Source of the DNA: Spirochaetales bacterium
Lineage (GTDB): Bacteria > Spirochaetota > Spirochaetia > Sphaerochaetales > Sphaerochaetaceae
Length of the DNA: 33,106 nt
NCBI GenBank assembly: GCA_012514185.1
Contig: JAAZAT010000223.1
Span: 1 to 33,106, forward strand
Direction: 5' to 3'
Part shown: positions 1 through 33,106 of the stretch, piece after piece
Numbering within the stretch: the stretch's first letter is position 1
Layout: every line of letters starts with the position of its first letter
The notes under the pieces: model-generated
Told to the model about the DNA's origin: nothing
Database searches by the model: none
What the model saw: the letters and a program-made list of their open reading frames with translations, nothing else
Made by a program: the position numbers and the translations under genes

Positions 1-1
1 A

Positions 2-127
2 GTCAAGTATTGCATGAGCTATTTGGGCATCCCCTCGGGTCCATGCAGAAAACCCTTCAAGGAGTTGGACGCTGGGGCAAAGCTCAGGATCGAGGGAGCC
101 CTCAGGTGCATAGAAGCGTATCTTTAG
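2..127 (+). CDS. DHDPS/NAL-family aldolase-like protein, C-terminal fragment (5' end outside window)
   Basis: A reading frame open from base 2 ends at TAG 125-127 and encodes the last 41 residues of a protein. The segment with LGIPSGP followed by CRKPF and a helix ending IEAYL looks like the C-terminal end of dihydrodipicolinate synthase / N-acetylneuraminate lyase family TIM barrels, where a 'LGLPGGPVRPP' turn precedes the last helix. These enzymes make or cleave 2-keto acids through a Schiff-base lysine; that lysine lies outside the window, so substrate cannot be judged. The short-chain dehydrogenase begins 47 bases downstream, an arrangement common in sugar-acid degradation operons. The call rests on a short fragment, and another open frame (frame 1, to base 153) overlaps it. 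Confidence 0.6.
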   Translation, partial: VKYCMSYLGIPSGPCRKPFKELDAGAKLRIEGALRCIEAYL

Positions 128-174
128 TTGCCAATTCCAACTATCCATCGTAGCCTAGTGGTAGGGAGGCTCGT

Positions 175-945
175 ATGGGTACACAGAAATTCGGTGCACA
201 TCTCGAGGGGAAAGTGGTTGTCGTCACTGGTGCAAGCAAGGGTATCGGGAGGGGCTTGGCCCGCATAATCGCAGCCGAAGGAGCCATCGTAGCCCTTGCT
301 GCACGTGACATGGAAGCACTGGCGGAAGTGAGAGAGGCGATTCAAGGCGAAGGGGGAATGGCATATGTATATTCCTTGGACCTCAGGAGGGTTGAGTCAA
401 TCCGCTCCTGTTTTGAGCGCATTGAATCGGAATTGGGGTCGATCGATGTACTGGTGAACAATGCCGGTATGGGGAATCCCATCCCCGCTGAGCAGATCAC
501 TGAGGAGGATTGGGACTGGATGATGGACCTCAATCTCAAGGGAACCTTCTTCTGTTGCCAGGAAGCCGGCAGGCGGATGCTCAAGCGGGGCAAAGGCCGG
601 ATCGTAAACATCTCCAGCCAAGCCTCTGTGGTAGCCATTCCCCACGAAGCAGTCTACTGTGCATCCAAAGGCGGACTAAACATGCTGACCAAGACTTTGG
701 CGGTGGAGTGGTCGGGAAGGGGCGTTACTGTCAATGCCGTGGGACCGACTTTTGTCTATACATCGGGAACCGCCGAGCGTTTGGACGATCCCATGTTCCT
801 TGAGTCTGTCCTCTCCAAGATTCCCCGCGGCAGGGTGGCCACCATCGAGGATGTCGCTTCGGCTGTTCTCTATCTGGCAAGCGATCATGCGGATATGGTC
901 ACCGGTACGCTTCTGCTGGTGGACGGTGGCTGGACAGCCGTGTAA
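175..945 (+). CDS. SDR-family NAD(P)-dependent oxidoreductase
   Basis: This 256-residue protein is a classical short-chain dehydrogenase of normal length. It shows the TGxxxGxG cofactor motif (T18 to G25), NNAG (95-98), the catalytic Ser148 in NISS, and Tyr161-x3-Lys165. The C-terminal VTGTLLLVDGG segment is the usual last strand. Such enzymes reduce or oxidise a sugar, sugar acid or polyol alcohol in the cytoplasm; the sequence resembles gluconate 5-dehydrogenase-type SDRs, but substrate cannot be fixed. The start at 175 is supported by an AGGGAGG ribosome site at 163-169. It lies 47 bases after a DHDPS/NAL-family gene and is probably in the same operon, so a role in 2-keto-3-deoxy sugar-acid catabolism is a reasonable inference. 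Confidence 0.88.
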   Translation: MGTQKFGAHLEGKVVVVTGASKGIGRGLARIIAAEGAIVALAARDMEALAEVREAIQGEGGMAYVYSLDLRRVESIRSCFERIESELGSIDVLVNNAGMGNPIPAEQITEEDWDWMMDLNLKGTFFCCQEAGRRMLKRGKGRIVNISSQASVVAIPHEAVYCASKGGLNMLTKTLAVEWSGRGVTVNAVGPTFVYTSGTAERLDDPMFLESVLSKIPRGRVATIEDVASAVLYLASDHADMVTGTLLLVDGGWTAV

Positions 946-980
946 AGAGTGGAGAATAGGTAAAGAATCCTCTGTTTCTC

Positions 981-1009
981 TTGAGTCGGCATCCTGGCAG
1001 CTGTACCAT
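981..1009 (+). promoter_or_regulatory. Predicted promoter of the response regulator gene; leaderless start
   Basis: TTGAGT (981-986) and TACCAT (1004-1009) are separated by 17 bases. The expected transcription start falls on or next to the ATG at 1016, and there is no Shine-Dalgarno sequence before that ATG, so the mRNA may be leaderless. A GGTAAAG heptamer (959-965), the complement of the CTTTACC repeats found before the secreted-protein gene at 3129, lies 15 bases upstream of the -35 box. This could be an autoregulatory half-site. Confidence 0.5.
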
Positions 1010-1015
1010 CGAAGT

Positions 1016-1717
1016 ATGATATACGTCGTAGAGGACAATAGTTCCATCAGGCAGATTATCAAGGCCTACCTCGAATTGGCTGACTTTCAGGTCGTTGAAT
1101 TTGAAGGGGTGAGCGGAGTTGTGGAAAGCCTTGCATACAAGCATCCCAGGTTGTGCATCCTCGATGTCATGCTCGGGGACGGCAACGGCTTTGAGCTGGC
1201 AAAGCAGATTCATCAATACGACCCGTCCATTCCCTTCTTGTTTCTTACCGCCAGGGAGTCGGAAAGCGATCGAATCACCGGCCTTGAGCTCGGAGGAGAG
1301 GATTATGTTGTAAAACCCTTCTCCGCCAAGGAGCTGGTTCTTCGCGTGCAAGCCATCCTCAGGCGGGTTGAGCAACCGCATGGTGAAAAGCCGACCTCCC
1401 TGACGTGGGAGATGGATGGTCATACTTTGGCCCTTGATGAGAAGAAGCACGAGGTAGCCGTGGATGATGTGCCGGTTTCCTTGACGGCTCTCGAGTGGAA
1501 GCTGCTCTCCTACCTTGCAAGCAATGCCCCGCTTTTGATCAAGCGTGAGCGGTTGCTTGGACAGTGCTTGGGTTATACGCACGATGGAAGCGATCGGACG
1601 ATCAACACGCATATGAAGAATCTCCGCTCAAAACTAGGCCCTGTCGAGTGGATCCAAACGGTGAGGGGCTTCGGCTATTCATTCAACGGAAAGAAGAAGG
1701 AGCGCCAGGATGCGTAA
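1016..1717 (+). CDS. Response regulator, OmpR/PhoB family
   Basis: This 233-residue protein has an N-terminal receiver domain (about 1-120) with acidic pair E6-D7, phosphoacceptor Asp50 (LCILDVML), switch Thr78 and Lys100 (VVKPF). A C-terminal winged helix follows (about 130-228) with the DRTINTHMKNLRSKL recognition segment and the terminal TVRGFGYSF wing typical of OmpR/PhoB proteins. It should be phosphorylated by the kinase encoded immediately downstream, which starts 8 bases before this stop codon. I chose ATG 1016 because the receiver begins there (MIYVVEDN); the frame stays open upstream, but that stretch overlaps the SDR gene and has no homology. No ribosome site precedes 1016. The probable binding site is the CTTTACC repeat array at 3023-3053. 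Confidence 0.92.
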   Translation: MIYVVEDNSSIRQIIKAYLELADFQVVEFEGVSGVVESLAYKHPRLCILDVMLGDGNGFELAKQIHQYDPSIPFLFLTARESESDRITGLELGGEDYVVKPFSAKELVLRVQAILRRVEQPHGEKPTSLTWEMDGHTLALDEKKHEVAVDDVPVSLTALEWKLLSYLASNAPLLIKRERLLGQCLGYTHDGSDRTINTHMKNLRSKLGPVEWIQTVRGFGYSFNGKKKERQDA

Positions 1718-3044
1718 ACCCCTATCGCTGGCAGCCTTGAATTTGGCATTGGTTATTCTGAGCCTCTTGATTTTCGCCCTGGTTCTCTCACTGTTCCTCT
1801 CCTTCGGCCTGGAAGCGGTCCAAGACTCCTGGCATGCGAAGGAAGAATCTTCGCTGAACTCCTACATCGTCACACAACTGCTTGAAGCGCCCCAGCCAGT
1901 CTCAGCGGAAGCTGCCTCAACGCTCTTCAACACGTTGCCCTATGCCCCCACGTACCTCTATGTCACCGACAATCTCGGCCAGTTGCTCTATACCTACCGC
2001 AAGGCTGAACGGGGGGCAGGCAGGGGCAGGGGCTTGCAGTACGGCTTGGTCGAGAACCTGCAATGGAGTGAGGTAAGGTCTCCCAGCGATGAGCTGCTCT
2101 ACCGGTATGCGGTACATCTGCCGACGTTTTCCGAAATGGAAGGAAATGCTTCCCTGCTCGCTGCCGCCAAACGCATTCTTATCTGGGCGCTCTTGATTGC
2201 AATGGCTGTGTCGACGCTGTTGGCCTTCTTGTTTCTCAAACCGTTGAAAAAACAGAGCCGCCACCTTGCACAGGCCTTGGACCGTATGGCGGGAGGAGAG
2301 CGTACCGTTGTTGTGGATAGCAAGCATATCGTGGAGTTCGATGTGATCGCGAATGCAGCACGGACGCTTCAGGATACCCTGAAGACTGAAGAGAGCCTGC
2401 GCCGTCAATGGGCCGAGGATATCGCCCACGACCTGAGAACCCCGGTTGCAGTCCTTACAGGCCAGCTGGAAGCAGTGCAGGACAAGGTACTGCCTTTCAA
2501 CGAGGAGCGCTTGTCCTTGTTGCAACAAGAAACGGTACGGTTGGAGTCCTTGATCAACAGCCTGGCCTTACTGACCAAGCTTGAATCACCGGATCTGGTG
2601 GTGGATAAAAGTGAAATTCATCTCCAGCCGTTTCTGAGTACGCTTGTCCAGCGTTTTGAGGCGGAAGCTGCAAAACGCGGCATGCAGATTGTAATTCCCA
2701 AGGAGGATGCATTGCTGCAAGCCGATCATCAATTGTTCACGCGTGCAATGGAGAACCTTGTCAGCAACGCCATCAAATATGGATTGGAGTACAGCACAAT
2801 ACAGATCCGTTTTACAGCCGATGCCATCAATCGTGCCGAGAGCTTAGCCATAGAAAATGAGGGAACCATTGAACCGGCGTTTCTATCCCGCCTTTTCGAT
2901 CGCCTCAGCAGGGGCGAGGCCGGCCGCAGCAGCCAGGGATCGGGTTTGGGGCTCTCCATAGTCAAGGCTATCGCCCAGGCTCATCACTGGTCGATCAATG
3001 GAGAAAGCAATGAGAAAACCTGCTTTACCCTTCGCTTTACCTAA
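1710..3044 (+). CDS. Membrane sensor histidine kinase
   Basis: This 444-residue kinase has TM1 at about 10-32, a periplasmic sensing region of about 115 residues, TM2 at about 155-177, a HAMP-like linker, and a HisKA domain with the phosphorylated His240 in AEDIAHDLRTP. The ATPase domain shows the N-box (N349, N353 in ENLVSNAIKYG) and a G2 box GSGLGLSIVKA at 410-420. The G1 region reads ENEG rather than DNGPG, as in several CusS-like kinases, so it is probably functional. It overlaps the response regulator by 8 bases and should form one operon and phosphorelay with it. The periplasmic region (about 33-150) has no recognisable sensor fold, so the signal is unknown. Its last codons carry two of the three CTTTACC repeats that appear to control the next gene. 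Confidence 0.92.
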   Translation: MRKPLSLAALNLALVILSLLIFALVLSLFLSFGLEAVQDSWHAKEESSLNSYIVTQLLEAPQPVSAEAASTLFNTLPYAPTYLYVTDNLGQLLYTYRKAERGAGRGRGLQYGLVENLQWSEVRSPSDELLYRYAVHLPTFSEMEGNASLLAAAKRILIWALLIAMAVSTLLAFLFLKPLKKQSRHLAQALDRMAGGERTVVVDSKHIVEFDVIANAARTLQDTLKTEESLRRQWAEDIAHDLRTPVAVLTGQLEAVQDKVLPFNEERLSLLQQETVRLESLINSLALLTKLESPDLVVDKSEIHLQPFLSTLVQRFEAEAAKRGMQIVIPKEDALLQADHQLFTRAMENLVSNAIKYGLEYSTIQIRFTADAINRAESLAIENEGTIEPAFLSRLFDRLSRGEAGRSSQGSGLGLSIVKAIAQAHHWSINGESNEKTCFTLRFT

Positions 3045-3076
3045 TCTTTACCTACTGTTGAAACTAATTGGATATT
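3023..3076 (+). promoter_or_regulatory. Triple direct-repeat operator plus promoter for the secreted-protein gene
   Basis: CTTTACC occurs at 3023-3029, 3035-3041 and 3046-3052, so repeat starts are 12 and 11 bases apart, about one helical turn. Tandem direct repeats with 11-bp period are the usual binding sites of OmpR/PhoB regulators. The last repeat overlaps a poor -35 (TTTACC, 3048-3053), followed after 17 bases by a GATATT -10 (3071-3076); that is the layout of a promoter activated from the -35 region. Repeats 1 and 2 lie inside the kinase coding sequence. The regulator encoded at 1016 is the obvious candidate ligand; this is inference. Confidence 0.6.
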
Positions 3077-3128
3077 GGGGTGCGACCATAGAGTCAAGAA
3101 CAACAAACAAATTGACTGGAGGTCAAAG

Positions 3129-3473
3129 ATGAACAAGAAACGAATTCTTATGGTAGCACTCCTTTTGGTGGTAGTCGCAGCAATCGCATTTGCAGCTCCG
3201 ATGCAAAGAGGTGGCAGAGGTTCGGCCGTACAGGCCCGCTCCGCACAGATGGCAGTTCAGGCCCGTCCTGCCCAGATGGCACAACAGGCTGTACAGCAGA
3301 GACAGATGCTTCAGGATTGCATCCTTGAAGATGGTGAAATTCCAGAAGAGCTCAAGGCGCTTGTAGAAGAGCGTAGAGCTGAAGCTGCTGCCAGGCAGAC
3401 TGCAAACCGGGCAAACCCGGTCGGTGGCGGGCAAATGCGCCAGGGCGGAAGAAGCAAGGGCGGCAGGTGGTAG
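3129..3473 (+). CDS. Small secreted Gln/Arg/Ala-rich protein
   Basis: This 114-residue protein has a clear signal peptide (basic MNKKR, hydrophobic core to about residue 20, AFA-AP cleavage site near 22). The mature part of about 92 residues is rich in Ala, Gln and Arg and carries an imperfect duplication of AVQARxAQMA, then a short acidic helix with one Cys (DCILEDGEIPEELKALVEERR), and ends in a Gly/Arg-rich tail. I do not recognise the family. Its position behind a two-component system, with OmpR-type repeats in its promoter, recalls periplasmic stress proteins such as CpxP or Spy, but no LTxxQ motif is visible. The start at 3129 follows a GGAGGT ribosome site; an upstream in-frame extension to 3075 lacks one. 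A terminator follows. Confidence 0.75.
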   Translation: MNKKRILMVALLLVVVAAIAFAAPMQRGGRGSAVQARSAQMAVQARPAQMAQQAVQQRQMLQDCILEDGEIPEELKALVEERRAEAAARQTANRANPVGGGQMRQGGRSKGGRW

Positions 3474-3493
3474 TCACTACCGCTGAGAAGTAC

Positions 3494-3527
3494 GAGGGGA
3501 GAGCGGGAAACCGTCCTCCTCTTTTTT
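3494..3527 (+). terminator. Rho-independent terminator
   Basis: A GAGGGG arm pairs with CCTCCTC around an inner CGG-GAAA-CCG tetraloop hairpin, with a small internal loop, followed directly by six T residues (3522-3527). It lies 21 bases after the secreted-protein stop codon and closes that transcription unit. Confidence 0.7.
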
Positions 3528-3586
3528 CACGTCAAAGCTTTTGAAGGATGTATCTGCGTGCTATGATGCTGCTTGTGGAGGAAGTG

Positions 3587-4066
3587 ATGACTAAAACACT
3601 TATTATCTACGCCAGCAAGTATGGAACTACGGAGACTTGTGCCGCGTTGCTGCAGAAACACCTGAAGGATGGAGCAGTACTCCAAAATCTTGCACAACAA
3701 ACAAAAGCAGACCTGGATGCCTATGATACGGTTGTCCTTGGTGGTGCGGTGTATGCTGGAAGGGCTAACGGCAAGCTCAGGAGATTCTGTTCAGCCAATG
3801 AACAGACTCTGCTATCCAAGAGATTGGGATTGTTTCTGTGCATGATGGAAGAGTGCGATGGGGCGGTCAAGCAACTTGAGCAGAATTACAGCCTGGCACT
3901 GCGTGAAAAGGCTCTGGTGATGGATTACTTCGGTGGAGAGTTTCTCTTCTCCAAAATGGGTTGGCTGGCCAGAAAGATCATCAAGATGATGAGCAAGGGC
4001 GAAGAGGATGTGCATGCCATCAGAGAAGATGCGATCAAAGCCTTTGCCGAGGTCTTGAACCACTAG
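3587..4066 (+). CDS. Flavodoxin-domain protein, HemG-like
   Basis: This 159-residue protein begins with a beta strand and phosphate loop for FMN (TLIIYASKYGTTET, residues 4-17), followed by DAYDTVVLGGAVYAG, the second FMN-contacting segment. Length and pattern match the Flavodoxin_5 group that includes menaquinone-dependent protoporphyrinogen oxidase HemG. No heme-synthesis genes are nearby, so the electron acceptor and substrate are unknown; a general small flavodoxin-type oxidoreductase is equally possible. ATG 3587 is preceded by GGAGGA (3578-3583); a GTG one codon upstream is an alternative. The stop codon overlaps the stop of the convergent threonylcarbamoyl-AMP synthase gene in the sequence CTAG. 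Confidence 0.8.
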   Translation: MTKTLIIYASKYGTTETCAALLQKHLKDGAVLQNLAQQTKADLDAYDTVVLGGAVYAGRANGKLRRFCSANEQTLLSKRLGLFLCMMEECDGAVKQLEQNYSLALREKALVMDYFGGEFLFSKMGWLARKIIKMMSKGEEDVHAIREDAIKAFAEVLNH

Positions 4067-5379
4067 TGTTTTGCCGACGCTTTCTTCAGGCGGTTGTTGA
4101 TTGCAACGCCGATGCCCTCTTCGGGCAGGAGGCTGCCGACCATGCAGCGCAGGTTCATTGAATCGAGGTGGCGAATTGCCCAATAGAGGCGACTTGCAGC
4201 CTCTTCGGCATCTTCTTTCTCGCTGACATACACCACCGGCCCCTTGAACGGAACAGACTGTTTCTCAAACAGCAGTACCCCGACATCGCTTTGGTCCTTG
4301 TACAGGGTGACATCGTCGACAAGGTAGAGCGGAGTCGTGGGGGCATAATGGCTTTCGAGCAGTCCGGGGCTTTCAAGACGAGTATCGGTAGGACCTGCCT
4401 GCTTGCCCATCACCACCTCGCCAAGCAAAGGCCGAAGCTCCTCCAATCCGATTTTCCCCGGACGCAGGATGGTGGGGATTTCTGTGCACAGGGTGAGTAC
4501 CGTGGATTCGATGCCGACGGTGCATGCGCCTCCATCAAGAATTGCATCGATGCGCGACCCGAGCTGCTCGCGCACATGAAGCGCGGTAGTCGGGCTGGTG
4601 TACCCGAATCGGTTTGCACTGGGGGCGGCAATGGGTTTGCCGCTGGCCTTGATCAGGTTCAACGCCAAAGGGTTGGAAGGCATCCTGATGGCAACCGTTT
4701 GGCTGTTGGCTGTGACAATGGCGGGCACAGATGGATGCTTTTTCATAACCATGGTCAAGGGACCGGGCCAGAAGTGTTCCATCAAAAGCCTGGCTCGTGA
4801 GTCGATGTCGACTACCAATCCCTCAAGCTGTTCCAATTGGGCTATATGGACGATCAGGGGGTCGAAGAACGGCCTCTCTTTTGCAGCAAAAATGCCTCTC
4901 ACCGCCTCTTCATTCAAGGCATCTGCACCAAGGCCGTAGACGGTCTCGGTGGGGAAGGCCACCAGCTTGCCTTGTGCAAGCAGTGCAGCATGTTCTCTAA
5001 TGAGCTTGGGCAGTTGTTCGCTGGGTCTTGGATACTCCTCAATGTAGGAGACTGCATCCCCAAGCGTATGAAAAAACAAGGTTATGATTGGTGATGTGGC
5101 AAGCTCAAGCGGACAGTAGAAGGAGAGTTTTATCCCCTCATCGAGTAAAAATGTCACGCTCTTGTCAGCGACAGTGTCAAACAGCGTGTGCTTGGTCGCC
5201 TGCAGGCAGGAGGAGAGAAACGGATGGGCTTTGCACAAGGTCTGTGCATCAGAGCGGGCATCCTTTGGGTAGGCGAGGGAGACGGGGCGATCTACGGCAA
5301 GCTTCATCAATGGTTGAAGGGCATCGCCCTGTTGCATGAGAAGTTTGGGTGTTACATAGATGGCAGATTGATGGTGCAT
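4063..5379 (-). CDS. L-threonylcarbamoyladenylate synthase (Sua5/YrdC) with N-terminal extension
   Basis: Residues about 126-310 form a YrdC domain: KLVAFPTETVYGLGADAL, AKERPFFDPLIVHI, the GPLTMVMKK loop, and PIAAPSANRFGYTSPT. Residues about 330-438 correspond to the Sua5-type C-terminal domain. The enzyme makes threonylcarbamoyl-AMP from threonine, bicarbonate and ATP for the universal tRNA modification t6A. Sua5 proteins are usually about 340 residues; this one has 438, because about 120 residues precede the YrdC domain. That extension (with KDARSDAQTLCKAHPFL and DEGIKLSFYCPLELA) is not recognised by me. I chose ATG 5379-5377 because GAGGAAAGAG precedes it; the open frame continues to 5529 but would run into the divergent acetyltransferase. 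Confidence 0.9.
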   Translation of the reverse strand: MHHQSAIYVTPKLLMQQGDALQPLMKLAVDRPVSLAYPKDARSDAQTLCKAHPFLSSCLQATKHTLFDTVADKSVTFLLDEGIKLSFYCPLELATSPIITLFFHTLGDAVSYIEEYPRPSEQLPKLIREHAALLAQGKLVAFPTETVYGLGADALNEEAVRGIFAAKERPFFDPLIVHIAQLEQLEGLVVDIDSRARLLMEHFWPGPLTMVMKKHPSVPAIVTANSQTVAIRMPSNPLALNLIKASGKPIAAPSANRFGYTSPTTALHVREQLGSRIDAILDGGACTVGIESTVLTLCTEIPTILRPGKIGLEELRPLLGEVVMGKQAGPTDTRLESPGLLESHYAPTTPLYLVDDVTLYKDQSDVGVLLFEKQSVPFKGPVVYVSEKEDAEEAASRLYWAIRHLDSMNLRCMVGSLLPEEGIGVAINNRLKKASAKH

Positions 5380-5437
5380 TCTCTTTCCTCGCTTAGCAAG
5401 AGTACCGCAAAGACCGAAGGCAAGGCAAGCCGGTTTG

Positions 5438-5446
5438 TGATACACT
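5438..5446 (+). promoter_or_regulatory. Extended -10 promoter of the acetyltransferase gene
   Basis: TGATACACT is an extended -10 element (TGN followed by TACACT). It ends 6 bases before the ATG at 5453, which has no ribosome site, so the transcript probably starts at or next to the start codon. No convincing -35 hexamer is seen, as is common for extended -10 promoters. Confidence 0.45.
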
Positions 5447-5452
5447 ACCCGT

Positions 5453-5941
5453 ATGATAATCAGAGCATGTACCGAACTGGATATCCCGGCCATGACCGAG
5501 CTTTGGAACGAAATCGTCGATGAAGGCAATGCCTTTCCCCAGGATGAGAAGCTTGACAGCGCAAAGGCTTCGGCTTTCTTTTGCAGCCAAAGCTATGCAG
5601 CGGTTGCCATCGATGAAGGCGAACTTGCAGGCCTGTACATTCTGCATCCGAACAACGTAGGAAGGGCTGGGCATATAGCCAATGCATCGTATGCGGTGAA
5701 GAAGGCCCTGCGGCACAAAGGAATCGGAAAGGCCTTGGTCGAGGACTCGCTGGGCCAACTTTCCCGCTTCGGCTTCAGGATCCTGCAATTCAATGCCGTC
5801 GTCGCCTCGAATACCCGGGCTCTGGCGCTGTATGAACGACTTGGTTTTGAAAAGCTGGGGACAATCAGGGGCGGGTTTGCCAAGGATGACGGGTCTTATG
5901 AGGATATCGTGAGCATGGTCTATTATGTACCAGGCCAATGA
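5453..5941 (+). CDS. GNAT-family N-acetyltransferase
   Basis: This 162-residue protein has the GNAT fold: an N-terminal IIRACTELDIPAMTELWNE start, a central sheet, and the acetyl-CoA pyrophosphate loop RHKGIGKAL (R87, G90, G92). NTRALALYERLGFEKLGTIRGGF is the usual motif B and C-terminal segment. It should transfer an acetyl group from acetyl-CoA to an amine in the cytoplasm; the resemblance is to the RimI/PhnO-like or amino-acid acetyltransferases, but the acceptor is not predictable. It is divergent from the Sua5 gene, 73 bases away. There is no Shine-Dalgarno sequence before ATG 5453; an extended -10 lies just upstream. Confidence 0.88.
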   Translation: MIIRACTELDIPAMTELWNEIVDEGNAFPQDEKLDSAKASAFFCSQSYAAVAIDEGELAGLYILHPNNVGRAGHIANASYAVKKALRHKGIGKALVEDSLGQLSRFGFRILQFNAVVASNTRALALYERLGFEKLGTIRGGFAKDDGSYEDIVSMVYYVPGQ

Positions 5942-6038
5942 TCAGGACCTGTTTGATCCCGGTCCTTTCATGGTTTATCCTAAAACCATATTCTTGCAAG
6001 GGAAGCCTCTCCCAATGAAAAGAAGGCGGATGATCAGT

Positions 6039-6215
6039 ATGCAAACCAATGACGAAGAACTGAGGAAAATCGACTTCTCCGACATACCGGAGATGACCGA
6101 TGCACAGCTGTCCCAGTTGCAGCCTTCGCACGTGCGAAATCAGGCAAAACATATGCGTCGTGAATTACCCGAGAGCCAGAGTAGGGAAATCGACAGTACG
6201 GATGGAAAGGACTGA
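6039..6215 (+). CDS. Small acidic hypothetical protein
   Basis: A 58-residue frame starts at ATG 6039, 9 bases after GGCGG. The product is hydrophilic and highly charged (MQTNDEELRKIDFSDIPEMT, a Gln/Leu-rich middle, then KHMRREL and an acidic tail), with no signal peptide or membrane segment. I do not recognise it. An earlier in-frame ATG at 6015 would add eight residues. The gene lies 97 bases after the acetyltransferase and ends 6 bases from the convergent YjbQ gene. The support is the ribosome site and fit into the gap; it could be a chance frame. Confidence 0.4.
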   Translation: MQTNDEELRKIDFSDIPEMTDAQLSQLQPSHVRNQAKHMRRELPESQSREIDSTDGKD

Positions 6216-6221
6216 GGCTTC

Positions 6222-6638
6222 TCACTCGCCGATGATCTTGATCAGAACCCGCTTGGTTCGTTTCCCATCGAACTCATAGTAGAAAATCTGCTCCCAGGTA
6301 CCGAAATCAAGCTTTCCCTTGGTTATTGCCACCACACTCTCTCGTCCCATGATGGTGCGCTTGAGGTGTGCATCGGCATTGTCCTCATATCCGTTGTGCC
6401 GATACTGACTGTACGGTTTTTCCGGAGCCAACTTTTCCAGCCACACCTCATAGTCGTGGTGCAGCCCGCTTTCATCGTCATTGATGAAGACGCTTGCGGT
6501 GATATTCATGGCGTTCACCAAGACCAATCCCTCTTGGACGCCGCTTGCAGTCACAGCTTGTTGTACCAGGTTGGTTATGTTCACCAAGGCCCTGCGTGAA
6601 GGCAGATGGAAAGACAGCTCTTTGCGAAAACTCTTCAT
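6222..6638 (-). CDS. YjbQ/UPF0047-family protein
   Basis: This 138-residue protein matches the UPF0047/YjbQ family over its full length: [20 protein letters not shown] (51-70), [15 protein letters not shown] (86-100, with the conserved His91), and [13 protein letters not shown] (113-125). Members form trimers with a conserved polar pocket; E. coli YjbQ has been reported to have weak thiamin-phosphate synthase activity, but the true role is open. A strong AAGGAG ribosome site precedes the start, and a TTGACC-17-TATCCT promoter lies at 6693-6665 on the minus strand. It is transcribed divergently from the hydrogenase operon and shares its regulatory region. Confidence 0.9.
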
Positions 6639-6664
6639 AGATAAAACTCCTTTGGCTGCACTAT

Positions 6665-6693
6665 AGGATAGGGAAGCAGATCTTTAAGGTCAA
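6665..6693 (-). promoter_or_regulatory. Predicted promoter of the yjbQ-like gene
   Basis: On the minus strand TTGACC (6693-6688) and TATCCT (6670-6665) are separated by 17 bases. This places transcription start near 6658, about 20 bases before the yjbQ-like start codon, with AAGGAG between. The inverted repeat at 6695-6723 abuts the -35 box. Confidence 0.55.
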
Positions 6694-6694
6694 A

Positions 6695-6723
6695 TGGTAC
6701 GTTCTAGAAGATTATGCGTACCA
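6695..6723. promoter_or_regulatory. Inverted repeat TGGTACG-N15-CGTACCA
   Basis: Seven-base arms are perfectly complementary (6695-6701 and 6717-6723), and the spacer begins with the 8-base palindrome TTCTAGAA (6702-6709). It lies directly upstream of the yjbQ-like -35 box in the divergent region shared with the hydrogenase operon, so it may be an operator. No regulator can be named. Confidence 0.4.
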
Positions 6724-6724
6724 G

Positions 6725-6746
6725 TAATATGAAAGTTATCACATTA
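6725..6746. promoter_or_regulatory. CRP/FNR-type palindrome upstream of the hydrogenase operon
   Basis: TAATATGA, six spacer bases, then TCACATTA form an inverted repeat with a single mismatch across 8-base arms. Its core matches the CRP consensus TGTGA-N6-TCACA at 9 of 10 positions. It is about 78 bases upstream of the predicted yjbQ-like transcription start and roughly 107 upstream of a candidate hydrogenase start. A CRP/FNR-family activator or repressor is the natural candidate; the cyclic-nucleotide-binding protein in this window lacks a DNA-binding domain and cannot be it alone. Confidence 0.5.
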
Positions 6747-6830
6747 AAAAAGTATCAAGAACCTAAATATCGGTAGATTATCCATTGCACCTAAAATAGA
6801 TACCTTGCTTTATACATTTCTTGGGTTTAG

Positions 6831-6836
6831 TATAGT
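6831..6836 (+). promoter_or_regulatory. Candidate -10 box of the hydrogenase operon
   Basis: TATAGT is a good -10 hexamer, placing transcription start near 6843 and a leader of about 96 bases. No good -35 lies at 16-18 bases (CTTTAT at 17), which would fit a promoter that needs an activator. The rest of the 6639-6938 gap is AT-rich and holds the yjbQ-like promoter and the two palindromes. Confidence 0.3.
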
Positions 6837-6938
6837 CATAGTGATCTTCTGGAATATATTACCGCATCCATTGGATGTTTGATGGTATAGATGCAGGTTT
6901 TTCGTGCACTGTCCCCGTTTTTTCCCAAGGAGGTCCTC

Positions 6939-7433
6939 ATGAGCGATCGACACACCGCGATCCAGGAAATAGTAGCGTCCCACCGTACCGAGCGCGGAGC
7001 ACTACTTTCCATTCTGGAAGCCGTCCAGCGCAGCAGCGATCACAACTACCTCAGCAAGGAGGAGTTGGTCCTGGTTGCCAAGGAGTTGGAAGTACCCCTC
7101 TCAACAGTCTATTCAGTTGCCACCTTCTATGCGTTTTTCAATCTCAAGGCACAAGGCGAGCATGTGATCACCGTCTGCAGGGGGACAGCCTGTCATACCC
7201 GCGGTTCCAAGCCGTTGCTAACGCAGGTTCTCAAGCAACTGAACCTTCAGCTTGATGAAGAGGGGACTGCCACCACCGACGATGTGCGATTCACTGTCCA
7301 CACTGTGGCGTGCTTCGGCCAATGTGCACTAGCTCCAGTCATCGCCATTGATTCAGTCATCCATTCCCGCGTGACGGAGCAAAAGCTCAGTCAGATGCTG
7401 CAGTCGCTTCTCGAAGGCAAGGAGGTCTCATGA
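6939..7433 (+). CDS. hydC: NuoE-like subunit of electron-bifurcating [FeFe] hydrogenase (gamma subunit)
   Basis: This 164-residue protein is a thioredoxin-like [2Fe-2S] ferredoxin of the NuoE family. Helical residues 1-65 precede the cluster domain, whose ligands are C80 and C85 (VCRGTACHTRG) and C125 and C129 (VACFGQCALAP). In bifurcating hydrogenases it carries electrons beside the flavin subunit. Start ATG 6939 follows AAGGAGG at 6928-6934; an in-frame upstream extension to 6891 has no such site. Its last four bases (ATGA) overlap the start of the next gene, so translation is probably coupled in a three-gene operon. Length is typical. Confidence 0.92.
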   Translation: MSDRHTAIQEIVASHRTERGALLSILEAVQRSSDHNYLSKEELVLVAKELEVPLSTVYSVATFYAFFNLKAQGEHVITVCRGTACHTRGSKPLLTQVLKQLNLQLDEEGTATTDDVRFTVHTVACFGQCALAPVIAIDSVIHSRVTEQKLSQMLQSLLEGKEVS

Positions 7434-10400
7434 ACAAACTATTGGACAGGCTCCAGAGCGAAGGGCAGCAGAGCATGTACCCGAGCCATCCCGGCATTGC
7501 CGTAGGGATGGGGACGTGCGGAATCGGAAGCGGTGCTGCAGAGGTATATGCTGCATTCAAGAAAGAGATAGAGAATCGGAATCTGCATGTGAGATTGCGC
7601 AGTGTAGGCTGCTTCGGTTGCTGCAGTGAAGAGCCTTTGGTCTCGCTCCAGCTTCCGGGCAAGCCCTTGGTGTGGTTGTCCAAGGTGGAGGTTGCCGATG
7701 TCCCCCTCATTCTCGACGACCTGAAGCAAGGTACCTATTACAAGCCGAAAGCCTTGTGCAAAATCACCGAATGGGACCACCACCTGGCGTTTCACTCCTA
7801 CGGTGAGGACTTTGATGAACTTCCTCATTGGCATGAGGTGCCCTTTTTCCATGCACAGAAGAAACTGGTGCTGCGTGATGCCGGCCTCATCGACCCTGCA
7901 AACATTGCAGAGTATGTAGCCGTCGGCGGGTATCGGTCGTTGGAGAAAGTCTTGGGAGGAATGAGCAGGAGCGAGGTGCTGGCTGAAGTGAAGGACTCCA
8001 AGCTGAGGGGACGCGGAGGGGCGGGCTTCCCCACAGGCATGAAGTGGGAGTTGATGGCCAAGGAGCCCAGCGAGCCGAAGTTCCTCATCTGCAATGCCGA
8101 TGAAGGCGACCCCGGTGCCTATATGAACCGCAATGAGATGGAAAGCGATCCCCACATGCTGATCGAAGGCATGCTCATCGCAAGCTACGCCACCGGTGCC
8201 CGGGAGGGTATCATTTACGTACGCGCCGAGTATCCTTTGGCGGTGCAGCGGCTTCGCATCGCCATCGACCAGGCCTACCAAGTAGGACTTCTGGGTGACA
8301 ATATCCTTGACCGCAAGTTCAGCTTCAACCTCTCGGTTGTGGAAGGGGCGGGTGCGTTTGTCTGCGGCGAAGAAACAGCCTTGATCGCCTCTCTGGAAGG
8401 AAAGGCGGGAAGAGCGAGGGTAAAGCCCCCCTTCCCCTCCCAAAAAGGATTTCTGGGTCGTCCGACCACCATCAACAACCTGGAGACGTGGTGCAACATA
8501 CCGCTGATCATCGGAAAGGGAAGCGCCTGGTTTACCAGGATCGGCAATCCCTCCAGCCCGGGAACCAAGGTGTTCTCCTTGGTGGGAAAGGTGAAGAACA
8601 CCGGTTTGGTCGAACTGCCGCTTGAAGAGAAGCTTACCACCCTTATCTATGAAGCAGGAGGCGGGCCCGTCAACGCCAACAAGAAAATCAAGGCAGTGCA
8701 GAGCGGCGGTCCATCCGGTGGATGCATCCCCGCACGACTGTTCAACAGTACCATCGACTATGAAAGTCTGGGAGCGCTGGGAGCCATCATGGGGTCGGGG
8801 GGGATGGTCGTCATGGACAGCGACAACTGCATGGTCGACTCCGCCCGGTATTTCTTGGAATTCACGACCAAGGAGTCTTGTGGAACCTGCACCCCCTGCC
8901 GCGAAGGCCTGAGCCAAGCCCTCGGCCTCGTGTCGGGGATTTGTGAAGGCAGGGGCGGGGAGGAGGACCTGCAGACTCTCAAGGAACTGGGCCTGCATAT
9001 CAGCGACACCGCCCTCTGCGGCTTGGGCCAGTCTGCGATGAATCCGGTCCTCACCACCCTCTCCTATTTTCCCGAGGAGTATGAGAGCCATATCAAACGA
9101 GGCAAGTGTGAGGCTGGAACCTGTGAAGCCTTGGTAGGGGAGCTTTGCTCCAACTCCTGTCCGCTTGCCATGAGGATCCCCTCATACATCGCACTCTTGA
9201 AGGAGGACCGCCTGGTTGAAGCCTTTACCTCCACCTTGGAGGACAATCCCCTGCCGGGCACCTTGGGCCGTATTTGTCACTTCCACTGCCAGATGCGCTG
9301 CAGGCGTGACGACCTGGACGGACCGGTGCATCAGGGAGAGTTGCATCGTTACCTTGCCGATACCCTGTACAAGATGGGCCAAGAACAGGATGTCTATCAG
9401 GCGCTCCTTGAGAGAATGCCCGTTCAAACCAAGAAACGCATAGCAATCGTAGGGGCGGGACCGGCTGGGCTGTCTGCGGCTTTCTACTTGAGGAGGCTGG
9501 GCCATGAGGTGACTGTCTACGACGAACACCAGAAGGCTGGAGGCGTGCTGCGCTATGGCATTCCCAACTACCGCCTGCCCAAGGAGGTGTTGGAAAAGGA
9601 ACTTGAACTATTCACCACCCTCGGCGTCCGCTTCGCTTTGGGCAAAGCCCTGGGTCGTGACGTGCACCTTGCTTCCCTGCAAGCGGACAGTGATGCGGTG
9701 ATTCTCGCTTTGGGCTCCTATCACCACGCAACCTTGGAATTGGCAGGCAGCGAAGGACCCGGCTTTGTGCAGGGCACCGAGGTCCTCAGGCTCCTCAGTG
9801 AAGGACAAGAAGCCGATGTGGGAAGACAGGTGGTGATCCTCGGAGGCGGCAATGTCGCCATCGATGTCGCCCGCTCGCTTTGGAGGAAAGGCTGCCAGGT
9901 GACGATCGCCTACCGGAGGGGCAGGGATGAGATGCCTGCCAACCGCAGCGAGATCGAGGAAGCATTTGCTGAAGGCATTCATTTCCTGTTCGATGTAGCC
10001 CCTTCCCGGGTTTTGCGGGATGCAAAGGGAGGGATACACGGTCTTGAGCTGAATCAGCTCCAGCTGGGTCCGTATGACCTCAGTGGCAGAAGACAGCGGA
10101 CCGAGAGTGGACAGAAGATTGTTCTTGGTTGTGAGAGTGTAATCGCAGCCATAGGCGAGCGTGTCGATACCCCGTTGCTGACAAGGCTGGGACTTTCGGT
10201 TTCCAAGCATGGATACCTTGAAGCGACGCACTACGGCTACAAGACGAATCTTGAGAACGTTTGGGCGATCGGGGATGTCATCACCGGTCCCTCGACGGCT
10301 GCCCAAGCCATGGGGCAAGGTAAGGAAGTGGCACGAATCATCGACAGAACATTGATGGGAGTCGACCGATTTGCAACACTTTTTACCAAGTTCGACTACG

Positions 10401-10582
10401 ACCATACGGTGGGGAAAACGCTCTATGAGGGGAAGGCCATCAATGCGCTAAAACTTGCACCAAAGGATCGCCAACTCTCGTTTGCCGAGGTGAATCGTGG
10501 GTACACCGGCCGCCAAGCCCGCATGGAAGCCACACGCTGTCTGCGCTGCGATATCAAAATACAGGAGGTGAGCAATGGATGA
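7430..10582 (+). CDS. hydB: NuoF/HydB-like hydrogenase subunit fused to a GltD/NfnB-like flavoprotein
   Basis: This 1050-residue protein is two enzymes in one chain. Residues 1-110 are a thioredoxin-like ferredoxin domain (C30, C61, C64, C65). Residues about 140-550 are the NuoF/HydB core: FMN loop RGRGGAGFPTGMKW (193-206), GAGAFVCGEETAL (307-318), SLBB region, and [4Fe-4S] ligands C484, C487, C490 and C530. Residues 555-1050 are a complete GltD-type module: N-terminal cluster cysteines (C573, C577, C616, C620, C624), FAD fold IVGAGPAGLSAA (673-684), a second dinucleotide fold ILGGGNVAIDVA (803-814) followed by YRRGRDEMPA (828-837), typical of NADPH-binding relatives, and a closing FAD motif AIGDVITGP. 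The terminal RCLRCD also fits GltD-like proteins. Ordinary HydB subunits, about 600 residues, have two extra ferredoxin clusters at the C terminus; here the GltD module takes their place. The protein may couple H2 and ferredoxin to both NAD(H) and NADP(H); this is inference. It overlaps hydC by 4 and hydA by 8 bases. Confidence 0.9.
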   Translation: MNKLLDRLQSEGQQSMYPSHPGIAVGMGTCGIGSGAAEVYAAFKKEIENRNLHVRLRSVGCFGCCSEEPLVSLQLPGKPLVWLSKVEVADVPLILDDLKQGTYYKPKALCKITEWDHHLAFHSYGEDFDELPHWHEVPFFHAQKKLVLRDAGLIDPANIAEYVAVGGYRSLEKVLGGMSRSEVLAEVKDSKLRGRGGAGFPTGMKWELMAKEPSEPKFLICNADEGDPGAYMNRNEMESDPHMLIEGMLIASYATGAREGIIYVRAEYPLAVQRLRIAIDQAYQVGLLGDNILDRKFSFNLSVVEGAGAFVCGEETALIASLEGKAGRARVKPPFPSQKGFLGRPTTINNLETWCNIPLIIGKGSAWFTRIGNPSSPGTKVFSLVGKVKNTGLVELPLEEKLTTLIYEAGGGPVNANKKIKAVQSGGPSGGCIPARLFNSTIDYESLGALGAIMGSGGMVVMDSDNCMVDSARYFLEFTTKESCGTCTPCREGLSQALGLVSGICEGRGGEEDLQTLKELGLHISDTALCGLGQSAMNPVLTTLSYFPEEYESHIKRGKCEAGTCEALVGELCSNSCPLAMRIPSYIALLKEDRLVEAFTSTLEDNPLPGTLGRICHFHCQMRCRRDDLDGPVHQGELHRYLADTLYKMGQEQDVYQALLERMPVQTKKRIAIVGAGPAGLSAAFYLRRLGHEVTVYDEHQKAGGVLRYGIPNYRLPKEVLEKELELFTTLGVRFALGKALGRDVHLASLQADSDAVILALGSYHHATLELAGSEGPGFVQGTEVLRLLSEGQEADVGRQVVILGGGNVAIDVARSLWRKGCQVTIAYRRGRDEMPANRSEIEEAFAEGIHFLFDVAPSRVLRDAKGGIHGLELNQLQLGPYDLSGRRQRTESGQKIVLGCESVIAAIGERVDTPLLTRLGLSVSKHGYLEATHYGYKTNLENVWAIGDVITGPSTAAQAMGQGKEVARIIDRTLMGVDRFATLFTKFDYDHTVGKTLYEGKAINALKLAPKDRQLSFAEVNRGYTGRQARMEATRCLRCDIKIQEVSNG

Positions 10583-12359
10583 GCAGATGATCAGCTGTAC
10601 CATAGATGGGAAAACCATCACCGTGGAAAGAGGCACCCGCATTCTCGATGCCTGCGAGCGTGCCGGCATCAAGATCCCAACGCTCTGTTACCTCAAGGAT
10701 GTGAGTTCTCACGGCTCCTGCGGTGTGTGTGTGGTGGAGGTGGAGGGCGCCAAACGCTTGGTTCGCTCCTGCATGCATACCGTCATGCCCGGCATGGTGA
10801 TCCATACCCATAATCAGCGGGTCCTGCATGCAAGAAAGCTCAATCTGGAACTGGTGTTGGCCAATCATCCGCTTCTTTGCACCACCTGTGAACGCAATCT
10901 AAACTGCGAACTGCAAGCGCTCAGCCAGCAGCTGGGGGTGCGAACAAGTCGCTTTCCAAGGACAAAAAAGAAATTCGAGGAAGTTGATGTCACCTCTGCA
11001 TCACTCATCCGCGATCCCAATGCCTGCATCCTCTGCAATCGTTGTGTAGAGGTATGCGCCTCGATGCAGTCGGTATCTGCAATCCAGATGGTGGGACGCG
11101 GACTGAAGACGAAGGTGGCAACCTTCTACGACCAGGGATTGGGCAACTCGGTCTGCACCAACTGCGGGCAGTGCTCGCTTGTCTGCCCTACTGCAGCCAT
11201 TACGGAGAAAAGCCAGGCACAGCAGGTCTTTGACGCCCTTGCTGACCCGTCGCTGGTGGTTCTGGTGCAAACCGCCCCCGCCATCAGGGTGGGCCTGGGA
11301 GAGGCGATGGGGCTGGGGGAGGGAAGCCTGGTGACAGGCCAAATGGTCAGTTCCCTCAGGGCTTTGGGCTTCGACAAGGTATTCGACACCCAGTTTACAG
11401 CCGACCTGACCATTATGGAGGAAGCCTACGAGCTGATGCACCGCCTCACCCATCAGGGGCAGCTGCCCATGATAACCAGCTGCTCACCGGGGTGGATCAA
11501 GTTCATCGAAACCTTCTATCCCGAGCAGGTAGGGCACCTCTCCTCCTGCAAGTCACCGCAACAGATGTTCGGCGCCATCGCCAAGACGTTTTATGCCGAG
11601 CAGGCACACCTCGATCCCAGAAAGATTCGAGTGGTTTCAATCATGCCTTGCACGGCAAAAAAGTTCGAAGCCGGTCGCAGCGAGATGGACAGCTCCTTCG
11701 CCTATTGGAAGGAAAAGCTCAATCTATCGGAGGTGGAGCGGTTCGCTGATGTTGATTGGGCCCTTACCACCCGGGAGCTTGCTAAAATGCTTAAGCAGGT
11801 GGGCATAGACTTTGCCGGCTTGGAAGCGTCCGACTTCGATGATCCCTTGGGAGCATCCACCGGAGGCGCTGTTATTTTCGCCTCTTCAGGAGGGGTGATG
11901 GAAGCAGCGCTCAGAACCGCAGTAGAGAAGTTGACCGGAACCGTACTGCAGGATGTCGAGTTCGCCTCACTTCGTGAGCGGAAGGGAATTCGGGAGGCCG
12001 CCCTCAAGATCGGCGAGAGCACGGTCAAGGTGGCGGTGGCCAACACCTTGTCCAACGCCCGGGTCCTGCTCGACCAGATCAAGGCCGGCACCAGTCCGTA
12101 TACCTTCATCGAGGTGATGACCTGCCCCGACGGCTGTCTTGGCGGCGGAGGCCAGCCCATCCCTACAAATGCCGACATCCGAGCAAAGCGCGCAGAGTCG
12201 ATTTATGAGGAGGACCGCAGCAAGCCGATCCGAAAGTCTCATGAGAACCCGGCAATCCAGGATTTGTATGCACGGTTTTTAGACCAGCCGTTGTCGCCTA
12301 TGAGCCACCACCTGCTGCATACCACCTACACCAAGCGGGTGGTGTATCCACTCGATTGA
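10575..12359 (+). CDS. hydA: [FeFe] hydrogenase catalytic subunit HydA
   Basis: This 594-residue protein has the M3 layout: [2Fe-2S] domain (C38, C49, C52, C66), a His-Cys3 cluster (H98, C102, C105, C111), two [4Fe-4S] clusters (C151/154/157/161 and C194/197/200/204), then the H-domain. L2 is IMPCTAKKFE (C359) and L3 is EVMTCPDGCLGGGGQP (C517, C521). L1 reads TSCSPGW (302-307 region): the residue before Pro, Cys300 in Clostridium CpI and a cubane ligand, is Ser304 here, while Cys303 matches the proton-relay Cys299. A Cys325 (LSSCKSP) stands where CpI has Ala. I believe related NAD(P)-linked trimeric enzymes share this pair, so I do not call it inactive. It reduces protons or oxidises H2 in the cytoplasm with the two upstream subunits. 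AGGAGG precedes the start. The 3' end overlaps the convergent protease gene by 34 bases. Maturases HydEFG are not in the window. Confidence 0.95.
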   Translation: MDEQMISCTIDGKTITVERGTRILDACERAGIKIPTLCYLKDVSSHGSCGVCVVEVEGAKRLVRSCMHTVMPGMVIHTHNQRVLHARKLNLELVLANHPLLCTTCERNLNCELQALSQQLGVRTSRFPRTKKKFEEVDVTSASLIRDPNACILCNRCVEVCASMQSVSAIQMVGRGLKTKVATFYDQGLGNSVCTNCGQCSLVCPTAAITEKSQAQQVFDALADPSLVVLVQTAPAIRVGLGEAMGLGEGSLVTGQMVSSLRALGFDKVFDTQFTADLTIMEEAYELMHRLTHQGQLPMITSCSPGWIKFIETFYPEQVGHLSSCKSPQQMFGAIAKTFYAEQAHLDPRKIRVVSIMPCTAKKFEAGRSEMDSSFAYWKEKLNLSEVERFADVDWALTTRELAKMLKQVGIDFAGLEASDFDDPLGASTGGAVIFASSGGVMEAALRTAVEKLTGTVLQDVEFASLRERKGIREAALKIGESTVKVAVANTLSNARVLLDQIKAGTSPYTFIEVMTCPDGCLGGGGQPIPTNADIRAKRAESIYEEDRSKPIRKSHENPAIQDLYARFLDQPLSPMSHHLLHTTYTKRVVYPLD

Positions 12360-13054
12360 GTTGCAAGCGGGTGCTTGAGAAGAAAGAGGAGATAGAGTGC
12401 TGAAATGCCGATGACCAACAGCAGCAGAAGAGCTTCTCTGCTGCTGTGCTGTACGGTTATGGTTCCCCCGATATTGAAGAAAATGTGAAATAGGATGCCG
12501 GGGATGAGATTTCTGGTCAGTACCACTAAAAGAGCGAGGACCAGGCCGATGACGACGGCCCCGGCTATTTGGGTGACAAGCTCGAGAACCTCGTATCCAC
12601 GAAAGATGTTTACGATGTGGCCGAGGCCGAAGGTAATGCCGCTGATGATTATTGCGCGCTTCTTGCCTTTTCCCTTTTCAATGGCTGCAAGCAAATACCC
12701 TCGAAACAACAGCTCCTCCAGATAGCCGGCGTTTGTCATCAGCAGGATTACAATCAAGATGTCTCTCACTCTAAGGGAGGGGTCGACTCCTCCCAGGAAG
12801 GCGATGACTACCAAGGCCGCAAGCGGCAGATAGTACAAGACTGTTTTTGCATCGCTTTTGGAAAACCTGTCAAAACCCACATGCATCCTGGTTTTCGAAT
12901 AGAAAAAGAGCACTAGCGAAAAGACGGTCAGCAAGAGGCTGGTAACGAGGTTGGGAATGCCTCCCAAGGCGTCTCCGATATTGACGATGAGGATGTACAG
13001 GACTATCCACACAAGTGCATGTGCGACGGGTTTTGATTCCAAAATGCGATTCAT
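12326..13054 (-). CDS. CPBP-family intramembrane metalloprotease
   Basis: This 242-residue polytopic membrane protein has about eight hydrophobic segments and the Abi/CPBP motifs: EELLFRG (E113, E114, R118), GLGHIVN (H146) and HIFFN (H190, N194). These residues form the metal site of Rce1-like intramembrane proteases. Bacterial relatives include bacteriocin-immunity and maturation proteins, but no bacteriocin gene is nearby, so the substrate is unknown. AGGAG precedes ATG 13054. The gene runs convergent to hydA and their 3' ends overlap by 34 bases. Confidence 0.88.
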   Translation of the reverse strand: MNRILESKPVAHALVWIVLYILIVNIGDALGGIPNLVTSLLLTVFSLVLFFYSKTRMHVGFDRFSKSDAKTVLYYLPLAALVVIAFLGGVDPSLRVRDILIVILLMTNAGYLEELLFRGYLLAAIEKGKGKKRAIIISGITFGLGHIVNIFRGYEVLELVTQIAGAVVIGLVLALLVVLTRNLIPGILFHIFFNIGGTITVQHSSREALLLLLVIGISALYLLFLLKHPLATQSSGYTTRLV

Positions 13055-13236
13055 AGTTGACTCCTATTTGGTGAAGAGGATGCACAAAGTTAGAAATATC
13101 AAACGATATATAACGAATGTAATGCATTGTATGAATCAGGAGCCGGAAGGTCAATATCCAAGAAAGAAAACCATGAAAAATGTGATTGACTCAGGGAAGC
13201 TCTTCCTTGAGTCATCCAAATTGTTCGCTTTGCCGA

Positions 13237-13265
13237 TTGGGTTGCTCCTGCTCATATGGTATACT
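13237..13265 (+). promoter_or_regulatory. Promoter of the nuclease/ATPase operon
   Basis: TTGGGT (13237-13242), 17 bases, TATACT (13260-13265). The predicted start near 13272 leaves a very short leader that still contains GGAGG before ATG 13284. The remainder of the gap from 13055 to 13236 shows no further strong signal. Confidence 0.6.
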
Positions 13266-13283
13266 TAAAATTCTGGAGGCAGT

Positions 13284-14498
13284 ATGAGAATTCTGGCATG
13301 TGCAGACATCCATATGGGCAGAAAGCCTGCATTGGCGCAATCGGGTCATAGCAGTTGGGATGCCATCATAGAGAAAGCCCTCAGTCTAGCGGTTGATGTG
13401 GTTGTCCTGGTCGGTGATGTGGTGGAACAAGAAAAAGCCTGGCTTTCGGTGTACGGCCCCTTGCTCAAAGGATTGCAGACGCTCAAGGAAGCAGGTATCA
13501 GGGTTATCGGGGTGGGAGGCAATCATGACTGGAACATCTTTCCCAGCCTGGTGCAGGACAGTGATGCCATCACGATCCTCGGCCTTGGCGGGAAATGGGA
13601 GAGTCTGGACATCGGATGTGTCCGATTTCTCGGCTGGTCGTTTCCCTCAGGCCATGAAAAAGAGAATCCTCTGAAAAAGTTTCCCAGCACTCTGCTCAAT
13701 CCCTCTCGCATACACCTTGGCTTGCTGCATGCCGACTATGGAATGGCATTCTCCTCGTATGCACCGATACAGGAACACGACCTGCTTCATAGCGGCGTAG
13801 ACCTTTGGATGCTCGGGCACATCCACAAGAGGGGCAGGGTTGGAACAGATAATGCATACTACTGCGGCTCTCCGTACGCCCTCGATGTGAATGAGATGGG
13901 TGAGCATGGCATCTATCTCTTGGAGACGGAAGGAGAGATGCACTTCAAGGAGCCGCTCTTCATACCTCTCTGCCCGTATCGGTATGAGACGTGCTGCGTA
14001 GACGTAAGCGGCATCCATGATGCCAATGGGATTCAGCAAGAACTTAGCAAGAGCATCCGCACCTGTATCCAGGAGCTCAAGTATGAAGGAACGCTGTATG
14101 TGAAGGCTGTCTTCACCGGCACACTCAATCTTACTCTCAACCTAGGAGAGATCATGCAAAAGAAGAAGGACGACGATGCCTTCTTCCTGGAGGAACAAGG
14201 GGTTGTCGCCTACTTGCTCGATCGTTATGAGGACCAAACCGAGCTTGCAATCGACTTGGAGCAGCTGTCGAAGGGAAGCGGGCCCGATGCACTGCTTGCC
14301 AAAAAACTGCTCGATCCAGAGCAGTTGGACCGATTGGCGAGGCAGTATCAAAGCCTCAACGAAGAGAGCTGCAACAGCTCGGCGTACAGCAGGCTGGACA
14401 GTTCTAGCCTGAGTTTGGAAGAAGCTGCAAATCTGGCCAGGCAAGCAGGCATGCGGCTGCTCCAAGCGATGGTTGTGCAAAAAGAAGGAGAACGGTAA
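13284..14498 (+). CDS. YhaO/SbcD-like metallophosphoesterase (DNA exonuclease)
   Basis: This 404-residue protein has the calcineurin-like metal motifs in order: D8-x-H10 (ADIH), D45 (GDVVE), N80-H81-D82 (GNHD), H149 (LLHAD), and GHIH (H179, H181). Length and the long C-terminal part resemble B. subtilis YhaO and the SbcD/Mre11 nucleases, which process DNA ends with an SMC-like partner. The ATPase gene begins at the last base of its stop codon (TAATG), so the two are translationally coupled and surely work together. GGAGG lies before ATG 13284 and a good promoter just upstream. A general phosphodiesterase role is less likely given the partner. Confidence 0.9.
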   Translation: MRILACADIHMGRKPALAQSGHSSWDAIIEKALSLAVDVVVLVGDVVEQEKAWLSVYGPLLKGLQTLKEAGIRVIGVGGNHDWNIFPSLVQDSDAITILGLGGKWESLDIGCVRFLGWSFPSGHEKENPLKKFPSTLLNPSRIHLGLLHADYGMAFSSYAPIQEHDLLHSGVDLWMLGHIHKRGRVGTDNAYYCGSPYALDVNEMGEHGIYLLETEGEMHFKEPLFIPLCPYRYETCCVDVSGIHDANGIQQELSKSIRTCIQELKYEGTLYVKAVFTGTLNLTLNLGEIMQKKKDDDAFFLEEQGVVAYLLDRYEDQTELAIDLEQLSKGSGPDALLAKKLLDPEQLDRLARQYQSLNEESCNSSAYSRLDSSSLSLEEAANLARQAGMRLLQAMVVQKEGER

Positions 14499-17400
14499 TG
14501 GGGAAACAGCATCAGTTCACTTCGTTTTCACTCTTTCGCGCACCCGGATTTCCCAGCCATACCTTCCCGGATTTACGATCCCTCCATAGCGGCTTGAATG
14601 TCGTACATGGACCGAACGGAGTAGGCAAGACCACGATGGTTCGGACCATGCGCTGCTTGTTGTTCGCATCCGACTGTCCGAAAAACCTGGAAGCAGAGGC
14701 CCATATGGCTTCTGGTGGGCAGACGTGGCATCTGAGCCTGTCCCAGGGCAAGCTCGTACAGAAGCGCCTCGATACCGGAGAAGAGACCCGCCTGCCGGGA
14801 CGCAACGACGAGTATGCGGATGCCTACTGGTTCCCGTTGCACGAGCTTTTGGAATCTGTAGGTTCGCAGAGCGTATTTCTCCAAGCCATCCAAAAAGAGA
14901 TGCAAGGGGGGATCGACCTTCAGCTTGCACTGCGGCAAGCCAAAGGCATTGCAGCGTTTTCAAACGGAAGAATTTCCCTTGCCAAGAGTGTTGCCGATGC
15001 GTACAAAGCCTATGATGATATTCGTAAGGAATTGCAGGCCAACGTTTCTCTGAAGACCGAGATCGCGCAACTTGAACGTGAGCTGTCTCGTCAGCCTGAC
15101 TTGCAACAAACCGCTGTCCGGTTGAAAACGGTGCAAGCGTATCTTGTGGCGCTTGAGAAGAGACGGGCCTTGCTTGCCGACCTGCAGGGGTATGACAGCA
15201 CCATTGCCCTGCTGAATGAGCATACGCTCAAGGATGCGCAGGCATTGCAGGCAGCATTGGACCAAGCCGATGAAGCGGTAAGACAGAGGCTGGCCGCCAT
15301 CAAGATCGACCAGGCGGCTTTTGACAACCTCAAAGTCGCACCCGAATTCCTTGAGAACCCCAATCTTGTTCAAATCATCACCGCCCGGATCGATACGATC
15401 AAGGAGCTTGATAACCAAGTACGTTCGGCAGAAAAGGAATTGCAAAGCACCGAAACTGCCTTGAAGGTGTGTGAAGAGCAGCTTTCCTGGTTGGTGAGCC
15501 AGATCCCGGACCAAGGCAATTTGGAACGCATGGTGGAAAAGCTGGCCCAGCTTGCCCATACGTGCGAACCGCTTCGATGCAATCTCGCAGCCTCGGATAC
15601 CCTTGTCCGGCAACTGGGTGAAATACTACCTGTTGATTTGCAGGAAAAAGAGAGGCTGGAATCTTTAAAGGCAACGTTGCTTCTTTGCATCGAGACGCTT
15701 GGGAGCATGAACTCCACAGCGAAAACCAAGCCTCACTCGAGCAAAGTACTGCTTCTTGGCACAGTCGCCCTCTCCTTGTTAGGATCGCTGCTATCCATTA
15801 CCGTCTCCCCGGTGCTCGGCTTGCTCGGAACCTTGGCTGTCGCTGTATTCGGCCTGCTCTTTTCCAGGCACAAACCCAATGAAGAGTACCAGTCGCTCCA
15901 AACGTTGCTGGCTTCCTATCAAGAACGGCTTGAAAAGCAACTGGGCACCTTCGCCCTCGATTCCTTCGATGTCGCAGGTCTTGCGAGCTTGCTTCGGAAC
16001 GTTCTTGCAAAGATGGCCGAACTGGAGCGCATTGAAGGGGAGAATGAGAGCCGAAGAAAGACCGAGCAAATCCATGAGCAGGCCAAGGCTGCCTATCAGC
16101 TGTGGCTTGATGAATGGGAACAAGCAAGCAGGACGCTCAACTTGACCGAGGAGCCGAACCTGCAAGGATCGCAATTCTTTCATCTGTCTCCTCTGCTTAA
16201 GGATTGGGTGCACGCAGTAAGTGCCGAGGCTCAGGTTGCGGCCAATGTGCTGCAGGCAAGGGAGCAGCTCCAAGCAGCGGCTCTTGATTTGGCACGGCTG
16301 TGCAGGTTGCAGGAGACCAAGGTTGTCGATATCACAGCCGGCTCGCAGAATCTGATACACACCATCCAAAATGCATCCAAGCTTCAAGACCGCTTGCAAA
16401 GCCAAAAGGAGTTGCTCGTACAGGAAAAACAGCGACAGGGTACCGTTGCATCGGATTTGCAAAAGTTTTTCGAACGGCTCAAGCTTGCCTCAGGCGACCT
16501 GCAGACTCTGGAAAACCTGCAGAGCCAGTATGAACAGTATCGCGAGCTTGAAGATCAAAAGCGTGGATATGAGCAATCACTCAATACTTATCCACCGGAG
16601 ATAGTTGAGTTTGCTGCAAGCACCACGCTGGACGAAGTCATGAGCATGATCTCCAATGCAGAGGCCGAGCTTGGGCAGCTGGAGGAGCTGCGCGAAGAGT
16701 ACGGGAGAAAGCGGGAGCGGTATGATTCGTTGTGCTCGGATACCAAGTTGGAGGAAGCGCTGTTCAAGTACGAGGCGGCCAAGGAGGCCTTGGAGGCCCA
16801 ACGAAGAGAGGAAGTGCACGAGCGCATGGTGTACACCCTCTTTGAGGAGGTGAAGCAAGAGTCGGAATCGATCCATGTACCGCAAGTGGTCCGCCATGCG
16901 AGTAATTGGTTGCTGCGAATCACGGCAAACCGGTTCTCACTGGGCATGAGCAAGGGAACCTTCACTGCTTTGGACACTGCATTGGGCAGAAGTTTCTCCC
17001 TGGCGGAGCTTTCAAGCGGTAGTCGTGTCCAACTGCTCTTTGCGGTAAGGATGGCTTTTCTACAGATGCTGGAAAGCGGAGGTGAGTATCACTTTCCTGT
17101 CTTCTTTGACGAACTGATGGCCAATAGCGACGACCAACGATCAATGGCGATTGCAGAGGCCATTGTTGAGATTTCCAAGGACCGGCAGGTCTTCTATTGC
17201 ACTGCACAACTGGACGAGGTGACCAAGCTTCAGGACGTGGCAAAGGGGGAGTTGCAGGTGATCGGGTTGGAGGACGAGAAGCGCAGCTACCGGATCCAGC
17301 AAAGTCCCTTCTCTGCAGTCAAGGTCGAGGCAACGCCCCTCATCGAACCTCTTGCAGAGTATCAGGAGTATGGCAGGGCTCTGGGGATTTCAGCACCCCT

Positions 17401-17920
17401 CTTGTATGATCCGATCGGAAGTCTCAGCAGCTGGTACCTGTGCAGCGACAGCCAAGAGTTGCATCACCTCCTGGGGCGGGGGTTTTCTCATGCCGGCCAA
17501 GCCGCCCGGGTGGGGGAGCCGTATCAGAGCCGCCTTTCCTTGATGGCCCAGGCTCAGGCGTTGGCGAGAATCGGCAGGCCGAAAATCCTTACTGTCCATG
17601 ATATTTCGGATGAGGAGTTGAAACTGAATCGCAGTGCTGCATACTACGAGAGCCTGCAGGTCTTCTTGCAGGAGGAACACAGGACAGGAAACGATGTGCT
17701 TGCGGCCATCGACGCAAAGGTGTTCAAAGGTTTTAGGGAAAATGCGAGGGATGCTCTTGCCTCCTACTTGTTCGAGAAGGGGTTCGCAACCGATGAGTCT
17801 TCCCATCCGATTGCACAGATTCTGGATACACTCTGTCTCTCCGATCCCGATCTGCGCGTGGACAGTGAAAACTACCGGCTTGTACAAAGGTACCTGTTGA
17901 GTCTGGATCTCGAGAATTAA
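14498..17920 (+). CDS. YhaN/SbcC-like SMC-type ATPase with membrane hairpin and C-terminal extension
   Basis: This 1140-residue protein has Walker A GPNGVGKT (38-45), two long coiled-coil stretches rich in Leu, Glu and Gln, an ABC-type signature ELSSGSRVQ (837-845), and Walker B ending in FFDEL (D871, E872). This is the layout of SbcC/Rad50 and especially B. subtilis YhaN. At about 414-460, at the far end of the coil where SbcC has its zinc hook, lie two hydrophobic segments (VLLLGTVALSLL and LGLLGTLAVAVFGLLF) that look like a membrane hairpin; no CxxC hook is seen. After the ATPase head, residues about 915-1140 form an extension I cannot assign, mostly helical with a GRPKILTVHDISDEEL segment. 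The protein should hold and remodel DNA ends, possibly at the membrane, with the upstream nuclease. The start overlaps the nuclease stop. Confidence 0.88.
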   Translation: MGKQHQFTSFSLFRAPGFPSHTFPDLRSLHSGLNVVHGPNGVGKTTMVRTMRCLLFASDCPKNLEAEAHMASGGQTWHLSLSQGKLVQKRLDTGEETRLPGRNDEYADAYWFPLHELLESVGSQSVFLQAIQKEMQGGIDLQLALRQAKGIAAFSNGRISLAKSVADAYKAYDDIRKELQANVSLKTEIAQLERELSRQPDLQQTAVRLKTVQAYLVALEKRRALLADLQGYDSTIALLNEHTLKDAQALQAALDQADEAVRQRLAAIKIDQAAFDNLKVAPEFLENPNLVQIITARIDTIKELDNQVRSAEKELQSTETALKVCEEQLSWLVSQIPDQGNLERMVEKLAQLAHTCEPLRCNLAASDTLVRQLGEILPVDLQEKERLESLKATLLLCIETLGSMNSTAKTKPHSSKVLLLGTVALSLLGSLLSITVSPVLGLLGTLAVAVFGLLFSRHKPNEEYQSLQTLLASYQERLEKQLGTFALDSFDVAGLASLLRNVLAKMAELERIEGENESRRKTEQIHEQAKAAYQLWLDEWEQASRTLNLTEEPNLQGSQFFHLSPLLKDWVHAVSAEAQVAANVLQAREQLQAAALDLARLCRLQETKVVDITAGSQNLIHTIQNASKLQDRLQSQKELLVQEKQRQGTVASDLQKFFERLKLASGDLQTLENLQSQYEQYRELEDQKRGYEQSLNTYPPEIVEFAASTTLDEVMSMISNAEAELGQLEELREEYGRKRERYDSLCSDTKLEEALFKYEAAKEALEAQRREEVHERMVYTLFEEVKQESESIHVPQVVRHASNWLLRITANRFSLGMSKGTFTALDTALGRSFSLAELSSGSRVQLLFAVRMAFLQMLESGGEYHFPVFFDELMANSDDQRSMAIAEAIVEISKDRQVFYCTAQLDEVTKLQDVAKGELQVIGLEDEKRSYRIQQSPFSAVKVEATPLIEPLAEYQEYGRALGISAPLLYDPIGSLSSWYLCSDSQELHHLLGRGFSHAGQAARVGEPYQSRLSLMAQAQALARIGRPKILTVHDISDEELKLNRSAAYYESLQVFLQEEHRTGNDVLAAIDAKVFKGFRENARDALASYLFEKGFATDESSHPIAQILDTLCLSDPDLRVDSENYRLVQRYLLSLDLEN

Positions 17921-17945
17921 GGTTTCTTTTTCCTTGCCTTTGGCG

Positions 17946-17951
17946 TATACT
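17946..17951 (+). promoter_or_regulatory. -10 box of the MFS gene; leaderless start
   Basis: TATACT ends 7 bases before ATG 17959, and no ribosome site lies between, so transcription should begin at the start codon. The -35 at 17 bases (TTTCTT) is weak. Confidence 0.5.
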
Positions 17952-17958
17952 ACGCCCC

Positions 17959-19179
17959 ATGTATCGATCCACCATCCGTGCCTGCTATTTGGGCAACTTC
18001 ATCGGGGCTTTGACCTGCAACCTTGCCCCGCTTTTGTATGTGACGTTCATGCATGAATTCGGCATCACCTTCGAACAGGCTGGAAGGTTAACCCTGCTCA
18101 ACTTTTTCACCCAGATCGTGGCCGACTTGGCTTTCAGCCGCCCGGTGGACAAATGGGGGGTGAGGCCCTTCATCACCCTGGGCCACTTTCTGGCCTTTCT
18201 CGGATTCCTTTTGTTGGCGTTTGCCCCGAAACTCTTTCCAGCAAATCCTTATCTCGGCCTGATGGTCGCAACGATTGTGTATTCAATCGGGGGCGGCCTG
18301 TTCGAACTGCTGCTCAGTGCAATCGTCCAATCAATACCCAATGACTCGAAGGAGAAGGCGATGAGCCTGCTGCACTCCTTCTATGCATGGGGTTTCATCG
18401 TCGTAGTCATTGGAACAACGCTGATGATCAAGGTGCTGGGACGCAGCAACTGGCCGATTCTGGTGCTCATCTGGTCGGTCTTCCCGCTGATCAACTTCTT
18501 CAACTTCCTCCGTGTCCCCCTCGCTCCTGCAATCAGTGAAGAAAAACGTACGAAAATCCGTGAGTTGCTCAGCTCTCGATATTTTCTGTTCGTGGTATTG
18601 GGGATTGCCGTCGGGGGAGCCACCGAAGTCTCCATGTCACAGTGGACAAGCGCGTTCGTCGAGGCCTCGTTAGGACTGCCCAAGGAAGTAGGCGATCTTT
18701 TAGGGCTCTGCTTGTTCGCCCTCCTCTTGGGTTCCATCCGGGCGGTCTATGGTGCATGGGGCGATAAATTCCCGCTCTATAAGGCCATGCTCTTTGGCAG
18801 CGTGCTCTGCATTGCCTGTTACTTGGTTGCCGCCTTCAGTCCTTTGCCAGCCATCTGCCTTGTCGCCTGCATTTTTGCAGGTCTTGGAAGCGGCCTCCTC
18901 TGGCCGGGATCGGTCGTCAACGGAGCCAATCGTTTTCCCTATGCAGGCTCTTCTCTCTTTGCCTTTCTTGCAGCCGGAGGTGATGCCGGTGCTGCTTTCG
19001 GCCCCTGGCTTATCGGCCTCACTGCAGATGTGGCCCCCTCGTTGGTGAAGGTTGCTCCGTGGCTCAAGCATTTGACCTTGGAGGAATCGGCGCTGAGAAG
19101 CGGTATGCTCATCGGATCCTTGTTCCCCATCCTGATGGTGATTTTCCTTACGAGGATGAAGAAACAGGAGGCAAAGTAG
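17959..19179 (+). CDS. MFS transporter
   Basis: This 406-residue membrane protein has about 12 hydrophobic segments split into two halves, with an MFS motif A-like loop after TM2 (SRPVDKWGVRPFI) and the equivalent GAWGDKF loop in the second half. The general pattern is like sugar/proton symporters of the FucP/YbjJ type, but no substrate-specific motif is recognisable. It would move a small solute across the inner membrane. ATG 17959 lacks a Shine-Dalgarno sequence and lies 7 bases after TATACT. Its 3' end overlaps the convergent cyclic-nucleotide-binding gene by 32 bases. Confidence 0.87.
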   Translation: MYRSTIRACYLGNFIGALTCNLAPLLYVTFMHEFGITFEQAGRLTLLNFFTQIVADLAFSRPVDKWGVRPFITLGHFLAFLGFLLLAFAPKLFPANPYLGLMVATIVYSIGGGLFELLLSAIVQSIPNDSKEKAMSLLHSFYAWGFIVVVIGTTLMIKVLGRSNWPILVLIWSVFPLINFFNFLRVPLAPAISEEKRTKIRELLSSRYFLFVVLGIAVGGATEVSMSQWTSAFVEASLGLPKEVGDLLGLCLFALLLGSIRAVYGAWGDKFPLYKAMLFGSVLCIACYLVAAFSPLPAICLVACIFAGLGSGLLWPGSVVNGANRFPYAGSSLFAFLAAGGDAGAAFGPWLIGLTADVAPSLVKVAPWLKHLTLEESALRSGMLIGSLFPILMVIFLTRMKKQEAK

Positions 19180-19648
19180 CCCGGTTCTTTACCAAGGCCA
19201 GCATCTCATCGGCTGAGCGGAGCCTGCGGCTGATGTCCCTGGCAAGGTTGAGTATGAGCATGGTGTAGGTCTTCAGGTTTGCCTGGGAAATCTTGTACAT
19301 ATCCTTGTTGGACAGGGTGATGATTTTGGTCTCCGTCAGGCTGACCACCGAAGCGGCGCAGCTTTGGATGTCGATGAGCTCCATCTCCCCGAATGAGTCG
19401 CCCTTGTGCAGGGTGGTGATGATTCTGCTCTGCTTTTTGTTTGACTCTGATTGTCGGACGATGGCAACCTCGCCTTCGACGATGAAGTGTACGCTGTTGT
19501 TGCTCTGACCCTGCTGAAGGATGTTTGTACCGGAGGGATAGGTCCGCTCCTGCAGAAAATCCTTGACCAACAAGAGTTCTTCGTCCGAGAGTCCACCGAA
19601 CAGGCTGTGTTTGCAGAGAAATTCGTTCTCAAGTGTGCATTCGCTCAT
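19148..19648 (-). CDS. Cyclic-nucleotide-binding-domain protein without DNA-binding domain
   Basis: This 166-residue protein is a single cNMP-binding (CRP-N) beta-barrel: LFGGLSDEEL, then IVEGEVAIV, and the phosphate-binding cassette GDSFGEMELIDIQSCAASV (83-101). In cAMP-binding members the cassette ends RAAT or RSAT; here the Arg is Cys97, so binding of cAMP or cGMP is doubtful and another ligand or pure protein contact is possible. After the helix at about 120-145 there is no helix-turn-helix, so it is not a CRP-type regulator itself. Such stand-alone domains often regulate partner proteins. It is divergent from a GGDEF gene. No ribosome site precedes the start; its promoter contains a perfect palindrome. 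Confidence 0.85.
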   Translation of the reverse strand: MSECTLENEFLCKHSLFGGLSDEELLLVKDFLQERTYPSGTNILQQGQSNNSVHFIVEGEVAIVRQSESNKKQSRIITTLHKGDSFGEMELIDIQSCAASVVSLTETKIITLSNKDMYKISQANLKTYTMLILNLARDISRRLRSADEMLALVKNRATLPPVSSSS

Positions 19649-19653
19649 GCTTT

Positions 19654-19682
19654 ATCGTACAGGCATCGGAATGCCTGTACAA
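19654..19682 (-). promoter_or_regulatory. Promoter and perfect palindromic operator of the cNMP-binding gene
   Basis: GTACAGGCAT (19657-19666), a 4-base spacer, and ATGCCTGTAC (19671-19680) form a perfect 10-base inverted repeat. Read on the minus strand, TTGTAC (19682-19677) and TACGAT (19659-19654) have 17-base spacing, so the palindrome fills the space between -35 and -10, where a bound repressor or MerR-like activator would act. The -10 ends 5 bases before the ATG. As RNA it could also be a strong hairpin, but it would be upstream of the predicted start. It lacks a T-run, so it is not a terminator. Confidence 0.55.
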
Positions 19683-19849
19683 GTTTATTGCTTTCCAGAA
19701 TGGGAAAAAAAGCAAACAAATGCAGGTTGAGTCAGTCTTTGTATGGTTCAGCCTGTGTTTTTTCATGGACTTATTGAAAAAGGGAGGGTACAGTACACAA
19801 AGAACTCTGGCAACTTTGCAGCAGGAGGTCATCCCTGATCATCTATTCA

Positions 19850-21001
19850 GTGCAAAACAGCGTACTCGGCATGTTGATCCTCTTGGTGCTGTTGTACTTT
19901 TTTCTCAAGCAACATGGAAAGCTTGAGCAGGCCGACCGTATGTTTCTCGCTCTTTGGGCAAGCAATTTTGCTTTGCTGGCATTGGAACTCAGCGTCGATA
20001 TGCTGGGCATCTATCATCCACGCTCAGAGCTTGGCCCGCTTCTTTCCTTCCTTACTGCAATTTTTTACACCATGAATGCCGCCCCGGGTGTTTTCTACTT
20101 TCTTTTCATTCAGCACATGATCGGAAAGCACGTCAGCAAACGATTCCTGGCACTGCTGATGGTGCCGTTCATCTTTCTGGCTGTACTCTCCTTTGCGAGT
20201 ATATGGACCGGCTGGGTGTTTGTCATTGATGAGTTATCACGGTACAGCAGGGGGCCCTCCTTCTTTTTGACGGTCATCAATAATTATACGTATCTTTTCT
20301 TTGGTCCGCTCTATCTCTTGTACCATCGTGACCAACTGCAACGCAAAATCTACAGCACACTGTTGGTTTTTCCCTTTCCAGTAGCCATCGCAGGCTTTTT
20401 GCAGATCCTGTTCTATGGCGTGGAGGTCTTGTGGATCAGTCTCTCCATCTCCCTGCTGATTCTCTTCTTCAATGTGGAATCGAATCAGATAAACCGTGAC
20501 TATTTGACAGGGTTGTTCAATCGCAGGTATTTCCAGCGAATGGCAGCCCTTGCTTTTAGCAAAAAGAAGTCAGGAAAAGCCCCCTGGGCATTTTTATTGG
20601 ACATCAATGGCTTTAAAGCCATCAATGACTCACACGGCCATGCTGCAGGTGATGAAGCCTTGGTCCATATCGCCCGCCTGCTGGAGCACACGGTTCCTAA
20701 ACACACAATCGTCTGCAGGTATGGCGGAGATGAGTTCGCCATCCTGACACCCGGGTTTACTGAGTCCCAAGCCTGTCAACTGCTCGATCATCTTGAGCAA
20801 AAACTTGGCGAATTCAATGCATCGGGCCAGATTGCCGATGCCATTACCGTAAGTGTAGGGTGTGCTCCCTTGTTGAAGGAAGACTATGAGAATCTCGATG
20901 GCTTCTTGCAACAGCTGGATGTGAGCATGTACAAGGCGAAACAAGCGAGTAAAAACTCAGACACACTTACACATTCTGTAGTATTCCACGTCTGTAAATA
21001 A
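19850..21001 (+). CDS. Membrane-bound diguanylate cyclase (GGDEF)
   Basis: About 210 N-terminal residues contain some seven hydrophobic segments, resembling the 7TM sensor region found before GGDEF and kinase domains. A GGDEF domain follows (about 215-375): NRDYLTGLFNRRYF, LLDINGFKAINDSHGHAAGDEAL, and the active-site RYGGDEFAIL. It should make cyclic di-GMP from GTP. The product-inhibition site RxxD, expected five residues before GGDEF, is absent. The start is uncertain: GTG 19850 has no ribosome site at proper distance, whereas AGGAGG at 19823-19828 points to about 19835-19838, where the frame offers only CTG or ATC. The true start may be a rare codon giving five extra residues. It is divergent from the cNMP-binding gene. 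Confidence 0.85.
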   Translation: MQNSVLGMLILLVLLYFFLKQHGKLEQADRMFLALWASNFALLALELSVDMLGIYHPRSELGPLLSFLTAIFYTMNAAPGVFYFLFIQHMIGKHVSKRFLALLMVPFIFLAVLSFASIWTGWVFVIDELSRYSRGPSFFLTVINNYTYLFFGPLYLLYHRDQLQRKIYSTLLVFPFPVAIAGFLQILFYGVEVLWISLSISLLILFFNVESNQINRDYLTGLFNRRYFQRMAALAFSKKKSGKAPWAFLLDINGFKAINDSHGHAAGDEALVHIARLLEHTVPKHTIVCRYGGDEFAILTPGFTESQACQLLDHLEQKLGEFNASGQIADAITVSVGCAPLLKEDYENLDGFLQQLDVSMYKAKQASKNSDTLTHSVVFHVCK

Positions 21002-21052
21002 CAAACATCTTGTAAGAGTTATGATTTTTATGACAAATTTTGGGGCCGTCAG

Positions 21053-21101
21053 TTGCCGTTTTTTTGCCGCATGAGTATTGTTTACATGTTCAACACTGTA
21101 A
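21053..21101 (+). promoter_or_regulatory. Promoter and operator-like palindrome of the efflux operon
   Basis: TTGCCG (21053-21058), 17 bases, TATTGT (21076-21081) gives a transcription start near 21088. Over the start lies an interrupted palindrome: TTACA-TGTT (21082-21090), central C, AACA (21092-21095), one extra C, TGTAA (21097-21101). Its position over the start and next to the ribosome site fits repression by a TetR- or MarR-type regulator, as is common for efflux pumps. No such regulator gene is in the window. Confidence 0.4.
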
Positions 21102-21111
21102 GGATGTACCT

Positions 21112-22416
21112 ATGTCCAAAAAAGCACTGATACTTGCAGCCCTGTCGTTGTTGCTGCTCTTCTCACTCACTGCACTTCCCGCCATAACCTTGGAAGAAGC
21201 CTTGCAAATGGGACGAACCAATAATCTCTCGCTTGCCAGCACCTCAATAGATGTCAATGCTGCAAAGCGCGATGTCGATACCTCTTGGAATCTGTTTATC
21301 CCAACGCTTTCCCTCTCCCTATCCAATGCAGGCACGAGTCCGGTTTTCAAAGCTGCTCCCGGTGCTTCAGCAAAAAATATGGGACTGGGCTTAAGCCTTT
21401 CTGCAACACTCACCCTCAACCCGGCAGTAAAAAGTCAGATGGACTCGTACCAGATCGCCTATCAGATCCAGCAAGTGACCTACGAGCAGGCGAAAGCCGA
21501 AGTGGAACGTGCCATCACCAAGCTTTTCTACTATCTTTTGATGGAAGAACAGAATATCGGCGTTCAGCAGGCAAATCTTGAACTGGCCCAGAAGCAATAT
21601 GAAGAGGTGAAAATCAAGTACGAGCAGGGCTTTGCCTCCGAACTCGAGGTGCTTTCCAGTCAGTTGTCAGTCGAACGGCTCAAGCCGTCGTTGCAGCAGG
21701 CAAAGAACCAGTATGCATCGAACCTCCTCTCGCTGAAGGCGATGCTCGGCATGTCCTTGGACCAGGAGTTGACCGTAGAGGGAGAGATTCCCTCCCTGAT
21801 CAAGGAACTTGAAGTCCAACAGCTTGCTGAGTACCTGCAAAAAAGCTACTCCATTGCTCTGCTGGATTTGAACATGGCCCAGCTGAGAACCACCATGGAA
21901 CTGAACAGCAAGCAGGCTTTGTTTCCTTCGCTTACCTTCGGAGGATCCTACGATCTCTCCTTCTGGAGTGACTCCTACTCAAATGACATCAGTGATTCTG
22001 CATCCTATTCCATTGGTGTTCGCATCCCCCTCGATGGCTTCATTCCCAACTCCCGTACCAAAGTCGGTTTGGCGAAGTTGGATGACTCGTTGGCCAAGCT
22101 GGCTTTGCAACGACAGCAAGCCGTAAGGCAGCTGGAAGTGAGTGTCGTAGCGCAGGTGCAGAACCTGAACATGCTTGCTAGCCAGGCCGAGCTTGCCACT
22201 CAGAGTCTGGAGCTTACTGAGAAAGTGTATGTGATGAACCATATCCAGTATGAGAGCGGCTACATCGGAAGGGTTGCTTTGGAGGAAGCCCAGAACAATT
22301 TGCTTGGAGCACGACAGCAGGTTCTCGCTCTTCAGTTCCAATATGTTTCCTCTCTGATCGACCTTATCTATGATTTGAATATCCAACATGAGTACCGCGC
22401 CAAGGAGTTGATATAA
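21112..22416 (+). CDS. TolC-like outer membrane efflux protein
   Basis: This 434-residue protein has a signal peptide (MSKKALILAALSLLLLFSLT, cleavage near ALPA at 21-24) and a mature part starting with ITLEEALQMGRTNNLSLAS, the usual opening of outer membrane efflux proteins. Two long helical repeats rich in Gln, Leu and Glu follow, with the EVLSSQLSVERLK and GRVALEEAQNNLL segments at the same place in each half. It should form the trimeric outer-membrane channel for the RND pump encoded two genes downstream. Start ATG 21112 follows TAAGGA (21099-21104). It ends two bases before the adaptor gene. Confidence 0.9.
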   Translation: MSKKALILAALSLLLLFSLTALPAITLEEALQMGRTNNLSLASTSIDVNAAKRDVDTSWNLFIPTLSLSLSNAGTSPVFKAAPGASAKNMGLGLSLSATLTLNPAVKSQMDSYQIAYQIQQVTYEQAKAEVERAITKLFYYLLMEEQNIGVQQANLELAQKQYEEVKIKYEQGFASELEVLSSQLSVERLKPSLQQAKNQYASNLLSLKAMLGMSLDQELTVEGEIPSLIKELEVQQLAEYLQKSYSIALLDLNMAQLRTTMELNSKQALFPSLTFGGSYDLSFWSDSYSNDISDSASYSIGVRIPLDGFIPNSRTKVGLAKLDDSLAKLALQRQQAVRQLEVSVVAQVQNLNMLASQAELATQSLELTEKVYVMNHIQYESGYIGRVALEEAQNNLLGARQQVLALQFQYVSSLIDLIYDLNIQHEYRAKELI

Positions 22417-22418
22417 GT

Positions 22419-23354
22419 ATGAAGCAGCAGCATTCAAAAAAACATATTGCAGGACTCATCGTCCTGATAGTCCTCATTATCCTTGCCACCGCCTTGGTGG
22501 TCGTAAATCCCTTCCAGTATGTGAAAGCGCTTCAGCCGGCTCCCAATGTGGCGGCCGATGAAGGTCCTGCAGCGGTAAGCGTCCGGGTGATGAAATTGGA
22601 ACCTGTCGATCTGCAGAATACCATTGTTGGAAACGGCAACGTAGTCGACCCATCATCCATCGATGTCTACAGCGAAGTGACCGGCACGCTCACCTCGCTG
22701 GCTGTGAAGCTTGGCCAAACAGTGGAGAAGGATCAAGTGATCGCAACCGTCGACCCCTCCCGTGCAGGAGTCACCTACAAGGAGAGTGTGATCAAGGCCC
22801 CGGCTTCTGGAACAATTCTGCTGCTGCCCTTCGTGCAAGGTTCGGTGGTTTCGATGCAGGCTCCCATCGCCCGCATCGGTTTGCTCAAGGAGCTCGAAGT
22901 TGTGATGGATATCGCCGAAAGGCATATTGGAACCGTTGGGGTCGGGACACAAGCGCAGATGACCTTTAAAGCCTTCCCTGGTGAAGCCTTTGAAGCAGAA
23001 GTAACCAGACTCAGTCCTGTCCTCAACCCAGCCACCAGGACCTTGGAGATTACGTTGAAGGTGCACGATCCCGATCGTAAAGTGAAAAGCGGCATGTTCC
23101 CCTCGGTGGTCCTTAATACCGAACGCCTGGAGCAGGTAATCGCCGTTCCTCGTTCAGCCCTGCTGTATTCGGACAGCCAGGCTTATGTTTTCACTGTCGA
23201 TTCCGATGGCCTTGCAAAGAAGAACTTGGTTGAGGTCGGGTTGCAGGTCGGTGACCACGTGCAGATCACCGCAGGCCTGAATGCCGGTGATGTCCTGATT
23301 GTACAGGGGCAGAGCCTGATGACCGAAGGTACGCTGGTGCGTATTCTACAGTAA
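22419..23354 (+). CDS. RND efflux periplasmic adaptor (membrane fusion protein)
   Basis: This 311-residue protein has a short cytoplasmic start, one N-terminal membrane anchor (about 10-30), and the MFP domains: first lipoyl half VYSEVTGTLTSLAVKLGQTV, second half VIKAPASGTILLL, then beta-barrel (EVVMDIAERHIGTVGVGTQA) and membrane-proximal domain ending DGLAKKNLVEVGLQVGD. Only about 20 residues link the two lipoyl halves, so the alpha-hairpin that in AcrA reaches TolC is missing. It should bridge the RND pump and the TolC-like channel, and the short form implies a different contact with the channel. It follows the channel gene by two bases. Confidence 0.9.
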   Translation: MKQQHSKKHIAGLIVLIVLIILATALVVVNPFQYVKALQPAPNVAADEGPAAVSVRVMKLEPVDLQNTIVGNGNVVDPSSIDVYSEVTGTLTSLAVKLGQTVEKDQVIATVDPSRAGVTYKESVIKAPASGTILLLPFVQGSVVSMQAPIARIGLLKELEVVMDIAERHIGTVGVGTQAQMTFKAFPGEAFEAEVTRLSPVLNPATRTLEITLKVHDPDRKVKSGMFPSVVLNTERLEQVIAVPRSALLYSDSQAYVFTVDSDGLAKKNLVEVGLQVGDHVQITAGLNAGDVLIVQGQSLMTEGTLVRILQ

Positions 23355-23365
23355 GGAATGCAAGC

Positions 23366-26300
23366 ATGAGTCTAACCAATACCGTAGTTCGCCGTCCCAC
23401 CACGATTATCATCATCTACATCCTGTTGACGGTGCTTGCCTTGGTGGTCTATCCCAACCTGTCGGTCGAACTCTTTCCTGAGATGGACCTTCCGATGGTC
23501 ATCGTCTACTCCTCCTATCGCGGGGCAAGTCCCGAAACCATGGAAAGCAGGGTTACCAAGCTCATCGAGAGCGCCGTCGCCAATGTCGGTGGGATCAAGC
23601 GTGTCAGTTCAACTTCATCCGAAGGTATTTCGATGGTTATGCTGGAGTTCGCCTATGGCACCGATTTGGATAAGGCCACTCAGTCGATAAACGACAACAT
23701 CAGCCTCTATACCGATATATTCCCGGAGGATGCCACCAAACCGACCATCTTCAAGCTGAACACCAACATGATGCCCATCATGAATATTGCACTCAAGGGC
23801 TCAAACGGCCAGGATGCCAATGAGCTGCGGGCTGTGTTGGAGGATGTGGTCCAAAATCGTCTCGAGCGGGTTGCAGGTGTCTCCTCAACTGCCGTCAATG
23901 GAGGACAGGACGCCTACGTCCAGGTTGCCGTCGATCAGAACCGCTTGGAAGCCTATGGGCTTACGCTCTCTCAGGTTGCCTACACCCTCAACCCACAGAA
24001 TTTCCAAATCGGGGCAGGCACCTTGATCGAAGGCGACCTTTCCTACCTGCTTCGCACCGATGCCCAATTCTCCTCCATCGAGCAGATAGAGGATGCCATG
24101 GTGGCAGCTTATCCCAAGTATGATGCAAAAGGTACTGTCATTGGCTCGAATGTCATTCGGCTCAAGGACATTGCCACTGTTACGTTCTCCTATCGCGATG
24201 CAACGAGCAAGGTGTACATCAACGGAGAGAGCGGGGTATACCTGTCGGTCAGCAAAGAGTCCGACGCCAACAGCGTGCAAGTGGCAAAGCGCGTGAAGGA
24301 AGTCATTGAGGACTTGAACAAGGAACTGCCCAAGGGAATGAGCCTTGAGGTCATCGTCGACACCACCGAGATGGTCGAATCGACGATCAACACGGTGTAT
24401 GAAAGCCTGCTCTACGGCGTAGTCTTGGTCATGGCTGTCCTCTTCATCTTCCTTCGGAGCATCAAGTCCACCTTCATCATAGGCATTTCGATACCGATTT
24501 CCATGCTGCTTACCGTGTTGGTCATGTTCTTCATGGGTTACTCGCTGAACCTGATGACATTGACCGGCTTGATTTTGGGGCTTGGCATGACGGTGGATAG
24601 TTCGATCGTCATTCTGGAGAACATCTTCCGCTACCGCGAACGCGGGGCAAAGCTGCATGCCGCCGCCATCCTCGGCACCAAGGAGATGATCGTCTCCATC
24701 ACCGCATCGGTGCTTACCACCGTCTGTGTCTTTGTTCCGATGGTGCTCCTTCGCAGCAACCTGGAGATGCTTGGGGAGATCATCACCCCGATGGCCGCGA
24801 CAATCATCATCAGCCTTTTGGCCTCGCTGGTGGTGTCGGTCACCTTGGTTCCGGTTCTCACCAGCTCGTATGTAAAGCTCTATACACGCAAACAAAAACC
24901 CTTGAAGATTCGCCTGCTCAGGTTCATCGATGATAAGGCAGAATCTGCTTTTGACGCGCTCGACCGGGCTTACAAGCGCACCCTTGCCTTGTTGATCGAC
25001 CATAAATGGCTTACGCTGATTCTTGTTTCCCTGATTCTGGTCCTTACGTTCCAAGCCTTCCAGGCAATGCCCCAGTCGCTCTATCCCACCATGAGTGAGA
25101 CCTCGGTAACCCTCAGTGTAACCCTGCCGCAGGGAACAACCCTTGCGACAACGGAGAGTCTCTTGATGAATCTGCACGAAAAGGCCGAACAAGACATCAA
25201 GGGATACAAGGATATCACGGTCACCGCGGGCGGCGGAGGAATGTTCGGCAACGGAGGAACCAACTCCGGCTCGTTGCAGATCTCATTGCTTGACGAGGAA
25301 GGAGCCGATTCCATGCAGGTCGTCCAAGAGAAACTCAGGCGTTACTTCAATCTCTATCCGGCGGCCAGCTTCTCGTTCAGCCAGATGTCGATGGGACTCG
25401 GCAACCTCAATCCGGTCGATGTTGTAGTCAAGAGCGACAACCTTGAGCTCGCTGTGGAAACTGCAGAGAAAATCCGCGACCTGATCGAGCAGAACCTCAA
25501 GGGTATCACCGAAATCAGGACCGACTTCAACAAGGGCCTGCCCGAGTTGAAAATCATCATCGACCGGGAACGTGCATACGCCTACAACCTGACGATGCAA
25601 GCCATCGCAACCGAGATCAGCAACAGCGTGAATGGTATTACCGCAACCCAGCTCAAGGAGAACGGCAAAGACACCGATGTCATTGTCATGTTGGATAAGG
25701 CCGACCGTTCCAGCGAGCTCGATCTCAATCGAATCTTCATCCGCAATGCTCTGGGAGAGAAGATAAGCTTGGACAACCTGGCTACCATCGAACGCTCCAC
25801 CGGCCCCGTTTCCATCAATCGCGAGAACGAGATGAGAACGGTGCATGTGATCGGCGGACTTGCCCCCAACTATGCGGCAAGCCAGGCTGAATCGGATATC
25901 AGAGCCCTTTTGGACAAAGAGCTGTCGCTCTCTGATGAGGTTTTCATCGAGTACGGTGGTGACTTTTCCGACATGACGGCCATGTTCGGTCAAGTCGGCC
26001 TGATCCTCGTCCTCGCCATCGTCCTGGTCTTCGGTGTCATGGCAAGCCTCTTCGAATCCTTCAAGAACCCCTTCATCGTCCTGCTTTCCATGCCGCTGAT
26101 GATGATCGGCGTTGTCGGCATCTACCTGATCACCGGCGAGACGTTCAGCCTGATCAGCGCCATCGGCATCGTCATCCTCGCCGGCATCGTCGTCAACAAT
26201 GCCATTGTCTTGATCGAGTACATCAACCTGCTCAGGAAACGAGGGCTTCCCATACGCAGCGCTTGCATCGAGGCTGGCGGGAACCGGCTCAAGCCGATTC

Positions 26301-26521
26301 TCATGACCAGTTTGACCACCATTTTCGGTATGATCCCGCTCGCATTCTTCGGTGGACAGGGAGCTGAACAGATCCAGCCGATCGGTCAGACCCTCATCGG
26401 AGGCATGACGGTCAGCACCCTGATGACCATCTACTTCACTCCGGTCCTCTATGCCCTCTTCAACAAGGACAAGCAGAAGAAGGATGTAGAACGAATTGAG
26501 AACTATCTGGAGGAGGTGTGA
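23366..26521 (+). CDS. RND-family efflux transporter permease
   Basis: This 1051-residue protein has the RND layout: TM1 near residues 12-30, a large periplasmic loop, TM2-6, a second loop, and TM7-12. N-terminal RRPTTIIIIYILLTVLALV and the VELFPEMDLPMVIVYSSYRGASPE segment are typical. In TM4 the proton-relay motif reads GMTVDSSIVILEN: D411 is kept, but the second Asp of AcrB (D408) is Ser412. In TM10 the AcrB Lys940 position is Asn (GIVVNNAIVLIEY). Non-AcrB RND pumps often show such changes. It should export drugs or other amphiphiles by proton antiport together with the two upstream proteins. The gene is preceded by AAGGAA; the PG0541-like gene follows at once. Confidence 0.93.
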   Translation: MSLTNTVVRRPTTIIIIYILLTVLALVVYPNLSVELFPEMDLPMVIVYSSYRGASPETMESRVTKLIESAVANVGGIKRVSSTSSEGISMVMLEFAYGTDLDKATQSINDNISLYTDIFPEDATKPTIFKLNTNMMPIMNIALKGSNGQDANELRAVLEDVVQNRLERVAGVSSTAVNGGQDAYVQVAVDQNRLEAYGLTLSQVAYTLNPQNFQIGAGTLIEGDLSYLLRTDAQFSSIEQIEDAMVAAYPKYDAKGTVIGSNVIRLKDIATVTFSYRDATSKVYINGESGVYLSVSKESDANSVQVAKRVKEVIEDLNKELPKGMSLEVIVDTTEMVESTINTVYESLLYGVVLVMAVLFIFLRSIKSTFIIGISIPISMLLTVLVMFFMGYSLNLMTLTGLILGLGMTVDSSIVILENIFRYRERGAKLHAAAILGTKEMIVSITASVLTTVCVFVPMVLLRSNLEMLGEIITPMAATIIISLLASLVVSVTLVPVLTSSYVKLYTRKQKPLKIRLLRFIDDKAESAFDALDRAYKRTLALLIDHKWLTLILVSLILVLTFQAFQAMPQSLYPTMSETSVTLSVTLPQGTTLATTESLLMNLHEKAEQDIKGYKDITVTAGGGGMFGNGGTNSGSLQISLLDEEGADSMQVVQEKLRRYFNLYPAASFSFSQMSMGLGNLNPVDVVVKSDNLELAVETAEKIRDLIEQNLKGITEIRTDFNKGLPELKIIIDRERAYAYNLTMQAIATEISNSVNGITATQLKENGKDTDVIVMLDKADRSSELDLNRIFIRNALGEKISLDNLATIERSTGPVSINRENEMRTVHVIGGLAPNYAASQAESDIRALLDKELSLSDEVFIEYGGDFSDMTAMFGQVGLILVLAIVLVFGVMASLFESFKNPFIVLLSMPLMMIGVVGIYLITGETFSLISAIGIVILAGIVVNNAIVLIEYINLLRKRGLPIRSACIEAGGNRLKPILMTSLTTIFGMIPLAFFGGQGAEQIQPIGQTLIGGMTVSTLMTIYFTPVLYALFNKDKQKKDVERIENYLEEV

Positions 26522-26522
26522 G

Positions 26523-26795
26523 ATGAGAAGGGTGGAAATTATCGCAGCCCAAGCAATTCTTGACGATGTATTGGAAGCTCTTGAGTATTTTCAGGTTCCT
26601 ATGCATTACACCATCATCCCCACCGCCCACGGGAAAGGCAACACCAGCCCGAAGTTGGGAGACGATGTCTGGCCGGAGGAGAACTTCATTCTCCTCATGT
26701 ATTGTGAAGAGCCGACCTTGGCCGGCATCGAGCAAGCCATTGAGTTGGTGAAGAAGAAGTACGACCACGAAGGGATCGGGTACTTCGTGCTCTAG
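26523..26795 (+). CDS. PG0541-like transporter-associated small protein
   Basis: This 90-residue protein begins RRVEIIAAQAILDDVLEALEYF and contains a Gly-rich loop (TAHGKGNTSPKLGDDVWPEENF, residues about 43-64) before a final beta-alpha-beta unit. Pattern, length and place behind an RND pump match the PG0541 family, which resembles P-II/GlnB-like ferredoxin folds. P-II-like proteins bind nucleotides or metals in such a loop and control transporters, so a regulatory role on the pump is likely but unproven. ATG 26523 follows AGGAGG (26510-26515), inside the end of the pump gene; the stop codon is part of the ribosome site of the next gene. Confidence 0.78.
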   Translation: MRRVEIIAAQAILDDVLEALEYFQVPMHYTIIPTAHGKGNTSPKLGDDVWPEENFILLMYCEEPTLAGIEQAIELVKKKYDHEGIGYFVL

Positions 26796-26803
26796 GAGGG
26801 AAC

Positions 26804-28066
26804 GTGAAGGTCCTGCTGCTCTGTCTTGTCTGCCTGCTCGGCCTCAACGGTGCTTGGGCGGATGAGACTGAGGTGCTCAAGAAGATCAGCAGTATGACCG
26901 ACCTCTCGGGAATCGTCATGATTGGCGATGGTCGGTCTGTGCACTATCAGCAGAGTTTCGGTTTTGCTGACCATGCAAAAGGGCAGCCGATTGACGAACA
27001 TACGCTGTTCCCCCTTGCCTCGCTGACCAAGCCGTTCACCGCCTTGGCCGTATCTCAGCTGGCCGACCATGGCAAGCTCTCGTTCGATGACCCTGTCTCA
27101 TGCTATCTGAGTGAATTTGCCCCTCATCCCACGCTGACTATACGCAATCTGCTGGAACACCGCTCTGGCCTTGTCCGTGACCTTACCGACACTCATCAAA
27201 TTTCTCCGTATGAACCGATTTCAACCGAGGCCTTGATAGACCGCATAGCAGATGCCCTCTTGCAATCAGAGCCTGGCAGGACCTATTCCTACAGCAATGC
27301 AAACTACCAGGTATTGGCTGCCCTGGTCGAGGTTGTTTCACAGCAAAGCTATGAAGCGTATCTGATGGACCATATCTTCAATCCTTCAGGCATGACTTCA
27401 ACACACGTGTTGCACGGATTTGCTCCTGCCGAGCTTGCTAAAGGGCATGCCGGTTCCCGCCTTCTTGCAAGCTACCACTTCAGCCATGCCTACGGCTCAG
27501 GCAATCTTGCTTCCACCGCAGCTGATTTACACCGATTTGTCGCATCCCTTGCCTACGGCTTGTTCGGTCCTCCATCCGCCCTGCTCGGATGGATGCACGG
27601 CAGCCTGCTCGGGCATCGGTATATTGAACATACCGGGCACCTTGGATCGGGTTACGCAACCTGCTTGCGGTACTTTTGGGAGGATGACCTTGCTGTCATC
27701 GTGCTGCTGAACACGCTGTATCCTGATATTCTCGAGGTGGTGGATGCCCTTGGCGCCAGTGCGTTGCAGATGGAGCCGAGAGAGCAGAATGTTCGGGTAT
27801 GGAAACCCGCCAAGCCGATGTTCGAGCCTGTTGCCTTTCAGAGTGACGACGGCCAGACCTTGGTGCTCCAAATCCGCAACAACATTCTCACCGTCATACC
27901 TCAAACCGGCAGGACCGTGTATCTGCAGCAAGCAGGGGAGGGTGGATATCATGATCCTGAGCATCCCTTGTTTACACACCATCTTATTGCTGATGAGAAC
28001 AATACGCTTATCGCCTACGAAGTGCGCGGCCTGGTTCGCACCAAGCGGTATTTCAGGGTCGAGTAA
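26804..28066 (+). CDS. Secreted serine hydrolase, class C beta-lactamase / DD-peptidase fold
   Basis: This 420-residue protein has a signal peptide (MKVLLLCLVCLLGLNGAWA, cleavage after A19). The catalytic motifs are S73-LT-K76 (PLASLTKPFTA), Y163-S-N165 and HTGHLGSG as the third box. IRNLLEHRSGLVRDL is a hallmark of the family. A C-terminal extension (about 330-420) looks like the small beta domain seen in D-aminopeptidase-like and lipocalin-tailed members. It may cut peptidoglycan peptides or esters in the periplasm; beta-lactamase activity cannot be inferred. GTG 26804 is the start, with AGGAGGG at 26794-26800 overlapping the stop of the previous gene, so it belongs to the efflux operon. 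Confidence 0.87.
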   Translation: MKVLLLCLVCLLGLNGAWADETEVLKKISSMTDLSGIVMIGDGRSVHYQQSFGFADHAKGQPIDEHTLFPLASLTKPFTALAVSQLADHGKLSFDDPVSCYLSEFAPHPTLTIRNLLEHRSGLVRDLTDTHQISPYEPISTEALIDRIADALLQSEPGRTYSYSNANYQVLAALVEVVSQQSYEAYLMDHIFNPSGMTSTHVLHGFAPAELAKGHAGSRLLASYHFSHAYGSGNLASTAADLHRFVASLAYGLFGPPSALLGWMHGSLLGHRYIEHTGHLGSGYATCLRYFWEDDLAVIVLLNTLYPDILEVVDALGASALQMEPREQNVRVWKPAKPMFEPVAFQSDDGQTLVLQIRNNILTVIPQTGRTVYLQQAGEGGYHDPEHPLFTHHLIADENNTLIAYEVRGLVRTKRYFRVE

Positions 28067-28098
28067 GCGTATTGCAAGCAATAAAGTGTGAAAAAATA

Positions 28099-28148
28099 CA
28101 AGATTCCCCGCCTTGAAATCTTGACTTGTGGTTGTATGCTTCTATATC
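28099..28148 (+). promoter_or_regulatory. Promoter with inverted repeat upstream of the ferric-reductase-like gene
   Basis: TTGACT (28121-28126), 16 bases, TATATC (28143-28148) is a good promoter, with GGGAGGA before ATG 28183. A perfect 7-base inverted repeat CAAGATT (28099-28105) and AATCTTG (28117-28123), 11 bases apart, overlaps the -35 box and could be an operator. As RNA it has no T-run. Confidence 0.55.
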
Positions 28149-28182
28149 CTATTAAAAAACTAGAGTTACATGGGAGGACCAC

Positions 28183-28827
28183 ATGAAACAACGCCTGACC
28201 TATCTCGGATTTTTCCTTACTCCCTTCATTCCTGTGATCTTCTACCTGGTTTCCGCCCAGGCCGGCTTCGATGCATATGCCTTGTCGATTGTCTTCGGCG
28301 TCTATGCCTTTGTTCTGGTGTGCAACCAGTTTTATCTGGCTTCACAGCCTGCCGTCCTGCTCAAGGTGCTTTCAGAAAAACAGGTAAGGAACCTGCACAG
28401 CACGGCCCCGCTCCTGCTGCTTGCCTTGGCGGGAGCTCATGCACTGCTGAAACTTACTGTAGGATTCACCCTCTCATCGTCCCAAGCAGTCATAGGTCTT
28501 CTTGCCTTTGTGCTCTTCTTTGTCGGAATACTCTCAGCCCTCATGTTGTTTGCCAACACCGTGCTGACCAAGAGGGTTGCCTTTGCTGCAATACGAACGT
28601 CGGTGATGGCAAAGGGAGGACTCACCCACCAAAAAGCACGCACCATGCACAACCTGATGGTACCCACTGGCCTCCTCGTCCTGGCCCATGTCCTGCTTGC
28701 TTCCACCTCCGACTTCGCCTACAACCCATGGGGGATGTCCATGCTGGTCATCTGGATGGTCTACTCCCTCCTGTCGTACCTGAACTATCGGCTCTCAGGC
28801 CGAAAGAAGCGAGGATCCAAATCATGA
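28183..28827 (+). CDS. Ferric reductase-like transmembrane protein (heme b)
   Basis: This 214-residue membrane protein has about six hydrophobic segments. Two His pairs with 12-13 residues between them, H72/H86 (NLHSTAPLLLLALAGAHALL) and H156/H169 (MHNLMVPTGLLVLAHVLL), match the bis-heme ligation of the ferric reductase/NADPH oxidase/MsrQ superfamily. No flavin or NAD-binding domain is attached, so it resembles MsrQ-like stand-alone cytochromes. It should move electrons across the inner membrane, and the partner is probably the exported DOMON protein whose start overlaps its stop codon (ATGA). GGGAGGA precedes ATG 28183. Confidence 0.82.
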   Translation: MKQRLTYLGFFLTPFIPVIFYLVSAQAGFDAYALSIVFGVYAFVLVCNQFYLASQPAVLLKVLSEKQVRNLHSTAPLLLLALAGAHALLKLTVGFTLSSSQAVIGLLAFVLFFVGILSALMLFANTVLTKRVAFAAIRTSVMAKGGLTHQKARTMHNLMVPTGLLVLAHVLLASTSDFAYNPWGMSMLVIWMVYSLLSYLNYRLSGRKKRGSKS

Positions 28828-29351
28828 AAAAGATCTTCACCATACTGATGCTTGCCGCCTTGGCCCTTCCCTTGGCGGCTCAAATCCTTCCAAGCACTTC
28901 TGTCGATCCCAAGATTGACGGCATCTTCCAAGATCAGGAGTATGCAGTCGTGCAGGAGCTGCGGGGGATGAAATTCGGCTACGCCCTTTCCCGCGATGGA
29001 CAGACACTGCACTTCGCCCTGCAGGCACCCACCACTGGCTGGGTCTCCATCGGACTGGGTTCGAATCGAATGCAGGGAGCCCATATCGTCATCGGCTTTG
29101 ACGCCCTTGCAAGCCAGTCAATCAGCGAGGAGACCGGCAGGGGCCACAGCCACAGCCCGTCCAGGGACAAGATCGTGAAACAACAGGCGATCAAGGAGAG
29201 CGGGAGCGTCACGACGCTGGAGTTTTCCGTACCTGCTTCCCTGTATGCAGGGGGACGTGAACTGAGAACGATTCTTGCCTATGGAACACAAGATGACTTG
29301 AGAAGCAAGCATACGGTGTACGCTTCCCACACCATTGCCTTCGCCAAATAA
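28824..29351 (+). CDS. Exported DOMON-domain protein
   Basis: This 175-residue protein has a signal peptide (MKKIFTILMLAALALPLAAQ, cleavage near A19) followed by a DOMON beta-sandwich: IDGIFQDQEY, TGWVSIGLGSNRMQGAHIVIGF, and a C-terminal LRTILAYGTQDDLRSKHTVYASHT. In heme-binding DOMON proteins the ligands are a Met in the position of M83 and a His near the end; H163 or H169 would serve. A heme or sugar-binding role in the periplasm is therefore plausible. It overlaps the ferric-reductase-like gene by four bases, which suggests a two-protein electron transfer unit. An upstream in-frame extension exists but is only the other gene read out of frame. Confidence 0.8.
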   Translation: MKKIFTILMLAALALPLAAQILPSTSVDPKIDGIFQDQEYAVVQELRGMKFGYALSRDGQTLHFALQAPTTGWVSIGLGSNRMQGAHIVIGFDALASQSISEETGRGHSHSPSRDKIVKQQAIKESGSVTTLEFSVPASLYAGGRELRTILAYGTQDDLRSKHTVYASHTIAFAK

Positions 29352-29383
29352 GTTTCTTCTGTGAACGGGCACGCAATAGCACC

Positions 29384-29412
29384 TTTGCAGGTATAGCTAG
29401 GTAGGGTATACT
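29384..29412 (+). promoter_or_regulatory. Promoter of the glycosidase pair
   Basis: TATACT (29407-29412) with a weak -35 TTTGCA (29384-29389) at 17 bases, or TTGCAG at 16. AAAGGAG (29421-29427) precedes ATG 29436. Confidence 0.5.
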
Positions 29413-29435
29413 TGCTTGGAAAAGGAGTACCTGCC

Positions 29436-30320
29436 ATGCACTTACAAGCGATTCAAATGCGTGACCCGTTCATTCTTGCCGACTGGAAGTCGAACTCGTA
29501 TTATCTGTACGGAACGACTGACAAGGACCCCTGGAAAGCGAAGGGTGTAGGCTTTGAGACCTACCGAAGTACGGACTTGGTGCATTGGGAAGGACCTTTT
29601 GTGATTTTCACCCCGCCTGAGGGCTTTTGGGGAACCCATAATTTCTGGGCTCCGGAAGTGCACCTCTATCAAGACAAGTACTATCTGTTTGCCTCCTTCA
29701 AATCGGAGGTGCACCGCAGGGGAACCCAGATTCTTGTCTCCTCATCTCCTCTCGGCCCGTTTGTTCCTGTAAGCGACAAGCCAGCCACCCCCGCCGATTG
29801 GGAGTGTCTGGATGGCACCTTCTTTTTAGATGAAGAAGGCCAACCGTGGATGGTATTCTGCCACGAGTGGGTGCAAGCCAATGACGGGGAGATCCTAGCC
29901 CAGCGCCTCTCTGCAGACCTCCGTGAACCAATCGGAGAACCCATACTTTTGTTCAAGGCCTCATCTGCATCATGGCCCAAGTTGCTGCCTCGCCGTGATG
30001 GAACAGGCATCGTCGATGCCAGGGTCACCGACGGGCCGTTTCTGCACCGCACCAAGGATGGTACGCTGCTGATGCTCTGGTCGACGGTTTCGGAATCCGG
30101 CTACGCCATGGGCTATGCCACCAGCACATCAGCTTCCCTGCTCGGTCCCTGGGTTCAGCAACAAACGCCCCTCATCCAGTGTGACGGCGGCCATGGAATG
30201 ATTTTCCGCTCCTTCGAGAGTGTGCTGTACCTGACCTATCACAGCCCCAACAAGACACCGAATGAGAGACCGTTCTTCGTCGCTTTGGAGGAGAAGCATG
30301 GGGGCTTGGTATGCCGCTAG
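29436..30320 (+). CDS. Glycoside hydrolase family 43-like enzyme
   Basis: This 294-residue protein has the five-bladed beta-propeller pattern of GH43: the general base D10 in MRDPF, WAPEVHLYQDKYYLFAS (71-87), the pKa-setting D126 in CLDGTFF, and VTDGPFL (197-203) where the general acid Glu of most GH43 enzymes (EGP) would be. Here that residue is Asp199. I believe a clade with this Asp exists, but whether it is active I cannot say. There is no signal peptide, so it acts in the cytoplasm, probably on arabino- or xylo-oligosaccharides or related glycosides. It overlaps the next glycosidase gene by 10 bases. AAAGGAG lies before the start. A TTG at 29412 would extend it by eight residues and is less likely. 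Confidence 0.82.
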   Translation: MHLQAIQMRDPFILADWKSNSYYLYGTTDKDPWKAKGVGFETYRSTDLVHWEGPFVIFTPPEGFWGTHNFWAPEVHLYQDKYYLFASFKSEVHRRGTQILVSSSPLGPFVPVSDKPATPADWECLDGTFFLDEEGQPWMVFCHEWVQANDGEILAQRLSADLREPIGEPILLFKASSASWPKLLPRRDGTGIVDARVTDGPFLHRTKDGTLLMLWSTVSESGYAMGYATSTSASLLGPWVQQQTPLIQCDGGHGMIFRSFESVLYLTYHSPNKTPNERPFFVALEEKHGGLVCR

Positions 30321-32362
30321 AGCGAAGAATTCTCGTCCAGGAGCACAATCCACACATCCAATCGTATGATCCGGATGGCTTCTTAAGTGTAGGGAACGGA
30401 AATTTCGCCTTCACTGTCGATTGCACCGGCCTGCAGTCTTTTCTGCATCAGAGAGAGGGAAAAACTCCTCTGTGCACGATGAGCTCGTGGGGCATGCACA
30501 GCTACAAGGGAAAAGAGAAGCCCCGCTACGATCTGCTTGAGCTCAAGCAGTATGACTGTGATGGCCGCAAGGTCGGCTACATGACCGAATCCACCGGCCA
30601 GGAAGCGTTGTTCAACGACCTCAGGATCAATCCCCATCGGTTCAACCTTGGGCGCATCGGCTTGAAGGCAAAGGACACCGAAGAAGAGGTTTTCATCTCA
30701 TCGCTTACTCATATCGACCAAAGCCTCGATTTATATAGCGGCCTGATCACCAGCAGTTTTGTCTACAGGGGAGAGCCGGTCAGAGTCCAAACGGTTTGTC
30801 ATCCTACCCAGGACCAGGTCTCGATCAGTGTAGAATCGCCCTTGATCGCCAACGGCCTGCTTTCGGTTGTGGTTCACTTTCCCTACGCCTCGCATACCAT
30901 CAGCGGCTCGGACTACACAAGGGACGACGATCACACTAGCGTCCTCGAAGCAGGGGAGAACAACCAATATGTCATCAAACGCAGCATGGACAGCAGCTGC
31001 TACAATGTTCGCATCAAGGCCTGCACGCAGTGTGATGTGAAGCAGACCGGCCGGCATTCGTTTGAGCTTTTTTCCACCAATTTGGTACTGCAGGCAAGTA
31101 TTCTTTTCAAACAGAGCGATGATGAACCTCTATTTGCTGTTGATTCTTTTGCTCGGACCAAGTCACTTTCGGCAAACCACTGGGCTCGGTTTTGGACCGA
31201 GGGTGCGTTCATCGATTTCTCGCTCTCTTCTGACAAGCGAAAAGATGAATTGCAACGAAGAATGCTGCTGAGCAGGTACTTGCTTGCAATCCAGTGCAGC
31301 GGCGACACACCGCCGCCCGAGACCGGCCTTACCTGCAACAGCTGGTATGGGAAATTCCATCTGGAAATGCACCTGTTGCATGCTTCGCACTTTGCACTCT
31401 TCGGTCAGGCTGAGCTGCTCGAGCGTTCACTCTCTTGGTACACCGACATCCTCGAAGGTGCTTATAAGCGGGCAAGAGAGCAGGGCTACCGAGGTGCACG
31501 TTGGCCGAAAATGACCGATCCAAGCGGCAATGACAGCCCCTCGGCCATCGGTACGCTGCTCTGTTGGCAGCAGCCTCATCCGATTTTCTACGCTTCCTTG
31601 TTGAGAAAGACACAAATCGAGTCCGCCCTGCTTACCGAGTGGACAGAAATCATTGAGGCCACCGCCGCCTTCATGGTCGACTACCTTCAATACGATGAAC
31701 AGCAAGACCTCTATGTCCTCGGACCCCCTCTCATTCCGGTGCAGGAGAACCACCGGCCTGAGGAAACGCTGAATCCAACCTTCGAACTCTCCTATTGGCG
31801 ATGGGCGCTCCAAGAGGCGGTCAGCCTGCTCAAGGAGGCAGGTCGCAGTGTTGATGAACACTGGCTTCACGTACTTGAAAAGCTCGCTCCGCTGCCCAAC
31901 GATGGAGAAGTCTACTTGGCCCACCAGCGTTGTCCGGATACCTACGGTGCCTATGCGTACGACCATCCTTCGCTTCTTTTCAGCTTCGGGCTTCTCGACG
32001 GCAGGGATGTGGACAGGCGCATGATGAACAACTCCCTGGACCGGGTGCTCAAGGATTGGAAGCTCAATGAGCTCTGGGGCTGGGACTTCCCCCTCATGGC
32101 CATGACCGCCGCCCGTTTGGGTCGGCCTGAGGATGCGGTGGACCTGTTGTTGATGGACTCTTCCAAGAACACCTATACGCCCAACGGCCACAACGCCCAA
32201 ATACCGAAAGCCGACCTTCCTTTGTACCTGCCGGGCAATGGAGCCTTGCTCTTGGCCTTGGCCCTGATGGCCGGCGGTTGGAAAGGCGAGACGGCCCATG
32301 CGCCCGGATTCCCACAGGATGGCTGGGTGGTGAGAATCGAAAACCTCAAGCGATTCTGGTAA
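30311..32362 (+). CDS. GH65/GH95-like (alpha/alpha)6-barrel glycosidase
   Basis: This 683-residue protein has an N-terminal beta-sandwich (about 1-300) and a helical (alpha/alpha)6 barrel. Conserved-looking segments are WYGKFHLEMH (345-354), QGYRGARWPKMTD (391-403), WQQPHPI, VQENHRPEETLNPTFELSYWRW (477-498), and GHNAQIPKADLPLYLPGNG near the end. They resemble GH65 and GH95 proteins and similar uncharacterised six-hairpin glycosidases. E352, E479 and E492 are candidate acid residues. No signal peptide is seen. It may act on the product of the GH43 enzyme whose gene overlaps it. Phosphorylase rather than hydrolase activity is possible. Confidence 0.72.
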   Translation: MPLERRILVQEHNPHIQSYDPDGFLSVGNGNFAFTVDCTGLQSFLHQREGKTPLCTMSSWGMHSYKGKEKPRYDLLELKQYDCDGRKVGYMTESTGQEALFNDLRINPHRFNLGRIGLKAKDTEEEVFISSLTHIDQSLDLYSGLITSSFVYRGEPVRVQTVCHPTQDQVSISVESPLIANGLLSVVVHFPYASHTISGSDYTRDDDHTSVLEAGENNQYVIKRSMDSSCYNVRIKACTQCDVKQTGRHSFELFSTNLVLQASILFKQSDDEPLFAVDSFARTKSLSANHWARFWTEGAFIDFSLSSDKRKDELQRRMLLSRYLLAIQCSGDTPPPETGLTCNSWYGKFHLEMHLLHASHFALFGQAELLERSLSWYTDILEGAYKRAREQGYRGARWPKMTDPSGNDSPSAIGTLLCWQQPHPIFYASLLRKTQIESALLTEWTEIIEATAAFMVDYLQYDEQQDLYVLGPPLIPVQENHRPEETLNPTFELSYWRWALQEAVSLLKEAGRSVDEHWLHVLEKLAPLPNDGEVYLAHQRCPDTYGAYAYDHPSLLFSFGLLDGRDVDRRMMNNSLDRVLKDWKLNELWGWDFPLMAMTAARLGRPEDAVDLLLMDSSKNTYTPNGHNAQIPKADLPLYLPGNGALLLALALMAGGWKGETAHAPGFPQDGWVVRIENLKRFW

Positions 32363-32416
32363 TGTGAGCTATCTTTTTTCCTCGGTATTCGGTATGGTAG
32401 CGCCAAGGCGGAGTGT

Positions 32417-33091
32417 ATGAAGGCTTTAGTGATTCGATTGTTTCGCTTGTTTTTCGGGTTGTTTCTGTATGCCATGGGCATTGTCCTCACCATGCAGGCC
32501 CATATCGGCTATGCCCCGTGGGAAGTATTCCATGCCGGTCTTGCCAAGGTGATGGGTGTCCAGATCGGAACGGTAAGCATCATGGTGGGTCTGGTCATCG
32601 GCATCGCAGTCATGCTGTTCGGCGAGCCTTTGGGCCTCGGCACAGTATGCAACATGGTGGTGGTAGGGCTTTTCATGAACCTCCTCTTGGGAAGCGGGTT
32701 GTTTCCTGAGCTTTCCAATCCGGTGTTGGGCGTCGTGCAACTCATCGCGGGCTTGTTCGTCATCTCCCTGGCCTCCTACTTTTACATCTCCTCAGGGTTC
32801 GGGGCGGGGCCCCGGGACAGCCTGATGGTGCTGCTCTCACGCAAGACCAAGTTTTCGGTCGGCACCTGCCGGGGAGCCATGGAAATAAGCGTCACCATCG
32901 TGGGCTATCTTTTGGGGGGCCTGTTGGGGTGGGGAACACTGCTCAGTGCTGTCCTGATCGGCTTTTGCATCCAAATTACCTTCAAGGTGCTTCGCTTCGA
33001 TCCGAAGAAGGTCGTACATGAGGATTTTGTTGCAAGTTATCGAAAAGTAGGATTGTTCATACAGGCACATACTATCAATAAAAAAGCGTAG
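32417..33091 (+). CDS. YczE/YyaS/YitT-family membrane protein
   Basis: This 224-residue protein has five to six hydrophobic segments: LFRLFFGLFLYAMGIVLTMQ, a second around 53-68, then FMNLLLGSG, VVQLIAGLFVISLASYFYIS and a final VLIGFCIQITF. The signature HIGYAPWEVFHAGLAK (29-44) and GFGAGPRDSLM (128-138) are those of the YczE/YyaS/YitT group of integral membrane proteins, whose function is not known. GGCGGAG (32407-32413) precedes ATG 32417. It stands 54 bases after the glycosidase gene and may be transcribed with it. Only 15 bases of the window follow it. Confidence 0.83.
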   Translation: MKALVIRLFRLFFGLFLYAMGIVLTMQAHIGYAPWEVFHAGLAKVMGVQIGTVSIMVGLVIGIAVMLFGEPLGLGTVCNMVVVGLFMNLLLGSGLFPELSNPVLGVVQLIAGLFVISLASYFYISSGFGAGPRDSLMVLLSRKTKFSVGTCRGAMEISVTIVGYLLGGLLGWGTLLSAVLIGFCIQITFKVLRFDPKKVVHEDFVASYRKVGLFIQAHTINKKA

Positions 33092-33106
33092 AAATGTATG
33101 TTATCA

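Follow-up and report, generated by a model that had tools for sequence, protein, structure and literature searches.

Positions 13,284 to 17,920 of the window, the 33,106-nucleotide stretch of contig JAAZAT010000223.1 that we analyzed (Spirochaetales bacterium, GenBank assembly GCA_012514185.1), hold two overlapping genes. They probably encode a membrane-anchored, Mre11–Rad50-like complex of the SbcE/SbcF (YhaN/YhaO) kind that branches off separately and carries an extra domain at the C-terminus, and whose role is most likely the repair of chromosomal DNA ends.

The downstream gene had been read as a YhaN-like ATPase, and it encodes an SMC/Rad50-type ATPase with a Walker A motif (residue 38), an ABC signature (838) and a Walker B motif (871; Table 1). 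In sequence and model, the ABC ATPase head of the 1140-residue protein is split between both ends of the chain. By sequence alignment, the pair combines Rad50-type ABC ATPase motifs with Mre11 nuclease motifs. When the full AlphaFold model of the ATPase was searched against the PDB with Foldseek, Smc5/6 (E = 6.6e-17) and condensin (1.7e-16) chains came first, with Chaetomium Mre11–Rad50–Nbs1 chains at 3.1e-15 and Lamassu chains further down the list; TM-scores for these whole-model matches are just ~0.2. The whole model has a pTM of 0.40, and the position of the C-terminal extension relative to the head is not fixed by it.

Table 1. Features of the nuclease–ATPase gene pair, in positions of the window.
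Feature	Position	Strand	Basis
TATACT, −10-like candidate, 18 bases before the nuclease start	13260..13265	+	By eye
Mre11/SbcD-like metallophosphoesterase, 404 aa	13284..14498	+	Pfam Metallophos, 1.8e-10
YhaN/SbcE-like SMC/Rad50-type ATPase, 1140 aa	14498..17920	+	Motifs, hydropathy, AlphaFold model, fold search
Walker A GPNGVGKT, residues 38–45	14609..14632	+	G38, N40, G43 and K44 invariant in 62 aligned proteins
N-terminal coiled-coil arm, residues 157–406	14966..15715	+	Model helices
Likely membrane hairpin, residues 414–457, turn between the coil arms	15737..15868	+	Hydropathy, model, homologues
C-terminal coiled-coil arm, residues 462–792	15881..16873	+	Model helices
ABC signature LSSGS, residues 838–842	17009..17023	+	L838 and S839 invariant in 20 aligned family proteins
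Walker B and D-loop DELMANSDD, residues 871–879	17108..17134	+	D871, E872 and D878 invariant in 62 aligned proteins
C-terminal helical extension, residues 946–1140	17333..17917	+	Confident model; 73/74 complete C-termini; purifying selection

Rad50-type machines are thought to join via a zinc hook. The initial annotation held that a hydrophobic pair replaces this hook in the window's ATPase, and our analysis agrees. No CxxC occurs anywhere in the 1140 residues, and Kyte–Doolittle hydropathy peaks at 2.19 within residues 414–457, a likely membrane hairpin modeled by AlphaFold as two helices (415–435 and 439–455). It occupies this place in every one of the 22 full-length proteins from the genus and family, a set that includes the window's ATPase. 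Across 65 full-length homologues from named genomes, hairpin hydropathy always exceeds 1.6 and the core averages 43 residues, while the coil outside it has a median maximum of 0.55, with one homologue reaching 1.97. A CxxC within residues 331–620 was found in 2 of these 65 proteins. The sequence of the hairpin itself is hardly conserved. Where the earlier reading overreached is in treating the hairpin as distinctive, since all 28 Bacillota frames related to Enterococcus faecalis YhaN also have a hydrophobic stretch, located at 427–459 in E. faecalis YhaN itself. (These frames come from 30 loci, two of which gave no frame of 500 residues passing the match.) The hairpin is thus usual for YhaN/SbcE proteins and not special to the window's ATPase.

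Could this hairpin lie outside the membrane? The pair might be an ordinary soluble SbcCD-like complex in which the two hydrophobic helices form a dimerizing hairpin in place of the zinc hook. Such an arrangement would fit the weak positive-inside signal of the 65 homologues, whose 15-residue flanks average 2.0 and 3.2 K+R versus 1.7 and 2.6 D+E and so give weak support for a topology. It would also fit the presence of more than two charged residues in 24 of the 65 cores and the short stretches, merely 20 and 27 residues, of two Bacillota relatives (L211 and L218). However, the high hydropathy of every homologue, the mean core of 43 residues, the two modeled helices and the hydrophobic stretch in all 28 Bacillota relatives argue against it, as does Escherichia coli SbcC, which peaks at 1.41 and has the zinc hook CPLC at 506 instead. 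The segment is not predicted as soluble coil, and we consider a soluble complex most improbable.

The feature that marks the branch lies at the C-terminal end of the protein. The ATPase head ends near residue 935, a linker with pLDDT <50 follows at 940–945, and the added domain occupies residues ~946–1140 (195 residues). Thus, the extension of roughly 220 residues first drawn at 915–1140 is a real added domain, with its boundary moved and its length reduced to ~195. The chain continues for 270 residues past Walker B in the window's ATPase, and for 264–342 (median 286) in 70 homologues, whereas Bacillota proteins end 39–84 residues past this motif and are extended in none of 12 cases; the Walker B pattern was matched in only these 12 of the 28 Bacillota frames, many others being truncated where the retrieved sequence stopped. 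Nor does the extension align to the C-terminus of ordinary YhaN proteins: it is not present in E. faecalis YhaN, and its profile gave a best stray match of i-E 0.02 against the 28 Bacillota frames. The AAA_27 profile (PF13514) scores E. faecalis YhaN at 78.5 bits over its length versus 20.5 bits for the window's ATPase, under the cut-off of 22, which some branch relatives pass (29.6 bits in G018 and 35.3 in G011). Because the window's protein lacks two features of ordinary YhaN, the short C-terminus and the AAA_27 score, we do not file it as a plain member of YhaN/SbcE. What it shares with SbcE/SbcF is the Mre11-like gene directly before the ATPase gene, as in E. faecalis, and the SMC/Rad50-type head combined with a mid-coil hydrophobic stretch. 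The E. faecalis pair is followed by an HD-domain gene, a feature of that locus that we count as a difference.

Within the window's branch, the extension is present in 73 of 74 complete C-termini. A profile made from the family's own extensions (A2) matched 18 of 18 spirochaete C-termini, a partly circular result, and 55 of 56 others; in the one exception, L114, it matches only part of the domain. In whole-genome draws of three phyla, with the centre genome counted each time, the extension was found in 3 of 296 Spirochaetota genomes, 6 of 294 from the phylum of Haloferax larsenii and 17 of 395 from the phylum of a Parabacteroides. All 26 matches sit inside open frames of at least 1099 residues, and the extension is therefore a fixed part of one ATPase branch; it was not seen as a free or reshuffled domain in these draws. 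One of the 26 frames, in G346, reads across a TAG. As to whether the extension is confined to related taxa, it is not: it spans Spirochaetota, Bacteroidota, Halobacteria, Bipolaricaulota and other groups, which rules out a lineage-specific add-on.

The extension evolves under purifying selection. Its dN/dS is 0.11–0.38 in 10 of the 12 pairs computed, the two left out being one pair that is too alike (0.01/0.02) and one with saturated dS, and dN is below dS wherever both can be estimated (for example, 0.24 vs 1.41, 0.12 vs 0.66 and 0.09 vs 0.41). These low ratios do not support diversifying selection. Between the window and its nearest relative, the raised divergence is also seen in dS, which fits recombination. 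Across 62 proteins, G1026 of the domain never varies, and Y958, W979 and R1027 are conserved in ≥90%. Its pI is 5.01 here, and the last 195 residues of 65 homologues have a median pI of 5.00 (range 4.24–9.41).

Folded alone with 73 sequences, residues 911–1140 gave a confident, all-helical model (mean pLDDT 93.5, pTM 0.80). The profile and structure searches proposed for this region returned nothing significant. Foldseek found no match at E ≤0.001 in the PDB (best 0.43) or among viral models, and Pfam, NCBIfam and PHROGs scans of 73 members yielded only stray hits, none of them shared by more than two members (best Pfam E 0.0019). VIA-align scored no higher than Z 4.0 (66 residues). Liprin chains, which we take to be SAM domains, were the best match for the second half (model residues 118–189), at Z 4.0 and 3.9 over 64–66 residues, too weak to use. 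A lower-collar protein (E 0.003, single-sequence PDB search) and de novo TIM barrels (E 0.002, profile PDB search) were taken as chance. The extension is thus without a significant match in the PDB, viral models, Pfam, NCBIfam and PHROGs, which does not amount to a new fold. Because it is acidic (pI ~5) and carried on a flexible linker, a role in docking proteins or in regulation is more likely for it than DNA binding.

The sole constant neighbor of the ATPase gene is an Mre11/SbcD-like nuclease gene directly upstream. The coupling of the two genes by a TAATG overlap, proposed at the outset, is confirmed at 14496–14500, and is part of a wider pattern. The locus set comprised the best 80 of 111 candidates encoding a relative, and gene calling recovered the ATPase gene in 79. 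The nuclease lies upstream in 62 of these, immediately adjacent in 60 and separated by a single called frame in 2. Eleven ATPase genes start within 600 bases of a contig end, and L082 is likewise cut by a contig end. Six apparent internal absences yielded a full-length partner by tblastn in four cases and a partial one in two (L080 and L101). With starts as we chose them, the ATPase start overlaps the last nuclease codon or lies ≤13 bases from it in 56 of the 62 loci, the commonest spacing being a 4-base overlap (27/62). The TATACT hexamer stands at a like place in 7 of 9 congeners, reads TATAGT in G002 and is missing in G016. The ATPase and nuclease trees have a distance correlation of 0.93 over 58 pairs and share 25 well-supported splits, of 36 and 35, respectively. 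Common ancestry also contributes to such agreement. In the ATPase tree, whose outgroup row is very long and unsurely placed, spirochaete copies form one set and haloarchaeal copies another, while those of Bacteroidota are mixed with Balneolota, Elusimicrobiota and others. This mixing suggests that the pair moves together, although mis-binned contigs may contribute.

The state of the partner bears on a further possibility, that the ATPase is a chromosome–membrane tether or SMC-like organizer in which the nuclease is secondary and the extension contacts a protein of the chromosome or the divisome. The Smc5/6 and condensin chains that top the fold list, the hairpin found in every homologue and the acidic C-terminal domain are all compatible with this idea. 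However, twelve residues of the partner (D8, H10, G44, D45, G79, N80, H81, D82, H149, G178, H179 and H181) are each kept in 59–63 of 63 aligned partners. These kept nuclease motifs, and the fact that the two genes go together, point to nuclease work, and a tether or organizer of this kind seems very unlikely.

Comparison with SbcCD/Rad50–Mre11 shows the same split ABC ATPase, long coils, Mre11-like partner and closely spaced genes. The differences are the hydrophobic hairpin where SbcC has its hook, and a partner that matches five NCBIfam SbcD/Mre11 models, each below its cut-off, and falls far short for SbcD itself (32.9 vs 77.65 bits). Of the 26 genomes of the genus, 11 also encode an SbcD that passes the TIGR00619 cut-off, so the pair cannot just be equated with the SbcCD of these bacteria. 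None was found in three single-contig congeners (G002, G005 and G018), where the pair may therefore be the only SbcCD-like one. Another coiled-coil ATPase of similar size, the 1166-residue AAA_27 protein L171 from a Desulfohalobiaceae genome, has neither the hydrophobic hairpin nor the extension. The same genome also holds a branch member, L085.

It is useful to set this picture beside what is reported for SbcE/SbcF, the nearest relatives that have been studied. SbcE is described as an SMC-like protein in double-strand break repair (PMC4205851), Bacillus pumilus yhaO and yhaN are listed as lexA/SOS genes induced by H2O2 (PMC3896406), and SbcEF is classed with SMC-like proteins and given as dispensable for viability in a replication-nick assay with nicking Cas9 in Bacillus subtilis (PMC12748557). 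The first two reports speak for a role in repair, and the dispensability speaks against it. In the open-licence literature searched, we recognized no assay, localization, DNA-damage phenotype or paper on this branch or its extension. The spirochaete genome has a LexA, its lexA gene lying directly behind another reading frame, and no palindrome common to the lexA region and the DNA upstream of the pair stood out.

The genomic setting bears on whether the complex guards the cell against foreign DNA. The initial annotation suggested that it may, for instance, act on incoming DNA. In its fuller form, this idea would have the membrane pair meet phage, plasmid or transforming DNA as it enters and degrade or process it, with the extension sensing or docking the entry machinery. 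Several observations lean this way. First, a 2010 paper by Krishnamurthy et al. reportedly links SbcE (YhaN) to competence as well as double-strand break repair, judging by its title in reference lists. Second, the distribution across phyla is patchy, which also counts against our preferred reading. Third, nine haloarchaeal plasmid records match the ATPase, one of them in part; in the five examined, its annotation reads SMC or AAA family ATPase and its neighbor is annotated as a DNA repair exonuclease, and some of the five have a primase, orc1/cdc6 and integrase, or ParA gene nearby. Finally, the PADLOC profile for Lamassu LmuB matches 19 of 20 family members, a weak similarity that spans Walker A and the coil. 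However, the score is low, at 35 bits for the window's ATPase, and other defence ATPases (PbeC, AriA and PtuA) match as widely. Unlike Lamassu, the window's ATPase has an Mre11-like partner and a hairpin, and among the seven neighbors scanned for LmuA and LmuC there is no LmuC, while the one LmuA match, in the Rossmann part of a hydrogenase subunit, is spurious.

The rest of the genomic evidence also speaks against a defensive role. Nearly every genome of the genus has the ATPase (25 of 26, counting those with only contig-end fragments), which favors housekeeping DNA repair over defence; outside the genus, it occurs in 3 of 10 genomes from the same family and in 0 of 24 examined from the rest of the class. 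Spirochaete loci have common neighbors, unlike a defence island, with an MFS gene recurring in 8 loci and a hydrogenase subunit in 6, neither common to other phyla. Among the 40 widest clusters of genes neighboring the 80 loci, the largest besides the pair covered 9 loci, those crossing phyla were generic (ABC ATPases, a thioredoxin-reductase-like protein, response regulators and kinases), and no third gene of a specific kind recurred across phyla; we therefore rejected a defence island. No relative was confirmed in viral contigs. Phage records gave no match by DNA search and otherwise only two, both from Enterococcus and covering residues 696–925 and 793–925 of the query, which are pieces like E. 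faecalis YhaN. Thus, the proposal is unsupported as it was stated, and we regard defence or uptake control as unlikely.

Returning to chromosomal end repair, we can sketch how the complex might operate. By analogy with Rad50–Mre11, two ATPase heads would engage with ATP around DNA, and the engaged heads would gate a nuclease dimer seated on the head and the base of the coil. The hairpin would tether the distal coil ends to the cytoplasmic membrane, such that DNA ends or blocked hairpins may be processed near it. The extension could serve as a docking or regulatory arm that either holds the nuclease or recruits a repair or membrane partner. A bolder version, which we offer tentatively and hold to be rather unlikely, is that bacteria and halophilic archaea possess a distinct kind of Mre11–Rad50 machine at the cytoplasmic membrane. 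In it, a built-in helical control domain at the C-terminus, with a fold that has no match, would couple ATPase-driven nuclease action to something that happens at the membrane, for instance the entry of DNA or the tethering of the chromosome.

Overall, our work suggests that the YhaN/SbcE group replaces the zinc hook with a likely membrane anchor, and that this branch adds a conserved domain unnamed in the libraries searched. The extension offers a removable, testable module for asking why a DNA-end nuclease sits at the membrane, and its hosts include bacteria and haloarchaea that can be grown and manipulated.

Between 13398 and 17197, the window and its nearest relative (locus L002 of genome G005) share 79–96% DNA identity. 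Over the stretch that covers the C-terminal extension of the ATPase, window positions 17198–17997, identity to this relative falls to 66–77%, and dS in the extension is raised, to 1.41. Together, the lower identity and the raised dS suggest, from sequence comparison, that either the window or L002 gained another allele of the extension through recombination. The ATPase coils of both loci are also far more diverged from the related locus L003 than is the flanking MFS gene.

Elsewhere in the window lies a hydrogenase operon, whose 1050-aa NuoF-type subunit is a fusion with a GltD-like half (Fer4_20 plus Pyr_redox_2).

Coordinates of the hydrogenase operon
Feature	Window positions
NADH-dependent [FeFe] hydrogenase group A6 operon	6891–12359

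Relatives of the nuclease–ATPase pair also occur in haloarchaea. In Salinibaculum litoreum (L080) the ATPase is complete, and of its nuclease partner residues 325–433 only were recovered, at 5654–5980, by tblastn. Four haloarchaeal loci (L080, L083, L084 and L129) have in common a gene immediately 3′ of the pair, from about 9622; two of its copies encode proteins of 510 and 520 aa. In Enterococcus faecalis, a 747-kb record labeled as a plasmid (NZ_CP143580.1, L165) carries chromosomal-looking genes, namely PBP1A, yhaO-yhaN and a peptidylprolyl isomerase, and may be a portion of the chromosome that was wrongly labeled.

In five congeners of the window (G001, G019, G012, G017 and G003; L255–L259), a G-rich/C-rich inverted repeat lies 5′ of the nuclease gene, between the upstream reading frame and the pair. 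Since this repeat is terminator-like, as judged by eye, and is followed by TATACT, the nuclease–ATPase pair probably has its own promoter.
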